Positions 1 to 64,000 of a stretch of DNA of 64,000 bases are shown here, in pieces. Source of the DNA: Selenomonas sp. AB3002 (lineage in GTDB: Bacteria > Bacillota > Negativicutes > Selenomonadales > Selenomonadaceae). The notes beneath the pieces were generated by a model. The model saw only the letters and a list, made by a program, of their open reading frames with translations, searched no databases and had not been told where the DNA came from. How positions within the stretch are numbered: the first letter of the stretch is position 1; every line of letters begins with the position of its first letter. Location: positions 1,178,001 through 1,242,000 of the forward strand of contig NZ_JNIO01000008.1 of assembly GCF_000702545.1 (NCBI RefSeq), read 5' to 3'. The position numbers were made by a program, and so were the translations under genes.

Positions 1-260
1 AAAGGCCAGAAGCATATTTCCATCAGGAAATATGGAACCAGGATACGGCGGACACGTGACCAAAAGAACTCAAGCTTCCGAGCCTGCCACTTCTGCAAAT
101 TCAGGGAATACCCTGCCGCCACAAAGAACAGCGGCATCATGAACGTTGAGAACGGGTAAAACCATTCCCCGCCAATGCAGTGGAAGGCCACCACCAAAGC
201 AATGGCAATACCTTTCACTGCATCCAGCCAGGCAATGCGGCCTTTTTCAAGCACAGCCAT
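1..260 (-). CDS. Acyltransferase family 3 membrane protein (N-terminal part only)
   Basis: The first 86 codons of a minus-strand gene that runs off the left edge. The N-terminus shows the family pattern WLDAVKGIAIALVVAFH (Asp, Lys-Gly, then His at the end of the first membrane segment), followed by a second hydrophobic stretch (MMPLFFVAAGY) and the basic RVRRILVPY segment that precedes the next membrane helix. Family members move acetyl or other acyl groups onto cell-surface glycans or lipids from within the cytoplasmic membrane. The ATG at 258-260 has a strong G-rich ribosome site just upstream. The gene lies 37 bp downstream of addA. The substrate cannot be told, because most of the protein is outside the window. 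Confidence 0.75.
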   Translation of the reverse strand, partial: MAVLEKGRIAWLDAVKGIAIALVVAFHCIGGEWFYPFSTFMMPLFFVAAGYSLNLQKWQARKLEFFWSRVRRILVPYFLMEICFWP

Positions 261-297
261 CTCCCCCCCTTAATCAGACATCTGAGGAAACACTGAT

Positions 298-3200
298 CTA
301 TTCAGCGTTTCCTTGACATTCGGCCATAATGCCATTCTGCAGCAGATAAAGATAGCAGCTGTCCACCTGGCGCCCCAGCAATGCTTCAACAGATTCCCGA
401 TAGAGACTTATCTGGGTCTTGTAGCGCTCTACAGCCTGCTCTCCTGTGATCCCCCTGTCCGTCTTGTAATCCACCAGCACCAGTTTCCCCTGCTCATCTT
501 CAAAGAGCAGGTCTATGACGCCTTGCAGGAAAATAGTTGCTTCAGGGTCTTTTGCCTCTGGATAGAAGCGGCTGGCGGGCAGCAGGCGGCAGAAGGGCTG
601 CTCCCGGTAGATGCTGTGGGCCTTGCGCAACATTCCCCCCAGCGGGGAAGACAGGAGATTGACAATCTTTCCTCCGTCCACAGCCTGCCTTTCCCCGGGC
701 TGGAAAATACCTGCCAATTCCATATTCTCCAGCTGCCGGCGCACGGCTGTAAAATCGGCGGGAGTGTGGAAGTCTATATGCTGCAAGGCAGTGTGCATGA
801 GGGTGCCACGCTCGGCGGGGGTGAAGGTCTTTTTCTCCTGCTTCTGCTGGAGGAAGCGGGGACGGGCCCATTCTTCTTCCAAAGCAGGCGCAGCCTGGCT
901 CTGCTCTCCCAGCGGCAGCAGGGAGTACGGCTCTTCCCTGGCCTGTTCCTGCCAGCTGCGGGATTTCAGCTCCGTGACAGTGGCCTTGGCAGAAACATGT
1001 TCCAGTCCCAGGCTGTCGTACTGCCAGCCTAGACGCTCCCGCACAGCCTCCCTGTTTTCTGTATCCGGCAGGGGCTCCCCTGCCTCCACGGCCTGCATAA
1101 GCTCATCTGCCAGCTCTTCAGTTTGCTCCTCCCTCTGCAGCTCACCGCCCGGGATGAGGTTCAATTTGAATTCCGCCCCCGGCTCCAGGTCCAGCTCCCA
1201 GTCAAGGAGTTCCGGGGCAAGGCCAGCCAGTTCCCGCAATTTCCTGCCTGCCTGATGGCGGGCTACGGCAGGGAGAATCCAGTCAAAGGCGCATTTAGCG
1301 GACTTCAAGGCAGCTTCCGGCAGTGCAGCCTCCTCCCGGCCTACGCTCCGGCAGAAGCCGCACATGACCTTTTCCATGTCCTCTTCCCCGGCTTTCAGTA
1401 CACCTGTGAGAATGAGCTTTTCCTTGGCCCGGGTCAGGGCCACATAGAGCACACGCAGCTCCTCGGCCTTGGATTCAGCTGTCAGGCGCTGCTGTATGAG
1501 CTTCCAGGGCAAGGTCTGATACTGCTGCCGTCCGGCCTTGCTGCGCTCCACCAGCTGGGGACCTATGCCCAGTTCCTGATGGTAGAGGAAGGTGCCCTTG
1601 GCATCGCTGAGGTTGAACTGCTTGCCCAGGTCGGACACAAAGACCACCGGGAACTCCAGCCCCTTGCTCTTGTGGATGCTCATGATGCGCACTACATTCT
1701 CGCTGTCCCCCAGCGTACGGGCCGTGGAAAGGTCCGTCTCCCGTTTTTTCAGCTCCTCGATGAAGCGCAGGAAGCGGAATAATCCCCGATAGTTGGTTTT
1801 TTCATAGTCAGCTGCCCTGTCTGCCAGCATGCGCAGGTTGGCCTGCTTGAGGAGTCCTCCCCTGAGGCCACCCACATAGTCGTAGTAACCAGTTTCCCGA
1901 TAGAGCTTCCAGATGAGCTCCGGCACGCTGTGACTCACCACAAAGCTGCGCCAGGAGGCCAGCTTCTCCTGGAAAGCTGCCACCCTGGCAGACAGTTCAG
2001 GCTCCAGGCCGCTTTCCACTGCCTGGGCTGTGAGCAGGGCTCCATAGAGGTCTTCCTCATCAGAGGCCAGCCTGAGCTTGGCCAGGTCTTCCATGGCAAA
2101 GCCCCCCAGGGGAGAGGCCAGCACTGAAGCCAGGGGAATGTCCTGGCGGGCGTTGTCCACAATGCTCAAAAGATCCAGCATCAGGCTGACCTCGGGCGCC
2201 TTGAAGTAGCCCCCGCTGACATCGGCATAGGCAGGAATGCTGTGCTTGCGCAGGGTTTCCAGCAATATCTCAGCTTTCCCCTTCACCGCTCGCAACAGCA
2301 CCGCAATATCCCTGTACATCAGGGGGCGGTATTTGCCCCCCTCGTAGACCTTGGGGGCTTTTTCTATGAGCTTCTCAATGCGAAGGGCAATCTGCCTGGC
2401 TTCCAGGGCAAAGCCGGTCAGCTCCTCTGCCTCTTCTTCCTCTTCGTCTGATGCACTCTCCCCGCCGCTGCCTGCAAGGATCAGATCTATATCTACGCCC
2501 CCTTTCATGCTCCCCCCTTCTTCCGGGAAATCTGCCCCGGGGTAGAGCTTTGACTGCTCATCATACTCGATTTCCATAGGCTCCCGGTGCATGACCTGGT
2601 CAAAGATGAAATTGACAGGTGCCAGGACTTCCTTGCGGCTGCGGAAATTCTGCCGCATGGTTATGAGCTCATTTTCATCATTTTCCCCCGGCTCCAGGGG
2701 AAAGGAATCATACTGCCGCTGGAACAGATATGGATTGGCCAGGCGGAAGCGGTAGATGCTCTGCTTCACATCCCCCACGGTAAAGCGGCAGCGGGGGCGG
2801 GCCACCAGCGACAGGATGGCCTCCTGCACGCTGTTGGTGTCCTGATATTCATCCACCATGACTTCCACGTACTTTTCCCGGCACTGCAGCGCCGCCTCGC
2901 TGGGCACATAGCGGGGCACCTCTGCCAAAAGCCCCTCCTCATCAGCGCAGAGAATCTGCAGGGCATAATGCTCCAGGTCGTTGAAGTCCAGCACATTGCG
3001 CTCCTGCTTGGCCCGGCGCAGAGCTGCCATGAAGTCCAGGGCCAGGGCTGTGAACCGCCTGATGGTGGGCCCGCACTCTACCAGCATGGCAAGGGTCTCT
3101 TCCTCGGTATAGCGAAAGTAATCCGTACCCAAAGCCTTGGCTGCTTCCTTCAAGGCCTTGTGCCTTGCGTCAAAAGTTTCCCTCAGGGCAGGGTAATCCT

Positions 3201-4170
3201 CTTTCAAAGGCTTATAGACCTTGGCAGAAGACAGCTTCCCCGGCTTGAAGGACTGGAAAGCCTCTGATAGGCCCTGCCAGTCCTGACCTGCCTGGAAAAT
3301 GTTCTCAATGGCAGAGAGGGTAGTCTGAAGCACCTCCCCATAGGGGTCAAGAGCTGCCTCCACGGCCTTCCTGTCAGGAGTGCCGGCTTCCCTCAGGGCT
3401 CCCTCTTTCAGCCAGTGAGCAAACTCCCCGGCCTGGTCCTCAAGGTTCCGCCGCCCTTCCTCAAGCCTTGCCCAAAGCTCTCTCCCCCAGGAAGTTTCCC
3501 AGATACTCTGGCCCTCGGTGGCCTGATACCTTTCCGCCTGCTTCTTCAGCCAGGCCTCAGGCAAAGGCTGGCTCTGGCTGAACTCATAAAGGCTCAGGAC
3601 AGCCTTGTAGACTTCCTCATCCCCGTGGTCGTTGCCATAGTCGTCTGCAAAGGCCAGGAATTCCTGCCAGCCTGTGCAAGCTGCCAGATATTCTCTCTCT
3701 GAGCCAAAACTCTCCCTCTCCGGTTCCCGGTAATGCTCCTCCAGCATCTCCTCCAGCACATCCCGCTTCATGAGCACCATTTCCTGCTCGCTGGCCAGAC
3801 GGAACTGGGGGTCTACATCAATGGCTTCAATATGCTGACGGATTATCCGCTGGCAAAACACATGGAAAGTGCTGATGGAAGCCCCCGTCAGCAGCACGCT
3901 CTGCCTGTCCAGCCAGCCGGCTTCCTCTGCCGTTTCCGCTTCCAGCAGCCGCGCCTCCAGAGAGGCTCCGATACGCTCCCGCATTTCTGCCGCAGCCGCA
4001 TTGGTGAAGGTCACCACTAGCAGCTCATCCACGCTGCATTCCCGCCGCAAGAGCCGGCCTATGATGCGGTCCACCAGCACCCGGGTCTTGCCGGAGCCTG
4101 CAGCAGCGGCCACCAGGATATTCCGGCCCCGCTCCTCGATGGCTTTCCTTTGGTCGTCAGTGTACTCCAT
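298..4170 (-). CDS. addA: ATP-dependent helicase/nuclease subunit A (AddA)
   Basis: A 1290-residue UvrD-like helicase-nuclease, the length usual for Firmicute AddA. A Walker A motif (AAAGSGKT) sits at about residues 21-28, and DEYQDTN and QNFRSR helicase motifs follow. The C-terminal RecB-type nuclease domain has LVLVDYKTD near residue 1235, whose Asp and Lys belong to the catalytic site. With AddB it processes double-strand DNA ends for RecA loading, replacing RecBCD. The start overlaps the end of addB by 14 nt, indicating a two-gene operon with translational coupling. Confidence 0.96.
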   Translation of the reverse strand: MEYTDDQRKAIEERGRNILVAAAAGSGKTRVLVDRIIGRLLRRECSVDELLVVTFTNAAAAEMRERIGASLEARLLEAETAEEAGWLDRQSVLLTGASISTFHVFCQRIIRQHIEAIDVDPQFRLASEQEMVLMKRDVLEEMLEEHYREPERESFGSEREYLAACTGWQEFLAFADDYGNDHGDEEVYKAVLSLYEFSQSQPLPEAWLKKQAERYQATEGQSIWETSWGRELWARLEEGRRNLEDQAGEFAHWLKEGALREAGTPDRKAVEAALDPYGEVLQTTLSAIENIFQAGQDWQGLSEAFQSFKPGKLSSAKVYKPLKEDYPALRETFDARHKALKEAAKALGTDYFRYTEEETLAMLVECGPTIRRFTALALDFMAALRRAKQERNVLDFNDLEHYALQILCADEEGLLAEVPRYVPSEAALQCREKYVEVMVDEYQDTNSVQEAILSLVARPRCRFTVGDVKQSIYRFRLANPYLFQRQYDSFPLEPGENDENELITMRQNFRSRKEVLAPVNFIFDQVMHREPMEIEYDEQSKLYPGADFPEEGGSMKGGVDIDLILAGSGGESASDEEEEEAEELTGFALEARQIALRIEKLIEKAPKVYEGGKYRPLMYRDIAVLLRAVKGKAEILLETLRKHSIPAYADVSGGYFKAPEVSLMLDLLSIVDNARQDIPLASVLASPLGGFAMEDLAKLRLASDEEDLYGALLTAQAVESGLEPELSARVAAFQEKLASWRSFVVSHSVPELIWKLYRETGYYDYVGGLRGGLLKQANLRMLADRAADYEKTNYRGLFRFLRFIEELKKRETDLSTARTLGDSENVVRIMSIHKSKGLEFPVVFVSDLGKQFNLSDAKGTFLYHQELGIGPQLVERSKAGRQQYQTLPWKLIQQRLTAESKAEELRVLYVALTRAKEKLILTGVLKAGEEDMEKVMCGFCRSVGREEAALPEAALKSAKCAFDWILPAVARHQAGRKLRELAGLAPELLDWELDLEPGAEFKLNLIPGGELQREEQTEELADELMQAVEAGEPLPDTENREAVRERLGWQYDSLGLEHVSAKATVTELKSRSWQEQAREEPYSLLPLGEQSQAAPALEEEWARPRFLQQKQEKKTFTPAERGTLMHTALQHIDFHTPADFTAVRRQLENMELAGIFQPGERQAVDGGKIVNLLSSPLGGMLRKAHSIYREQPFCRLLPASRFYPEAKDPEATIFLQGVIDLLFEDEQGKLVLVDYKTDRGITGEQAVERYKTQISLYRESVEALLGRQVDSCYLYLLQNGIMAECQGNAE

Positions 4171-7100
4171 TTGTCTTCCAATCCTCTCTTCCCATCAGCT
4201 CTGCCATCTTATCTTCCAGAACAGCTGCTTCCTCCGGCCTGATGTCCCTGTAACTGCACCCGGGCAGATTGGTATCAAAACCGCACACATCCTTGAACTG
4301 GCAATAGGTGCAGGCGTTTTCTTCCTGCTTGCCATGGCGCAGCCTGTAGGGGCTGACAGCTATTTCTCCGGCAAGGATCCTGTTGCCCGTTTCCTTTAGG
4401 ATATGCTCCACGTAGGCCAGCAGGAGTTCGAACTCCTGAGGCTTCTTCACGCTGTCCGGGGGCACAAAGGATATCTCCTCCTCCCCCTTGCCCTCCTTGA
4501 CCTTGGCAAAGATATATTCCCCCTGGGCTCCTGCCTCCAGTGCCTCGATGATTTCCCGGTCAGCCACCACCCAGCCTGGCATGCGCAGCTTCATCTTCAC
4601 CTGCTTCTGCAGTTCCTCCCCGGAGAGCTTGCCCTTCTCCCTGCCCTTGATCAGAGGATTCTGGAGAAAAGCATACAGCATGCCTGCTGGCAGTCGCTGC
4701 TCCCCCTGTTGGGCAAGAAGTTCCTTTGCCACCAGCAGGTAAGCCAGAAGCTGCAGCCGCAGGCCATAATACACCTCAAAGACATTGATGGCCGCCTGGC
4801 CTGTCTTGTAGTCTATCACCAGATAATAGGGAGCATCCGTCCGCACATCCAGACGGTCTATCTGCCCCTTGAAGGACAGGGAGTATCCCCCCTCCAAGGG
4901 CAGAGGCTTCATCCGCACCTTGTCCCCGGCTCCGCCAAAGTGTTCCTCGAAAAAGGCAGGACGGAATTTGGAGAGCACCGCCCAGGCCGTGAGCTGCCCC
5001 ACTGCCCGCTCTGCCGTGGCCTGAAGCCGGCGCTTGAGGTGGCGGTAGTTGTCACGGCTCAGCAGCACCTCGCTCTGAAGCCTGGGAGCCAGTTCTTCAA
5101 TGAGCTGATAGCAGATTTCTCCGCGCTGCTCCTCCGGCACTGCACCCCACTCATTATGGTACTTTTCCCCCACCAGCCTGCCATAGCTGCTGAGAACTGC
5201 GTGCAGAAGCTGCCCCAGATCCAAAGAGCGGAACTTGTACTCCCTCCGTTCCCGCAATTTCAGGCCATAGCTGGCAAAATGGGCAAAGGGGCATTTGCTG
5301 AAAAGCTCAAACTGGGTGACACTGCCCCTGAGCCTCCCGCCGCTGAGGAAGAGCTGCCGGGCCAGTTCCGGTGGCAGGAACTCTGCCCGCCCTCTGGCAA
5401 AAAGTCCGGCGAGAGCCAGCCCCAGGGCGTCCTTCATCTCAGGCTGTTCCCTGGCCCAGTTGTATACATCCTGCCAGAAGGGCTGCATATTGCCCAGTTC
5501 CTTCTGGCCTCTGAGAGCAGAAGCAAGTCCGGAAAGGGCAGGTCCCGGGGCAGAGAGCAGCAGCTCATCCTCCCGCTCCACCGTCTCCAGAGGAATGGAA
5601 AGGAACTCTGCCTCCGGGAAGAGTTTCCTGAGCCTTTGCACAAGGGAGGCCGGCTGAAGGCCGGAGCCTTCGCTGTCCGCCAGAGCATAGGACACCCAGA
5701 GATATTCCCTGGCTTCCGAAAAGCCACGGTAAAGCTGGAACCTCTCCCCAAAGCTTCTCTCCTGACTGCCCTGGGAAATCGCATATTTGCCCCTACCCTC
5801 CTTGGCTCTGGCCGCAAAGACATCGGCAATATGCACTCTCTCCGCATCCGTCAGGAGCCCCTGTTCCTTGCTGCGCCGGGGCATGATGCCTACATTTGCC
5901 CCCAGGATATAGAGAGCCGGGGTATTATCCAGGCTGTTCTGGTCAAAGGAGGCAAGGGTCACATAGTCGAGCCCCGGAGGTATCAGGGATATCTTCAGGG
6001 CATCAAGGCCAGCGCTAAGCACTGCCTCGTAGTCCAGGAGCCCCATGGCCTCCCCGCCGCTGATTTCCACCAGCTGGTCGAAGAGCTCCATGCAGTCCTC
6101 CCAAATCTGCCGGTGCTCCGCCGCATCCGCCAGACGGCCTTCGGCCTCTGCCAGCTCCTCCCACTCAGCCAGCCGCTGGGGTACCTGCAGCTCTACCAGG
6201 AACTCATAGAGGGCGGCTGTCATCTCCCGCACACTCTTAGCCTCATGCAGCGCCTCGCCCAAATGCATCAGGGGACGGGCTGCCAGCCGGCGCAGGCCGT
6301 CCAGATAGAGCAGCCTTTCAGTCTCTTTTTCCTCCAGTTCCTCCTCCCCTTCAATGCTCCTGCGGCGATGCCAGTTCCAGGGGGCTTCCTGGGTCCAGCG
6401 TCCCTTGCCCCTTATGCCGAACTCCAGCACGTAATTTTCCAGCCTGTCCACATCGTCTCTGACACAGGGGAAGAAGCCCGTGCGCAGGCAGCGGAACACA
6501 GACTCATAGCGCCAGCCCTGGCGCAAAGTCTCCACCGCCGAGCGCAGGAGCTCTGCCAGCGGGTGATGTATACTGGGGCGCTTGCCATCATAAAAATAGG
6601 GGATGCCATACTCCTGGAATACCAGCTGCAGAAGGCTGTCATAGACTTCGCCATCCCGCACCAGCACGCCTATGTCACGATAACGCCAGCCGGAGCGTGC
6701 CAGCCGCAGGATATCCGAGGCCAGGGCCTCCACCTCCAGGCGGCGATTGGCTGCTTCCACCAGCCGCAAGCCCCTGCTATCCTCGCACACAACTTCCCCA
6801 GTGGCAAAAAGATGCTTTTCCAGGAAGGACAGGGCAGGAACTTTGGCCCTCTGGCTACCCTCCAGCAGGGTCATGCCAAAGCTGCCGCCTCCCAGACCGT
6901 GCCAGACCTCCTCCAATGCCGCCAAAGTCTGATAAGAGCGATGGAAAAGTCCCGTTTCCAGTTCATTTTCCGGCAGCTTCAGATTCACAGCACCTCCGGG
7001 CAGTTTTTGTCCTCCCAGGGGCAGGGTCACATGGACGGCAGCCGCCGCGGACATCAGGGCTCCCATCACTTCCATTTCCTGGGGATTGAAGAAAGTAAAG

Positions 7101-7726
7101 CCGTCCACCCAGATTTCCGCACCTTTCAGGGTGGTGGACCTGGGAATCTTGGCCGCCAGCAGGGCCATCAAATCCTCGCTGTCATTGGCGCGGTCCTGCA
7201 TCTCCTCCTGAAAATCATCCACCAGCCGGGCAATTTCCGTGAGCTTGCCTGAAAGGCGCCCCTTCCCCAGGCCAGCTGCCGTTTCCCGCAGGAGCTCTGT
7301 GGGCAGGCGGTAGCTCTTCAATTCCTTGATCATGCCGGAAAGGCTGTCCGTAAAGCCCCTCTGCCTGGCAGCCCGGGCAAAAACCGTCAGGTCACCTGCC
7401 TGCTGGTGTTTCAGCAGGAGCTTGCGCAGCAACAGCTGACGTCCCACATCGCTGATGCGGGGCAGCCCCGCCCCACCTGTCTCCAATAATACCTGACGGG
7501 CAAAGCGGCGGAAGCCGAACACCACTGCCCGCATGAAGCCACTGCCATTTTTCGGCAGAGCTTCAGCCAGCAGACGCTCCATCTTGTAAGTCATGTGCTC
7601 CGGCACCAAAAGCACCAGGGGGTCACCCAGGGGCACCTCTTTGATGGCGGCGCAGATGGAATCAAGGCAGTATCTGGTCTTGCCCGTACCTGAACGGCCT
7701 ACGATAAAATCTAATTTGGCTGTCAT
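4157..7726 (-). CDS. addB: ATP-dependent helicase/nuclease subunit B (AddB)
   Basis: An 1189-residue partner of AddA. A nucleotide-binding loop (GRSGTGKT) is at residues 10-17. The C-terminal nuclease domain carries VIDYKTG near residue 960. The iron-sulfur cluster cysteines typical of AddB are visible: one in SKCPFAHFA around residue 800, and three in CTYCQFKDVC near residue 1135. The ATG at 7726 is first in the operon, and addA follows with an overlap. A long open frame on the opposite strand (4403-7252) is only a by-product of GC-rich codon use. Confidence 0.96.
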   Translation of the reverse strand: MTAKLDFIVGRSGTGKTRYCLDSICAAIKEVPLGDPLVLLVPEHMTYKMERLLAEALPKNGSGFMRAVVFGFRRFARQVLLETGGAGLPRISDVGRQLLLRKLLLKHQQAGDLTVFARAARQRGFTDSLSGMIKELKSYRLPTELLRETAAGLGKGRLSGKLTEIARLVDDFQEEMQDRANDSEDLMALLAAKIPRSTTLKGAEIWVDGFTFFNPQEMEVMGALMSAAAAVHVTLPLGGQKLPGGAVNLKLPENELETGLFHRSYQTLAALEEVWHGLGGGSFGMTLLEGSQRAKVPALSFLEKHLFATGEVVCEDSRGLRLVEAANRRLEVEALASDILRLARSGWRYRDIGVLVRDGEVYDSLLQLVFQEYGIPYFYDGKRPSIHHPLAELLRSAVETLRQGWRYESVFRCLRTGFFPCVRDDVDRLENYVLEFGIRGKGRWTQEAPWNWHRRRSIEGEEELEEKETERLLYLDGLRRLAARPLMHLGEALHEAKSVREMTAALYEFLVELQVPQRLAEWEELAEAEGRLADAAEHRQIWEDCMELFDQLVEISGGEAMGLLDYEAVLSAGLDALKISLIPPGLDYVTLASFDQNSLDNTPALYILGANVGIMPRRSKEQGLLTDAERVHIADVFAARAKEGRGKYAISQGSQERSFGERFQLYRGFSEAREYLWVSYALADSEGSGLQPASLVQRLRKLFPEAEFLSIPLETVEREDELLLSAPGPALSGLASALRGQKELGNMQPFWQDVYNWAREQPEMKDALGLALAGLFARGRAEFLPPELARQLFLSGGRLRGSVTQFELFSKCPFAHFASYGLKLRERREYKFRSLDLGQLLHAVLSSYGRLVGEKYHNEWGAVPEEQRGEICYQLIEELAPRLQSEVLLSRDNYRHLKRRLQATAERAVGQLTAWAVLSKFRPAFFEEHFGGAGDKVRMKPLPLEGGYSLSFKGQIDRLDVRTDAPYYLVIDYKTGQAAINVFEVYYGLRLQLLAYLLVAKELLAQQGEQRLPAGMLYAFLQNPLIKGREKGKLSGEELQKQVKMKLRMPGWVVADREIIEALEAGAQGEYIFAKVKEGKGEEEISFVPPDSVKKPQEFELLLAYVEHILKETGNRILAGEIAVSPYRLRHGKQEENACTYCQFKDVCGFDTNLPGCSYRDIRPEEAAVLEDKMAELMGREDWKTNGVH

Positions 7727-7756
7727 ATTTCAGATACCTTTCTACAACGTTCAGCA

Positions 7757-7784
7757 TAAAAAGGCCTCCCTCTGTGAGGGAGGC
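7757..7784 (-). terminator. Intrinsic terminator after the PaaK-like gene
   Basis: A perfect 9-bp stem (GCCTCCCTC / GAGGGAGGC, 7764-7772 and 7776-7784) with a TGT loop. On the minus strand it is followed by a short T run. It sits between the PaaK-like gene and addB. Confidence 0.8.
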
Positions 7785-7800
7785 TCATATTACGAAGTTA

Positions 7801-8778
7801 TCAGCCGAAGCTGAAAGGCGTGGTCACCCTTCTGAGGGTGCGCCCGCAGGAACAGGTCTCCTCAATCATGCTGACGGCCTGGCCTGTACGGTAGCGTATG
7901 AGGGGCATGGCCTCAGCCTGCAGGGAAGTCACCACCAGTTCCCCCATCTGGTGAGGGTCTGTCACCGGCATATCGCTGTTGAAGGCGATGATTTCCGGAT
8001 AGAAGTAATCTTCCTGAATATGCTGCCCGCTGCGGGCCTCACACTGGAAGAGCATGCCTGCCGTGCCCAGCTCCGCCGAGGAGTACAGATTGAAAACCCT
8101 GGCCCGGGTGCGGTCCTGGATATGGCGCTGCATGGGGTTCTGTATGCCCGTGGGGGTCATGCAGATAATCTGGGTCAGGGGGAAATCAATGATATTCTTG
8201 CCCTGAGCCTGCAGCTGTATCACCAGCTGCATAATCAGCTGGGGCGTAGTGACAATGGTATCCATGCTCACCAGTTCCATGAGCCTGAGCCACTGACGAT
8301 AGTCAACCCCCATTGGCACCACCGTGGCACCAATCATCTCCAAAGCATACTGCACATCCAGCAGGCGGCTGTCAGAGAGGTCTCCCTGCAGAGCCACCAC
8401 TGAAGTATTGGTAATGCCCGCCCCCACCAGACAGCGGGTCATCATCTCCACATTGTGGGCAATATCACCATTGGTATAGAGCCTCAGCAGCTCTCCTGCC
8501 ATCTGCTGCATGTGGGTGAAACGCAGGATACTTGATATAGGCAACGTTAGGATATCCAGGGAGTCAATCTGGTGCAGCTCATTGCTGTGCAGGAAGGGAA
8601 AGCGGCGCAAATCCTCCAGGGACTTTACCTCCGCTGCTTTCACGCCGGCCTTGGCAAAGGAATGCTGGTAAAAAAAGCTCTTTTCCTCTGCCCAGCGCAA
8701 CTGCTTCTGCAAAAGCCCCAGCTGCATTCCCTGCATGGACTCCCTATCCATTTGTTCTATATGTTGATTAGCATACAT
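7801..8778 (-). CDS. PaaK-like adenylate-forming enzyme homologue lacking the ATP-binding loop
   Basis: 325 residues resembling phenylacetate-CoA ligase (PaaK) along its length: SLEDLRRFPF in the N-terminal part, then the conserved NLYSSAELG and EDYFYPEII region, and GELVVTS with IRYRTGQ near the C-terminus. The family's Ser/Thr/Gly-rich ATP loop (SSGTTGKP type) should follow ILRF near residue 87, but THMQQMAGEL is found instead. The C-terminal swinging domain is missing too, since the family is usually about 430 residues. What remains looks like a fold without normal adenylation chemistry. A CSCG pair near residue 312 could hold a metal. It is downstream of cheR in the same orientation. Family assignment is fairly sure; activity is doubtful. 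Confidence 0.7.
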   Translation of the reverse strand: MYANQHIEQMDRESMQGMQLGLLQKQLRWAEEKSFFYQHSFAKAGVKAAEVKSLEDLRRFPFLHSNELHQIDSLDILTLPISSILRFTHMQQMAGELLRLYTNGDIAHNVEMMTRCLVGAGITNTSVVALQGDLSDSRLLDVQYALEMIGATVVPMGVDYRQWLRLMELVSMDTIVTTPQLIMQLVIQLQAQGKNIIDFPLTQIICMTPTGIQNPMQRHIQDRTRARVFNLYSSAELGTAGMLFQCEARSGQHIQEDYFYPEIIAFNSDMPVTDPHQMGELVVTSLQAEAMPLIRYRTGQAVSMIEETCSCGRTLRRVTTPFSFG

Positions 8779-8829
8779 GCCTATAACACCCGCTTTGATA
8801 AATATTCTGGCTCTTCACCAGAAACACCA

Positions 8830-9615
8830 TCACAGAGGTCTCTGATAGAAGAAAGGCTGGAAGCTGGTGTAGCCAAGCTTGCGGAAGTTCAGGATGGCTT
8901 CCGTAGCTCCCACAAAGAGGATGCCTCCAGGCTTCAGGGCTTGGAAGAAGTTCGCATAAAGCTGATCCTTGGCTTCCTCTGTGAAATAAATGACCACATT
9001 GCGGCAGAGAATCAGGTCAAACCCATTCTCGAACTTGTCTTTCAGCAGGTTATGGCGCTTGAACTCGATACATGACTTGATGTCGCTGTTGACGGCGAAC
9101 TTGTCACCATCTACCTTGGTGAAATACTTGTTCAGGCGATCCTTGGACATGCTCTTGATTTCGCCCTCATTGTAGACACCGCGCTTGGCCTTGGCCAGGA
9201 TTTCAATATCCAGGTCGCTGGCCAGTATCCTGTGGCGCACATTCGGGGTCATTTCCTTCATGATGATAGCCAGGGAATAAGGCTCCGCCCCAATTGAGCA
9301 GCCTGCGCTCCAGATATTGAGCTTCGGGGAGCGCTTCAAGAGGTCGGGAATGACGTCCGTTTCCAGCTTGCCGAACTTCTCCGGCGTGCGGAAGAACTCT
9401 GACACGTTGATGGTCAGGTATTCTATGAAAGCCGCAAAATCATCTTTGTTCTTGGCTGCATTGTCGAAGTACTCGCAGAAAGAGTCCATACCGGCTCTCG
9501 TAACCAGATTGCCGATGCGCCTCTTCATCTGAGGCTCTTTATAGAGATCGAGGTCAATTTCCGTTTTCGCCTTGAGCTTTTGCTTAAAGCCAGCCCAGTC
9601 CTTATCATCCATCAT
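8830..9615 (-). CDS. cheR: CheR-type chemotaxis protein methyltransferase
   Basis: A SAM-dependent methyltransferase that methylates glutamates of chemoreceptors. The N-terminal helical CheR domain is followed by NVSEFFRTPEKF and the SAM-binding motif WSAGCSIGAEPYSLA near residues 107-121, then ILASDLD and LILCRNVVIYF, all typical of CheR. The open frame extends to 9639, but GGGAGG at 9626-9631 lies inside that extension, so I place the start at the ATG ATG pair at 9615/9612 (261 residues). No other chemotaxis gene is nearby, so its receptors are elsewhere. The next gene downstream is the PaaK-like one, 51 bp away. Confidence 0.93.
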   Translation of the reverse strand: MMDDKDWAGFKQKLKAKTEIDLDLYKEPQMKRRIGNLVTRAGMDSFCEYFDNAAKNKDDFAAFIEYLTINVSEFFRTPEKFGKLETDVIPDLLKRSPKLNIWSAGCSIGAEPYSLAIIMKEMTPNVRHRILASDLDIEILAKAKRGVYNEGEIKSMSKDRLNKYFTKVDGDKFAVNSDIKSCIEFKRHNLLKDKFENGFDLILCRNVVIYFTEEAKDQLYANFFQALKPGGILFVGATEAILNFRKLGYTSFQPFFYQRPL

Positions 9616-9710
9616 AGCGGTCTTACCTCCCAATGTCAAATTTCACTGTAAAATCATGGTGAATCAAGCTCGCAGAGCACAGATGAACTTAGATTGCGTG
9701 TAAGGACATA

Positions 9711-9732
9711 GTGCGAAGCAGCCACTTCGCAC
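9711..9732. repeat. 8-bp inverted repeat upstream of cheR
   Basis: GTGCGAAG (9711-9718) and CTTCGCAC (9725-9732) are perfect arms around a 6-nt spacer, about 95 bp upstream of the cheR start. There is no T run beside it, so it is more likely an operator or a leader hairpin than a terminator. No regulator can be named. Confidence 0.4.
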
Positions 9733-9791
9733 GAAGTATTTTGCTTGTGTGTGTTAATTCCCCTTCACCCTGCATAAATCCTTCTTTTTAG

Positions 9792-9830
9792 AAAAAAATA
9801 GTCCCAGATATTGTATATATCCGGGACTAT
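9792..9830 (-). terminator. Intrinsic terminator of hsp20
   Basis: A 14-bp stem with one mismatch (9798-9811 with 9817-9830) around a 5-nt loop. On the minus strand it is followed by a run of seven T. It lies just after the hsp20 stop codon. Confidence 0.9.
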
Positions 9831-9847
9831 CATCAAATATCTGCTTT

Positions 9848-10294
9848 TTACTCAATATCAAAGATTGTCCGGTTGGCGTCTTTGGAAACCTTGGGCAGCA
9901 CGATATGCAGGATGCCGTTGTCAAAAGCCACGCTGACAGAGTCCTTGTCAATGCCGTCAATCTTGAAGACGCGCTCAAACTCCCCTGTGCGGCGCTCGCG
10001 GCAGAGATACTTCACATCCTCGGGTTCCAGCTCCGAACGCTCTGCCTTGATGCGCAGATAGCCTTCCTCATCATAGGAAACAGTGATCTGCTCCTTGCGG
10101 AAGCCCGGCAACTCACCAAAGAGCTCATAGGCAGCCTCTGTATCAATGACATCCACCCGGAAAGAAGCGAAGGCACCGCTGACCCTGCCCATGGGGTTGC
10201 CCGGCTGGTCAGCCATAAACTCCAACAAGCGCTCTACTGCCTCCTGGCCTTTTCCCACATTCTCTTTGAGATTGAAAGGTACTGTACGGAACAT
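9848..10294 (-). CDS. hsp20: Hsp20/alpha-crystallin small heat-shock protein
   Basis: 148 residues from the chosen start. The C-terminal two thirds is an alpha-crystallin domain (FRVDVIDTEAAYELFGELPG, then ERRTGEFERVFKI, and the closing DNGILHIVLPK signature). It acts as an ATP-independent holdase for unfolding proteins in the cytoplasm. The ORF is open up to 10381, but that stretch contains the promoter. GGAGGG at 10301-10306 points to the ATG at 10294 (6-nt spacing) instead of the ATG at 10300, which abuts the ribosome site. It is a monocistronic unit, with its own promoter/operator and terminator. Confidence 0.93.
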   Translation of the reverse strand: MFRTVPFNLKENVGKGQEAVERLLEFMADQPGNPMGRVSGAFASFRVDVIDTEAAYELFGELPGFRKEQITVSYDEEGYLRIKAERSELEPEDVKYLCRERRTGEFERVFKIDGIDKDSVSVAFDNGILHIVLPKVSKDANRTIFDIE

Positions 10295-10334
10295 ATTCAT
10301 CCCTCCATCAACAGAAGAAACTATCCATGTCTTA

Positions 10335-10381
10335 CCTGTACTGCTGTATACAATTATACAGCAGGCACAGGCTTTTGTCAC
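10335..10381 (-). promoter_or_regulatory. hsp20 promoter with a palindromic operator over the -10 box
   Basis: On the minus strand GTGACA (10376-10381) and TATAAT (10353-10358) are separated by 17 nt, a good sigma-A type promoter. The -10 box sits in a perfect inverted repeat: CTGCTGTATA (10341-10350) and TATACAGCAG (10355-10364) around 4 nt. Outer arms CCTGT (10335-10339) and ACAGG (10367-10371) extend the symmetry. A repressor bound here would block RNA polymerase. It does not match the CIRCE consensus of HrcA. Confidence 0.75.
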
Positions 10382-10518
10382 CGTGAATTCAAAACCGCCG
10401 TACCATCAAAGAAACACTTTTTTGTCCATTCACAAATTTTTTTCTCTGAAACAAGGAAAAAAACCGAATTCTGTCGTATAATAATAAATGAAGTTTATGT
10501 TGAAAAGAGGTGACTCTA

Positions 10519-10725
10519 ATGACAGCACAGGAAATCGAGAAACTGGTGCAGGACAAGCTCAATGAGGCATACAAGGCCAACGAGCATCCCAAGAAGTTCT
10601 TCGTCACAGAGAACGGTCGCGGGGTAGTGGACGGCGGCGATATGTACAATGCCTTGCTTGAGGATGTGATGCGCGTAGTGCAGCAGGCCATGACGGAAGT
10701 CCTCAAAGAAGCTCTGAAGAAATAA
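10519..10725 (+). CDS. Small conserved-looking protein of unknown function
   Basis: A 68-residue protein and the only plus-strand gene in the window. It is mostly helical with alternating charge (MTAQEIEKLVQDKLNEAY at the start, VMRVVQQAMTEVLKEALKK at the end) and a central FFVTENGRGVVDGG turn region. AGAGG at 10506-10510 sets the ATG at 10519 as the start; an in-frame GTG at 10510 overlaps the ribosome site. A TATAAT -10 box is at 10477-10482, though no clear -35 is seen. A strong terminator follows. I do not recognise the family. It is transcribed divergently from hsp20 and convergently with cbiK. Confidence 0.75.
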   Translation: MTAQEIEKLVQDKLNEAYKANEHPKKFFVTENGRGVVDGGDMYNALLEDVMRVVQQAMTEVLKEALKK

Positions 10726-10740
10726 TCATTTCTTAACTGA

Positions 10741-10779
10741 AAAGCCCGGCGGGAGTCTTCTCCTCTGCCGGGCTTTTTT
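10741..10779 (+). terminator. Intrinsic terminator of the small plus-strand gene
   Basis: Stem AAGCCCGGC (10742-10750) with GCCGGGCTT (10767-10775), followed by T to 10779 on the plus strand. It may also serve the converging cbiK transcript, as the other side has a short T run. Confidence 0.9.
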
Positions 10780-10829
10780 CATACATTTCATTTCATTTTT
10801 ATTGAGGTTCTTTAAAGGATTGCCTTAGC

Positions 10830-11825
10830 TTATTTGGCCTCCAGGGCATTCCAGGCATCCTCAGCGCGCTGCACATAGAGGTCACGGACAGCCTTGTTCT
10901 CGCCGATGCCGTGGATGTAGGCATCCACCTTGTATCCCTTGGACTCCAGGATGGACTTGTGGGAATCTTCCTCATCGCCTGCCATGTCGTTGTTGGCATG
11001 GTCGCCAGCCACCATCATCATGGGCATGAGAGTCACGTGCTTGATGCCGTTCTTCTTCAGCTTAGGCAGCACGGTCTCCAGGCTGGGCCAGCCTTCCACA
11101 GTGTAGACAAAGACGTTCTTGTAGCCCATGTCGTCCAGCTTGGCCTGGATGACTGAATAGTAGGCGTTGGAAATCTGCGGGGTGCCATGAGCCATGATGA
11201 GGATGGCATCTTCCTTCCCCTGCTTGGGGAACTGGGTAGCAAGAGCCTTGATGGTCTCAGCCACATCATCAGCCTGCTCTTCCTGACCCTGCCAGTACAT
11301 GAGGGAAGTGCCGCAGGTCATCTTCTTGAACTTCTTCTTGTAATGATGGAACACGCCAGTGTTGTAGCTGTACTCCATGCCGGGAATCACATCCAGGCTC
11401 ACCAGAGCCACGCGGGTGTAGCCCTCAGCCTTCAGCTGGTCCAGAGCCTGCTCCGGGGTGGGATAGGTGATGCCTTCATTGGCCTTCACGCGGTCGATGA
11501 TGATGTGGGAGGTGAAAGCCGTGACTACCTTCACACCAGGATGCTTGGCCTGAATGGCAGCCACCGTAGCATCGATGGTCTTCTCACGAGTGTCTTTGAA
11601 GGTAGTGCCGAAGCTCATGACCACAATGGCATCCTTGTCAGCCAGATTCTTGAGTTCCGGGTTCTCATAGGAAAGCACGCCAATCTGGGAAGCTGCTGTC
11701 AGAGCAGGCGTTGCCGTCTTGACCTCCGGATTCAGCTGATAGGCAGCTTCCACATTGGGCTGTGCCATGCCGAAAGCGGCGGAGCAGGCCAAAGAAGCTA
11801 CCAGCATTTTCTGCCAATTTTTCAT
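10830..11825 (-). CDS. cbiK: Exported CbiK-type sirohydrochlorin cobaltochelatase
   Basis: 331 residues from the ATG at 11825, which has GGAGGG 7 nt upstream. The N-terminus is a signal peptide (MKNWQKMLVASLACSAAFG, cleavage likely near VEAAYQ). The mature part is a class II chelatase: VVMSFGTTFKDTR at the start, LIMAHGTPQ with the first metal-ligand His, and MMMVAGDHANNDMAG with the second. Cytoplasmic CbiK inserts cobalt into sirohydrochlorin during anaerobic B12 synthesis; exported versions are known in Desulfovibrio, where their role is less clear and heme or iron handling has been suggested. There are no cobalamin genes nearby and no B12 riboswitch was seen upstream. Confidence 0.88.
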   Translation of the reverse strand: MKNWQKMLVASLACSAAFGMAQPNVEAAYQLNPEVKTATPALTAASQIGVLSYENPELKNLADKDAIVVMSFGTTFKDTREKTIDATVAAIQAKHPGVKVVTAFTSHIIIDRVKANEGITYPTPEQALDQLKAEGYTRVALVSLDVIPGMEYSYNTGVFHHYKKKFKKMTCGTSLMYWQGQEEQADDVAETIKALATQFPKQGKEDAILIMAHGTPQISNAYYSVIQAKLDDMGYKNVFVYTVEGWPSLETVLPKLKKNGIKHVTLMPMMMVAGDHANNDMAGDEEDSHKSILESKGYKVDAYIHGIGENKAVRDLYVQRAEDAWNALEAK

Positions 11826-11863
11826 GAAAAATCCCTCCATAAAAAATAAAAATGAAATATATG

Positions 11864-11894
11864 AAAAGGGCTTGCCCTGCTAAGAACAAGCCCT
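11864..11894 (-). terminator. Probable terminator after sigH
   Basis: Stem AGGGCTTG (11867-11874) with CAAGCCCT (11887-11894) around a 12-nt loop. A short T run follows on the minus strand. It lies between the sigH stop and the cbiK start. Confidence 0.6.
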
Positions 11895-11948
11895 CAACAT
11901 CAAAATCATGGCTTACAATCTGATATAGTAATAATAGCGATACCGTAT

Positions 11949-12695
11949 TCAATCCTGCAAGCCATCATCCATAACGCCCCTCAGGCGCCTGTTGATGGAA
12001 GAAAGGCCTCTGTACACAGTGCTGATATCCAGGTCGTCTCCCCGGTTCTCCATGTACTTCTCCAGCTTGCGCTTCACCCGCTGCAGGGCGTTATCTATGG
12101 ACTTCACATGACGATTCAGGTCCTCGGCAATCTCCTGATAAGACTTGCCATCCAGATAACTCATGAGCACCCGCCATTCTAGGTCTGACAGAATCTCTTC
12201 CATTTTCTTCTCTATATCCAGGAACTCCTCCCGGCTGATCACCAGTTCCTCCGGATCAGAGACTTTGGCTCCGGAAAGCACATCCAGGAGAGTTCTGTCA
12301 GAATCCTCGTCGTAGATGGGCTTATTCAAGGAAATATAGGAGTTCAAAGGTATGTGCTTCTGCCTGGTGGCCGTCTTGATAGCAGTGATGATCTGCCTGG
12401 TCACGCAGAGCTCCGCAAAGGCACGGAAGGAAGAAAGCTTGTCATTGCGGAAGTCACGGATGGCCTTGTAAAAGCCAATCATGCCCTCCTGGATGATATC
12501 CTCCCGGTCTGCACCAATGAGGAAGTAGGAACGGGCTTTTGCCCGCACAAAATTACGGTACTTGTTGATGAGATAGTCAAGTGCCGCCTTGTTGTTATTA
12601 TCCTTGATCTCCAGCAGGACTTCCTCATCCGTGAGATCAGTAAATTCACTATAGGCATCTTCCAGTGCATTCTGCATAGTTGATTCTGCTTCCAT
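11949..12695 (-). CDS. sigH: RNA polymerase sigma factor of the SigH (Spo0H) family
   Basis: 248 residues. Region 2 is very like Firmicute SigH (YLINKYRNFVRAKARSYFL, then DREDIIQEGMIGFYKAIRDF), and region 4 has LEWRVLMSYLDGKSYQEIA followed by the helix-turn-helix (KSIDNALQRVKRKLEKYM). In Bacillus this factor drives stationary-phase, competence and early sporulation genes. The protein has a tail of about 30 residues past the usual end, rich in Arg and Asp. The ATG at 12695 has AGGGGAA 8 nt upstream. It is preceded by a consensus promoter and a leader of about 80 nt. Confidence 0.92.
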   Translation of the reverse strand: MEAESTMQNALEDAYSEFTDLTDEEVLLEIKDNNNKAALDYLINKYRNFVRAKARSYFLIGADREDIIQEGMIGFYKAIRDFRNDKLSSFRAFAELCVTRQIITAIKTATRQKHIPLNSYISLNKPIYDEDSDRTLLDVLSGAKVSDPEELVISREEFLDIEKKMEEILSDLEWRVLMSYLDGKSYQEIAEDLNRHVKSIDNALQRVKRKLEKYMENRGDDLDISTVYRGLSSINRRLRGVMDDGLQD

Positions 12696-12740
12696 CGGAT
12701 GTTCCCCTTTACCTCAGGTGCCTCGTGCATCCCTTGCTAT

Positions 12741-12808
12741 ATCTATTGTTAGATAGATTCCAACCCTTCAATATAGAAAATTATACCATCAACGGAGACA
12801 TAATTCAA
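12741..12808 (-). promoter_or_regulatory. sigH promoter and leader palindrome
   Basis: On the minus strand TTGAAT (12803-12808) and TATAAT (12780-12785) are exactly 17 nt apart. Downstream, in the leader, ATCTAT (12741-12746) and ATAGAT (12753-12758) form an inverted repeat around 6 nt that could be an operator or a small hairpin. Confidence 0.75.
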
Positions 12809-12868
12809 CATATCCGGAACAGGAAGGCTTAAATTCAGACCAGCAGTCTCCTTGAAAGCGCTTTGCCA

Positions 12869-13240
12869 TCAAAGCACTGCCAAAGCCTCCACCTCGCACA
12901 AGGCACCTGCGGGCAGGTCTTTCACAGCCACACAGCTGCGGGCAGGCTTGCTGATGAAGTGCCTGGCATAGACTTCGTTGAAGGCCTTGAAATCGGCAAT
13001 CTCAGCCAGGAAGCAGGTGGTCTTGACCACATGGCTCATATCCGTGCCGGCAGCCGCCAGCACCGCTTCCACATTCTTGCAGCACTGCTCGGCCTGCTCC
13101 TCAATAGTCGTTGCCACGATTTTCCCCTCAGCGGGATTGATGGCAATCTGACCGGAGAGATAAAGAGTATTGCCTGCTTTGACGGCCTGGCTGTAAGGTC
13201 CCACTGCTGCAGGTGCTTTGTCGGTATGAATGATTTCCAT
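12869..13240 (-). CDS. ridA: RidA-family reactive imine/enamine deaminase
   Basis: 123 residues covering the whole RidA (YjgF/YER057c/UK114) fold: KAPAAVGPYSQAVKAG at the N-terminus, LYLSGQIAI, and the C-terminal ARSCVAVKDLPAGALCEVEALA containing the catalytic Arg. It hydrolyses reactive 2-aminoacrylate and related imines formed by PLP enzymes. It is a single gene between the feo operon terminator and sigH. The ATG has GGAGGAG upstream. Confidence 0.95.
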   Translation of the reverse strand: MEIIHTDKAPAAVGPYSQAVKAGNTLYLSGQIAINPAEGKIVATTIEEQAEQCCKNVEAVLAAAGTDMSHVVKTTCFLAEIADFKAFNEVYARHFISKPARSCVAVKDLPAGALCEVEALAVL

Positions 13241-13314
13241 AGTGTACTCCTCCTGTATCTCACAAATGTCAACTGTATCTATTTTAGCCTAAGATATGGA
13301 TATTTACAAGGTTA

Positions 13315-13363
13315 CAAATATAAAAGGAGAGATTCCCCATCTATGCAGGGAGCCTCTCCTTTT
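13315..13363 (-). terminator. Terminator of the feo operon
   Basis: AAAAGGAGAG (13322-13331) pairs with CTCTCCTTTT (13354-13363), with an inner CCC/GGG pair. It lies 5 nt after the stop of the FeoB-associated gene, and T-rich sequence follows on the minus strand. Confidence 0.75.
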
Positions 13364-13367
13364 CACG

Positions 13368-13526
13368 TTATTTCTTTTCCAGCCCATGGCAGCCGCTGCA
13401 GCAGCTGCAGCTGCCGCCTGCACTGCCGCAGCAATCTTCCTTGCCGTCACGCCAGTTGCGATACACATGGCGCACAGCGAAAAACAAAGCTACCGCCAGA
13501 ACCAAGCCTACAATAAAGGTAGACAT
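13368..13526 (-). CDS. FeoB-associated Cys-rich membrane protein
   Basis: A 52-residue protein directly after feoB. It starts with one membrane helix (STFIVGLVLAVALFFAVRH), continues with a short basic stretch (YRNWRDGK), and ends in a cysteine cluster (CC at 32-33, then C40, CC at 42-43 and C46). This layout is that of the FeoB-associated Cys-rich family found after feoB in Firmicutes. It may bind iron or help assemble the transporter, but its role is not settled. The ATG at 13526 is 33 bp past the feoB stop, and the operon terminator follows at once. Confidence 0.88.
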   Translation of the reverse strand: MSTFIVGLVLAVALFFAVRHVYRNWRDGKEDCCGSAGGSCSCCSGCHGLEKK

Positions 13527-13559
13527 AATTGATACTCCAATCTATCCCAAAAGGGAAAA

Positions 13560-15455
13560 TCAGAAGCCCAGCACCTTGCCAATCTGATAAACCAGCAGGG
13601 AAACGAACCAGGCCACCACAAACATATAGACTGCGGAGAAGCCCATCCACTTCCAGCCGCCTGCTTCCTTCTTGATGGTACCAAGAGCAGTGACGCAGGG
13701 GGTGTAGAGCTGGGAGAACACCATGAAGGCAATGGCAGACAGAGCCGTGAAGGAAGTAGCCATGCCGGTCTGCATCATGGTCTCGGCAGCCTCTACGGCC
13801 TCCTCAGCCTCAGTGGAAACATCAGCAGCGCCATAGAGCACACCGATGGTAGATACCACAGCCTCCTTGGCCAGGATACCGGAAATAACGGCAGCACCGG
13901 CTTCCCAGGTACCAAAGCCATGGAACACGAAGAGAGTGGACATCCAGCCGCCCAGGGTTGCCAGGAAGCTCTCCTCAATCTCGCACATGCCCTCAGCATT
14001 GAAGTTGGACAAGAGCCAGATCAGCACAGAAGCGGCAAAGATGATGGTACCAGCCTTGATGAGGTAGCCCTTGCCCTTGTCCCAGGTCTCCAGGAGCACC
14101 GTCTTCATATCCGGCATGCGGTAAGGAGGCAGCTCCAGCAGGAAGGTGGAACCTTCTTCCTTGAACATGGTCTCCCCCAGCACCTTGGCCACGATGATGG
14201 CCATGACCACGCCTACGATATACATGGCAAAGACCACATTGGCAGCGTCATCCGGGAAGAACATGGCGGCAAAGAGTGCCATAATGGGCAGCTTCGCACC
14301 ACAGGTGAGGAACGGGGTGATGAGAATAGAAACGAGGCGGTCCTTGTTGGAATCCAGGGCGCGGGCACCCATGATAGCGGGCACGCCGCAGCCGAAACCC
14401 ATCATGAGGGGCATGATGCCCTTGCCCGTCAGGCCGCAACGGCGCATGATGGGATCCATGATGAAGGCGATGCGGGCCATATAGCCCGTGCCGTCCAGGA
14501 AGGACAGGCAGAAGAACAGCACGAAGATCAGGGGCACGAAGGTCAGCACAGCACCCACGCCGCCGATGATGCCATCGGTGATGAGGGCCTGCATCCACTC
14601 AGCCACGCCAGCGGCTTCCAGGGTTTCCCCGGCCCAGGCCAGGAAGTCTTCATTGATAAGCTCATCCAGGGCATCAGCCAGAGGCTGGCCAATCCAGGTG
14701 AAGGTAATCTGGAACACAGCGTAGAGGATAGCCAAAAAGATAGGCAGGGCCAGCACGCCGTTGGCCAGGAACTTGTCGAACTTCTCGGAAGTGGACTGGC
14801 CCACGTTCCGCATATCAACGGCAGCATCCATGATCTGGTCAATCAGGGCATAGCGGGCCTCGATGACTTTCTCCTGCTTATCGCTCTCACTCAGGTCGCT
14901 GCGCTGGATTTCCTTGATTTTCTCGATATGAGCCTTTACCTGGGGGCTGGCCTCATAGTTGCTCATAACGGTGGTAGTGAACACATCCAGCAGCTTCTTG
15001 GTGCTCTTGGAGCTGCGTCCCACGGTCTGCACCACAGGCATGCCCACCACTTCTTCCAGCTTCCTGACATCGATGCGGACGCCGCGTCGCTCTGCCTCAT
15101 CCGTCATATTCAGATCGATGAGCAGGGGAATCCCCTGCTCCAAAAGCTGCACCGTCAGGAACAGATTGCGGGAGATGTTGGTGCTGTCCACCACATCCAC
15201 CACCATGTCCAGGGTGTTGTGCTTCAGGTAGTCAATGACGATTTTCTCCTCCGGGGAGCGAGCGTTGATGCTGTAGGTCCCCGGCAGGTCTACGATGGAA
15301 ATGGCACGGTCCTTGTGGCGGGTGTAGCCCACCTTCTTGTCCACAGTGACACCGGGCCAGTTGCCGATTTTCTGGCGGGCACCGGTGAGTTCATTGAAAA
15401 TTGTGGACTTGCCGGTGTTGGGATTGCCGGTAAGTGCTATTGCTATGGTTGACAT
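13560..15455 (-). CDS. feoB: Ferrous iron transport protein B
   Basis: A 631-residue Fe(II) permease. The N-terminal G domain has GNPNTGKS (10-17), the NWPGVTVDKK switch region, DLPG near residue 57 and the NMTD base-recognition motif. A helical spacer follows, then the membrane part with FLSFLDGTGYMARIAF and GCGVPAIMGARAL, the conserved pore segments. It imports Fe(II) under anaerobic conditions. It is shorter than the E. coli protein (773) but normal for Firmicutes. It lies between feoA (52 bp upstream) and the Cys-rich partner, under a likely Fur-controlled promoter. Confidence 0.97.
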   Translation of the reverse strand: MSTIAIALTGNPNTGKSTIFNELTGARQKIGNWPGVTVDKKVGYTRHKDRAISIVDLPGTYSINARSPEEKIVIDYLKHNTLDMVVDVVDSTNISRNLFLTVQLLEQGIPLLIDLNMTDEAERRGVRIDVRKLEEVVGMPVVQTVGRSSKSTKKLLDVFTTTVMSNYEASPQVKAHIEKIKEIQRSDLSESDKQEKVIEARYALIDQIMDAAVDMRNVGQSTSEKFDKFLANGVLALPIFLAILYAVFQITFTWIGQPLADALDELINEDFLAWAGETLEAAGVAEWMQALITDGIIGGVGAVLTFVPLIFVLFFCLSFLDGTGYMARIAFIMDPIMRRCGLTGKGIMPLMMGFGCGVPAIMGARALDSNKDRLVSILITPFLTCGAKLPIMALFAAMFFPDDAANVVFAMYIVGVVMAIIVAKVLGETMFKEEGSTFLLELPPYRMPDMKTVLLETWDKGKGYLIKAGTIIFAASVLIWLLSNFNAEGMCEIEESFLATLGGWMSTLFVFHGFGTWEAGAAVISGILAKEAVVSTIGVLYGAADVSTEAEEAVEAAETMMQTGMATSFTALSAIAFMVFSQLYTPCVTALGTIKKEAGGWKWMGFSAVYMFVVAWFVSLLVYQIGKVLGF

Positions 15456-15507
15456 TTGCTGCTTTCACTACTCCTTTGCGAATTGATTCCAACTTCCTGT
15501 AGGGCAC

Positions 15508-15732
15508 TCAGTTAACCTGCTGTACCTCGATCTGCGCAGCGTCATCACGTCGCAAAGCCAGATTATAATAGCGGACATTGATGGCAATAGGATCTCCCAG
15601 GGGAGCCGAACGAAGCACCTTCACCTTCGTGCCCGGTATGAGCCCCATGGTCATCAGCCTTTCCTTCAAAGCTGAATCACCAATTTGCTGGATCTTGAGC
15701 GTCATGCCGGTTTTTCCATCCTTCAACGTCAA
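15508..15732 (-). CDS. feoA: Ferrous iron transport protein A
   Basis: A 74-residue SH3-like protein (IGDSALKERLMTMGLIPG, then VKVLRSAPLGDPIAINVR), the soluble partner that modulates FeoB. The start is a TTG at 15732: GGAGG lies 8 nt upstream of it, while the next internal ATG (codon 10) has no ribosome site. First gene of feoA-feoB-FeoB-associated. Confidence 0.95.
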   Translation of the reverse strand: MTLKDGKTGMTLKIQQIGDSALKERLMTMGLIPGTKVKVLRSAPLGDPIAINVRYYNLALRRDDAAQIEVQQVN

Positions 15733-15762
15733 GAGAAACGCCTCCTTATTACATTGTTACAA

Positions 15763-15831
15763 ATGATAATGAGAATAATAATGAGAATTAAATACAAGAA
15801 TTATGATAAACTATCTCATTTTCATTGTCAA
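15763..15831 (-). promoter_or_regulatory. feo promoter and candidate Fur box
   Basis: On the minus strand TTGACA (15826-15831) and TATCAT (15803-15808) are 17 nt apart. Just downstream of the expected start site, 15765-15783 matches the 19-bp Fur consensus at 15 of 19 positions on the plus strand, inside a longer run of AT-rich ATTCTC/ATTATT hexamers. This placement fits iron-dependent repression of feoAB; the regulator itself is not in the window. Confidence 0.75.
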
Positions 15832-15873
15832 TAGGTCAGATAAGAAAAAGTCAGATAATCAGAATACTGCAAT

Positions 15874-15892
15874 AAAAGAGGGATAACCCTCC
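15874..15892 (-). terminator. Weak terminator after tadA
   Basis: Short stem GAGGG/CCCTC (15878-15882 and 15887-15891) with a 4-nt loop. It is followed by TTTTATT on the minus strand. It separates tadA from the feo promoter. Confidence 0.5.
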
Positions 15893-15927
15893 GATTTCTC
15901 AGAAAGTCATCCCCATAATTACCTTGC

Positions 15928-16410
15928 TTATTCAGCCTGTTTCAGCATTTTCTTCTTTTCCCGGCGCTCCTTGAAGAAGCGTTTCATGATACCGGCGCAT
16001 TCCTCCTGCAATACCCCCGCCCGGATTTCCGGCCGATGGTTCAGGGTCTCGTTGCCTGGAATATTGAAGACTGACTCGCAGGCTCCCGCCTTGGCATCGG
16101 TGCTGCCATATACCACCCGGTCCACCCTGCTCATGACAATAGCCCCTGCACACATGGGGCAGGGCTCTATGGTCACATAGAGGGTAAGGCCCGAAAGACG
16201 CCAGCGTCCCAGTCTGCGGCAGGCCTCCTGAATGGCGATAAGCTCCGCGTGGGCCGTAGCATCATGCCATATTTCCCGCATATTGTGCCCCGAGGCCACC
16301 ACCTGGCCCTGCTCGTCCACAAGCACGGCACCGATGGGAACCTCCTCCAGCTCATAGGCTTTTTCCGCCTCCCGGAGGGCCAGCCGCATAAAATCTTCAT
16401 CTGTTGCCAT
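15928..16410 (-). CDS. tadA: tRNA adenosine(34) deaminase
   Basis: 160 residues of the cytidine/deoxycytidylate deaminase fold. TAHAELIAIQEA carries the zinc His and the proton-shuttle Glu, and EPCPMCAGAIV carries the two zinc cysteines. It converts A34 to inosine in tRNA-Arg(ACG). The tail RFFKERREKKK is basic, as usual for TadA. Its start overlaps the preceding small gene by 14 nt, so the two are translated together. Confidence 0.95.
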   Translation of the reverse strand: MATDEDFMRLALREAEKAYELEEVPIGAVLVDEQGQVVASGHNMREIWHDATAHAELIAIQEACRRLGRWRLSGLTLYVTIEPCPMCAGAIVMSRVDRVVYGSTDAKAGACESVFNIPGNETLNHRPEIRAGVLQEECAGIMKRFFKERREKKKMLKQAE

Positions 16411-16687
16411 AAATTAGCTCCCTTGCTTTAGCTATATCCACCTGCATATCGTAATAAAGGGAATGAGTGGGCTTGGAGTTCAGGGTCAGGGCATAAGCCC
16501 TGGGCACCCCCGGCCCCCCGTCATTGTCTGGGCGCACTTCCTTCTGCATTTCCTTCTGCAGCATCTTGGAGAACTCCTGCTTCTTGCCCTTCTCCTCCTC
16601 ATAGCCCTCTTTCCGCTTGAAGGAACGCCCTATATCCAGTTCCGTTCCCTTGACCCGGGTCACCCTTTCTATCCTTTCCAGCATCAT
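16397..16687 (-). CDS. Small charged protein of unknown function, coupled to tadA
   Basis: About 96 residues, highly charged, with no signal or membrane segment. The middle is a Lys/Glu-rich helix (KRKEGYEEEKGKKQEFSKM) and the C-terminal third has a more ordered look (YALTLNSKPTHSLYYDMQ, then DIAKARELIYGN). GGAGG at about 16693-16697 supports the ATG at 16687 or the adjacent ATG at 16684. It ends inside tadA, giving a 14-nt overlap. I do not recognise the family; the context suggests only co-expression with tadA. Confidence 0.65.
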   Translation of the reverse strand: MMLERIERVTRVKGTELDIGRSFKRKEGYEEEKGKKQEFSKMLQKEMQKEVRPDNDGGPGVPRAYALTLNSKPTHSLYYDMQVDIAKARELIYGNR

Positions 16688-16786
16688 CTCCACCTCCGAA
16701 CCTGCATAGCGGCAAGAGATATCTCATGCAATATATATCGTAGAAAAATGCAGAAAGGTTAAGGAAAGATTGATGAATTTCACCAA

Positions 16787-17740
16787 TTATTTCAAGCTGC
16801 TGCCCAACGCAGCGAACATGTCCCTCAAATTCCTCGTAGGATGCCAGCCCAAAGCCTGAAGTTTTGCTCCCGAGAGCCTGAGGCCCGTATCTGCTGCATA
16901 GCCATAGAGATTGCCCTCAGGAATATCCACCACAATCCGGCTGCGCCCCCCTGAAAGGACTTCTGCTGAAAGCTCCGCCAGTTCCCTTATGCTCATGGTG
17001 TTTTCTTCATTCACCACATTATAGGCTTCCCCAGTCTGCCCCCTGGTCAGAATAGTCAGGATGCCTTCCAGCGCATCATCTATATCGCAGTAATTCCCCA
17101 TGGACTTGCCCTCTGTGTGGAGCACGATATCCTCGCCTTTCATTGCCGAGCGGGCAAACTGGGCAAAGACACGGTTGTCCCCCGGCAGTACCCCCCGCCC
17201 AAAAGTCTGGGCCAGACGGGCAATCTTCACAGGGACACCATATTCAGCAGCATAGGCAACGCAGATATTCTCCGCCATGCGCTTGCCCAAAGGATAGCAG
17301 CTGCGGGCTGACAGGATATCCACCTGCCCTGCACCAGCCTCCTCCTCACCAGCCCGGTGCCCGTCCTGGCAGTCCAGGCTGCCATAGACCTCCATGGAGG
17401 AAACATAGACCATGCTCCTAAGCCCTGCCCTGCGGGCCAGCCCCAGTACATTCTGAGTAGCATTCACAATGCTGGCCGTCACCTCTGCCGGGTGATTGCG
17501 CATTTCGGCTGAAGCCGTGACAGCAGCGCAATGTATGAGGTAGTCAAAGGAGAGATCCACGTCCTCCATGGCCTTGCTGTCCGTCAGGTCTGCCGACATA
17601 ATCTCAGCTTTGGCAGGAAGCATAGACCTGGCCTTCTCCATGCTGCGCACCAGGGCTATGACCTCCTGACCAGACTCTGACAGCCTGTGCACCAGCATAG
17701 AACCGATGTAGCCAGTGGCCCCCGTAATCAAGTATTTCAT
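16787..17740 (-). CDS. NAD-dependent epimerase/dehydratase (extended SDR)
   Basis: 317 residues from the ATG at 17740. The N-terminal Rossmann motif is TGATGYIGSML; VYVSSMEVYG and YPLGK (Tyr-x3-Lys) give the catalytic Ser/Tyr/Lys triad. The C-terminal part has GNYCDIDDALEGILTIL and the usual epimerase tail (LGWHPTRNLRDMF). Such enzymes change sugar nucleotides for surface glycans. It comes 40 bp after the znuB-like gene in the same direction. The substrate is unknown; a link to the exopolysaccharide operon further upstream is possible but unproven. Confidence 0.85.
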   Translation of the reverse strand: MKYLITGATGYIGSMLVHRLSESGQEVIALVRSMEKARSMLPAKAEIMSADLTDSKAMEDVDLSFDYLIHCAAVTASAEMRNHPAEVTASIVNATQNVLGLARRAGLRSMVYVSSMEVYGSLDCQDGHRAGEEEAGAGQVDILSARSCYPLGKRMAENICVAYAAEYGVPVKIARLAQTFGRGVLPGDNRVFAQFARSAMKGEDIVLHTEGKSMGNYCDIDDALEGILTILTRGQTGEAYNVVNEENTMSIRELAELSAEVLSGGRSRIVVDIPEGNLYGYAADTGLRLSGAKLQALGWHPTRNLRDMFAALGSSLK

Positions 17741-17780
17741 CTCACAAAACATCTCCCAACTTAGTCAGAGGGTGGCAAAC

Positions 17781-18623
17781 CTATCTCACAAAATATGGCT
17801 TCAATAGCAAAGTCAGGAAGAAGAACCCTGCCGAAATAACCACAATAGCAGCACCTGCCGCCATGTTGAAATAATAGGCCAGGATCAAACCTGTTATACC
17901 TGCCGCCCAGGCAATCAGCACCGACAGCAGATGATACTGCTTCACATTGGAAGATACATTCCTGGCCGCCGCCGCAGGCAGTACCAGCATGGCATTGATG
18001 ATGAGGATGCCCACCCACTGGATGCTGATGGATACAACCACCGCCAGGGTGGCGGCAAACAGGCTTTCCGCCCAAAAGGAATTGACGCCCCGGCTGCGGG
18101 CAAAAGAAGGATTGATGGAAAGCACCAGCAGTCTGTTGAAGAGAACGCTCCACACCACCAGCACCAACAGGAAAACCACCAGCAGTGCCCCAAGTTCCTC
18201 CGGGGCAATGCTCAGGATATCTCCTACCAGATAGGAGGAGAATTTATTGAAGCTCCCCCCATAGCTCATGATCATAAGGCCCACGGCAATGGCCATGGAG
18301 GAAAACACGCCTATGATGGTATCAGTGGAAGCCGAGCTCTTGTTCTTGATATAGGTGATAAACAAGGCGAACAGCACAGAAAAGACTATCAGGGACAGCA
18401 AAGGCGACACAGAACCCACTAGCACCCCTATGGCAATGCCCGTGAAGGCTCCATGCCCCAGAGAGTCAGAGAAGAAGGCCATGCGGTTGCTTACCACCAT
18501 GGTGCTGAGCAGTCCAAAGAGCGGCATCACCAGCAGCACCGCCAGGAAAGCGTGCTTCATGAAAGTATGCCCTGCCCAGGCAAAGGGCAGGCAGGTGTCC
18601 ATCAAGCTGTATATAGCTTCCAT
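17781..18623 (-). CDS. Metal ABC transporter permease (ZnuB/TroC family)
   Basis: 280 residues with about eight membrane helices. Family features are FFSDSLGHGAFTGIAIG near residue 60 and the SIQWVGILIINAMLVLPAAAARN segment in the second half. Members import zinc, manganese or iron with an ATPase and a solute-binding protein. The start overlaps the stop of the ATPase gene (TGATG). No binding protein gene is adjacent. Confidence 0.92.
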   Translation of the reverse strand: MEAIYSLMDTCLPFAWAGHTFMKHAFLAVLLVMPLFGLLSTMVVSNRMAFFSDSLGHGAFTGIAIGVLVGSVSPLLSLIVFSVLFALFITYIKNKSSASTDTIIGVFSSMAIAVGLMIMSYGGSFNKFSSYLVGDILSIAPEELGALLVVFLLVLVVWSVLFNRLLVLSINPSFARSRGVNSFWAESLFAATLAVVVSISIQWVGILIINAMLVLPAAAARNVSSNVKQYHLLSVLIAWAAGITGLILAYYFNMAAGAAIVVISAGFFFLTLLLKPYFVR

Positions 18624-19468
18624 CAGTCCTGCACCTCCCTGCGCGGCCTGCCCGCATCTTCCGGATGAGCCGCCTCCACCTTGTGAAGTTCTGCCAGATT
18701 CTGTCCTGCCAGCATGCCGAAAATCTTCTGGGTACGGCTGTCGCCAAAGACCTCCTCCGGGGTCCCGCAGGAAACAACGCCCTTGTCCATGAGCACCACC
18801 TGATCGGCATGCCGGGCCACCATGTTGAGGTCATGGGATATCAGGATGATAGCCATATCCTCCTTTTCCCTGAGTTCCGCCACGATTTCATAGAACAGCT
18901 CCAGTCCATTCTGGTCAACGCCGGACACAGGCTCATCCAGGAGCAAGAGGTCAGGCATAGGGTCCAAGGCCAGCGCCAGCAGCACACGCTGCAGCTCGCC
19001 GCCTGAGAGGGCTCCCAGCCGCCTGTCGATAAGATGGGCCGCCCTCACCCTCTGCAGGCTCTTTTCCACCCGGCTGCGCAGGGATTTGCCCGGCCAGAAC
19101 CAGACGGGTTTATCGGAGAGGCAGGCCATGAAAATATCCATGACGCTGGTAGGGGCGCTTACATCAAATCTCAGATATTGAGGCACATAGCCGATGAGGG
19201 GATGGCCTGTACGCTTCCCCTTGGCATCGACGTATTTCAGGCTCCCCGTATGGGGCACTTCCCCCAGGATAGCCTTCAGCAGGGTGCTCTTGCCTGCCCC
19301 ATTGGGACCGATCAGGGCCGTGAGCTGGCCGCAGTGCACATGGATATTCACATGGTCGAAAATGTTGAGCCGTCCCACCTTCACCCCGAAATCTTCGATT
19401 CGCGTACAGCACAATTTTGCACAGTCCTCACTGGAAGAGGCCCTGTGGTGCATGATATTCTTGAACAA
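18623..19468 (-). CDS. Metal ABC transporter ATP-binding protein (ZnuC family)
   Basis: 281 residues. Walker A is GPNGAGKST, the signature is LSGGELQRVLLALAL, Walker B is LLLLDEPVSGVD, and the switch His is in LISHDLNM. The start appears to be a TTG at 19468 with AAGGA 7 nt upstream; an ATG at 19453 is an alternative. The first 20 residues have a CAKLCC patch that is not part of the usual domain. Pairs with the permease just downstream; metal specificity cannot be told. Confidence 0.92.
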   Translation of the reverse strand: MFKNIMHHRASSSEDCAKLCCTRIEDFGVKVGRLNIFDHVNIHVHCGQLTALIGPNGAGKSTLLKAILGEVPHTGSLKYVDAKGKRTGHPLIGYVPQYLRFDVSAPTSVMDIFMACLSDKPVWFWPGKSLRSRVEKSLQRVRAAHLIDRRLGALSGGELQRVLLALALDPMPDLLLLDEPVSGVDQNGLELFYEIVAELREKEDMAIILISHDLNMVARHADQVVLMDKGVVSCGTPEEVFGDSRTQKIFGMLAGQNLAELHKVEAAHPEDAGRPRREVQD

Positions 19469-19486
19469 TTCTCTTTCCTTTCCACA

Positions 19487-20233
19487 TCAAAGGGTAAGCT
19501 GCCTGAAAGCCCTGCGCCCCAGCCAAAAGCACAGGAGAGCATAGGCCGCCAGCACAGAAAGCGACAGCCAGGGCATGGCCTCCCCTGCCGACAGCGCCCG
19601 CAAGAGGGTACTGGTATGGGTCAGGGGCAAAAGCTCAATGAAATGCCGGATTCCCTCCGGCAAAGCCGCGGTCTTGAAGAAAGTGCCGCAGAGAAATGAC
19701 ATGGGCAGCAGGATATATGTATTCACCTGGGCCATAGCCTCATAGGTACTGAGCTTCATGGCCGCCAGAAATCCGATTTCTGCAAAGACCACGCAGTTCA
19801 GTACCAGCACCAGGAGGAACAGCGGGGAAAAGCTCAAGTGCGCGCCAAACACGCCAGCCAACAGCAGAATGATGGCAGAAGAAATCAGCCCCCGCAGGAC
19901 AGAAGCCAGCACCTTGCCAATGACAAAGGCATCAGGGCAGATGGGAGCAATGATATACTCTTCCAGACTCTTGTGATAAACCCGCTCCGCATGGACAGGA
20001 GTGATGCTGTTGAAGCTGATGTTCATGGAGTTCAGCGCCAGTATGCCCGGCACCAGGAAGTCCAGATAACTGCCGCTCTCCACCTGAATGCTCCTGCCCA
20101 GCCCCCAGCCAAAGGCCACCAGATAGAGGAGCGGAGCCACCATGCGGGAGAGGATGAACTTCACCATGCGGCGCTTCAGCACTATCCAATCACGCCAGAA
20201 GACAGTAATGACATCAGAGAAAAATCTTCCCAT
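19487..20233 (-). CDS. ABC-2 type transporter permease
   Basis: 248 residues with six membrane helices. It shows the ABC-2 family pattern: LSRMVAPLLYLVAFGWGLG in the first helix region, FLVPGILALNSM, and LLPMSFLCGTFF followed by LPLTHTSTLLRALSAG near the C-terminus, as in NodJ-like exporters. With the ATPase upstream it makes an exporter of a drug, lipid or glycan. Start and stop overlap with the ATPase gene (TGATG). Confidence 0.9.
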   Translation of the reverse strand: MGRFFSDVITVFWRDWIVLKRRMVKFILSRMVAPLLYLVAFGWGLGRSIQVESGSYLDFLVPGILALNSMNISFNSITPVHAERVYHKSLEEYIIAPICPDAFVIGKVLASVLRGLISSAIILLLAGVFGAHLSFSPLFLLVLVLNCVVFAEIGFLAAMKLSTYEAMAQVNTYILLPMSFLCGTFFKTAALPEGIRHFIELLPLTHTSTLLRALSAGEAMPWLSLSVLAAYALLCFWLGRRAFRQLTL

Positions 20234-20997
20234 CAGGCTCCTCCCTTCCCTGTTTTTTCCTCGGTGAGTTTCAGGAACACTTCCTCAAGATTTGCTTCCT
20301 GGAAATTATCCCGCAAATGAGCAGGGCTGTCAACCGCTGCCAGCCTGCCCTTATTGAGGATAGCCACCCTGTCGCAAAGGGCCTCTGCCTCTTCAATATA
20401 ATGAGTGGTGAGAAAAACCGTCACGCCCTCCTTCGCCATCTGACGCACCAGTTCCCAGATTTTCCTTCGCACCTGGGGATCGAGAGCCACTGTAGGCTCA
20501 TCCATGAAAAGTATGCGGGGGCGGTGGATAAGCGCCCTTGCTATCAACAGCCGCCGCTTCATGCCCCCTGAAAGGCGCCGCACTCCGTCATTTATCACCT
20601 CGGATAACTCCACATACTCCAACAGTTCTGCTATGCGCCGCTTTCTTTCAGCAGCAGCCAGATGGTGAAGCCTGGCATGGAGCTCCAGATTCTCCCCCAC
20701 CGTCAGATCCTGATCAAAGTTCACGTGCTGGGGCACTACGCCAATCAGGCTTTTCAGCTCCAACTCATGCCCCTCCAGTTCCACACCGCCGTAAAGTATG
20801 CTTCCGGACGTAGGCCTGGACTGCATGGTAAGCATGCGGATGGTGGTGGTCTTCCCCGCCCCATTAGGGCCCAAAAGCCCAAAAACCTCACCACGGCCTA
20901 TGGACAGGGTAAGGTTGTCCACCGCCGTCTTAAAAGTTTCTTTCCCCGTCTTATCTTTATGGGGGAACTGCTTGACCAAAGATTTTATTTCTATCAT
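20233..20997 (-). CDS. ABC-2 type exporter ATP-binding protein
   Basis: 254 residues. Walker A is GPNGAGKTT, the signature is RRLSGGMKRRLLIARALIH, and Walker B is ILFMDEPTVALDP, with TTHYIEEAEALCDR after it, all typical of the NodI/NatA type. It begins 19 bp after the glycoside hydrolase that closes the pel gene set, in the same direction, with no visible terminator, so read-through from pel is possible. Substrate unknown. Confidence 0.92.
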   Translation of the reverse strand: MIEIKSLVKQFPHKDKTGKETFKTAVDNLTLSIGRGEVFGLLGPNGAGKTTTIRMLTMQSRPTSGSILYGGVELEGHELELKSLIGVVPQHVNFDQDLTVGENLELHARLHHLAAAERKRRIAELLEYVELSEVINDGVRRLSGGMKRRLLIARALIHRPRILFMDEPTVALDPQVRRKIWELVRQMAKEGVTVFLTTHYIEEAEALCDRVAILNKGRLAAVDSPAHLRDNFQEANLEEVFLKLTEEKTGKGGA

Positions 20998-21016
20998 TGC
21001 TGCCTCATGTGAAAAA

Positions 21017-22000
21017 TCATTTTGCGCTCAGGAAGTAGTAATAAGCATCTATCACATCCAAGAAAGCGCCGTCAAAGCCTGCTGCCATGATCTTATCCAG
21101 ATAGGAATCCCCGGAACCGTACAGCAGCTCCTTCCATTCCCTCCGCCAGTACTTGACCTTGAAATTGTTCTGCCAGTCCGGATTGGCTTCGTCCAGCCAG
21201 TCAGGCAGCTGCCTCTGCCACTCCTGCCGCCAATAATAACGGTATGTCTCTGCCTCACCTACACTCATATAGGCGTAGACCAGACGAGCTCCGCCGCCGT
21301 TCTTCTGCTTGAGGGAAGCGACCTCCTCTGCTGTCAGGGAGTCTTCCCCATAGAAAAGGTCAACGATCAGCAAATCGTAATCTGTTCCCCGCAGGGCTTC
21401 AAGATACGCCTCCCGGGAAGCAAATTTGCCCGGATTCAGGAGCACCAGATAATTCTTCACCTGATTGAGGCTTCTGATATCCTTATTATTTGCCCTGTGA
21501 GGAGCCTCCTCTGGCAGTTCATCCAAATCCCTGCGGAAAGAGGCCCAAGGGATATACCCCTTTTCTTTATTCAGTTGATAAGACTTCGCCGCCATATCTT
21601 CGGAATCCACATAGTCAAGACTCAAGACAGGCATTCCTGCCTGCAAAGCAGGGGCTAGTGCCTGATGAAAATACTTTGTGTCTTCTTGGGAAGTCTTTTC
21701 TGCCCTGCCCTTATCCACATCCCAGCGGAAATAAATGGACTCCGTCATGGTGCCGTCCAAAGCCTGCAGGAGGCGCCCCACATTCTCACCAGTGTTGCCG
21801 TCCATTTCCAGGAAAAGCCCCGCCCCGCCATTGCCCAGGAGACCAAAGCCAGGTTTTTTTTCCACAGCGTAAGCTTTCAAATCGCAAATAAGATCCACCA
21901 TGGAACCAGGATAATCTACTGTCGCCTCTTCTGCCGAAGAGCAGCCAAATATCCCCCCGCAAAACATCAAGCCCGCCAGAAAAGATCTGATTTTATTCAT
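21017..22000 (-). CDS. Lipoprotein glycoside hydrolase of the GH114-like (TM1410) group, pel-associated
   Basis: 327 residues from the ATG at 22000 (GAGG 6 nt upstream). It has a short lipoprotein signal with lipobox IFGC at residues 17-20. The body is a TIM-barrel of the endo-alpha-1,4-polygalactosaminidase-like group: PVLSLDYVD, YDLLIVDLFYGED, LVYAYMSVGEAETYRYYW and the hallmark GFDGAFLDVIDAYYYF near the C-terminus, with Asp residues in the expected catalytic places. Pel is rich in N-acetylgalactosamine, and proteobacterial PelA carries such a hydrolase fused to a deacetylase; here it is a separate gene 14 bp after the outer-membrane protein. It probably trims or releases the polymer outside the inner membrane. 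Confidence 0.82.
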   Translation of the reverse strand: MNKIRSFLAGLMFCGGIFGCSSAEEATVDYPGSMVDLICDLKAYAVEKKPGFGLLGNGGAGLFLEMDGNTGENVGRLLQALDGTMTESIYFRWDVDKGRAEKTSQEDTKYFHQALAPALQAGMPVLSLDYVDSEDMAAKSYQLNKEKGYIPWASFRRDLDELPEEAPHRANNKDIRSLNQVKNYLVLLNPGKFASREAYLEALRGTDYDLLIVDLFYGEDSLTAEEVASLKQKNGGGARLVYAYMSVGEAETYRYYWRQEWQRQLPDWLDEANPDWQNNFKVKYWRREWKELLYGSGDSYLDKIMAAGFDGAFLDVIDAYYYFLSAK

Positions 22001-22014
22001 AGCTAACCTCAATC

Positions 22015-24798
22015 TCAGAATGACTTTGTATACATCAGGGCCAGGCCCCAACCATTGAAATTATAGTTATTCTCTCCCTTATGATCATGGATGATATAGC
22101 GCTCAAGCCTGCACTCCAGCATATCAGTATCGCTGAACCTGTAATCATAAGACAAGGTCAGGGCTTTCCTGCTGGGATTGTACCAATAGCCGTTATCTAT
22201 AATCCCTGCTTTGGTTTCCAAGCTGTTAAAGAAAAGATTGCCATTAGCCCGTTGGTAGCTGAACATCAGGTGCAGGTTCTGCCTCTTATCGAACCTATGA
22301 GTCAGGCCGATCCCACCCTCATACCAGTTTATGGCCGTATCGCTGCCTGTCACATCACCAAAGTAATGTGTACGTCCCGTATGGCTATAGGCAGCATATA
22401 CATCCAAGGAGTCTTTTGGCGTAAAACTATGCGTATAAAAACCGCGAAGCCAGACATTTGCTCCTTCCCGATAGCTGACATTGTAGAACCACGGATCTAG
22501 TCTTACATATCTCATCTCCTGGGAAGATTTCCCATTGTATGTATAACCTGCACTGAGCTTATACTTGTCTTTCTCACCGGCATGGACATACTGCAACTGC
22601 GCCTGAACTTGATTGCCAGGGTGAACCTTTCCTTGCAAACCATATTCCAACTTGTTATGTCTCGCTATTACCTCCTTCAAAGCAGAAGTATTCGTGCCAT
22701 ATTCATCTAGCTTGGACAAAATCTCATCAAAAAACTCAGACGCATCGTGTTCACTTAAGCCCTGCTTTTGAAGTGCCGACAATGCGGATGTTTTATCATC
22801 ATTCAGGACATAGCTTTCCACAATATCCTGCAGATTGCTAATGCTCAGCCTCTTTTCAGTTGCAAGATTCTTAACTGATTCGCTGTAAATATTATATGGT
22901 CTTACTATTTCTACATAATCAGTTAAAACTTGTTTCATAACCTCCTTATAATTGCTACCCAATGTCTTTTGCAGGCAATCATCAGCTTCTGCCACACTAT
23001 AACCTTTTTTTTGCAAAAAATCTTCAACACTTTTGTCATCTGTCAGCAAGAGTTCTTCAGGTGATGAATTAAGCGCATCACTCAATTCAGCATATGCTTC
23101 CGGATACTGGCTGGTGAATAACCCCCATACATCATTTGTCTGGGACTCATATTCATAGCTGCCGCGAATCTTATAGGAAAGCCTGCCGATAAGGGTATCC
23201 TCCTTGCTGAAGTGTCTTACTACTTCTACTCCGGGGGTAAAGTTTACCCCTTCGCCAAAGGATGTGTACTTTGCCAACCCCTCCGGCAGTTGTGCGTTGA
23301 CATTGGTTTCCTGCCCCGTAGGCAGATCTATAACGAAGGTGTAATTCACGTCATATTTCTCATGCGGATTCTTGACCTTCGCCGTCAGGGTTGTATCCGT
23401 CATACCTGAGACACGACCGTGCTTCAAGCCAGAATTGGACATGACATATCCCGTAGACAGGCTATACTCAACATTCTTCTCTGCCCCGAAGAACTCCTGT
23501 CCAAATACGAACTGATGGCCTCTACCAGAATAACCTGACCAACTGTAAAAATCCAGGGAACTCTGCCAGGACTTGCCCTCACCGAAATGATCCAATTCGT
23601 ATTGAGTCTTGCGCAAATCCTTCTCTGCTTCGTCGTGATATTCCTCGGCCTCCAACAGTCCCTTCTCTGCCTCTTCCTGCCATTTCTCCGCCTCTGCCAC
23701 ATCCTGTTTGCTCTGAACAAGATCTGCTTCCACATCAGCCTGCTGCTCAGTAAGGTCCTTCACCAAATCACGTGCTTCTTCCTCCGCTGCTTCCGCCTGA
23801 TCCCGGGCAGCCTCCAGTTCGTCAAGGTAAGCATACATTTCATCCAGGAAGGCGTTCTCCTGCTCAAGAGCATTACTGATTTCTTCCAGACGGCTTTCAT
23901 AGGCAGAGTCATTGTTATCCGAAACGGGATCTTCCACATTCACGCCAGCCACCATGGCCTGGACTTCTGCAATGCGGTTCTGCTGCCAGTCCACACTTTC
24001 CCAGGCCTGCTCGATGCGGGCTGCCAGCTCGTCCACCTGTCCTGCAACGACCTCATAACGGGCAGCATATTCACCAGCAATGCGGTTCTCCTCAGCAGAC
24101 AGCTGCTGTACAGAAGCCTCCTGAGCAGAAATATCAGGCAGGTAGTCTGCTACTGCCTGCTGGCATGCCAACGCCAATTGAGTGCGCTGCTCACTTTCCA
24201 ACCTGGCCTCTTCCAAGGCAGACTTGATTTCCTCGAGATGCACCTTGGCGGCTTCCAGGTTCAATCTGGCCCGCATCAGCCCTTCATTTGCTTCCTCTCT
24301 GTTATTTTTGGCTTCAGCCAGGGCGCGCTCTGCCTCCAGCAGATTGTTCTGGGCATTTCTCAGGCTCCGCTCTGCCTCCCGATAATTGATAATCTCCTCT
24401 CTGGCATTGCGCAAAGCCTGGAACTCTGCAGGAACGTCATGCATGGTGGAAAGTGAGGAAGCCTCCCCCAGGCCAGATGCAGCAAAGAGCAGGCTCAGGG
24501 AGAATGCACCAGCAGCCGATGGCCTTTGGGCCTCCCGCTTCAGTCTGAGGCGCTTCCTGGTCATGCGGAAGTTCTCCAGCGGATCTGGTACAACCGCCAG
24601 CCTCCTTTCCTCCCGCAGTTTCCGCAGCCGCTTTCTCGACATGCGGAAAGAGACAGGCGGTTCCAGGACTATGGCGGCCCTTTGGCTTTCCCGCCTTTTT
24701 CTGAGCCTCTTCCTGCTCATGCGGAAAGAGGGTTCAGAGGGTTCTGCCGGCTCCCTGTCCTCTGCCAGCCTCCTGCGCTTTTTCCTGCTCATCCTCAT
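22015..24798 (-). CDS. Outer-membrane coiled-coil/beta-barrel protein, candidate Pel export porin
   Basis: 927 residues that I cannot place in a named family. Residues 1-92 hold four Arg-rich repeats (RMSRK or RMTRK at 2, 26, 52 and 78). A hydrophobic stretch (about 95-109) with a likely cleavage after GEA at 113 acts as signal peptide. Residues 120-405 form a long periplasmic coiled coil rich in Ala, Glu and Leu. From about 410 the sequence alternates aromatic and polar residues as in a beta-barrel and ends ALMYTKSF, with the C-terminal Phe of outer-membrane proteins. A helical, AT-rich insert interrupts the barrel at about 562-706. GGAGGT 8 nt upstream and a 4-nt overlap with pelG fix the start. 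Its place in the operon suggests it does the job of PelB. Confidence 0.75.
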   Translation of the reverse strand: MRMSRKKRRRLAEDREPAEPSEPSFRMSRKRLRKRRESQRAAIVLEPPVSFRMSRKRLRKLREERRLAVVPDPLENFRMTRKRLRLKREAQRPSAAGAFSLSLLFAASGLGEASSLSTMHDVPAEFQALRNAREEIINYREAERSLRNAQNNLLEAERALAEAKNNREEANEGLMRARLNLEAAKVHLEEIKSALEEARLESEQRTQLALACQQAVADYLPDISAQEASVQQLSAEENRIAGEYAARYEVVAGQVDELAARIEQAWESVDWQQNRIAEVQAMVAGVNVEDPVSDNNDSAYESRLEEISNALEQENAFLDEMYAYLDELEAARDQAEAAEEEARDLVKDLTEQQADVEADLVQSKQDVAEAEKWQEEAEKGLLEAEEYHDEAEKDLRKTQYELDHFGEGKSWQSSLDFYSWSGYSGRGHQFVFGQEFFGAEKNVEYSLSTGYVMSNSGLKHGRVSGMTDTTLTAKVKNPHEKYDVNYTFVIDLPTGQETNVNAQLPEGLAKYTSFGEGVNFTPGVEVVRHFSKEDTLIGRLSYKIRGSYEYESQTNDVWGLFTSQYPEAYAELSDALNSSPEELLLTDDKSVEDFLQKKGYSVAEADDCLQKTLGSNYKEVMKQVLTDYVEIVRPYNIYSESVKNLATEKRLSISNLQDIVESYVLNDDKTSALSALQKQGLSEHDASEFFDEILSKLDEYGTNTSALKEVIARHNKLEYGLQGKVHPGNQVQAQLQYVHAGEKDKYKLSAGYTYNGKSSQEMRYVRLDPWFYNVSYREGANVWLRGFYTHSFTPKDSLDVYAAYSHTGRTHYFGDVTGSDTAINWYEGGIGLTHRFDKRQNLHLMFSYQRANGNLFFNSLETKAGIIDNGYWYNPSRKALTLSYDYRFSDTDMLECRLERYIIHDHKGENNYNFNGWGLALMYTKSF

Positions 24799-26276
24799 TT
24801 CCGCTCACCTCCCAAAAGCTCCAACTCCACATACTTCTCACCGTACAGCCACAGGGCCAGTTTCGTAAGCGGCCCCTGCACCGGCTGGTAGAACATAGGC
24901 TGGGAGCAGAAGACAAAATAATTTATCCGCTGGCTGAAATGGCTCAGCCGCCAGAAGCCAAAAGCAAAGCTGAGAAGGCCTGCCAGGAAGAAAGTGAAAC
25001 CATAGCTGTCCGGCCCCAGGAACCACAAGCCCAAGAGGCCCAGCACAAGATTGCTCAGGCAGAAGCAGGCAGAAATCCTCAGCACATCTTTCTGATAGTC
25101 AAAATAAACCATAAGAATATAAATCAGCTGCAACAGCCCCGTAAAGAAGGCTCCGAAAAGTATCACGTTGTACATATTCACCTGGGCATAAGTGATGCCC
25201 GCATTGCTCAGTATATAATTTCCCAGCACCAGGAACACCAAAGTAGACACCAGCTGGAACTCCACGATATGGCGTATTTCGAACCACAGGGTATGCAGAA
25301 GGTCTTTCCTGGCATCGTCAATCTCCCGGAAATTGCCCCGCTTGGTGATATGAGTGAAATACACATTGTACCGCTCATAGAAAGCCGTTTCCACAGATAC
25401 CACGAACAGCATCATCAGGGGCAGCACGGAAATAAAAGCGAAGAAGGTCACCACATCATACACCGGCGCAAAGCGGAAGGTCCCGCCAGCCACGGTGCTC
25501 CATGGCCCCTGCCAGATGATGATATTGGGCAGGAAGATGCCCAGCATATAGCCAAAGGAAATGAGGAACAGACGCCAATGCCTCTCCAGATAAGGCAGGA
25601 AGGCGAAGTTCTGCCCCTCCGGGGACAGGCCGAAGTAGTCCACAATATGCAGCAGGAACAGCAGCACCACTAAAGTCATGCCCACATCCACCGCCAGCAG
25701 GCCGCACTGTTCAGCCGGCAGCAGCTGCCAATGAAGGAAGGCCCAGGAGAGGAAAATGGCTAGCAGTACCCCCGTCAGATAGCTCAGCAGCAAGCCCTTG
25801 AACTTCTTCACAGCCGACAGATAGACACTCTCTGCCCAGGCCAGCAGCAACAGGGCAAAAAACAGATACGACAGGCACTTGGTCACGAAATCCAAAGGCT
25901 TGTCCCAGAAAAAGGCCAGCGAAACTGCCGCCCCCAGCACCGTCAGGATGGAGCCCAGACCAAAGAAGGAGGCGGTCACATCCTCATAATGATGCACTGA
26001 CAGGCAGTCAGCCAGGTATCTAGTAAGCACCATGGTAAAGCCGCTGGACAGTACCTGGGAAAAGACAAAGGCATACACCACCGCCCCCACGAAAATCTGC
26101 CCGGCTTCCTCCCCTATTTCGTAATAAGAGAACAGCATCTGCACAGCCAGCACCATGCCCGTCATCAGGGCAAAAGGTCCAGCAGTGATGATGGCAGAAT
26201 ACGAATAAGCCTTTACATGGCCCGTCATGGTTCTCGCCTGGAAAAGTTTCCTGAGTTCAAAACCTACCCCTGCCAT
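24795..26276 (-). CDS. pelG: PelG, polytopic membrane protein of Pel polysaccharide transport
   Basis: 493 residues with about twelve membrane helices and the PelG N-terminal signature MAGVGFELRKLF, then SYSAIITAGPFALMTG. PelG is a MOP-superfamily-like protein that, with PelD, PelE and PelF, forms the inner-membrane synthase/transport complex. It overlaps pelF by 13 nt at its start and the outer-membrane protein gene by 4 nt at its end, so translation is coupled on both sides. Confidence 0.95.
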   Translation of the reverse strand: MAGVGFELRKLFQARTMTGHVKAYSYSAIITAGPFALMTGMVLAVQMLFSYYEIGEEAGQIFVGAVVYAFVFSQVLSSGFTMVLTRYLADCLSVHHYEDVTASFFGLGSILTVLGAAVSLAFFWDKPLDFVTKCLSYLFFALLLLAWAESVYLSAVKKFKGLLLSYLTGVLLAIFLSWAFLHWQLLPAEQCGLLAVDVGMTLVVLLFLLHIVDYFGLSPEGQNFAFLPYLERHWRLFLISFGYMLGIFLPNIIIWQGPWSTVAGGTFRFAPVYDVVTFFAFISVLPLMMLFVVSVETAFYERYNVYFTHITKRGNFREIDDARKDLLHTLWFEIRHIVEFQLVSTLVFLVLGNYILSNAGITYAQVNMYNVILFGAFFTGLLQLIYILMVYFDYQKDVLRISACFCLSNLVLGLLGLWFLGPDSYGFTFFLAGLLSFAFGFWRLSHFSQRINYFVFCSQPMFYQPVQGPLTKLALWLYGEKYVELELLGGERK

Positions 26277-27703
26277 CTTGCTCCTGCCTCCCCGGCTTCC
26301 TTGTAAATCTGCTTGTAACTCTCTATGAATATGTCATAAGTATACATCCTGCATACCCGCTCGTAGCCAATGCGGGCCATTTCCCTGCGCAGCGGGTAAT
26401 TCCTGGCCAGCCGCAGTATTTCCCGGGACATGTCTTCAAAATCCATGGGCGCCACCACGGCTCCCGCAGTGCCCAGCTTGTCATCGGAAGCGCCGTAGAT
26501 AAGCTCCCGGCAGCAGCCCACATCCGTAGTGACGAAAGGCCTATGGGCCGCCTGCCCCTCCAGCACCGCCAGGGGCTGCCCCTCGCTGATGCTGGACAGC
26601 ACCATCAGGTCCATCCTGGGAAGATACTCTGTCACCTGCACGGAGCCGGTGAAATGGACATCTTCCATCTGCAGCATTTCCACCGTCTGCATACACAGGT
26701 CATAGTACTCCGGGGATTCTTCCACATTGCCCATGACATAGAGTTCCGCATCCGTCATTTCCTGCTTGACCAGGAAGAAAGCCCTCAGCAGCGTCACCAC
26801 ATCCTTGATGGGCACCACCCGCACTACTGCCCCAATGCGGAAAGGCCCATCATGGTCCTCCACTTCTGGTATGTCCTTGAAGCGCTCTAGGCGTATGCCA
26901 TTAGGCACTACTCCAATCTTGGCCGGGTCGCAGCCCAGATCCATTTCCACCTCCGCATTATGCTCAAAGAGGGTGTAGACCCTGTGAGCAGAGGTGTAGG
27001 ACAGCTTGGCCAGATTGTAGAAATACTGGATCCAGACAGACTTGAAATCGCCCTTGGCCCAGTCGCTCTTGATGATTTCTGCCTCCCGCTCCCGGGAATA
27101 GATGCCATGCTCCGTGATCAGAAATGGCTTGTGGTAGACTTCCGAAGCCAGCGCCCCAATGACGCCGCAATAACCCGTAGCCACGCTGTGGTACACATCC
27201 GCCTCGGGCAGTTCCTGCTGCAGCAAATAGAAAAGGGGCAGCAGCATGGAGCGAAGCGTCCAGAAAAACTCCGTAAAGGGCAGATAGCTGTACTTTTCCT
27301 CGTACACTCTCTGAATCACATCGAAGAAATCGCTGGTCATGAAAATCCCCAGCATGCCATTGAAGCGCCTGCCCCCGCGGAAGATGGAGGCCAATTCCTT
27401 GATGTCGATAGGCTTCTGTCCCACCACCAGATCATATAGCACCCGGCATTCCTCAGGCGTGAGCACATTTTCTTCCATGCCGTGGGATTTGAGCCCCAGG
27501 ATTTCGTCCAGGAATTCCTCCTGTATGCCCACCACATTCGGGGGGAACTTGTACTTGAAGCAGCCCCTGTCTTTCTCCTCTGCACCAATGGAGTAGAGGA
27601 AGAACTCATGCTCCGGCATGCCCGCCATGAGCATTTGCACCCAGGAAGAAACGCCCCCCACCACATATGGGTAAGAACCTTCCACCAGCAGGCAGATTCT
27701 CAT
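26264..27703 (-). CDS. pelF: PelF, cytosolic glycosyltransferase of Pel synthesis
   Basis: 479 residues from the ATG at 27703, set by GGAGGA 6 nt upstream and by a TGATG overlap with the stop of pelA. The N-terminus RICLLVEGSYPYVVGGVSSW is the family hallmark; the GT4 C-terminal half has VVRVVPIKDV and ISEGQPLAVLEGQ, which contains the E-x7-E pair. PelF uses a UDP-sugar to polymerise Pel at the cytoplasmic face. Confidence 0.96.
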   Translation of the reverse strand: MRICLLVEGSYPYVVGGVSSWVQMLMAGMPEHEFFLYSIGAEEKDRGCFKYKFPPNVVGIQEEFLDEILGLKSHGMEENVLTPEECRVLYDLVVGQKPIDIKELASIFRGGRRFNGMLGIFMTSDFFDVIQRVYEEKYSYLPFTEFFWTLRSMLLPLFYLLQQELPEADVYHSVATGYCGVIGALASEVYHKPFLITEHGIYSREREAEIIKSDWAKGDFKSVWIQYFYNLAKLSYTSAHRVYTLFEHNAEVEMDLGCDPAKIGVVPNGIRLERFKDIPEVEDHDGPFRIGAVVRVVPIKDVVTLLRAFFLVKQEMTDAELYVMGNVEESPEYYDLCMQTVEMLQMEDVHFTGSVQVTEYLPRMDLMVLSSISEGQPLAVLEGQAAHRPFVTTDVGCCRELIYGASDDKLGTAGAVVAPMDFEDMSREILRLARNYPLRREMARIGYERVCRMYTYDIFIESYKQIYKEAGEAGARWQG

Positions 27704-29523
27704 CAAGGCTCCTCCTTCCAATAAATCACGGACTTGGGCTCTGAAGCCTCCACAAGATAAGCTTCGTCGCCAATCTTCGTGACCTCCGCCCCCTCAGCAT
27801 GATCCAGCACCTTGCCGCTGCGCAGTATGAAGCGCAGAGGCTGACGGAAATTCCAGCAGGTGAGAACCAGCTTCTCCTTTGACCGCTCCACCCGGTAGTC
27901 CATATCCAGATAATCATCAAAGGCCAGAGCCGCCTCGGAAGCTGTCATGGGCTTCAACCAGCTGTAGCGGGTGGTGATTTCGCCCATGTACTTCTTGAAC
28001 CCCTCAGCCATATCCGCCCAAGTAAGATGGGCGCTTTCCTCGTAATAAAGCTCATCCGGGTGGACAAAATGGGAAAAGCAGCCCATGTAGTTCATCATGC
28101 TGATATCCTCGTAGAGGGCCTGGCCGTTTGGGGAGTACCCCGCCGTGGTGCGGGGCATCTCATAGAGGCCGTTCTTTCGCTCGTAGTCCTGGATATAGGC
28201 CCTGGAAGCGTAGGGACCATCAAAGAGTGAGGAAAAGATATCCACCTCCGGGAAGGCCTCCCGGATGGCCTCCTTGCCCTCGGGGCTGAGGATATCCGAA
28301 GGGGGCACATAACAGCGGAAATGGTACTGTGGATAGGCTTCCGTGATATAGCGGCGCAGTTCCTTCATCGCCTCCAGCATATCTGCCTGACTTTCCCAGG
28401 GCACATAGTCCAGATCATCCAGCTGATAGCTCTCTGGCGCCAAAGATTGGTGGTTGTAGCCGTGTATGCCCAGTTCCCCCCCCATATCCAAAAGCTCCCT
28501 GCCGTAGATGATGAGGTTGTCCCGGGCAGTGCGCCCCGTCAGAGGCTTGAAGGGTCCCTTCACCTGGTCGCCATAAGACTCGATGATCAGCCCCGTGTAC
28601 TTCAGGCCGAACTCTTCAGCGCATTCCCGCATGTAGGGCCACCAGACATTGCGGTAGAACTCCGGCGTGCTGACCCCCAGTTCCTCATAAATGCGGTCAA
28701 AGTATCCCTCCGGCACAGGCGCAGGGAAATCGTCGATATAAAAGACCTTGTAGCCTAACACAGGATAGATAGTGTCCTCCCCGCAGTGGTTGATCAGGGA
28801 AATCAACAGGCCGATATTGGTCTTGTCATCCCGGACAATGCCGTCAAAGACATAGTATTTCCCCTGCCCCAGCTTTTTCTCCCACAACAGCGGCTCCCCT
28901 TCATAAGAAGCTATATGCACAGCGGCCTCCGGCTCCAGCTCCACCAGTGTGGTATTGCTGCTGTAGGCCGTATCCCCAAAGGCATAGCCCTTGCCCCCCA
29001 CCAGGAAATCCGTGGGCAGACTGATTCCCTTCACATCCCCCTCCCCCCGCAGAGCTTTGATGCCTATGGGGGCCAGATAGGCAGGAGTCAGGCCGCCGTC
29101 ATTAATGCTCTCAGGCCGCATCATGCACACAGCTGTGCCGCCCTTTTCCACATAGGACCTGATTTTGTCCCAGGATGCTACCTTATCAAGATACCCGGTG
29201 GCAATCAGCACACCGCGGTAAGAGGAGAAATCCTCCAAACTGCTGTCCTCAGCCAGAGCGTAATAATGATCCTTCTTCTCCTGATCCAGCAGCCACTCCA
29301 GACGGTGACGGGCAAAGACGCTGGACACATCGTGATTGTCGTAGATGATGAGATACCTGTCCCTGCTGCTCTCCTGCACCCCATCATTCTCCAGCTGGGG
29401 CAGCCGGGGCAGGATGTTGGTCTCACCGCCGAACTTCAGGAAGCCGTCCATCCTGATGAACTGAAAGAAGGCCGCCAGCAGGGACACCAGCACACATAGC
29501 AGTACAATATACCGCTTATCCAA
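27703..29523 (-). CDS. pelA: PelA-type polysaccharide deacetylase (DUF2194-like), membrane-anchored
   Basis: 606 residues. One N-terminal membrane helix (YIVLLCVLVSLLAAFF) anchors the protein outside the membrane. Residues 60-250 resemble a glutamine-amidotransferase-like Rossmann region. The deacetylase domain follows: FYIDDFPAPVP near 285 with the catalytic/metal Asp pair, GIHGYNHQSL near 370 with the metal His residues, and CYVPPSD. A C-terminal beta-domain closes the chain. It lacks the hydrolase domain of proteobacterial PelA, as in Gram-positive pel operons. It should remove acetyl groups from GalNAc. Overlaps pelE by 8 nt. Confidence 0.86.
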   Translation of the reverse strand: MDKRYIVLLCVLVSLLAAFFQFIRMDGFLKFGGETNILPRLPQLENDGVQESSRDRYLIIYDNHDVSSVFARHRLEWLLDQEKKDHYYALAEDSSLEDFSSYRGVLIATGYLDKVASWDKIRSYVEKGGTAVCMMRPESINDGGLTPAYLAPIGIKALRGEGDVKGISLPTDFLVGGKGYAFGDTAYSSNTTLVELEPEAAVHIASYEGEPLLWEKKLGQGKYYVFDGIVRDDKTNIGLLISLINHCGEDTIYPVLGYKVFYIDDFPAPVPEGYFDRIYEELGVSTPEFYRNVWWPYMRECAEEFGLKYTGLIIESYGDQVKGPFKPLTGRTARDNLIIYGRELLDMGGELGIHGYNHQSLAPESYQLDDLDYVPWESQADMLEAMKELRRYITEAYPQYHFRCYVPPSDILSPEGKEAIREAFPEVDIFSSLFDGPYASRAYIQDYERKNGLYEMPRTTAGYSPNGQALYEDISMMNYMGCFSHFVHPDELYYEESAHLTWADMAEGFKKYMGEITTRYSWLKPMTASEAALAFDDYLDMDYRVERSKEKLVLTCWNFRQPLRFILRSGKVLDHAEGAEVTKIGDEAYLVEASEPKSVIYWKEEP

Positions 29524-30421
29524 CTCTTGCCGCCCCCTTATCCCAGAATCGAATCACCCTCAGAGCCTCCGGAGAAAGCTCTATGGGCAGCGCCTTGAGT
29601 TTTTTCAGGCACTCCTGCAATTTGTCCGGCTTCTTCCAGGCCACGTAAAGAGAAATAAAGCTAAGATACGGTTCCTCTGCCCGAGGATGCCTGTCCAGGA
29701 AATCCTCACAGACCTGCTCAGCCCCGGGGTAGTCCGGCAGCTGCAGCAGCTGCTCCACTTCCTCCTGATAGTATTCCTTATTATCCGCCGCCAGCCTGGT
29801 AAGCCTGTCCAGAATGCCCACATATAGCTCCTGCTTCTTCCGCCAGGTCACATGGTCTATGAAATTCTTGTTGCCCATGTATTCCTTCAGCAGCCCAGCA
29901 TACTCCTGCAGCAGAGGCAGATCCTCCTGCTGCTCACCCTTCAGCACCTTGGTCTCACGGTCAAAAAGCTCTCCTTCCAGATTCTCCATGCGGGATGTGA
30001 GCATGGACACGGCATAGTAGGCAATCTCCCTGTCCTTGTCGTGCATGGCCATGCGCAGGATCTGCTGGTTCTCCACCAGGGACTGCTTGATGCTCTCCGT
30101 GAAGAAATGGCGCTTCTGCAGCTTGTCCTCCACCAGAAAGGCATCATTCAGGGGCACCACATCCTTTTGCACCGGCACCCCAATGAAGAAAGCTTCCCCC
30201 ATTTCCTCCTCCTCAGCCTCGTGGAGATCCCAGAGCCTCAGGATACTGCCTGCCAGCTTGAACAGGCAAAGTATGACCAGCCCCGCTACAGGCACACAAA
30301 GGACAATAACTGCCTCTGAAAAAGCTCTCAGCCTGGTCTTGCCCTTCAAGTCCAAAAGCAGGAAGAGCCCTGTTGCCAGCAAATGCGCCAGCAGGAATAT
30401 TTTCCAGTCCAGCCCCGTCAT
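29516..30421 (-). CDS. pelE: PelE-like membrane protein with TPR-like tail
   Basis: 301 residues from the ATG at 30421, which shares its A with the pelD stop codon (TGATG). Two membrane helices occupy residues 8-60 (IFLLAHLLATGLFLLLDL and VIVLCVPVAGLVILCLF). The rest is soluble and helical, ending in TPR-like repeats (DFLDRHPRAEEPYLSFISLY). PelE binds PelD through such a region and is needed for the synthase complex. Sequence identity is low, so the call rests on topology and position between pelD and pelA. Confidence 0.8.
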   Translation of the reverse strand: MTGLDWKIFLLAHLLATGLFLLLDLKGKTRLRAFSEAVIVLCVPVAGLVILCLFKLAGSILRLWDLHEAEEEEMGEAFFIGVPVQKDVVPLNDAFLVEDKLQKRHFFTESIKQSLVENQQILRMAMHDKDREIAYYAVSMLTSRMENLEGELFDRETKVLKGEQQEDLPLLQEYAGLLKEYMGNKNFIDHVTWRKKQELYVGILDRLTRLAADNKEYYQEEVEQLLQLPDYPGAEQVCEDFLDRHPRAEEPYLSFISLYVAWKKPDKLQECLKKLKALPIELSPEALRVIRFWDKGAARVG

Positions 30422-32460
30422 CAAAGCATCTTCTCCTCCCGCACTGCCGTGACACCTTCCCTGGCCAAACGCTCCATCACCATATTGCAGACCTTCTCAT
30501 CCGCATCAGGCAGCAGGATGTATATCCCCCCCTGATGCTCGCCTAAGAAGTCCTCGTTCCTGGTCACCTTGCCGCAAATGCTGTCCAATTCTTCGCAGCT
30601 GCGGCCTTCCCGGGAAACTTTCAAGATGCCAAGGGGCATTTCCCCCTGCAGCCTGCGGCGTTCCATAAGCTCCTGCAATATTTCCCTGAAAGCTTCCTCC
30701 CGCAGGATCCTGGTGCCACTGTAGTAGCGCTTATCCTGGGCCTCGGCTTCATACTGATAGGCTCTGCCCATGGAGGCAGAAATCAGCCGCATAGTGATGG
30801 AGAACAGGTTCTGATGATAGAGGCTCCACTTGTTGAAGTCCAGTCCAAAGAGCTCCACCACCCCGATAGCCTCCCCCTGATAGAGGATAGGGGCCGCCAG
30901 ATCTGGCGTATCCTTCACCAGTTCCCGATTGACGTAGACATTTTTCTCCGCAATCAGGTTCTTCAGATAATCATGCTCTTCCACTCTCAGCGACCTCGGC
31001 TGCTGAAAGGCAAGGCGCCCCTTCCTCACCTTCTGCCTCAGGTAGTATCCATCTTTGCTGAGGACATAGACGGCAATATCTTCAACCCCCATGACCTGGG
31101 TGGTAACTCCGGCGGCCTGGGTGAAAAGATTCTCTGTTGCTACACTGTCCAGGGAACGGATGATCCTGTACAAGCGGCCTATGCTGTCATCGGAATTCAC
31201 AATCTGGCGATAAAGCCTGTCCTTCACCACTACGCACTCATCGTAAAGAGAGCGCAGGAAATCATAGCGCTCCCGGGCCTGCTCCGCATGCCACTCATTG
31301 CTCTGCCTCTCAAAAGCCCTGGCATCGGCAAAGTAGCCGGTAACGACCGCCACGAAAAGATAGGCCACAAAGTGCAGCAGATGCTCAGGCATATACATGA
31401 GCGCCACTGCATTTGCTCCTGCCCTGAGAAGCACGCCCAAAAGTATGACAGAAGAAAACACCATGGCAATCAGGGACTGGCCTTTGCCGTAGAGTATGCC
31501 CATAGCTCCGATATAGGCAAAATTCAGGTCAAAGTAGACGGCAGGATTGACAGTAGTGCCGCCTTGGAAATAGGCAACGATGACCATCAGCAGGGCACCG
31601 GCAAGATTTTCCGCATAGGGAACTAATTTTTCCTTCCATCCCCGCAGCTGATTGATGCGCCTGTCCCGACGGGCTGACCTTTGCCACGACTCGCCCTCAT
31701 CCTGCAGTGCCTCATAGGCCATGGCCAGTCCGTCCTTCAGGCTGTACCTGGGACTCCAGCCGATTTCTGCCCGCACCAGGCTGCTGTCTGGCAGCCTGCC
31801 TCCGAAGGAAGCCTCACTTACAGACAAGCTTAAGGGCTTTCCCGTCACCTCTCCGATGGTTCTGGCCAGTTCTTTGGCGCTGACGGGCTGGCCGGTGACG
31901 ATATCCAGCGACTCCCCTGCAAAATCACGGGCGATGGTCCTGAAGATGGCATAAGCCCCATCATCCGCATAGAGGAACTCCCTCTTCTCCTCTGTTTCCA
32001 TGAAGCCCGTACGGCTCTCTCCCCGCTGGGATGCTTCCAGCCAGTCAGCTGCCAGCCCGTCCTCCGGCGCAGCTCCCGGACCATAGACTTCCGGCAGGCG
32101 CAGGAAGGAAACCGTCATCTCGCCCCCCCGCCAGGCGGAAGCGATCTTCTCTGACAGCTCCAACCGTGCCTCAGGCATTTCCAGGGATTCAAGCAGGTAA
32201 AACCGCCTCACACCATGCTCACGGCACATGGCCAGTATTTCATTCAATTCAGGCGCCCAGGACTTTGGCTCCGCCTGACTGTCCAGCACATAAAGCACCA
32301 CAGGCACATTATGGATGCGGAAGACTTCCTCCGGAGCTGGGAAATCCTTTGTCAGGACGTAAAAATCCCAGCCCTCCTTGGCAAAGAGCCGCTGCAGGGT
32401 ATCCTGCCAGAAAACCTGCCTGCCCGTCAGCAGCACCTTTTCATTCAGCTTGCCTGCCAC
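30421..32460 (-). CDS. pelD: PelD, c-di-GMP receptor with N-terminal SDR-like domain
   Basis: 679 residues. Residues 1-265 look like an epimerase/SDR domain (VSFLRLPEVYGPG, EFLYADDGAYAIF) whose Gly-rich NAD loop and Tyr-x3-Lys pair are lost. About four membrane helices follow (285-395), then a GAF domain (about 430-575) and a GGDEF-like domain. RNED at 634-637 is the RxxD inhibitory site that binds c-di-GMP, while the catalytic GGDEF position (643-647) reads QGGIY, so it should sense and not make c-di-GMP. GTG start at 32460, 23 bp after holA. Confidence 0.92.
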   Translation of the reverse strand: MAGKLNEKVLLTGRQVFWQDTLQRLFAKEGWDFYVLTKDFPAPEEVFRIHNVPVVLYVLDSQAEPKSWAPELNEILAMCREHGVRRFYLLESLEMPEARLELSEKIASAWRGGEMTVSFLRLPEVYGPGAAPEDGLAADWLEASQRGESRTGFMETEEKREFLYADDGAYAIFRTIARDFAGESLDIVTGQPVSAKELARTIGEVTGKPLSLSVSEASFGGRLPDSSLVRAEIGWSPRYSLKDGLAMAYEALQDEGESWQRSARRDRRINQLRGWKEKLVPYAENLAGALLMVIVAYFQGGTTVNPAVYFDLNFAYIGAMGILYGKGQSLIAMVFSSVILLGVLLRAGANAVALMYMPEHLLHFVAYLFVAVVTGYFADARAFERQSNEWHAEQARERYDFLRSLYDECVVVKDRLYRQIVNSDDSIGRLYRIIRSLDSVATENLFTQAAGVTTQVMGVEDIAVYVLSKDGYYLRQKVRKGRLAFQQPRSLRVEEHDYLKNLIAEKNVYVNRELVKDTPDLAAPILYQGEAIGVVELFGLDFNKWSLYHQNLFSITMRLISASMGRAYQYEAEAQDKRYYSGTRILREEAFREILQELMERRRLQGEMPLGILKVSREGRSCEELDSICGKVTRNEDFLGEHQGGIYILLPDADEKVCNMVMERLAREGVTAVREEKML

Positions 32461-32483
32461 AAAAATTCAACCCCATTCTGCTT

Positions 32484-33524
32484 TCAAGACCTCTGCCTTT
32501 GGCAGAGGAGAATAATGGCGTGTTCCAAAACTTCCTCTCCGGCCTGCCCCGTCTTGAGCTTGTAATCCGCATCAATAAGCTCCAGCATGGCAGCCTTCAA
32601 TACCTTTTCCGGGAACTTCTCTGCCGCCTGCCCCAGCTTTTCAGCAATATAGGGATTCAGCTCCAGAGGACCAGCCAGCGCCTTGCCCCTTATTCCCTGT
32701 GCCATCAGCTCCCTGGCCTGCCACAGCTGCCTCACATGGCGGGTAAGCAGAGCCAATATGACCGTGAAATATGTGCCCTCCAGCAGCTGCCGCTTCAAGA
32801 GTGACAACGCCTTGCCTGCCTGACGGCTGCTCACTGCATCCAGCAGGGCGAAATTGGAAATCTCCGGCAGGGAGGCAAAGACCTGCTTCAAATCAGCCAG
32901 GGCAATGCGCCGCTCCTGAGTATACATGGAAAGTTTGTCAAACTCCTGATCCAGGAATTCCAGGGAGATAGGCTGCATGAGGCTCACTGCCCCGTGGAAG
33001 TAAGCGGCAGCCTCCGGAGCAAGCTCCTTCTTTATCTCATGGAGCTTGCCCCGCAGCCATTCGTCAATATTCCAGGCCCGCACAGGCTCTGCCTCCAGCA
33101 CCAGCCCATATTTTTCTGCCAGCTTGCAGATTTTCTTCCGCTTGTCTGCCTTTTCCCGGGAAGTAAAAATCACATAGCTATAGGGAGGCATATCCGCAAA
33201 GAGAGCCATAAGCTTTTCCAGCTGCTTTTCTCTTTCCTTGCTACCCTCTGCCTTGACGGCCCTGAAAAGGGCTGTATCCTGCACCCAGATGACGTTCTTA
33301 TCCGCAAAAAAAGGCGCTGTCTCAATATTGCCCATAAGCACATCAAGGCCTGTATCTCCGGATAGTTTCTGCACAGCTTCGGCAGAATCCTCCTTGTCCA
33401 CCCCCAGCCGCCGCAAAATGGCCCGGCAGGCTCTGTCCACATAGTACCTTTCTTCACCTGCCAGCAGAAAAATATGAGGCAGCTCTGCCCCCTGCAGCCT
33501 GCCCATGAAGTCCACATATTTCAT
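32484..33524 (-). CDS. holA: DNA polymerase III subunit delta
   Basis: 346 residues, the normal size of HolA. It begins with FLLAGEERYYVDRACRAIL, the degenerate AAA+ start of the clamp-loader delta subunit, and has the helical C-terminal domain (FALLDAVSSRQAGKALSLLKRQL). Delta opens the beta clamp for loading at primers. It overlaps tcdA by 4 nt and precedes pelD by only 23 bp with no terminator, so pel may be transcribed from a promoter upstream of tcdA-holA. Confidence 0.95.
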   Translation of the reverse strand: MKYVDFMGRLQGAELPHIFLLAGEERYYVDRACRAILRRLGVDKEDSAEAVQKLSGDTGLDVLMGNIETAPFFADKNVIWVQDTALFRAVKAEGSKEREKQLEKLMALFADMPPYSYVIFTSREKADKRKKICKLAEKYGLVLEAEPVRAWNIDEWLRGKLHEIKKELAPEAAAYFHGAVSLMQPISLEFLDQEFDKLSMYTQERRIALADLKQVFASLPEISNFALLDAVSSRQAGKALSLLKRQLLEGTYFTVILALLTRHVRQLWQARELMAQGIRGKALAGPLELNPYIAEKLGQAAEKFPEKVLKAAMLELIDADYKLKTGQAGEEVLEHAIILLCQRQRS

Positions 33525-34267
33525 CGGGAAGTCCTCTCCATTCCCAACAGATCCCGCACCACTTCACCTGCTATAATCAGTCCTGCCACAGAAGGCACAA
33601 AAGAAATGCTGCCGGGAACAGCACGGCGGGGAGTGCCATCCGGATTTTCCCCGGGCGCACTCACAGGGAGGGGCTGCTCCCGGGAGTATACCACTTTCAG
33701 CCCTTTGACACCCTTTTCCTTCAGCTTTTTCCTCAGGACCCGGGCCAAAGGATCCACACTGGTGTCGTAAATGTCTGCCACTTCGAAGCGGGTAGGGTCC
33801 AGTTTATTTCCCGTGCCCATGCTGGCTATCAAGGGAATGCCACGTCGCTCACACTGGCAGGCCAGGTCAATCTTCGCTGTGATGGTATCGATGGCATCCA
33901 CCACATAGGAAATCTCTCCCGCCTCTGCAAAAAACTCCTCAGCCTTCTCCGGCAGGTAGAACATTTCCCTGGTTTCCACCCTGGCTGCAGGATTGATATC
34001 CCTCAGGCGCTCTGCCACTACTTCAGTCTTCAGACGTCCCACCGTAGAGGCCAGAGCAGGCAGCTGGCGGTTGCGGTTGGAAATACTCACTGTATCATTG
34101 TCCACCAGAAGGAAGCTGCCAATACCTGCACGTGCCAATCCCTCTGCCACATAAGAACCTACGCCTCCCAGACCAAAGAGCAGGACCCTGGCTTCGCTGA
34201 GTTTCCGCAAGCCATCCCTTCCCACCAACAGTTCCAAACGTGAAAATTCATGTACTTCTTCGCTCAT
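33521..34267 (-). CDS. tcdA: tRNA threonylcarbamoyladenosine dehydratase (TcdA/ThiF-like)
   Basis: 248 residues of the E1-like ThiF fold. The nucleotide loop is LLFGLGGVGSYVAEGLAR, followed by NRNRQLPA with the conserved Arg. A ProThr-poor C-terminal region ends PSVAGLIIAGEVVRDLLG. TcdA dehydrates t6A37 of tRNA to the cyclic form using ATP. The ATG at 34267 has GGAGG 5 nt upstream. First gene of a unit with holA. Confidence 0.93.
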   Translation of the reverse strand: MSEEVHEFSRLELLVGRDGLRKLSEARVLLFGLGGVGSYVAEGLARAGIGSFLLVDNDTVSISNRNRQLPALASTVGRLKTEVVAERLRDINPAARVETREMFYLPEKAEEFFAEAGEISYVVDAIDTITAKIDLACQCERRGIPLIASMGTGNKLDPTRFEVADIYDTSVDPLARVLRKKLKEKGVKGLKVVYSREQPLPVSAPGENPDGTPRRAVPGSISFVPSVAGLIIAGEVVRDLLGMERTSR

Positions 34268-34350
34268 AAAGGCCTCCTGAAACCCTCAACTAGAAAAGAC
34301 GGCAGCCGGGCGGCCGCCGCCAAAGATGCAACAGACAAGCATCAACTTCA

Positions 34351-35505
34351 TCACTTTTTTTCCAAATCATCAGGAGCCAGCTTGAATGCCGGGATGGCAA
34401 AAGCCCCCTGGCTCTTGAACTCCGGTGCTGCTGGAGGCTTGACCATAAAGGAAGGCGTCTCCAAAGAGAAGGCTGCCTCCTTGGGCGGTGCCTGGACCTT
34501 GCTTTCCGGCACCTTCACCGTAGGAGCCTTCAAAGGCATGCTGTCTGCAAAATCTGTAGCGATGATAGTAGCTTGGACAGTGCCATCCATTGCCTCATCT
34601 ATAACCGTTCCCAGAATGATATTGACATCAGGATCCGTATGCTCGTAAATGTAGCGGGTAGCATCGTCCACATCGTAAAGGCTGAGACTGTTGTCGCCCG
34701 TAAGATTGATGATAACCCCCCGGGCGCCCTTGAGGCTCTTGTTGATAAGGGGGCTTTCCACGGCCTGCTTCACTGCCTCCACCGCACTGCGGGGACTGCT
34801 GCCAATCCCCAGGAGGGCATCACTGCTGGGATTCTGACGGAAAATGGTGGTGACATCTGCAAAATCCACGTTGATGACACCGGTGGTGAGAATCAGCTCT
34901 GCCACGCAGTTGATAGCCTGCTTCAGGATGTTGTCCGCGCAGACAAAGGCCTGCACCATGGACATACGCCGGTTTTCCGGCAGCTTCATGAGATTGTCAT
35001 TTTCCACGGCAATCAGGGCATCCATCTGGGACTGCATCTTGACTACGCCTTCCATGGCCAGCTTTTTCTTGCGGCTGCCCTCAAAGCTGAAAGGCACCGT
35101 CACCACACCTACGGAAAGGATCCCCAATTCGTTGGCCAGCCGCGCCACTACAGGAGCAGCCCCAGTGCCGGTACCGCCGCCCATGCCTGCGGTGATGAAG
35201 ATGAGGTCAGCTCCGCTCATGGCCTCCCGCAGACGGTTTTCCGCTTCCTTCGCCGCCTGCTCTCCCAGCTCCACACTGCCGCCGGTTCCCCGCCCCCGGG
35301 TGAGAGCCTCGCCTATCTGCACAGGCTTCACTCCCTCCTGTGAGACCAGGGAAAGCTGCTTGGCATCCGTGTTCACAGCTATCAGCTCAATATCCAGGTC
35401 GTTGTGCTGTCCCATGCGCATGAGGACGCTGTTGCCACCGCCGCCTACGCCGAAAACTTTTATTTTGACTTTTGGTTTTATGATCAAGGTTTCTTCTGCT
35501 GCCAT
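34351..35505 (-). CDS. ftsZ: FtsZ-family tubulin-like GTPase outside a division cluster
   Basis: 384 residues from the ATG at 35505 (GGGGAG 9 nt upstream); the frame is open further up but without a start signal. GTP-binding features are complete: FGVGGGGNSV at the N-terminus, the tubulin signature GMGGGTGTGAAPV near residue 112, and NVDFADVTTIF with the T7-loop Asp. It differs from typical FtsZ in several places, such as RGTGGSVELGEQAA where GAGANPEVG is usual, and the C-terminal peptide reads AIPAFKLAPDD in place of an IPxFLR-type tail. No ftsA, ftsQ or mur gene is nearby. It may be the cell's main FtsZ or a second paralogue. Confidence 0.85.
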   Translation of the reverse strand: MAAEETLIIKPKVKIKVFGVGGGGNSVLMRMGQHNDLDIELIAVNTDAKQLSLVSQEGVKPVQIGEALTRGRGTGGSVELGEQAAKEAENRLREAMSGADLIFITAGMGGGTGTGAAPVVARLANELGILSVGVVTVPFSFEGSRKKKLAMEGVVKMQSQMDALIAVENDNLMKLPENRRMSMVQAFVCADNILKQAINCVAELILTTGVINVDFADVTTIFRQNPSSDALLGIGSSPRSAVEAVKQAVESPLINKSLKGARGVIINLTGDNSLSLYDVDDATRYIYEHTDPDVNIILGTVIDEAMDGTVQATIIATDFADSMPLKAPTVKVPESKVQAPPKEAAFSLETPSFMVKPPAAPEFKSQGAFAIPAFKLAPDDLEKK

Positions 35506-35601
35506 ATATACAACTCCCCTCTCTGCTGTACATCCTTTTTTATATTCTCCCCGAACACAGCAGATTCCTGCCGGCTCCCCCATCTATAAGCAAATGCTTC
35601 C

Positions 35602-35647
35602 TAAAAAAGAAAAGAAGCAAAGCCGCACCAACGCAGCCCTGCTTCTT
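35602..35647 (-). terminator. Terminator of the miniature transcription unit
   Basis: AAGAAGCA (35612-35619) pairs with TGCTTCTT (35640-35647), with an inner GC-rich stem. On the minus strand it is followed by TTTTCTTTTTT. It ends the unit that begins at the 35814-35842 promoter, upstream of ftsZ. Confidence 0.85.
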
Positions 35648-35672
35648 TGCCTTCAAAAGATCCATCCACGAA

Positions 35673-35732
35673 TCAGCTGAAGAGAAATACCGCCAAACAG
35701 GCCAGAACGATCTTCAGGCTATCCAGCTTCAC
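35673..35732 (-). CDS. Tiny hydrophobic ORF (19 residues)
   Basis: GTG start at 35732, with AAGGAG 8 nt upstream; product MKLDSLKIVLACLAVFLFS if translated. A short charged head is followed by one membrane-spanning stretch with a Cys. Its start overlaps the stop of the 11-residue ORF before it (GTGA). It lies inside a unit with its own promoter and terminator. It may be a small membrane protein, or the transcript may act as RNA. I know no family for it. Confidence 0.5.
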   Translation of the reverse strand: MKLDSLKIVLACLAVFLFS

Positions 35733-35764
35733 GCCAAACACTCCTTACCCAACGCATCCAGCAT
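35729..35764 (-). CDS. Tiny leader-like ORF (11 residues)
   Basis: ATG at 35764 with GAGGA 7 nt upstream; product MLDALGKECLA. It stops in overlap (GTGA) with the next tiny ORF, the pattern of a coupling leader. Short enough to occur by chance, so it rests on the ribosome site and the context. Confidence 0.4.
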   Translation of the reverse strand: MLDALGKECLA

Positions 35765-35813
35765 TTAATTTTCCTCTAAAGAAATAACGCCACGGCAGTA
35801 AACCGTTAGGATG

Positions 35814-35851
35814 ATTATAACTCAAATATGGGTATTTGTCGATAGACAAAT
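35814..35851 (-). promoter_or_regulatory. Promoter with palindromic operator for the tiny-ORF unit
   Basis: On the minus strand TCGACA (35837-35842) and TATAAT (35814-35819) are exactly 17 nt apart. A perfect 7-bp inverted repeat, ATTTGTC (35834-35840) and GACAAAT (35845-35851), covers the -35 box and could bind a repressor or activator. The edge of the MITE-like element is 5 bp further upstream. Confidence 0.65.
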
Positions 35852-35856
35852 GACTA

Positions 35857-36053
35857 TAGTAAGCGCAATAATATTTTAGGTCTTACCTGCCCCGTGAAAC
35901 GTGGAAGGGGGACCGGCGTAGCCGGTGGAAGGGGCGAAGAGGTGAAGCGACTTCGAAGAGCATAGTTCGTCCCCGCATTCCCCCTTCCACCACCTTCGGT
36001 GGTCCCCCTCCCCCGCAAGCGGTGGAGGTCAACATCTTTTATCGCGTTTACTA
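35857..36053. mobile_element. MITE-like element, 197 bp, with terminal inverted repeats
   Basis: The two ends match as inverted repeats of the form TAGTAARCGCRATAAWA (35857-35873 and 36037-36053), with weaker pairing further in. The interior holds two related GC-rich blocks in opposite orientation, each made of GGGGGACC, a small hairpin, then GGTGGAAGGGG. It encodes no transposase. A 73-codon open frame crossing it has the composition of the repeat and is not a gene. Target-site duplication is not clear beyond a possible TA. Confidence 0.65.
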
Positions 36054-36089
36054 AAAAAGCCCCCGGGCAATACACAAACCCGGGGGCTT
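36053..36089 (-). terminator. Intrinsic terminator of prfC
   Basis: An 11-bp perfect stem, AAGCCCCCGGG (36057-36067) with CCCGGGGGCTT (36079-36089). It is followed by a T run on the minus strand. Confidence 0.93.
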
Positions 36090-36161
36090 CAAAGCGTATC
36101 TAACGCTCTCCTGCTATCATTCTATCATTTTCAGACTTGTTTGTCCAATATTTGTTCCTGC

Positions 36162-37790
36162 TCAGAGAATCTGCTTCCTGCCCACAGGTGCGGGGTGGAG
36201 TTCCAGCTGGGGGTTGTTGTCCCGAATCCAGCCCAGGGCCCACTCGTTGTTCACCAGCAGCACAGGATTATTATGCCTGTCATAGACGAACATGCCGCGG
36301 TCGGCGCCCTTGAGGCTTTCGGGGGTGACTTCCCTTTCGTCCTCAAAGGTGAGCCAGCGGGCCACTTCGTAGGGCTGCATATTCATGACGATGTCTACGT
36401 TGTACTCGTTCTTCAGGCGGTACTCCAGCACCTCGAACTGCAGGGTGCCTACTGTGCCTACGATATAGGACTCAGTGCCTGCGCCGGCCTGCTGGAAGAG
36501 CTGGATGGCACCTTCCTGGGTCAGCTGCTCGATGCCCTTCACGAACTGCTTGCGCTTCATGGTATCCTTGGCAGACACACGGGCAAACTTCTCGGGTGGG
36601 AACACGGGGAAGTCCGCAAACTTGAACTTGTGTCCCTCATCGCAGATGGTGTCGCCAATGCCGAAGACGCCAGGGTCAAAGAGGCCCACGATGTCGCCGG
36701 GGTAAGCCGTGTCGATGATCTGGCGGTCCTGAGCCAGGAACTGCTGGGGCTGGGCCAGCTTCAGCATCTTGCCGCTGCGCTCATGCCAGACATTCATATT
36801 GCGCTCGAACTTGCCGGAGCAAATGCGGATGAAAGCCAGGCGGTCACGGTGAGCCGGGTTCATATTGGCCTGGATCTTGAAGACAAAGGCGGAGAACTTC
36901 TCATCATCCGGGCAAATCTCGCCGTCAGAAGAATTGCGTGGTGCAGGCGTGGGTGCCAGGCGGATATACTCCTCCAGGAAGTTCTGCACGCCGAAGTTGG
37001 TCATGGCGGAGCCGAAGAACATGGGGGTCAGCTCCCCTGCCGCAATGCGCTCCAGGTCAAAGTCCTCCCCTGCCTCATTCAGGAGTTCAAGGTCGTCCTG
37101 CAGGGCCTGCCAGGCTTCCTCACCAATGCGCTCACGCACCTTGGGGTCATCAGGAGCGAAGGTCTCAGAGAAGCGCTCCTCCTGACCGTGGGAGCTGTCC
37201 TCGGCGAAAAGCTCAATCTGCTTCTTCTGCCTGTCATAGACACCCATATACTGGCCGTCCACGCCGATGGGCCAATCCATGGGATAGGAACGGATGCCCA
37301 GCACATTCTCCAGTTCGTCCATGATATCCAGGGGCGCCTTGCCGAAGCGGTCCAGCTTGTTCACGAAGGTGAAGATGGGAATGCCGCGCTGCTTGCAGAC
37401 CTTGAAGAGCTTCTTGGTCTGGGCCTCGACGCCCTTGGCAATATCCAGCACCATGACGGCGCTGTCCACTGCCATCAAAGTACGGTAGGTATCCTCACTG
37501 AAGTCCTGATGGCCCGGGGTATCGAGGATATTGATGCGGCAGCCCTGATAGTCGAACTGCAGCACAGAGCTGGTAACGGAAATACCGCGCTGCTTCTCAA
37601 TCTCCATCCAGTCGGACACCGCATGGCGCTGGGTCTTGCGGCTCTTGATGGAGCCTGCCAGATGGATGGCGCCGCCGTAGAGCAGCAGCTTCTCCGTCAG
37701 GGTGGTCTTACCGGCATCAGGGTGGGAGATGATGGCAAAGGTACGGCGCTTGCCTATCTCGCGGTCAAGTTCTTCTTGCAATGCTGACAA
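36162..37790 (-). CDS. prfC: Peptide chain release factor 3
   Basis: A 542-residue translational GTPase. G1 is SHPDAGKTTLTEKLLLYGG, G3 is DTPGHQDFSEDTYRTL and G4 is NKLDR, as in RF3. It recycles RF1/RF2 after peptide release. The start is a TTG at 37790 with GGAGG 7 nt upstream. It is 15 bp after the exonuclease III gene. Confidence 0.96.
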   Translation of the reverse strand: MSALQEELDREIGKRRTFAIISHPDAGKTTLTEKLLLYGGAIHLAGSIKSRKTQRHAVSDWMEIEKQRGISVTSSVLQFDYQGCRINILDTPGHQDFSEDTYRTLMAVDSAVMVLDIAKGVEAQTKKLFKVCKQRGIPIFTFVNKLDRFGKAPLDIMDELENVLGIRSYPMDWPIGVDGQYMGVYDRQKKQIELFAEDSSHGQEERFSETFAPDDPKVRERIGEEAWQALQDDLELLNEAGEDFDLERIAAGELTPMFFGSAMTNFGVQNFLEEYIRLAPTPAPRNSSDGEICPDDEKFSAFVFKIQANMNPAHRDRLAFIRICSGKFERNMNVWHERSGKMLKLAQPQQFLAQDRQIIDTAYPGDIVGLFDPGVFGIGDTICDEGHKFKFADFPVFPPEKFARVSAKDTMKRKQFVKGIEQLTQEGAIQLFQQAGAGTESYIVGTVGTLQFEVLEYRLKNEYNVDIVMNMQPYEVARWLTFEDEREVTPESLKGADRGMFVYDRHNNPVLLVNNEWALGWIRDNNPQLELHPAPVGRKQIL

Positions 37791-37805
37791 AATCTAACCT
37801 CCAAA

Positions 37806-38561
37806 TTAAATGTCCAGCTCCAGCCCCACGGGGCAGTGGTCGCTGCCGAAAATCTCATTGTGAATGGTGGCGTCCTTGATGGAATCCTTCAGACGCTCCG
37901 AAACGACGAAGTAATCTATGCGCCATCCGGCGTTGGTCTCACGGGCCTTGCGCAGATAGGACCACCAGGTGTAAATGCCTTCCCTCTCGGGATAGAGGGC
38001 CCGGAAGGTATCCGTAAAGCCTGCCTCCAGGAGCGCTGTGAACTTCTCCCTCTCCTCATCGGTGAAGCCTGCATTGCGGTGGTTGGTCTTGGGATTCTTC
38101 AGGTCGATTTCCTTGTGGGCTACATTCAGGTCACCGCAGACGATGACGGGCTTCTTCTCATCCAATGCCAGCAGATAGGCCCGGAAGGCGTCTTCCCACT
38201 CCATGCGGTAATCCAGACGCTCAAGCTCCCGCTTGGAATTGGGCGTATAGACTGTCACGAAGTAGTAATCCGCAAATTCAAGGGTGATGACCCTGCCCTC
38301 ATGGTCGTGCTCCTCAATGCCTATGCCATAGGCAACGGAAAGAGGTTCAAGGCGGGTAAACACCGCCGTACCGGAGTAGCCCTTTTTCTCAGCGCTGTTC
38401 CAATACTGGCGGTAGCCCGGCAGCTCTAAGATAGCCTGGTCAGGCTGCATCTTGGTTTCCTGCAGGGCAAAGATATCTGCGTCCAGCTGCCGGAAGGATT
38501 CCATAAAGCCCTTCTTCAGGCAGGCCCGCAGGCCGTTCACGTTCCAGGAAATGAATTTCAT
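37806..38561 (-). CDS. xth: Exodeoxyribonuclease III / AP endonuclease
   Basis: 251 residues of the ExoIII/APE1 family: [17 protein letters not shown] with the metal Glu, [13 protein letters not shown] with the catalytic Asp/Asn pair, and [11 protein letters not shown] with the final Asp-His. It cuts DNA at abasic sites and has 3'-5' exonuclease activity in base excision repair. Lies between lepB and prfC in the same direction. Confidence 0.95.
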
Positions 38562-38580
38562 GGCAGATTCCTCCCCTTTG

Positions 38581-39102
38581 TCAAGGCAGGGACTTCAGCT
38601 CAGCTACAGGCCAGAACACCAGCACGGCCTTGCCCTTGATGAGGGCGCCGGGCACGAAGCCCACATCTGCAAAGCGGCTGTCCTCGGAGTTGTTGCGGTT
38701 GTCACCCATGACGAACACCGTGCCCTCAGGCACAGTGGACTTGGGGTAGTCCCCGCGGGTCTTCTCCAGGATATAATCCTCGCTGAGCACCTGGTCGTTC
38801 ACCAGCACCCTGCCGTCCTTGATTTCCACTGTGTCACCAGGTACGCCAATGACGCGCTTGATGAAGTCACGGCTGGGGTCACGGGGGTACTGGAACACCA
38901 GGATCTCACCCTTCTCCGGCGCACGGAAGCGGTAGATGAACTTGTTCACCACCAGCCGCTGCTGAGACTGCAGGGTAGGCCGCATGGAGGGGCCGTCCAC
39001 AATGTAAAGTTCCACCACGAACTGGCGAATCAGGAAGGCCAGCACTACTGCCACTACAATGGATATCAGCCAATCCTTGACTTCTTCCCCTAAAGAACTC
39101 AT
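38581..39102 (-). CDS. lepB: Signal peptidase I
   Basis: 173 residues. One N-terminal membrane helix ([19 protein letters not shown]) is followed by GPSMRPTL with the nucleophile Ser and KRVIGVPGD with the general-base Lys. [14 protein letters not shown] is the third conserved box. It removes signal peptides of exported proteins on the outer face of the inner membrane. AGGAGG precedes the ATG. Follows rplS, as in several Firmicutes. Confidence 0.95.
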
Positions 39103-39130
39103 TTATTTTCCTCCTTAAAAAAGCACCAAT

Positions 39131-39166
39131 AACACAAATAGGGACTGCCACAGGAGCAGTCCCTAT
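39131..39166 (-). terminator. Terminator after rplS
   Basis: A perfect 11-bp stem, ATAGGGACTGC (39138-39148) with GCAGTCCCTAT (39156-39166). T-rich sequence follows on the minus strand. The lepB gene begins just beyond it, so lepB may depend on read-through. Confidence 0.8.
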
Positions 39167-39177
39167 CCGGCGCCAGA

Positions 39178-39519
39178 TTAGCGCTTCTCTTTGATACGGG
39201 CAGCCTTACCCGTAAGGTTGCGCAGATAATAGAGCTTCGCACGACGGACGATACCGTGGCGAACAACCTCAATCTTAGCAATGCGCGGGGAATGAACGGG
39301 GAACATACGCTCCACACCGATACCGTAGGAAATACGACGAACGGTGAAGGTCTCACGCACGCCGGTGCCCTGACGGCCGATAACTACGCCCTCGAACACC
39401 TGGATACGCTCGCGGTTACCCTCGACGATCTTTGCATGCACGCGCAGAGTGTCGCCAGGACCGAAAGCAGGGATGTCGGAACGGAGCTGTTCTTTCTCAA
39501 GAGTTTCGATGATGTTCAT
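39178..39519 (-). CDS. rplS: 50S ribosomal protein L19
   Basis: 113 residues, full length: [20 protein letters not shown] at the N-terminus, [20 protein letters not shown], and the basic tail ([20 protein letters not shown]). It sits at the 30S-50S interface. AGGAGG precedes the ATG. It has its own promoter and a leader of about 70 nt. Confidence 0.98.
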
Positions 39520-39598
39520 TTATTTTTCCTCCTAACACTAGACGTTCATGGCAAGCTCCACTCTCGGCTCACTCAGAGGACCGTCCACATACCCTATG

Positions 39599-39627
39599 AG
39601 TATAGCAAAAAAGAAATGGCCTTTCAA
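39599..39627 (-). promoter_or_regulatory. rplS promoter
   Basis: On the minus strand TTGAAA (39622-39627) and TATACT (39599-39604) are exactly 17 nt apart. The leader that follows (about 39520-39592) contains short complementary segments, so an autoregulatory leader is possible, but I cannot show a specific fold. Confidence 0.85.
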
Positions 39628-39666
39628 GGAAAAAAATCTGGAAGCAGAAAAAAATTGTAAACAATC

Positions 39667-40767
39667 CTAATCAGCCAGACAGTATGCCATGGCCTCCCTG
39701 ACGGCACTTTCCGGCACATCGCTCCTGCAAACGGTCTGGCCGATTGCAGAAATGAGCACCCAGGCCACCCTTCCCCCCACGGTCTTCTTGTCGTGGAAGA
39801 TGTCCTCGTACATGTCATCTACGGTACAGCCCTCAGCCCTGACGGGGAGCTTAAGCGCCCTTAGCAGCCTTTCAGTCCTGGGCAGCACTTCCTCTGCCAA
39901 CAGGCCCAATTCAATGGAAAGTTTCAAGGCCCCCACCATGCCCACAGCCACTGCTTCGCCGTGATTGTAGCGGGCATAGCCTGTTTCCTTTTCTATGGCA
40001 TGGCCAATGGTGTGGCCGAAGTTCAGGATGCGGCGCAGGCCGGCTTCCTTCTCGTCCTCGCTGACCACTGCCGCCTTGATTTCGCAGGAACGGGCAATGA
40101 TATGGGACAGGCACTCATGCTTCAAAGAGAGGATTTCCTCAATATGGCTTTCCAGATACGCGAAGAAATCTGCATCATAGATAAGGCCGTATTTGACAAC
40201 CTCTCCCAGTCCCGTGGAAATCTCCCTTGCTGGCAGGGTTTCCATCATCTCCAAATCCATAAAGACGGCCTTGGGCTGGTAAAAGGCGCCGATAAGGTTC
40301 TTGCCCAGGGCATGATTCACCGCCACCTTGCCTCCCACGCTGGAGTCAACTTGCGCCAGGAGGCTGGTGGGCAGCTGCACGAAGGGCACTCCCCTCATAT
40401 AGGTAGCTGCGATAAAGCCAGCCAGGTCACCAACCACACCGCCCCCCAGGGCAAAGACGGGAGATTTGCGGTCAAGTCCCGCCTTGATGCACTCCGTATA
40501 AACTGTTTCCGCCACCGACAGGGACTTGGAGCTTTCTCCTGCGGGCACGGTGACCAGGGCGGCCACAAGGCCCGCCTCAGCCAGCCAGCTGACTACTTTC
40601 TCCCCATAGACAGGGCCTACATTGCTGTCGGTAAGCAGCAGCGCCTTGTTGGAAAAGCCCGCTCCCCTGACAAAGTCCTGCACTTCCTGCCTGAGGTTCC
40701 TGCCTATGACTATGTCGTAGCTGTCCGGGCCCAGTTCCACCCGAACCTTCCTCTGTATCTCACCCAT
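39667..40767 (-). CDS. aroB: 3-dehydroquinate synthase
   Basis: 366 residues. NAD-binding GGGVVGDLAGFIAATYMRG and the active-site DSSVGGKVAVNHALGKNLIG are both present, with metal ligands in GHTIGHAIE and HGEAVAVGM. It makes 3-dehydroquinate from DAHP in the shikimate pathway. It overlaps aroK by 8 nt and is the last gene of aroC-aroK-aroB. Confidence 0.97.
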   Translation of the reverse strand: MGEIQRKVRVELGPDSYDIVIGRNLRQEVQDFVRGAGFSNKALLLTDSNVGPVYGEKVVSWLAEAGLVAALVTVPAGESSKSLSVAETVYTECIKAGLDRKSPVFALGGGVVGDLAGFIAATYMRGVPFVQLPTSLLAQVDSSVGGKVAVNHALGKNLIGAFYQPKAVFMDLEMMETLPAREISTGLGEVVKYGLIYDADFFAYLESHIEEILSLKHECLSHIIARSCEIKAAVVSEDEKEAGLRRILNFGHTIGHAIEKETGYARYNHGEAVAVGMVGALKLSIELGLLAEEVLPRTERLLRALKLPVRAEGCTVDDMYEDIFHDKKTVGGRVAWVLISAIGQTVCRSDVPESAVREAMAYCLAD

Positions 40768-41290
40768 GCAGTTCCCCCCTGGTCTTCAGCGTGTGGACAA
40801 TGCGCTCTGCTGCCTGCAAAGGGGAGAGTTCCCCCGTATCTATGAAGTAATCCGCCTGGCGATAGAACTGCTCACGTTCTGAAAGCAGTTTCTTGACAGC
40901 CGCCAGCCTGTCCCCCTCATCTGCGCCGTCCAGCACGGGGCGCTCTCCCTTGCGCTCGGTGCGCTCCAAAATAACCTCCGGGGAGGCAGTGAGGCAGACA
41001 ATCAGGCCGCTTTGCTTCAGCAGCTCCACATTTTCCGGGTCCTTGATGGTGCCGCCCCCGGTGGAAACCACCGCATTGGCCCGCTGGGAAATCTTTTTCA
41101 CCAGTTCTTTTTCCAGCTGGCGGAAATGCGCCTCGCCTTTGGTCTCGAATATCTCAGGGATAGTCGTGCCCTGCTCCTCCTCAATGCGGCTGTCCATGTC
41201 GATGAAGGCCTTGCCCAGCCGCTGGGCCAGCACCTTGCCGGTGCTGGTCTTGCCCGTGCCCATGAAGCCTACCAGTACAATGTTCTTCAT
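40760..41290 (-). CDS. aroK: Shikimate kinase
   Basis: 176 residues from the ATG at 41290, which overlaps the aroC stop (ATGA). Walker A is GFMGTGKTSTGK, the shikimate-binding motif is FIDMDSRIEE, and STGGG is conserved. It phosphorylates shikimate with ATP. The aroC-aroK-aroB order is compact, with overlaps at both joins. Confidence 0.96.
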   Translation of the reverse strand: MKNIVLVGFMGTGKTSTGKVLAQRLGKAFIDMDSRIEEEQGTTIPEIFETKGEAHFRQLEKELVKKISQRANAVVSTGGGTIKDPENVELLKQSGLIVCLTASPEVILERTERKGERPVLDGADEGDRLAAVKKLLSEREQFYRQADYFIDTGELSPLQAAERIVHTLKTRGELHG

Positions 41291-42456
41291 CCTGCCACCC
41301 ACTCTTTCCTCAGGCGCTCCTTGTAGGCGGAGAGGGCCGCCTGCACATCTACCAGGGCATCGGAACCAAATTTCTCGCAGACAGCCTGGGCCAGCACAAA
41401 GGCGGTCATGGCTTCTCCCACCACGGAAGCTGCGGACACGGCGCAGGTGTCGCTGCGCTCCTTGCAGGCCATGACGGCCTGATGGCTCTCTATATCCACA
41501 GACTGAAGCGGCTGCATCAAGGTGGGAATGGGCTTCATGGCAGCCCGGAGAACGATTTCCTCCCCGTTGCTCATGCCCCCTTCCAGGCCTCCGGCCCGGT
41601 TGGTCTTGCGGCAGGGCAGCCCCTCGCTGTCCAAAAAGACTTCATCATGTATCAAACTGCCGGGCAGATAAGCACACTTGAAGCCTGCCCCGATTTCCAC
41701 ACCCTTGATGGCCTGTATGGACATAAGGGCAGCCGCCAGACGGGCATCCAGGCGCCTGTCCCACTGGATATGGCTGCCCAGCCCCACAGGCACCCCCCGC
41801 ACGATGATTTCAAAGGTTCCACCCAGAGTGTCCCCTTCCTTTTTGGCCTCGTCAATCTTCGCTTTCATGCGCTCCTCGGCCTCACTGTCATAGCAGTTGA
41901 GCTCAGAACCATTGTCCTTGCCCAGGGCCTTGCGGTCGACTTTGGCCTCATCCACGGCCTCGCCGCCAATGTTTGTCACCTGGGACACAATTTCCATGCC
42001 CAAAGCCCCCAGGAACTCCTTGCACACAGCTCCCACCGCCACCCGCATGGTGGTCTCCCGGGCGCTGGAGCGCTCCAATATATCCCGCACATCCTCACGG
42101 GCATACTTGGCCGCCCCGGTGAGATCCGCATGGCCAGGACGGGCTGCCGTCACCTTTTCGCCCTCGGGGGCGCCGAAGGGGGCCATGCGCCCTCCCCAGT
42201 TGCCGTGGTCGGCATTCACCACCCGCAGGGTAATGGGGCCGCCCAAAGTCTCTCCAAAACGGACGCCGCTGGTGACCTCCACCCTGTCCGTCTCGATCTT
42301 CATACGGCCGCCCCGGCCATAGCCCTGCTGGCGCCGCGCCAGATCACGGTTGATATTCTCCTCCGAAAGCTTCAGCCCCGCAGGCAGTCCTTCCAAAATA
42401 GCCGTCAGGCAGGGGCCATGTGACTCCCCTGCCGTCATGAAACGCAGTTCGCTCAT
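41287..42456 (-). CDS. aroC: Chorismate synthase
   Basis: 389 residues. GESHGPCLTAILEGLPAG at the N-terminus, RRQQGYGRGGRMKIETD and RPGHADLTGAAKY are family signatures. It converts EPSP to chorismate with reduced FMN. First gene of the aro operon, with a consensus promoter upstream. Confidence 0.98.
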   Translation of the reverse strand: MSELRFMTAGESHGPCLTAILEGLPAGLKLSEENINRDLARRQQGYGRGGRMKIETDRVEVTSGVRFGETLGGPITLRVVNADHGNWGGRMAPFGAPEGEKVTAARPGHADLTGAAKYAREDVRDILERSSARETTMRVAVGAVCKEFLGALGMEIVSQVTNIGGEAVDEAKVDRKALGKDNGSELNCYDSEAEERMKAKIDEAKKEGDTLGGTFEIIVRGVPVGLGSHIQWDRRLDARLAAALMSIQAIKGVEIGAGFKCAYLPGSLIHDEVFLDSEGLPCRKTNRAGGLEGGMSNGEEIVLRAAMKPIPTLMQPLQSVDIESHQAVMACKERSDTCAVSAASVVGEAMTAFVLAQAVCEKFGSDALVDVQAALSAYKERLRKEWVAG

Positions 42457-42495
42457 ACCTACACCTCGTTATACTACGAATAATCAGTTGTCTAT

Positions 42496-42524
42496 AGTGT
42501 ACGATATAGGCTTATATAAATCAA
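42496..42524 (-). promoter_or_regulatory. aroC promoter
   Basis: On the minus strand TTGATT (42519-42524) and TACACT (42496-42501) are 17 nt apart, about 40 bp upstream of the aroC start. Confidence 0.75.
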
Positions 42525-42570
42525 GCATTTTACAAAGTTATAGTTGCAAATTTGTAAACTTAAAACAGCC

Positions 42571-43101
42571 TTAAATTTCTTCTGCAAACATCACCAGCAG
42601 CAATTCGGCCTCCAGTCTGCCCGCCCCTTCTTTGGCATCAACCTTGATCTGCTTCAGCTGATAAAACCGCTCTTCCTTCCTGAGTCTTTGCAAAAAGTCC
42701 AGCAACTCAAAGTAATCACCTGCCACCTTGAGCTGCACAGGCAAAGCCACGCAGTGCTCCTCCACGGCCTGCCGCTCCCGGGGCAGGGCTTCCTCCAGCT
42801 TCAGCCCTGCGCCAAAGGCATCAGCCTGGAGCCTGTTCAGGAACTCACCCTGGCTCAGGTGGGCGGGCAGTGCCTTATCTGCCCGCGCCAGTCGTTCTGC
42901 CAGTTCCTCTTTATAGGCAGCCTGGTCCAGATGGGCGTTCTGGAAATTCTGCACAGCCACTTTTTCCTCCCGAAGCTGCAGCGCCGCCTCCTCATTTTCC
43001 CGACATTTTTCCTGCAAGGGAGCATGCACGAAAAAATAAAAAACGCACAGGAGCAGAGCCCCTGCCGCCACAATCAGTTTCAGTCTTTCCTCCGCCCTCA
43101 T
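42571..43101 (-). CDS. pilO: PilO-like pilus/pseudopilus assembly protein
   Basis: 176 residues. A short cytoplasmic head, one membrane helix (LIVAAGALLLCVFYFFV), a coiled coil (about 30-75) and a C-terminal ferredoxin-like domain (LPVQLKVAGDYFELLDFLQRL) give the PilO/GspM layout. It forms part of the inner-membrane alignment complex with the PilMN protein encoded just before, which it overlaps by 4 nt. Confidence 0.85.
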   Translation of the reverse strand: MRAEERLKLIVAAGALLLCVFYFFVHAPLQEKCRENEEAALQLREEKVAVQNFQNAHLDQAAYKEELAERLARADKALPAHLSQGEFLNRLQADAFGAGLKLEEALPRERQAVEEHCVALPVQLKVAGDYFELLDFLQRLRKEERFYQLKQIKVDAKEGAGRLEAELLLVMFAEEI

Positions 43102-44264
43102 ATTCCCATCTCCATCTTCAGTCGGAATTCCACCAGGCCTTCCTTCTGCCGGGATTCTTCCAGCACAGGCACAGCAGAGAAAAAATCCCTATCCCGTTCA
43201 AAAGCCTCCAGGAACTCCCCCAGAGCACTGTAATCCACAGCCTCCCCCCTGAGGTGCAAAATCTTTTCCTCCGTGCAATCCACCTCTGTCAGCCAGGCAC
43301 CTTCCACGGTGACTGTACCCAGGTGGATAAGCAGGCTGTCCAAAGGGCGGGACTTTTCCGTAAGCCGCCCCAGGCACGCTTCCTTCACCTCTGCCGCCGC
43401 AATCATCTTCCTGTCAGCTTCCATCGCCTGCCGGGCAGGCTCAAGCTCTGCCAGCTGCCTCCCTGCCTCCTCTGCTGCCCGGGAAGTCAGAAAAAACTCT
43501 CCCAGGTCAAGGCTCAGACAGAGGATCAGTAAAACTCCCGTCAAAATTGCCGCTGCCCTGCCTATGCCCTCATAGTTCCAGCCATTGACCTCCCCCTTAT
43601 CTTCCAAAAGATTCTCCGGCCAGCCCTGACGTCCCAGTCCTGCCAGGGCAGCCGCGGCAAAAAGAGGTCGGCGTTCATGCTCCTCTGCGCCCCCGGCCTC
43701 AGCCGCCGGACTTATCTCTGCCTCCCCTATCTGCCAGCCACAGCTTCCGGACTGGCACTCAAGCAAAACAGGCGTCTCCGGGTAAAGACCGGCCAGGGGA
43801 CAGCCCCTTCTCCCAAAGGCATCCTCCAGCATGCTGATTTTTTCCCTCTCAAGGGCCAGCGCCTCTACCATATCTGTCCTGTCAGGCAAAGGCAGCGATA
43901 TGCACTTCACCATTTCCGGCGACAGGCCGCAATCCTGCAAAAACCTGTCCATTTCCCAATAGGCAGCAGTGCGCTGCTCAGGAAGGGGAATGGCCGTCGA
44001 AATAGGAAACAAGTGACAGAGGAAACACTTTTCAGGCAGGCAGAGAGCCAGGGGCAGATCCTGCCAGCCCTCCCTGGTGAGCCGCTGGGCTGTGCGCTCC
44101 GCCAGCAGCTCTGCCAGCTCTGAAAAATCCTCCGGCCTCTGCCATTTTTCCTCAGCCTGCCTTCCTATGCGCCAGGCACCATCTTCCTGCCGCAATTCCA
44201 GGAAAGAGATCTCCTCCTCTCCGCCATAAACACCCAAATATGTGCCGCCCCGGGCATAAACCAT
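43098..44264 (-). CDS. PilM/PilN-like (GspL-like) fused assembly protein
   Basis: 388 residues if the ATG at 44264 is used; the frame is open to 44468 but that part overlaps the previous gene. The N-terminal 230 residues resemble a degraded actin-like PilM (GTYLGVYGGEEEISFLEL, then EKCFLCHLFPIS). A membrane helix follows (ILTGVLLILCLSLDLGEFFL), then a coiled coil and a PilN-like domain (SLLIHLGTVTVEGAWLTEV). This is the GspL-like arrangement of PilM and PilN in one chain. A TTG at 44282 is another possible start. Confidence 0.7.
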   Translation of the reverse strand: MVYARGGTYLGVYGGEEEISFLELRQEDGAWRIGRQAEEKWQRPEDFSELAELLAERTAQRLTREGWQDLPLALCLPEKCFLCHLFPISTAIPLPEQRTAAYWEMDRFLQDCGLSPEMVKCISLPLPDRTDMVEALALEREKISMLEDAFGRRGCPLAGLYPETPVLLECQSGSCGWQIGEAEISPAAEAGGAEEHERRPLFAAAALAGLGRQGWPENLLEDKGEVNGWNYEGIGRAAAILTGVLLILCLSLDLGEFFLTSRAAEEAGRQLAELEPARQAMEADRKMIAAAEVKEACLGRLTEKSRPLDSLLIHLGTVTVEGAWLTEVDCTEEKILHLRGEAVDYSALGEFLEAFERDRDFFSAVPVLEESRQKEGLVEFRLKMEMGI

Positions 44265-44307
44265 GTCTTTCAGCCCTGACAAGGCTCGCCCGGCCTTCTC
44301 CTGCCAC

Positions 44308-44763
44308 TCATTCTTCCACTGATCTCCAGCCCCGCCAAACACAGCTCTCCTCCTTTCTGTGCAGCCAGCCGCACACAAGTTTCCCCTTGCTCCACTTCTC
44401 CTTTTCCCCGGGCTCTGCCCAGGCCTTGAGGAAAATATCTTCCCCTTCTTCTCCTTGTGTGCAGGCAATATGCCTGAGGCTCACTGTCACCTGAATGCCC
44501 TGGTCACTGTACTCTCCTCCATAAGGCTGCCACTTCCCCTTGGGCAGGCCGTCCACGGCAGCAGGGCAGCGCTCTATCTCACTGGCCAGCATTTCCACCC
44601 GGCCCTCTGCTGCCAGACGCAGCCTTGATTCCTGTATGAACTCCTCACTGCCCCTGGTGCCGTACTCCACTGCCGCATGCAGCCCCATAGCCAGCCAGAG
44701 CACCGCCGTCATGGCGCAAATAGCCAACAGTGCAGCCGCCCCTCTTTCTCCCTCATTTGCCAT
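44308..44763 (-). CDS. PilX/GspK-like minor pseudopilin
   Basis: 151 residues from the ATG at 44763. The prepilin signal GERG|AAALLAICAMTAVLWLAM is followed by a helix and a small globular part with a Cys pair. Residue 5 after the cleavage site is Leu and not Glu, as is normal for GspK. It would sit at the tip of the pseudopilus. It overlaps the previous gene by 11 nt. Confidence 0.65.
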   Translation of the reverse strand: MANEGERGAAALLAICAMTAVLWLAMGLHAAVEYGTRGSEEFIQESRLRLAAEGRVEMLASEIERCPAAVDGLPKGKWQPYGGEYSDQGIQVTVSLRHIACTQGEEGEDIFLKAWAEPGEKEKWSKGKLVCGWLHRKEESCVWRGWRSVEE

Positions 44764-45286
44764 GCTCTTTCTCCCCTTTTTCAGGAGGGATATAAACTTC
44801 TGTGGTGAGCCTGTACGGCGAAGTGCCTGCCATCGTGCTCTGCCCTTCCAGCCAGATCCTGTACAGCCCAGGCCTGCCGATGCTGTCCACCTCCTCGAAA
44901 CCGAAGGCGCTGATGTTGACCATGGCCCAGGCATGATTTCCTGTCATGGGCAGCGCAGCCCTGTTTTCCACCAGTTTGCGCACGCCCTTGCTGTCACGGT
45001 TCACGAAATACTGCCTGACCACATCTTTTCCGGAATATATTTTGATGGACTCAGGATAACTGCCCTTGCTGATGGAAGTTGCCATCAAGCAGTCATCCAC
45101 CACTCTCACAAAGGCCAGCTGCACTTCCTGCTGTACTTCCTCCTGTGCTCTCAGCAACAGATAATTTTTCGCAGCCGTAGTCACCCCCAGGGCAGCTCCC
45201 GCCAGAATAAGCGCCAAAACCGGCAGGGCCAGCAAAAGCTCCAAAGCTGCTATCCCCGCCTCCCCTGTCCTATTCTCCGGCCCCAT
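44753..45286 (-). CDS. PilW/GspJ-like minor pseudopilin
   Basis: 177 residues. The prepilin signal is GEAG|IAALELLLALPVLALILAG with Glu5 in place. The rest is a mixed globular domain (YRIWLEGQSTMAG near the end). Overlaps both neighbours (17 nt upstream, 11 nt downstream). Confidence 0.7.
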   Translation of the reverse strand: MGPENRTGEAGIAALELLLALPVLALILAGAALGVTTAAKNYLLLRAQEEVQQEVQLAFVRVVDDCLMATSISKGSYPESIKIYSGKDVVRQYFVNRDSKGVRKLVENRAALPMTGNHAWAMVNISAFGFEEVDSIGRPGLYRIWLEGQSTMAGTSPYRLTTEVYIPPEKGEKEHGK

Positions 45287-45683
45287 GCCTCACCACTTCC
45301 CGTTCCAAATCCAGCTGCCCTCTGGCGGCCCTGCCCTGCCACTTGACCTGCACTGAAACCCTGTACGCCGCGGGATTTCCCTCAATGCCACCTTCACTGC
45401 CTATATTTGTCTCCACAGCGTAGTCGATACCGCCCTCCTGCAAATCCTCTGCCCGACCCTGCCAGGGATAGCTTCCGGGGGCCAGTCCTCTGGCAGCCGC
45501 CTCTGCCTGCGTGGCAGCAAACTGGGTGCGGGCCAGGAAAACAGCCCTCACCCGGCAGCCATCTGCCACCCGCAGCTCCATGCTCCTGGCATAGATGGCA
45601 AAACAGGACGCCATGACCAAAAGGGCCAGCCCGGCAACAAGCACCTCCAGAAAGAAGAACCCTCGTTCCCTATCCACCCGCAT
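45270..45683 (-). CDS. PilV/GspI-like minor pseudopilin
   Basis: 137 residues from the ATG at 45683, which has GAGAGG 4 nt upstream. Prepilin signal RERG|FFFLEVLVAGLALLVMA with Glu5. Overlaps the FimT-like gene by 14 nt. Confidence 0.72.
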   Translation of the reverse strand: MRVDRERGFFFLEVLVAGLALLVMASCFAIYARSMELRVADGCRVRAVFLARTQFAATQAEAAARGLAPGSYPWQGRAEDLQEGGIDYAVETNIGSEGGIEGNPAAYRVSVQVKWQGRAARGQLDLEREVVRHGAGE

Positions 45684-46173
45684 CAATCCTCTCCAGCCTG
45701 AACCTGCCAGCGTTATCCAGCACCAGCTTGCAGCCAATCCCCTCGCCTCCGGAAGAAAAGACCTTGATGGTGACATTGGGATAGACATTGCCGTTGGCAT
45801 TGAAGAAAATCATCTGGTCCCTGCCATCCCAGCTGTCGTTGAACTTCAGCCGCACAGTGGCAAGGCAGCTGTGGCGCTTGACCTCATCCCTGCTCCGATA
45901 GACACGATACCCCGTCCCCGTCAAGAGGATATACGGGCGGGTGGAGGCAATGGCCGTGCTGCCGTCCGCAGCCAGATTCTGCGCAGCTGTACGGGCCAGC
46001 ACCTGCTCATAGCGAAGCTCACTGAGCAGCAGCTCCGCCTCGTACCTGACCGCACTGTACTTATAGATGCGCAAGGCATTGGGCATAGCCCAGCGTGCTG
46101 CCAGCCCCAATACTGCCAGCAGGAGCAGCAGTTCCAGCGCTGCCATGCCTCTTTCCCCTGCTCTGTTCATCAT
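45670..46173 (-). CDS. FimT/GspH-like pseudopilin
   Basis: 167 residues from the ATG at 46173, which overlaps the pilD stop (ATGA). Prepilin signal GERG|MAALELLLLLAVLGLAA with Glu5; the C-terminal half is the beta-rich GspH domain (RPYILLTGTGYRVY, then CKLVLDNAGRFRLERI). Confidence 0.75.
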   Translation of the reverse strand: MMNRAGERGMAALELLLLLAVLGLAARWAMPNALRIYKYSAVRYEAELLLSELRYEQVLARTAAQNLAADGSTAIASTRPYILLTGTGYRVYRSRDEVKRHSCLATVRLKFNDSWDGRDQMIFFNANGNVYPNVTIKVFSSGGEGIGCKLVLDNAGRFRLERIDAGG

Positions 46174-46757
46174 AATATCATTTCCCAATAGCACTGCCAG
46201 ATAATATCACCAAAAAGGTAGGCAGCATAAGCCCCCAGGGAAAGAAAGGGACCAAAGGGCAAAGCCTCCCCGCTTTTCCAGCCCCGCAGAAGCAGGAAAA
46301 CCGCCAGGCACCCTCCCATCAGCACAGCCAGGGCCATTGCCACCGCCACGCCCCGAAGTCCCAGCCAGAGCCCCAGCACCGCTGCAAACTTCACATCCCC
46401 AAGGCCAAGGCCGCCCCGGCTCAGCCAGCGCAGCCCCCAGAAAAGCCCGCCTGCCGCCGCTGCTGCCGCCAAGGCCTCAGTCACGCCATGGGGCAGCACC
46501 CCGAAAACTTCCAATCCCAAACCCGCTGCCCCCAAGGGCAGCAAAAGCCGGTCATACAAAAAGCCATAGCAGCTGTCCAGTACAGCCAGCAGAACCAAAA
46601 GCACAGCAAAAAGACTCCCTGCTGCTCTCATCTTCCCCTCTGGCAAAAACAGCAGCCAGGGCAGACACAGACAAGATAAAAGGAGAATTGCCGGGCAGTG
46701 CCTCCTCAACAACCGCACATCAAGGGGCTGATAAAAACCTATCCTCAGGCCTTTCAT
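46170..46757 (-). CDS. pilD: Prepilin peptidase (A24 family), without methylase domain
   Basis: 195 residues with six or seven membrane helices. The two catalytic Asp are in LLAVLDSCYGFLYD and in GLGLGDVKFAAVLGLWLG. The N-terminal methyltransferase domain of full-size PilD is absent, so it may cut prepilins without N-methylating them. It sits between the pilin gene and the minor pseudopilin genes, whose products it should process. Confidence 0.9.
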   Translation of the reverse strand: MKGLRIGFYQPLDVRLLRRHCPAILLLSCLCLPWLLFLPEGKMRAAGSLFAVLLVLLAVLDSCYGFLYDRLLLPLGAAGLGLEVFGVLPHGVTEALAAAAAAGGLFWGLRWLSRGGLGLGDVKFAAVLGLWLGLRGVAVAMALAVLMGGCLAVFLLLRGWKSGEALPFGPFLSLGAYAAYLFGDIIWQCYWEMIL

Positions 46758-46760
46758 CCT

Positions 46761-47243
46761 TCACTTCCCGTTGCCGAAATCATAAACCGTATTCTCCCCC
46801 AGATGCGCCTGCATCCTCTCACTTTTCTCCTTGGAAATGCTGTACGCCGTTCCGGGAACATCCGTCACTGCTCCTTTGACATTGCATTTTCCCGTGGGAG
46901 GCTTTATATTTTGATAATCCTCAAGATAATCTTTGAGATTGTCCATGGTGTCAGGCTCTTTGCCCTTGTCAATGCTGTAAAGGGCAATGGCAGTATCTAT
47001 GGCAGACAGGTCGGCCTTGATCTTGGTCGTGTTGGCAGTGGCCAGAGCCGCATTGAAGCGGGGAACTGCCACCGTGGCCATGGTACCTACAATAAGGACG
47101 GCAATCAGCACTGCCAGCATACTGAAGCCCTGCTGCCGTTCTCCCCCACCAGCCTCCTTCCTTGCTGTGCTCCGGCGCATGATGCCGCAATCTCTCTTCA
47201 GTCTTCGATAAGCATCTCTTAGCTTTGCCTTTGTTGTCTCCAT
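46761..47243 (-). CDS. GspG/PilA-like major pseudopilin with Ala at position 5
   Basis: 160 residues from the ATG at 47243 (an ATG at codon 22 is an alternative). A long basic leader ends in RQQG|FSMLAVLIAVLIVGTMATVAVPRF, a class III prepilin signal. The residue at position 5 is Ala where Glu is nearly always found. The C-terminal domain is GspG-like (TKIKADLSAIDTAIALYSIDK). First gene of an eight-gene operon that lacks the assembly ATPase and platform protein. Confidence 0.8.
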   Translation of the reverse strand: METTKAKLRDAYRRLKRDCGIMRRSTARKEAGGGERQQGFSMLAVLIAVLIVGTMATVAVPRFNAALATANTTKIKADLSAIDTAIALYSIDKGKEPDTMDNLKDYLEDYQNIKPPTGKCNVKGAVTDVPGTAYSISKEKSERMQAHLGENTVYDFGNGK

Positions 47244-47279
47244 CTTTGCCCTGCACACTCCTTCCTCCACCTCTCACGT

Positions 47280-47326
47280 AAAAAAATGCACCGAAAAGGC
47301 AGGTTCAACATCTGTCCTCTCGGCGC
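47280..47326 (-). terminator. Terminator or attenuator just upstream of the pilin gene
   Basis: GCACCGA (47288-47294) pairs with TCGGCGC (47320-47326), including one G-T pair, and an inner stem extends it. Seven T follow on the minus strand. It lies 37 bp before the pilin ATG and 60 bp after the tRNA terminator. Confidence 0.75.
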
Positions 47327-47384
47327 ACATATTCTAGATTAAATGTCCATTTCCTCCTGAAAAAAGGAAATTGTTTCTTGTACG

Positions 47385-47413
47385 ACAAAAAAGCCCCCCT
47401 TACGGGAGGCTTT
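47385..47413 (-). terminator. Terminator of the tRNA cluster
   Basis: AAGCCCCCC (47391-47399) pairs with GGGAGGCTT (47404-47412) with one mismatch. TTTTTT follows on the minus strand, directly after tRNA-Cys. Confidence 0.85.
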
Positions 47414-47422
47414 GCACTCACT

Positions 47423-47496
47423 TGGAGGCGACACCCAGAATCGAACTGGGGATAAAGGTTTTGCAGACCTCGGCCTTACCACTTGGCTATGTCGCC
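47423..47496 (-). tRNA. tRNA-Cys (GCA)
   Basis: A full cloverleaf with 7-bp acceptor stem (GGCGACA/TGTCGCC), anticodon loop with GCA, a T arm containing GTTCGATTC and an encoded CCA end. Last of three tandem tRNAs. Confidence 0.97.
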
Positions 47497-47500
47497 GGTA

Positions 47501-47575
47501 TGGAGCGGAAAACGAGGCTCGAACTCGCGACCCCCACCTTGGCAAGGTGGTGCTCTACCACTGAGCTATTTCCGC
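47501..47575 (-). tRNA. tRNA-Gly (GCC)
   Basis: A complete cloverleaf starting GCGGAAA with anticodon GCC, T arm with GTTCGAGCC, and encoded CCA. Four bases separate it from tRNA-Cys. Confidence 0.97.
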
Positions 47576-47580
47576 AATAG

Positions 47581-47657
47581 TGGCGACCCCAAGGAGACTT
47601 GAACTCCTGACCTCCGCCGTGACAGGGCGGCGTTCTAACCAACTAAACTATGGGGCC
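47581..47657 (-). tRNA. tRNA-Asp (GTC)
   Basis: A complete cloverleaf starting GGCCCCA with anticodon GTC, T arm with GTTCAAGTC, and encoded CCA. First of the three in transcription order. Confidence 0.97.
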
Positions 47658-47772
47658 GTTCCAACTTTCTTGTCGCTTTCGTTCAGCGACATGTATTATT
47701 ATACGCAGATGGTTATCTGCTGTCAACACCTTTTTTTACTTTTTTTGAAAAAATTTCAGAAGCAGCCAAACC

Positions 47773-48402
47773 TCAAGCCTTGGCCCCCTTATTCAGGTGG
47801 AACTGCACCCGGTTCATGACCATTTCCAGGGCCACCTTGTTCTCCCCGCCCTCGGGGATGATGATGTCAGCATAACGCTTGGAAGGCTCCACAAAAGCCT
47901 CGTGCATGGGCTTCACAGTCTCAAGATACTGCCGGATAATGCCGTCCAGCTGACGGCCCCGCTCCCGCACGTCGCGCATGATGCGGCGCAGGATCCTTAC
48001 ATCGGCGTCAGCATCCACGAAGAGCTTGATGTCCATAAGCTGCCGCAGGCACTTTTCATGGAAGGTCATGATGCCCTCCACCACGATGACCCGGGAGGGC
48101 TTCACGGTGATGGTCTTGTCGCTGCGGTCGTTGATGGAATAGTCATAGACGGGACACTCGACAGCCTCCCCATTCTTGAGGGCGGTCAGATGCTCCAGCA
48201 TGAGCTCCGTATCAAAGGCGTCCGGATGGTCGAAGTTCAGCCTGGCCCGTTCGGCGGGAGGCATATCGTGATGAGCCCGGTAGTAATTGTCGTGGTAAAT
48301 CACCGTCACTTGGTCACCAAAATTCTCCACCAGCTTCCTGGTGATGGTAGTCTTCCCGCTGCCTGTGCCGCCTGCAATGCCAATGACGATTATCTTTCCC
48401 AT
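47773..48402 (-). CDS. udk: Uridine kinase
   Basis: 209 residues. Walker A is GIAGGTGSGKTTITRKL, and IYHDNYYRAHHDMPPAERARLNFDHPDAFD is the uridine/cytidine kinase region (shown here in part as family-typical HDNYY and FDHPDA). It phosphorylates uridine and cytidine for salvage. The ATG at 48402 has GGAGG 12 nt upstream; a GTG at 48411 is closer to it but too close. Confidence 0.95.
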   Translation of the reverse strand: MGKIIVIGIAGGTGSGKTTITRKLVENFGDQVTVIYHDNYYRAHHDMPPAERARLNFDHPDAFDTELMLEHLTALKNGEAVECPVYDYSINDRSDKTITVKPSRVIVVEGIMTFHEKCLRQLMDIKLFVDADADVRILRRIMRDVRERGRQLDGIIRQYLETVKPMHEAFVEPSKRYADIIIPEGGENKVALEMVMNRVQFHLNKGAKA

Positions 48403-48457
48403 GGAACTCACATACCTCCAAATTATTGAAACGCAAAAACTATTTCTATATATGATA

Positions 48458-48487
48458 TAAAGAAACCGCCCTCTTGTAAAGGGCGGT
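48458..48487 (-). terminator. Terminator between the aminotransferase and udk
   Basis: ACCGCCCT (48465-48472) pairs with AGGGCGGT (48480-48487). TTCTTT follows on the minus strand. A second hairpin, ATTTTGCC/GGCAAAAT (48526-48544), lies a little upstream and may help. Confidence 0.8.
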
Positions 48488-48587
48488 ACAGAAAACAGTT
48501 ATATTATCATAACACCATTGTTCAAATTTTGCCGTAGGCAAAATCTTCCAATCAGTGTTTCAACAAGGAAGAACAAGTTCTTACTCG

Positions 48588-49775
48588 TTATTTTTTATAC
48601 TCCTCTGCCAGCTTCTTGAAGAGCGGCAAGGAGCGGCGGATGGTGTCGGTCTTGATGCAGTAGGCGGCGCGGAAGTAGCCGGGGCAGCCGAAGTCCGTGC
48701 CCGGCACCAGCAGCAGGCCGTACTTCCTGGCCCTTTCGCAGAAGGCGTAATCGTCCTCTTCCAGCGCCTTGGGGAAGAGGTAGAAAGCCCCCTGGGGCTT
48801 GACGCAGGTAAAGCCTGCGTCGATAAGGCCCTGGTAGAGCATCTGCCCATTCTCGCGGTAGGTGCTGATATCAGAGGGACGTCCGGCACAGCGGGCAATG
48901 ACCAGCTGCCAGAGGGAGGGCGCATTCACATGGGTCAGGACGCGGGCCGCACCTGCAATGGCACCATAGACCTGCTGGAAGTCTGCCACCGTGTCCGGCA
49001 CCATGATATAGCCTATGCGCTCACCAGGCAGGGAGAAGGACTTGCTGTAGGAGTAGCAGACCAGAGTATTTTCATAGAACTTCGGGATATAAGGCACCGT
49101 GAAGCCCTCATAGGCAATCTCCCTGTACGGCTCGTCAGCGATCAGGAAGATGGGATGTCCGTATTCTTTTTCCTTGCCCCTGAGCACCTCAGCCAGCTTC
49201 TTGATGGTTTCTTCGGAATACACCGCCCCGCTGGGGTTGTTGGGAGAGTTCACGATGACGGCCTTGGTGTGGGGCGTGAGGCATTTTTCCATGGCCTCAA
49301 AATCAATCTGGAAGTCCTCCGTCTTGGCAGGCACCACTACCAGCCTGCCACCCACGGACTCCACGAAGCAGCGGTACTCCGGGAAGAAGGGAGCAAAGGT
49401 CAGGAACTCATCCTCTGCCTCACAGAGTGCCTTGAAGCAGATGGTGCAGGCAGCGGCGGCACCAGCGGTCATGAAGAGATTCTGCTCGCTGATTTCCATG
49501 CCGAAACGCTCATTGATGCTTTTGGCGATGGCCCTGCGGGCAGCAGGTGCACCGGGAGCTATAGTATATCCATGTACGGCGCTGGGCTCCATGGTCTGGA
49601 GGATATCCACCGCCGCCTCTTTGATATATTCCGGCGTGGGCACATTGGGGTTGCCCAGACTGAAGTCAAAGACTTTGTCCTCCCCCTCTGCCGCCGCCAG
49701 CTTGCGGCCGTATTCAAAGACATCCCTGATGGTGGATTTCCTGGTGCCTAGCTCATACATCTTCTGGTCTACCAT
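48588..49775 (-). CDS. PLP-dependent aminotransferase (class I/II)
   Basis: 395 residues of fold type I. NSPNNPSGAVY carries the conserved Asn, IADEPYREI the PLP-binding Asp and Tyr, and SYSKSFSLPGERIGY the Schiff-base Lys with the phosphate Arg. It is close to aspartate/aromatic-type aminotransferases, but substrate choice cannot be read. Stand-alone gene between ahbB and udk. Confidence 0.9.
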   Translation of the reverse strand: MVDQKMYELGTRKSTIRDVFEYGRKLAAAEGEDKVFDFSLGNPNVPTPEYIKEAAVDILQTMEPSAVHGYTIAPGAPAARRAIAKSINERFGMEISEQNLFMTAGAAAACTICFKALCEAEDEFLTFAPFFPEYRCFVESVGGRLVVVPAKTEDFQIDFEAMEKCLTPHTKAVIVNSPNNPSGAVYSEETIKKLAEVLRGKEKEYGHPIFLIADEPYREIAYEGFTVPYIPKFYENTLVCYSYSKSFSLPGERIGYIMVPDTVADFQQVYGAIAGAARVLTHVNAPSLWQLVIARCAGRPSDISTYRENGQMLYQGLIDAGFTCVKPQGAFYLFPKALEEDDYAFCERARKYGLLLVPGTDFGCPGYFRAAYCIKTDTIRRSLPLFKKLAEEYKK

Positions 49776-49853
49776 AAGTACATCTCCCTACAATATAAAC
49801 AAATATCTTTATCCGATACAACACGCTTTACATTTTAACATATACCCTTGCAA

Positions 49854-49883
49854 AATAAAAGACCCTCCATATCGGAGAGTCCT
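49854..49883 (-). terminator. Terminator of the ahbAB unit
   Basis: GACCCTCC (49861-49868) pairs with GGAGAGTC (49874-49881) with one mismatch. TTTTATTTT follows on the minus strand. Confidence 0.8.
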
Positions 49884-49888
49884 TCTTC

Positions 49889-50371
49889 TCACTCGCAAAA
49901 GTATTTCATGCTGGTCTTTTTCCACTCGTGCTTGCTGTAGAGCATGATGCGCTCCGTGACACCTGCAGCCTCTCCCAGCTCACTGGCAATGGCCTCGCAC
50001 TCTTCCCGGCTGTGACCGTGGATCATGGTGTAGAGATTATAGGGCCAGCCAGGAGCCGTCGTGCGGTCATAGCAGTGAGTCACCGCCGGGTGACGGGCCA
50101 TTTCCTGAGCTATGGTGTCAAGTTCCTCCTGTGGCACCACCCAGGCTGCCAGCACATTGGCCTTGAAACCAACTTCACGATGGCGGAGCACCGCCCCCAT
50201 CTTGCGGATTTTCTTGTCTTCCTCCAGAGCCTTTACCCGCTCCAGGAAAAGGTCCTCGGAAATGCCTATGCCTTCTGCCAGCACCTTGTAGGGTTCCGCC
50301 ACCAGAGGGAACTCCCCCTGCAGCGCCCGGATCACCTTTTTGTCAAGCTCGCTTACCCCTGCTGCTTCCAC
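49889..50371 (-). CDS. ahbB: Siroheme decarboxylase subunit AhbB
   Basis: 160 residues of the Lrp/AsnC-like AhbA/AhbB/NirD family. An N-terminal winged-helix part (ELDKKVIRALQGEFPLVAEPY) is followed by the ferredoxin-like domain with THCYDRTTAPGWPYNLYTMIHG, typical of AhbB. With AhbA it removes two carboxyl groups from siroheme to give didecarboxysiroheme in the alternative heme route. It starts with a GTG 30 bp after ahbA. The later genes ahbC and ahbD are not in the window. Confidence 0.9.
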   Translation of the reverse strand: MEAAGVSELDKKVIRALQGEFPLVAEPYKVLAEGIGISEDLFLERVKALEEDKKIRKMGAVLRHREVGFKANVLAAWVVPQEELDTIAQEMARHPAVTHCYDRTTAPGWPYNLYTMIHGHSREECEAIASELGEAAGVTERIMLYSKHEWKKTSMKYFCE

Positions 50372-50401
50372 CTGATGTCACCGCTTTCTGCTGCCTTATC
50401 C

Positions 50402-50857
50402 TTACTGTAATTTGAACTGCACATTTATCTTGTATTTCTTATGAGCCTTGAGGTTCAGCACATCCTCCACGCCAGGCAGGGTCCTGACCTGGGCAATGAT
50501 GCTCTTTTCCTGCTGCTCATTGGGCGTGAGCAGGGTAAACCAGAGATTGTACCTGCCCTCCCGCTCATAGTTGTGGGTGGCACCGGGGTAGCCGTTGATG
50601 GCATCTGCCACCTCCGGAATATGCTCCGGCGCTACCCTGAGGGCCACCAAAGTCCCATGATAGCCCAGCTTATTGGAATCAAAGAATGTGCCTATGCGGC
50701 GCAGATACCCCTCCCGCTTCAGCTCCTGCACCCGCTGGAGCACCACGCTTTCCTCCGTGCCCAGCTCCTCTGCCAGTCTGGCAAAGGGACGGCTGCAAAC
50801 GGGCAGGTGTCCCTGCAAGAGATTCAACAGCTCCTTGTCAAAGGCCGTCAGCTCCAT
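50402..50857 (-). CDS. ahbA: Siroheme decarboxylase subunit AhbA
   Basis: 151 residues from the ATG at 50857, with GGGGAG upstream. Layout as AhbB: winged helix (FDKELLNLLQGHLPVCSRPF), then YPGATHNYEREGRYNLWFTL in the C-terminal domain. It pairs with AhbB as the two-subunit siroheme decarboxylase. Confidence 0.9.
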   Translation of the reverse strand: MELTAFDKELLNLLQGHLPVCSRPFARLAEELGTEESVVLQRVQELKREGYLRRIGTFFDSNKLGYHGTLVALRVAPEHIPEVADAINGYPGATHNYEREGRYNLWFTLLTPNEQQEKSIIAQVRTLPGVEDVLNLKAHKKYKINVQFKLQ

Positions 50858-50925
50858 TATCTTCTCCCCTCCCCGATACACAATCCCCTGCGGAAACTAT
50901 GAATCCGATTCATTTTTCTTTATTC

Positions 50926-51555
50926 TTATTCTACCAAAATCGAACCGATTACGTCAAGCAAATCTGAACGCCCTTCATTTTTCAAAGAGGAATAGGGCAA
51001 CACGGAAAGTTCCGCCACTCCCAGGCTGCGCTTGATGAGGGCAATCTGCTTCTGTCTGACATTCTTGCCAATCTTGTCCGCCTTGGTGGCCACAATCAGC
51101 ACGGGGATGTTGTTTTCCACCAGCCACTTGAACATGTCCACATCAGAGGCCATGGGCTCGTGGCGGATGTCGATGAGCTGGCACACGAACTGCAGATTCT
51201 CAGAGGTCAGCAGGTATTCTTCGATGAACTTCGACCAAAGCTTCCTCTTTTCCTTCCCGGTCTTGGCATAACCGTAGCCGGGCAGGTCCACCAGATAGAA
51301 GGACTTCCTCTCCTCAGCCCCCTCAACCTTGGCTCCCAGCTCATAGAAATTGATGGTCTGGGTCTTGCCAGGCTGGGAAGAAACCCTCGCCAGTCCCTTG
51401 ACTCTGGTGAGGGAGTTGATGAGAGAAGACTTGCCTACGTTGGAGCGGCCGATGAAGACCACCTCCGGCAAATTGCCCTCCGGATACTGTTCCCGCTTCA
51501 CCGCCGAAGCAATGTACCTGCCCTGGGTGATAACCACGCTCTCCTTCTCTGCCAT
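50926..51555 (-). CDS. engB: Ribosome biogenesis GTPase EngB (YsxC)
   Basis: 209 residues. G1 is GRSNVGKSS, the G2 region SSQPGKTQTINFY, G3 DLPGYGYAK and G4 TKADKIG. It acts in 50S subunit maturation. It follows lon, the order seen in Bacillus and relatives, with a terminator between the two. Confidence 0.96.
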   Translation of the reverse strand: MAEKESVVITQGRYIASAVKREQYPEGNLPEVVFIGRSNVGKSSLINSLTRVKGLARVSSQPGKTQTINFYELGAKVEGAEERKSFYLVDLPGYGYAKTGKEKRKLWSKFIEEYLLTSENLQFVCQLIDIRHEPMASDVDMFKWLVENNIPVLIVATKADKIGKNVRQKQIALIKRSLGVAELSVLPYSSLKNEGRSDLLDVIGSILVE

Positions 51556-51569
51556 GATATCGCTCCTTT

Positions 51570-51602
51570 CAAAAAGCCTCCCTCTGAGAGGGAGGCTTTA
51601 TT
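51570..51602 (-). terminator. Terminator between lon and engB
   Basis: AAAGCCTCCC pairs with GGGAGGCTTT (51573-51582 and 51590-51599). TTTTTG follows on the minus strand. The stem resembles that of the terminator at 7757-7784. Confidence 0.8.
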
Positions 51603-51616
51603 TCGCCAATCCTGAT

Positions 51617-53929
51617 TTATTTCCCGCACAGTGCCGTAGCCAGCACCTCGTCCATGTGCTCCACAGGGACGAATTCCAGCTTCTCCCTTACCGTCTCGGG
51701 AATATCTTCGATATCCCGCTCGTTTTCCTTGGGCAGGATAATGGTCTTCATGCCCTCGCGGTAAGCTGCCAGGACTTTTTCCTTGAGGCCGCCGATGGGC
51801 AGCACATTGCCCCGCAGGGTGATCTCGCCGGTCATAGCCACATCGCTCCGGACCTTCCGGCCTGTCAAAGCGGAAATCATAGCCGTGGCCATGGTGATGC
51901 CCGCCGAAGGCCCGTCCTTGGGGATGGCGCCTTCCGGCAGGTGGATGTGGATATCATCCTTCTCGTAGAAGTCCTCCTCCAGCTTGAACTTCTGGGCACG
52001 GCTGCGGATGTAGCTGAGGCCTGCCTGGGCAGATTCCTGCATCACATCCCCCAACTGCCCCGTGAGGATCAGCTTGCCCTTGCCCTTGAGTATGGTGACC
52101 TCCGTGGGCAGGATGTCTCCCCCCACTTCCGTCCAGGCCATGCCCGTAGCCAGGCCCACCTGGGGCTTCTTCTCAGCCTTGGTCTCCAGGAACTTGGCCC
52201 GTCCCAGGAAGTCCTTGAGGTTAGTCTTGGTGACCTTGATGGGAGCTTCCTCTCCCTCCACAATCTTGCGGGCGGCCTTGCGGCAAACCTGGCCTATGAC
52301 CCGCTCAAGCTCACGGACACCGGCCTCACGGGTGTACTCCTGGATAATTTTCTGGAGCACCGTGGTACTGAGGGAAATATCCTTGCTCTTGAGGCCGTTC
52401 TGGGTGCGCTGACGTGCCACCAGATAGCGCTTGGCAATTTCCAGCTTCTCCAGCTCAGTGTAGCTGGAGAGGGTGATGACCTCCATGCGGTCACGCAGAG
52501 CCCTGGGGATATTGCTGAGATTGTTGGCCGTGATGATCCACATGACCTTGGACAGGTCAAAGGGCAGCTCGATATAGTGGTCACTGAAGGTGTTGTTCTG
52601 GGCAGGGTCCAGCACCTCCAGGAGAGCTGCCGCCGGGTCTCCCCGGTAGTCATTGCCCAGTTTATCCACCTCATCCAGCAGGAAGAGGGGATTTTTCGTG
52701 CCCGCATGCCTGAGGCTCTCAATGATGCGGCCGGGCATAGCCCCCACATAAGTGCGGCGATGACCCCGGATTTCCGCTTCGTCACGGATGCCCCCCAAAG
52801 AGGCCCGGACAAATTCGCGGCCCGTAGCCCGGGCCACAGAAGCTGCCAACGAGGTCTTGCCCACGCCGGGGGGGCCAACCAGACAGAGGATGGGCGCCCG
52901 CTTGTCCTCGGCCAGCTGCTGCACAGCCAGATAGTCAAGGATCCTGTCCTTGACCTTGGTGAGGCCGTAGTGGTCGTGGTCAAGGACCCGCTTGGCTTCA
53001 TTTATATCCACCTGCATCTCGGATTCCTTGCACCAGGGCAGGTCAAGGAGCCAGTCCAGATAGGTCCTGATGACGCTGGTCTCGGAGTTCATGTTGCTCA
53101 TGCCGTCCAGACGCTTGAGCTCCTTTTCCACGGTCTCCCTGACCTTGTCAGGGTATTCCCCCTCATCCAGGCGCTTCTTGTACTCCTCTATCTCGCTGGT
53201 ACGGTCGTCCTTGTCCCCCAGCTCCTTGTGAATGGCCTTGATCTGCTCGCGCAGGTAGTAGTCCTTCTGGATTTTCTCCATCTGCTTGCGCACCTGGACG
53301 CCTATCTTCTGCTCCATCTTCATGAGCTCTATTTCATGTGCCAATACAGCGTAGAGCTTTTCCAGACGGGCCTTGATATCTATGCAGGACAGGAGTTCCT
53401 GCTTGGTCTCCACCTTGAGATTCAGATGGCTGGCAATGAGGTCAGCCAGCCTGCCTGCATCGTCAATGATGGCCACGGACACCAGCGTCTCGGCAGGAAT
53501 CTTCTTGGAGAGCTTCACCCATTCTTCGAACTCATGGCTCACGCCACGGGAGAGAGCCTCCATCTCAAGGGAATTGGGCTGCTCGTCCTCATAAGCAGTC
53601 ACTGCTGCTTCATCATAGTTCTCCAGTGCCTGGAAGCCCTCGATGACCCCGCGCACCAGCCCCTCCACCAGCACACGCATGGTGCCGCCAGGCATCTTGA
53701 TGAGCTGGCGCACCTCGGCAATGGTGCCGGTCTCGTAAAGGTCCTTGCCCTCCGGGGCATCAACCTCTGCGTCCTGCTGGGTGACCAGGAGTATTCTCCT
53801 GTCCCCCACCATGGCCTGCTCCAGGGCCGCCATGGAGCGCTCCCGGGCCACATCCAGATGTATGATCATATACGGAAAGACCGTCATGCCCCGCAACGGG
53901 AGCACCGGCAGCGTTCTGGTCTCTGCCAT
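51617..53929 (-). CDS. lon: ATP-dependent protease Lon
   Basis: 770 residues from the ATG at 53929: AGGAGG is 8 nt upstream of this codon but only 2 nt from the ATG at 53935. N-terminal substrate domain, then AAA+ with Walker [10 protein letters not shown] and Walker [11 protein letters not shown], then the protease domain with the catalytic Ser in [14 protein letters not shown] and Lys further on. It degrades damaged and regulatory proteins. Confidence 0.97.
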
Positions 53930-53961
53930 TGTCATTCCTCCTAAAATCCAATGTATATTAA

Positions 53962-53991
53962 GATAAGGCGCTGCTCAGGCAGCGCCTTATC
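53962..53991 (-). terminator. Hairpin after clpX
   Basis: A perfect 13-bp stem (53962-53974 with 53979-53991) around a TCAG loop, between clpX and lon. The T run on the minus strand is weak, so termination may be partial. Confidence 0.65.
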
Positions 53992-54005
53992 CATAAGTCT
54001 GCAAC

Positions 54006-55271
54006 TCAGGCAGATTCTTCTTTTTTGTTCTGACCGGCTTTCGCAATGGTGAGAACCGGATCCTTGCGCGCCGTGATGGCCTCCTTGGTAACCTTGCAGG
54101 CAGAGACACCTTCCACGGAAGGAATCTCGTACATGACGTTGCGCATGACGCCCTCTAAGATAGAGCGCAGGCCGCGGGCCCCGGTCTTTCTCTTCAGGGC
54201 TTCCTTGGCTATCTGGCGCAGGGCTTCTTCCTCGAAAGAAAGCTTCACCCCGTCCATTTCCAGCAGGCGCTGGTACTGCTTCACCAGAGCATTCTTTGGC
54301 TTGGTGAGGATGCTCACCAGCGCGTCCTCATCCAGGGAATCCAGCGTCACCACGATGGGCAGACGGCCGATAAACTCCGGAATGAGGCCATTCTTCAGGA
54401 GATCCTCCGGCAGGACCTTGCTGAGGGTCTCGCCGATGTTCCTCTGCTTCTTGGACTTGATGGAAGCCCCGAAGCCCATCTGCTTCTGGCCCAAACGAGC
54501 CTCGATGACCTTCTCGATACCGTCAAAGGCACCGCCGCAGATGAAGAGGATGTTGGTGGTGTCAATCTGGATAAGCTCCTGATGAGGGTGCTTGCGCCCG
54601 CCCTGGGGCGGCACGGAAGCAGTGGTTCCCTCCAGGATCTTCAGCAGAGCCTGCTGCACGCCCTCACCTGATACATCACGAGTGATGGAAGGATTCTCGG
54701 ACTTGCGGGCAATCTTATCGATTTCGTCGATGTAGATGATGCCCCGCTCTGCCTTTTCCACGTCGTAGTCAGCAGCCTGGATGAGCTTCAGGAGGATGTT
54801 CTCCACATCCTCGCCCACATAGCCTGCCTCCGTAAGAGCCGTGGCATCAGCAATGGCAAAGGGAACCTTGAGAATCCTGGCCAGAGTCTGTGCCAGCAAA
54901 GTCTTGCCGCTGCCCGTAGGCCCCAGCATGAGGATGTTGGACTTTTGCAGTTCCACATCATCGCTCTTGCCCTGACCGGAATTGACACGCTTGTAGTGAT
55001 TGTACACAGCCACGGAGAGGGATTTCTTCGCCTCTTCCTGGCCGATGACATACTGATCCAGAATAGCACGGATGTCCTTCGGTTTCGGGACGTCCTTGAG
55101 CTCCACTTCTACATCTTCGCTGAATTCTTCCTCGATGATTTCGTTGCAAAGCTCGATGCATTCATCACAGATATAAACCCCGGGCCCAGCCACGAGTTTC
55201 CTGACCTGCTCCTGAGTCTTGCCACAGAAAGAACACTTCAGCTGACCCTTGTCATCCCCAAACTTCAGCAT
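54006..55271 (-). CDS. clpX: ClpX ATPase subunit of the Clp protease
   Basis: 421 residues. The N-terminal zinc domain ([10 protein letters not shown], then CDECIELC), Walker [16 protein letters not shown], Walker [14 protein letters not shown] and the sensor 2 region ([13 protein letters not shown]) are present. It unfolds substrates for ClpP, encoded 12 bp upstream. AGGAGG precedes the ATG. Confidence 0.98.
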
Positions 55272-55282
55272 GACATCACCTC

Positions 55283-55897
55283 CTATTCTTTGGCGGTTTT
55301 CTTGGCAGTCGTCTTCTTGGGACGTGTGATGACCTCATCAATGAGGCCGTAAGCCTTGGCTTCTTCGGCGCTCATGAAGTTATCACGCTCAGTGTCCTGA
55401 TTGATCTTGTCCCTGTCCTGACCGGTATGATTGGCCAGAATATCATTGCCCACTTCACGCAGGCGCAGGATTTCCTTGGCCTGGATCTGAATGTCCGTGG
55501 ACTGGCCCTGAGCACCGCCCAAAGGCTGATGGATCATGATGCGGGCCAGAGGCAGGGCATAGCGCTTGCCCTTGGCACCGGCTGCCAGCAGCAGGGAACC
55601 CATGCTGGCTGCCTGCCCGATGCAGATAGTGGACACATCAGGCTTGATATACTGCATGGTGTCGTAGATGGCAAGACCTGCGGTCACCACGCCGCCCGGG
55701 CTGTTGATGTAGAGATGGATATCCTTGTCAGGATCCTCCGACTCCAGGAAAAGCAGCTGGGCTACTACTGAATTGGCAACGTTGTCGTCAATGGGGCCGC
55801 CCAAGAAGATGATGCGGTCTTTCAGAAGGCGGGAATAAATATCATAAGCCCGCTCCCCACGACTGGAACGCTCCACTACCATAGGTACATAGTTCAT
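55283..55897 (-). CDS. clpP: ClpP proteolytic subunit
   Basis: 204 residues. Catalytic Ser is in [14 protein letters not shown], His in [12 protein letters not shown] and Asp in [11 protein letters not shown]. The N-terminus [19 protein letters not shown] is typical. It forms the tetradecameric barrel used with ClpX. A Lys-rich tail ends the chain. Confidence 0.98.
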
Positions 55898-55939
55898 TTG
55901 TCTACCCCCATTAGGGAAACGAAAGAAGAAACCGAGGGA

Positions 55940-57229
55940 TTAGGCAATGCTGTCGATGATGAACTGTGCAGTCTTCTTGCGGAGCACAGTAGCAGCCAGA
56001 TCGCCCAGACGTCCCTGCTCCTTGATGATCTTCTGGATCTGCTTCGGAGTAGCACCATACTGCATGGCCATCATGGCAACTTCCTGGTCAAGATCCTTGC
56101 CCTCAACCTTGATGTCCTCAGCCTTTGCTACCTCTTCAAGCATGAGATCCGTACGTACATTCTTCTCCGCGGTCTCCCGATAATCCTCCCTGATCTTGGC
56201 AATATCTGTATTTGCGAACTGGAGATACTGCTCCATCTTCATGCCCTGCTGCTCGAGGCGCATGGACATCTCCTGGATCATGGCAGTCACGCGGTTGTCG
56301 ATCATCACAGCGGGAATGTCCACAGTGATGTTCTCGCTGGCCTTCTCGATGGCAGCGGTGCGCTGATCGTTCTCAGCCTTGCGCTCAGCGTTCTCCTCCA
56401 GGTTCTTGCGGATATCAGCGCGGAGCTCCTCAAGAGTCTCGAACTTGCTGACCTTCTTGGCAAGCTCATCGTCCAGAGCAGGCAGCTCCTTGCGCTTGAT
56501 GCTGTGCACCTTGCACTTGAAGACAGCAGCCTTGCCAGCCAGATCCTTGGCATGGTACTCCTCGGGGAAGGTCACGTTCACATCGCGCTCCTCCTCGACC
56601 TTGGCGCCGATGAGCTGATCCTCGAAGCCGGGGATGAAGCTGCCGGAACCAATCTGGAGAGGATAATCCTGGCCCTTGCCGCCCTCGAAAGCCACGCCGT
56701 CAACGGAGCCGTCGAAATCAAGGGTGATGAAATCGCCGTCCTGCACATCGCTGCCCTCGGGAGCATCCACCATGTTGCCCTGGCGCTCCTGCATGTTCTT
56801 CAGCTGCTTCTCAACGTCCTCGTCCTTGACCTCGTCCACAACCTTCTCGATGTGGAGGCCCTTGTACTCGCCGAGAGTCACTGCCGGACGCGGGGTGACA
56901 GTAGCCTTGAAGACCAGGTCCTTGCCCTCTTCCAGAGTCACGATCTCAACCTCGGGACGGGTCACAGGAACGATATCCTGCTCCTTGAAAGCCTCATCCA
57001 GGGACTGGGGGCCGAGGAAGCTGTCAAATGCTTCCTGGAGCACATACTCCTTGCCCAGGTGGTTCTCCACAATCCTCTTGGGAGCCTTGCCCTTGCGGAA
57101 ACCAGGGATATTCACACGGCCCGCGAGGCGCTTGCAAGCGCGCTCCTCTGCCTTTGCTACCTCTGCTGCTTCAACTTCAATAGTAAGAGTGACCTGCTGG
57201 TTCTCTCCGTTTGCTGCCGTAACTTTCAT
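55940..57229 (-). CDS. tig: Trigger factor
   Basis: 429 residues. The ribosome-binding N-domain has NIPGFRKGKAPKRIVE (signature loop), the FKBP domain lies at about 160-245 (GDFITLDFDGSVDGVAFEGG, IPGFEDQLIG), and the C-domain is helical. It is the ribosome-bound chaperone. First of the tig-clpP-clpX-lon order. AGGAGGT precedes the ATG. Confidence 0.97.
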   Translation of the reverse strand: MKVTAANGENQQVTLTIEVEAAEVAKAEERACKRLAGRVNIPGFRKGKAPKRIVENHLGKEYVLQEAFDSFLGPQSLDEAFKEQDIVPVTRPEVEIVTLEEGKDLVFKATVTPRPAVTLGEYKGLHIEKVVDEVKDEDVEKQLKNMQERQGNMVDAPEGSDVQDGDFITLDFDGSVDGVAFEGGKGQDYPLQIGSGSFIPGFEDQLIGAKVEEERDVNVTFPEEYHAKDLAGKAAVFKCKVHSIKRKELPALDDELAKKVSKFETLEELRADIRKNLEENAERKAENDQRTAAIEKASENITVDIPAVMIDNRVTAMIQEMSMRLEQQGMKMEQYLQFANTDIAKIREDYRETAEKNVRTDLMLEEVAKAEDIKVEGKDLDQEVAMMAMQYGATPKQIQKIIKEQGRLGDLAATVLRKKTAQFIIDSIA

Positions 57230-57302
57230 TGTCTAAAATGACCTCCTGTTTTATCCATTTCAATTGGCTTATACATAGCCATACTTTAGAAATCATAACA
57301 CA

Positions 57303-57336
57303 AAGCGCACAGAATTACAAGCAATTCTGTGCGCTT
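57303..57336 (-). terminator. Terminator after the GerMN lipoprotein gene
   Basis: A perfect 14-bp stem (57303-57316 with 57323-57336) and 6-nt loop. A few T follow on the minus strand. It separates the amidase/GerMN unit from tig. Confidence 0.8.
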
Positions 57337-57369
57337 AAAGACTATAAAGTCAAAAAATCAATGTGTGAA

Positions 57370-57969
57370 TCAGAGCAAATCCTTCATGCGCTCCAGAGGA
57401 GTGCTGAGGTCCATGTGGCCGGCAATGGTCTCCACGGGACTGCCCTCAATGAGAATCTGCACCTGCTTCACTTCCGGGAACTCCGTCAGGGTATTCACAA
57501 TGGAGCCCACCAGCATCTCCTCGCCAGTGGAGCCGCCCACGAAGTGCTTCACCAGATCCTGGGAGAAGTCCACCCTGGCCACGCCCCCCTCCAGCTTCAC
57601 GCCGCGGAGCTTGGCCTGCTTGGGGATGATGACGCTCTGGTTCTTTTCCTTGGTGCCCTGCATGAGAGACTTCACGGCCTCGGCATACTTGTCCTTGTCA
57701 GCACTCACCGTGAACTTGCGCTTCACAGCGATGAGCTTGGTGCCATCGGCATTGGGATAGTAGACCTTGGTGCTTATCTCCTGGGGCTTTTCCTCCTTCT
57801 TCTCCTGCTTCTCTGCCTTGGGTGCCTGCTTTTCCTGTACCGTGGTGATGGAGCCGGAAGAACCGGAGGAACTGCTGGTGCCCTGGCCCTCCTGACAGCC
57901 TGCTGTCACCAAAAGCGTCAGCACCATCAGGCAGGCAGCCAGCCATCTCTTGCTTGCAAAAATCTTCAT
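57370..57969 (-). CDS. GerMN-domain lipoprotein
   Basis: 199 residues. The signal ends in the lipobox TAGC with Cys25. A Ser/Gly and Lys/Glu-rich linker (about 30-65) leads to one GerMN domain (KVYYPNADGTKLIAVKR, ARVDFSQDL, VNTLTEFPEVKQVQILIEG). Such domains occur in spore and cell-wall proteins. It follows the amidase gene by 19 bp, pointing to a peptidoglycan role. Confidence 0.88.
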   Translation of the reverse strand: MKIFASKRWLAACLMVLTLLVTAGCQEGQGTSSSSGSSGSITTVQEKQAPKAEKQEKKEEKPQEISTKVYYPNADGTKLIAVKRKFTVSADKDKYAEAVKSLMQGTKEKNQSVIIPKQAKLRGVKLEGGVARVDFSQDLVKHFVGGSTGEEMLVGSIVNTLTEFPEVKQVQILIEGSPVETIAGHMDLSTPLERMKDLL

Positions 57970-57988
57970 CTATTTCCCCTCCCTGCTC

Positions 57989-59062
57989 TTACTCGCCGAA
58001 ATAACGGCTGATGCCGCGCGCAATGGCCTTGGCCAGAGTGGTCTGATACTTGTCATCTCCCAGCAGGGCTTCTTCCCTGGGATTAGTGATGAAAGCCAGC
58101 TCCAGCAAGGTGGCGGGCATGGAAGAATGCTTGATGACGTAGAAGTTGGCCGTCCTGACACCACGGCCAGCCAGGCCGCCATCCTTCAGAAGCTCATTGT
58201 AAATGGAAGTTGCCAGCTGCTCTCCCCTGGCAGAACCGGGGAAATAATATGTTTCCATTCCCTTGGCCTCAGGATTGGAAAATGCATTGCAATGGATGGA
58301 GACAAAGATGTTGGCCCCGGGAGTGAACTCACCCACGTTGACCCGGGCCTGCAGCTCCTGCCTGTCGGTGGCATTGCGGCCATAGACATCAACATCGCGG
58401 TCACGGGTCATGACCACCCGCGCCCCGGAAGCCTCCAGCAGGGTCTTGACCTTCTTTGATACAGCCAGGGTCGCGGTCTTTTCCGCCAGACCCGTGGGAC
58501 CCACAGCTCCAGAATCGCTGCCGCCATGACCGGGGTCAATGACGATAGTGCGTCCCTTGACGCCCTTGAAATTCTCATCGGTGCCGCCCTGGGGCTCTGC
58601 AAAGATGTCCACTACCAGCCGATATGGTTTCCCTGCCTTATGGTCGGCCTTTTCCACATGGACACTGTACATATCCTCAGTGACATTCTTGCCCAGTTCT
58701 ATGACCACCTGGGTATGGCGCCTTTCCAATTCGCTGATGGTCAGGCGCTTGACCAGGGAATTATTGAGCTTGATATTCTTCTTCAGCTTCCCGGGCTTGG
58801 TGCTCTTCATATCCAGCACCAGCTGCTTATGAAGAAAGGTCTTGGGAATGACCTGGTAATCAAGGTTATCCTTGTCCATGCCAATCTCAATCCGGAAAGC
58901 CTTGGCTCCCTGGATCTCAGTCTCATAGCTCTTGAAATAATTCAGCTCATGTACGGGTGACTTCTCCGCTGCCTCTACGCTGCCCTGCCCCATGACCAGC
59001 ATGGAAAGGCACATCACCAGAAGCGCTGCCGCCGAAACTGCACGGCAGAAAAACTTGCACAT
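57989..59062 (-). CDS. N-acetylmuramoyl-L-alanine amidase (Amidase_3) with AMIN domain
   Basis: 357 residues from the ATG at 59062 (GGAGG 9 nt upstream; a TTG lies just before it). Signal peptide, an AMIN-like targeting domain (about 40-150), then Amidase_3 with IVIDPGHGGSDSGAVG (zinc His), IFVSIHCNAFSN (second His) and LLELAFITNPREEALL (catalytic Glu). It cuts the amide bond between muramic acid and the stem peptide. AMIN domains direct such enzymes to the septum or envelope. Confidence 0.93.
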   Translation of the reverse strand: MCKFFCRAVSAAALLVMCLSMLVMGQGSVEAAEKSPVHELNYFKSYETEIQGAKAFRIEIGMDKDNLDYQVIPKTFLHKQLVLDMKSTKPGKLKKNIKLNNSLVKRLTISELERRHTQVVIELGKNVTEDMYSVHVEKADHKAGKPYRLVVDIFAEPQGGTDENFKGVKGRTIVIDPGHGGSDSGAVGPTGLAEKTATLAVSKKVKTLLEASGARVVMTRDRDVDVYGRNATDRQELQARVNVGEFTPGANIFVSIHCNAFSNPEAKGMETYYFPGSARGEQLATSIYNELLKDGGLAGRGVRTANFYVIKHSSMPATLLELAFITNPREEALLGDDKYQTTLAKAIARGISRYFGE

Positions 59063-59150
59063 CAAAAGGACTCCTCCCTAGTAAACAACCAACGAACAAA
59101 CTTCCGTATATTTTAGTCTCCCTTTCTGGGAAATTTCTGCAAAGCCAGCC

Positions 59151-59351
59151 TTATTCCTGCAATAACTGCAAAGCTTCTGCCTCAGCTTCTGCAGTTTTTT
59201 CTTCATCCCGGCTGATTTCTATTTTCAGGTAGTCACCTTCCTCAGCCTCCTCAGGCAGGAAAGACTTGGGAAAGTTTACCTTTTTTTCCTCCTCACCTAA
59301 GAGCAATACTGCCAGACTGCCCTCAAAGCGGTCAAGATATGCCGAAATCAC
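59151..59351 (-). CDS. DUF3006 small protein
   Basis: 66 residues: SAYLDRFEGSLAVLLLGEEE, then FLPEEAEEGDYLKIEIS, the DUF3006 pattern, with an acidic tail. Its start overlaps the end of the hydrolase gene by 4 nt. This pairing with a metallo-beta-lactamase protein is common in Firmicutes, though the function is unknown. Confidence 0.82.
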   Translation of the reverse strand: MISAYLDRFEGSLAVLLLGEEEKKVNFPKSFLPEEAEEGDYLKIEISRDEEKTAEAEAEALQLLQE

Positions 59352-60286
59352 TGGACATCCCCCTTTTCCACAGCTATCTCATAAGTCTTGCCGTCACTGG
59401 TCAAAGTGATGGTGCCGTTCTTGTCAGTCTCATAGACCTTCATCTTCAGGGCTTGATACTTCTTCAGGGTTTCTTTATGGGGGTGGCCGTAGTCATTGCC
59501 CGCGCCGCAGGAGATAAGCCCCACTTCCGGATTCACGGCCCTCAGCCACTCCTTGGAAGATGAGGTCTTGCTGCCGTGATGGCCAGCTTTCAGCACCTGG
59601 CTGTGAATATCTGCGCCCCCCAGAGCAGCCAGTATATCCTTTTCCTCAGGGCCTTCGCCGTCGCCGGTGAACATCATCTTGAAGTCACCGTAGATAAGCT
59701 GTCCCATGACCGATTCATTGTTCGGGTCATGCTTGTAGCCTGACTGGGTGCCCTTGGCTGCCAGCTCCTCCGAGGGAGCCAGCACCTTGAACATCACGCC
59801 GCCCCCCAGCTCCAGCACTTCACCGGCCTTGAGGCCATGGCGCTTGATGTCCTTGGCCTTCAGTTCCTTCATATAACGAAGGTAGATTTTGGAAGTGGAC
59901 GGCATGCCGTTGTCATAGACCTCTCCCACTTCAAAATCTGAGAGAATCACATCCATGCCACCGATGTGGTCGGCATGGGGATGGGTGAGGATGACCTTGT
60001 CCAGCCGCTTCACTCCGGCTTCTTTGAGCTCTGCCTTGAGCTTTTCCCGCTCGTCAACATCGCTGGTGTCCACCAGTACTGTCTGCTCCCCGGTTTCAAT
60101 GAGGATTGCATCCCCCTGGCCCACATCCAGCATCTTCACTGTCAGTTTCGCCTTTTCCTGTTGCACCTGTGCTGCACTGCTCTCTGCCGAAGAAGTGCCG
60201 CCCCCATTTCCTCCCGGGGCACAGCCCGTCAGCAGCGCCGACAGCATCAGGAGCACTCCCAAAAGCACTCCCACTTTTTCACGCAT
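59348..60286 (-). CDS. ComEC/Rec2-like metallo-beta-lactamase hydrolase, lipoprotein
   Basis: 312 residues. The lipobox LLTGC puts the lipid on Cys22. The metallo-beta-lactamase domain has LTHPHADHIGGMD for metal binding, MFTGDGEGPEE and KAGHHGSKTSSSKEW. It is like the C-terminal domain of ComEC but without its membrane channel, so it may act on extracellular nucleic acid or nucleotides. It overlaps the HAD gene by 8 nt and DUF3006 by 4 nt. Confidence 0.87.
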   Translation of the reverse strand: MREKVGVLLGVLLMLSALLTGCAPGGNGGGTSSAESSAAQVQQEKAKLTVKMLDVGQGDAILIETGEQTVLVDTSDVDEREKLKAELKEAGVKRLDKVILTHPHADHIGGMDVILSDFEVGEVYDNGMPSTSKIYLRYMKELKAKDIKRHGLKAGEVLELGGGVMFKVLAPSEELAAKGTQSGYKHDPNNESVMGQLIYGDFKMMFTGDGEGPEEKDILAALGGADIHSQVLKAGHHGSKTSSSKEWLRAVNPEVGLISCGAGNDYGHPHKETLKKYQALKMKVYETDKNGTITLTSDGKTYEIAVEKGDVQ

Positions 60287-61091
60287 TGTCTTCGCCTCCC
60301 AGGATGTAATGCTTTATGCCATAGGCCACACCGTCTTCTGCCACCGTGGGCATGATGAAATCTGCCTTTTCCTTCAGCTCCGGCTGGCCGTTGCCCATGA
60401 CCAGAGCCGTGCCCACCGTATCCATCATTTCCAGATCGTTGAGGCCATCCCCGAAAGCGTAGCTCTGCTCCTGGGGCAGCCCCAGCTTCTCCAGGGCGTG
60501 TTCAATGCCCGTGCCCTTGGTCACTTCTGTAGCATAAAGCTCCATGTTCTTCAGGTGGGCAGGGTCCATGAGCCCCGTAAGCCCCGGCCAGTTCAGCAGC
60601 TTCTCAAAGAGACCGTTGCCGCCGGGATTGTCACAGACAAATTCCATCTTGTAGACCTCAATGTCCCCCAGCTCAAATTCCTCCACGAAATTCTTCAGGG
60701 AAACATCTATGCCCACATAGAAGCGCCGCACCTGGTCAAACTCCGGCCGCAAGTAAATCTTCTCCCTGCCCTCCAGCACATACTGCACCTGATGCTCCTC
60801 ACAGAGCCTGACGATTTCCTGCACCGTCTCTTTCGGCAAAGGCTGGTCATTCAAAACCTGCCCGTCCGCCAGCACAAAAGCTCCGTTCATGAGCACAAAG
60901 CCGTTGAACAGCCCCGGCTGCATGAGCTCTTCATCCAGGTAAGCCAGGGGCCTGCCGCTGGCAATGAAGGCATAATGCCCCGCCTGCCGAAGCTCCTTGA
61001 TAGCCTCTTTCACCTTTGGCGTCAGCTTGGTGTGCCCCTTCCTTATATCAATCAGGGTGCCATCAATATCGAAAAAAACAGCTTTCTTCAT
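60279..61091 (-). CDS. Cof-type HAD-family phosphatase
   Basis: 270 residues. Motif I FFDIDGTLIDIRKG, motif II SGRP, and motif III/IV FGDGLNDLEMMDTVG, with the large C2-type cap between. These enzymes hydrolyse sugar phosphates, FMN or other small phosphates. Substrate unknown. First of the HAD-hydrolase-DUF3006 set. Confidence 0.92.
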   Translation of the reverse strand: MKKAVFFDIDGTLIDIRKGHTKLTPKVKEAIKELRQAGHYAFIASGRPLAYLDEELMQPGLFNGFVLMNGAFVLADGQVLNDQPLPKETVQEIVRLCEEHQVQYVLEGREKIYLRPEFDQVRRFYVGIDVSLKNFVEEFELGDIEVYKMEFVCDNPGGNGLFEKLLNWPGLTGLMDPAHLKNMELYATEVTKGTGIEHALEKLGLPQEQSYAFGDGLNDLEMMDTVGTALVMGNGQPELKEKADFIMPTVAEDGVAYGIKHYILGGEDNA

Positions 61092-61153
61092 GGAATCCCA
61101 CCTTTTAAGACTTAACTACCCCCTATAGTACTAGATTTGTCATGGTTATTCAA

Positions 61154-61186
61154 GAAAAAAAGCACCCAGCCTGAAGGCCAGGTGCC
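61154..61186 (-). terminator. Terminator of the sensor kinase gene
   Basis: GCACC and GGTGC (61162-61166 with 61181-61185) plus an inner GCC/GGC pair. Seven T follow on the minus strand. Confidence 0.8.
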
Positions 61187-61195
61187 CATACAAAA

Positions 61196-61291
61196 CTACT
61201 CATTCAGTTTCTTGTCTGCATACTGCAGCAGGATATGACCGCTTTTCCTGTTGGTAGCCAGGGGGATATCATCACATTTCGGAGGATTTTT
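61196..61291 (-). pseudogene. Possible short coding remnant after the sensor kinase gene
   Basis: A 31-codon open stretch without a start codon, following an in-frame TAA at 61292-61294. It reads like the end of a gene (DDIPLATNRKSGHILLQYAD, then KKLNE and stop) with codon use like its neighbours. It may be leftover of a deleted gene. It could also be chance. Confidence 0.3.
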
Positions 61292-61316
61292 TTACTTGTT
61301 CTTCAAGGCAAACTGA

Positions 61317-64000
61317 CTACCCGTCTGCAAGGATTTGCCCTGCTTTTTCCCAATCCAGCTTTTCTATTGCTGTCCGGATGCTCTGATAGCGTTTCTCCTC
61401 ATCTTCCGGCAAGCGATATTCCTCCAGTGATTCCAGCACAAACATCGCATTGTCATAGTCAAAAGAGGCGACAAATTCCTTCAAGGTATCGTATGCTTCT
61501 CTCAGCGCCGCCTCATCAATGGGCACTTTTTCCTCGTCTCGCTGCTTCGGCGGGCAAAGAGGCGCGAGTTTTTCTGCGAAACTACGGTAAATGGACAATA
61601 ACGCCGGCGTTTCCACCTTGATCTTCTCTATCTCGCCGGCATTGCCCGCATACTCAAGGCGTTTCGCCATTTCTGAAAGAAGCCTTGCGCCGATGATGCG
61701 CGCCGTGCTCTTGAGGGCATGGACCTTGGTCGTATAGTTTGGCCAGTCCTCACTCCGGAAATAGCCTTCGATATCCGCAATCCCGGACCAGGCCGCCTCG
61801 GCAAACACCTTCACTGTGTCCAGATAGGCAGCTTCCGAACCGCAATGCCCTATGCCCTCCTGCGTGTCGATTCCCTCCAGCTCCTGAAGCCAGGAGGGCA
61901 GAATATTTTCTTCAGCAGGTGCATCTTCCGTTCCCTCCTCCCGCACGCGCACTTTTTCCTGGGGCAGATATTGGATCAGCACGCTTTCCAATTTAGCGCT
62001 GTCTACGGGCTTGGTCAGATAGTCCTGGAACCCGGCAGCCAGGTATTCCTCCCTGGCACCCGAAATAGCGTTGGCCGTCAGGGAAATCACGGGAGTCCCG
62101 CTGTTCGGGTTATCCGGCATTGACTTCATATATTTCAGGGTTTCGATGCCATCCTTCCCCGGCATCATATGATCCAGGAAAATGAGGTCATACTTCTTTT
62201 CCCGGGACAGGGAGATTCCCTCGTCCCCATCGTTTGCCGTATCGATCTGAATCTGCGTCTGCTTCAGAAGCCCCTTGAACACTACCAGATTCAGCGGAGT
62301 ATCGTCCACCACCAGGACACAGGCATCGGGGGCTATAAACTTTTCCTGGTATTTTTTATGCTCTGAAAGATGCACCTGACGGGCTTTCTGGTAGTCTCCC
62401 AAAGGTTCCCAGCTGACAACTTTCTGCCGCAGGGAAAAGTAAAATTCGGAGCCGCTGCCATAGACACTGTCTACCTGCAGCTCTGTGCCCATCATGCGAA
62501 GCAGTTTTCCTGTGATGGCCATGCCCAGGCCAGTGCCTTCGATCTTGCGGTTGCGCTTTTCCTCGATGCGTTCAAACTCGGAAAAAAGCTTTTTGAGATC
62601 CTCATGCTTGATGCCTATGCCCGTATCCTTCACAGAGACATGAAGCAGCACCTCATCCGGCGCCTCCTCGCTCCGGTCAAAACCAACGGAAAATGTCACA
62701 CTTCCCTTTTCCGTATATTTCACCGCATTAGTCAGGATATTCGTAATAACCTGTTTGATGTGGATCTCATCCCCATAGAGCCTTCTAGGCAAATTGGGAT
62801 CAAAATTCAGGACAAGGGAGAGATTCTTGCTTTCCGCCCGCACCTGAATCATCGTCACAAGGTCGTTGAGGCTGCCCAAAAGGTCGTATTCCACAGGAAT
62901 GATCTCTATTTTACCTGCCTCGATTTTGGAAAAATCCAGAATATCATTGATGATTCCCAGCAATGTGTTGCCGGCGGCCTTCACATCTTCGGCATAGGCA
63001 AGGATGTTTCTGTCCTCGCATTCCCGCAGGATCATCTCATTCATGCCGAGCACCGCATTGATGGGTGTACGGATCTCGTGGGACATATTGGCAAGGAAAT
63101 TGCTCTTGGCGCGGGAAGCTTCCTCGGCCATGGCCTTTGCCTTTTTGAGTTCCTCACTCTCGTAGATATCATCCCGGATCTGGACCAGATACATGGCCCC
63201 CACCGCGACCAGCAACATCAACAGGCCGAAGACCCAAACCACCAAAAGCGTAAGGCTTCCGATTCCCTCGGAGGCTTTTTCCTTCGGCACGAACCCCGCA
63301 ATCAGATAGTTCGTTCCCGGGATTTCCGCCTCAAGCAGCAGCATATCTCCCCGGGTCGTATTGAAGGTGCGAGCCGCCGCCATGGAGGTTTCCATATCCC
63401 GATGCATGGAATGGAAGAACTCCCTGAGCTCTCCACTCTGCATGAAATCCATATCTTCCTCGTCAAGCTGTGCAAAGGGAATGATAATATCACCTTTACG
63501 CGTGACGACACACATCCTGCCGATATCATCATAGCAGCTGATAGAAAACCTCTCCCTGATGGTTTCGGGGGGATAGAGCCGATAGAGAACATATTTGATG
63601 TTCTTGCCATGGAACACCGGACAGGTGAACAGAATTCCCCGATCCTGCACAAAGGTGATTGCCCTTTCCCCTCGCACAGAGGTCTGTATGCCATCGTAGG
63701 TGTAAAGGGACAGACTGTCCCCAAAAATTGCCTGGCCGTCAATGGCCAGCAGCCCCTGCTTCAAGCCTGCCTCATTGAAGACCAAGGGCATGAGCCTCTC
63801 CATTTCTTCCGGATTAGCTTCAATCTTGGAAGCGATATAGTTGAGAATGTCCAGCTCCGCTCCCAGCTTTTCCGCAGCTTGTATTGCCAGTGTCTCTGCC
63901 TGCCGCTTCGTCTGATTCTCTGTATAATGAATCAAGAGCTCGCTCATCCGCTGCTGAAACAGCGCCCCCACAACCAGCAATATCGCAGCAAAAAAGAGGG
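61317..64000 (-). CDS. Hybrid sensor histidine kinase with receiver and Hpt domains (N-terminus outside window)
   Basis: The frame stays open to the right edge, where a membrane helix (FFAAILLVVGALF) is being read, so the true start is beyond 64000. An extracytoplasmic sensor domain of about 230 residues is followed by a second helix (LTLLVVWVFGLLMLLVAVGA), HisKA with FLANMSHEIRTPINAVLG, HATPase with NAVKYTEKGSVTF and GTGLGMAITGKLL, a receiver with LVVDDTPLNL and LIFLDHMMPGKDG, and a C-terminal Hpt domain with HALKSTARIIGA. This is a BarA-type phosphorelay protein. Its signal and target are unknown. Confidence 0.93.
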   Translation of the reverse strand, partial: LFFAAILLVVGALFQQRMSELLIHYTENQTKRQAETLAIQAAEKLGAELDILNYIASKIEANPEEMERLMPLVFNEAGLKQGLLAIDGQAIFGDSLSLYTYDGIQTSVRGERAITFVQDRGILFTCPVFHGKNIKYVLYRLYPPETIRERFSISCYDDIGRMCVVTRKGDIIIPFAQLDEEDMDFMQSGELREFFHSMHRDMETSMAAARTFNTTRGDMLLLEAEIPGTNYLIAGFVPKEKASEGIGSLTLLVVWVFGLLMLLVAVGAMYLVQIRDDIYESEELKKAKAMAEEASRAKSNFLANMSHEIRTPINAVLGMNEMILRECEDRNILAYAEDVKAAGNTLLGIINDILDFSKIEAGKIEIIPVEYDLLGSLNDLVTMIQVRAESKNLSLVLNFDPNLPRRLYGDEIHIKQVITNILTNAVKYTEKGSVTFSVGFDRSEEAPDEVLLHVSVKDTGIGIKHEDLKKLFSEFERIEEKRNRKIEGTGLGMAITGKLLRMMGTELQVDSVYGSGSEFYFSLRQKVVSWEPLGDYQKARQVHLSEHKKYQEKFIAPDACVLVVDDTPLNLVVFKGLLKQTQIQIDTANDGDEGISLSREKKYDLIFLDHMMPGKDGIETLKYMKSMPDNPNSGTPVISLTANAISGAREEYLAAGFQDYLTKPVDSAKLESVLIQYLPQEKVRVREEGTEDAPAEENILPSWLQELEGIDTQEGIGHCGSEAAYLDTVKVFAEAAWSGIADIEGYFRSEDWPNYTTKVHALKSTARIIGARLLSEMAKRLEYAGNAGEIEKIKVETPALLSIYRSFAEKLAPLCPPKQRDEEKVPIDEAALREAYDTLKEFVASFDYDNAMFVLESLEEYRLPEDEEKRYQSIRTAIEKLDWEKAGQILADG

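Follow-up and report, generated by a model that had tools for sequence, protein, structure and literature searches.

How a polysaccharide made by a pel operon of Gram-positive type could leave a bacterium with two membranes is the question raised by this locus. In the Pel systems described, proteobacteria have an outer-membrane complex of PelB and PelC, and monoderms lack any outer-membrane component. The window, a stretch of 64,000 nucleotides from Selenomonas sp. AB3002, carries such an operon, and a sequence-only reading had proposed for it a third architecture, in which a monoderm-type synthase is joined to a separate export porin in a two-membrane Firmicute. Our analysis makes it quite probable that the locus is a Pel-type operon of a diderm Firmicute, in which a 927-residue protein is the putative outer-membrane exporter and belongs to a family shared with other synthase operons.

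Gene content of the operon

Seven contiguous genes occupy the minus strand from 32460 to 21017 with touching or overlapping ends, in the order PelD, PelE, PelA (deacetylase only), PelF, PelG, the 927-residue protein, and a GH114/PelA-hydrolase-like protein. The order pelD-pelE-pelA(deacetylase)-pelF-pelG with such ends, as proposed previously, was borne out. All of these genes were backed by Pfam or NCBIfam matches and motif checks except PelE (29516..30424, minus strand), which had no Pfam match and was assigned by its position, kept at the same place of the locus in relatives, and by its conservation there. The closest named relatives were Selenomonas metagenome-assembled genomes, two of which are labelled S. 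ruminantium. The holA gene (DNA polymerase III delta; 32484-33524, minus strand) lies immediately upstream of pelD, as it also does in several relatives (L053-L058, L065, and L105).

The PelD-like c-di-GMP receptor (30421..32460, minus strand) consists of a degenerate SDR/epimerase N-terminus (Pfam Epimerase, 1.6e-6), a weakly matching GAF-like part, and, at its end, a degenerate GGDEF in which the inhibitory RxxD c-di-GMP I-site, here RNED, is retained. This RxxD was present in every aligned relative except one frameshifted copy. The glycine-rich SDR motif is degenerate here and intact in three other relatives; PelD of streptococci and clostridia has likewise been described with a degenerate epimerase-like N-terminus (PMC7112168). 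PF16963 (PelD_GGDEF) gave no match in the genome, and the same model was also silent on its positive control.

The deacetylase PelA_DA (27703..29523, minus strand) has DUF2194 as its only domain (PF09960, E 4.3e-121), and its DD and HxxxH metal motifs were conserved in 21 sequences. PelF (26264..27721, minus strand) is a GT4 glycosyltransferase with an EX7E motif (NCBIfam NF038011, E 1.6e-110), and the inner-membrane exporter PelG (24795..26276, minus strand; PF16933, E 6.6e-123) is present in a single copy in the genome. The ligand and catalytic motifs of PelD, the deacetylase, and PelF are all intact.

The last gene (21017..22000, minus strand), whose corrected start is probably the ATG at 22000, encodes a predicted secreted GH114/PelA-hydrolase-like protein, which matched PF03537 with 9.4e-15 and TIGR01370 with 8.7e-42, the latter below that model's cut-off. 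Hydrolase and deacetylase are two separate genes and are not fused as in proteobacterial PelA. The protein had been described as a lipoprotein glycoside hydrolase; the GH114 family assignment stood, but the lipobox (IFGC) is weak and is absent from close relatives, whose signal peptides are of the ordinary kind, so that on sequence grounds the lipoprotein label is neither reliable nor conserved.

The earlier statement that no TPR-type pelB is present agreed with our searches: the PelB barrel model PF24604 had no match in the genome, while it matched in a Paraburkholderia record used as the positive control, and no TPR match was obtained. A PelC search of the genome gave a best match of E 0.17, which is a weak test of absence because PelC is divergent; within the contiguous operon there was no PelC-like gene.

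Predicted structure of the 927-residue protein

The gene directly after pelG (22015..24798, minus strand) encodes the outer-membrane exporter candidate, which had been read as a coiled-coil/beta-barrel protein. The predictions were consistent with this reading. Basic N-terminal repeats are followed by a signal peptide, an acidic coiled coil of about 290 residues, and a predicted 16-stranded barrel interrupted by a helical insert of about 170 residues, which the closest relatives lack; the last residue of the protein is F. Different long barrel inserts were seen in other homologues (L065 6076-9657; L102 10684-13533). The basic repeat region (24457..24798, minus strand) is a stretch of 114 residues preceding the signal peptide, with four RM(S/T)RK motifs and a net charge of +21; the number of repeats varies from 0 to 4 among relatives.

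In an AlphaFold model of residues 115-927, which had a moderate pLDDT of 65, two helices, one of about 161 residues and one of about 109, precede the barrel. For the barrel alone, modelled with a close relative without the helical insert, a manual count on the DSSP line gave 16 strands, with a pLDDT of 79 and a pTM of 0.73. The alignments behind these structures were shallow, the single-protein search having given five close Selenomonas/Veillonellaceae loci. When the predicted barrel was used in Foldseek, PelB (PelBC, 9h80) was found first and BcsC (6tzk) second, and the TM-score to PelB was a modest 0.47. Many 16-stranded barrels ranked equal with polysaccharide exporters in VIA-align, so that an exporter of polysaccharide cannot be told from other such barrels by this fold. 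The family matched PF13557 (Phenol_MetA_deg) weakly in 2 of 18 members (best E 2.5e-4), and no TPR was matched by Pfam in the protein or its family, two long helices being predicted instead. The median net charge per residue of the coil was -0.111 in pel-linked members versus -0.079 in other members (p 0.002, not corrected for phylogeny); an acidic coil would fit a cationic polymer, which is only suggestive.

Linkage of the porin to pel and to other synthases

Among 380 Negativicutes genomes, PelG was above the family cut-off in 59, and the 927-residue family was strongly present in 67. Both were found in 58 of the 59 PelG-bearing genomes, and in 55 of these 58 the porin gene came next after pelG, in the same orientation and no more than 1 kb away. 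Fisher's test of the co-occurrence gave a p of about 1e-57, a value that overstates independence because the genomes are related. In the one PelG-bearing genome without the porin (G270), the contig stops 55 bases after pelG. In two of the three non-adjacent cases the genes were on different contigs (G007 and G032), and in the third (G017) they were 5.5 kb apart owing to two PelA_DA-like genes, one of them split, and a GH114 gene between them (L062 4678-8499). In a further genome, G018, the pel genes were broken and frameshifted at two places (L063 and L064), suggesting that they are decaying. No proper porin homologue was found in seven PelG-bearing Bacillota genomes outside Negativicutes, which are presumed to be monoderm from that placement. 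Six of their neighbourhoods, two shortened by contig ends, had no porin after pelG, and some of them carry other accessory genes there.

The porin family was also present in genomes without pel, or at a second locus, inside other polysaccharide synthase operons. Homologues were found in acetylated-cellulose-type operons of BcsA-PilZ/MBOAT/AlgX (L074 6830-8701, a second copy in G046; L092 2009-3910, with a GH5 cellulase in addition), in a GGDEF/DUF2334/GT2/BcsB operon (L095, which L094 resembles by layout), and in GT2/deacetylase operons (L089 and L090, which L091 resembles by layout). Two genomes (L076 and L077) had a family member with neither PelG nor an obvious synthase nearby. In the tree, several pel-linked porins belonging to other Negativicutes families clustered with those away from pelG. 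That the porin exports polysaccharide is argued for most strongly by the occurrence of its family beside several types of synthase, and as its relatives adjoin unrelated synthases, it is probably the diderm Firmicutes' own export route for such sugars. The proposal of a third architecture was supported by the linkage and by the lack of a PelB barrel match, but has to be amended in that the porin, although it travels with pel and was not found mostly away from it in Negativicutes, is not specific to pel.

PelG and the porin share a single open frame of 1135 residues in G046 (L073 8171-11575), and the sequence where they meet resembles an internal signal peptide. The product may be cut in two, or may itself form a physical link between the membranes. 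We give about an even chance to the wider proposal that a single, interchangeable Negativicutes exporter family, built of a hairpin and a 16-stranded barrel, serves Pel, acetylated cellulose, and at least two GT2 systems, with the hairpin extending through the periplasm as far as the inner-membrane exporter, as the in-frame fusion in this lineage suggests.

The best reading is that the porin belongs to a family of outer-membrane exporters in Negativicutes that serves synthase-dependent polysaccharides and takes the place of PelB/PelC. We infer the following route. PelF would polymerise GalNAc under the control of PelD and c-di-GMP, and the chain would cross the inner membrane via PelD, PelE, and PelG. 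PelA_DA would then partly deacetylate it to a cationic polymer, partially deacetylated alpha-1,4-GalNAc being the product expected of a Gram-positive-type pel operon. The acidic coiled-coil hairpin would act as the periplasmic guide, in the role of the TPR superhelix of PelB and the PelC ring, and the 16-stranded barrel as the outer-membrane pore for Pel, and the GH114 enzyme would trim or release the polymer.

Alternatively, the 927-residue protein may be an OmpM-like anchor or tether that keeps Pel or the outer membrane in place, with Pel leaving by another pore. OmpM of Veillonella also combines a coiled-coil stalk with a 16-stranded barrel and belongs to diderm Firmicutes (PMC10628300). 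However, no SLH domain was among the Pfam matches listed for the protein and its family, the porin is sited in pel and other polysaccharide synthase operons, and the genome has no PelB barrel homologue; we consider an anchor unlikely. The barrel might also take up or retain pieces of Pel produced by the GH114 enzyme, as a recycling or anchoring channel, since the GH114 gene immediately follows that of the porin. This function is very doubtful, because the GH114 gene varies in its position at the locus (upstream in L072, L073, and L075; divergent in L065 and L105), unlike the porin, which is almost always right after pelG, and because some porin homologues stand beside synthases without GH114 nearby. 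Export by a divergent PelB/PelC encoded elsewhere in the genome, with an incidental porin, is scarcely credible: PelC homologues are hard to detect, but PF24604 was silent here and positive in Paraburkholderia, the best PelC match had an E of only 0.17, and the porin-pel linkage is near-universal.

Comparison with known export systems

With the porin as the exporter, the pel operon of diderm Firmicutes would be a third solution for Pel export, using an exporter family with a coiled coil in place of the TPR scaffold. A description of the 927-residue porin was not found in the literature searched, the coverage of which was partial. The system is of interest for biofilm formation by Selenomonas of the mouth and the rumen: PelF and PelG are present in strains of S. 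sputigena, the type strain of which forms biofilms, whereas S. lamontii has neither PelF/PelG nor a biofilm, which is a correlation only (PMC13339959).

Two Fusobacteriaceae records (Cetobacterium and Fusobacterium) also had a Gram-positive-type pel set. Their PelG, of 703-772 residues, is extended at the C-terminus by a segment that contains an internal lipobox and GYN/GYD-type repeats, and the next gene encodes a small barrel-like protein of about 305-316 residues (L080 12001-15016; L081 12001-15267). No homology between the Fusobacterium barrel and the porin barrel was detected by hhalign (2 versus 5 sequences); accordingly, an outer-membrane partner may have been recruited to the monoderm-type pel set more than once.

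Barrels matching PF13557 share only a weak profile match with the porin, which adds a coiled coil and a polysaccharide context. BcsC, PgaA, and AlgE, the outer-membrane barrels of synthase-dependent systems, were among the Foldseek matches, and the 16 predicted strands equal the number in PelB, BcsC, and PgaA. In contrast to these barrels, with which it has no detectable sequence kinship, one Negativicutes family pairs with several synthase types. The Gram-positive pelDEADAFG operons of Bacillus cereus, streptococci, and clostridia (PMC7112168) have the same gene order, a deacetylase-only PelA, and a separate PelA-hydrolase-like gene, whereas the coiled-coil/barrel protein directly after pelG is added here. 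The Pseudomonas PelB-PelC complex (PMC12141448) consists of a 16-stranded barrel and a periplasmic helical part, as predicted here, but the porin has a coiled-coil hairpin in place of TPR, with no PF24604 match and no PelC found; comparing the two systems offers a way to test what TPR and PelC contribute to export.
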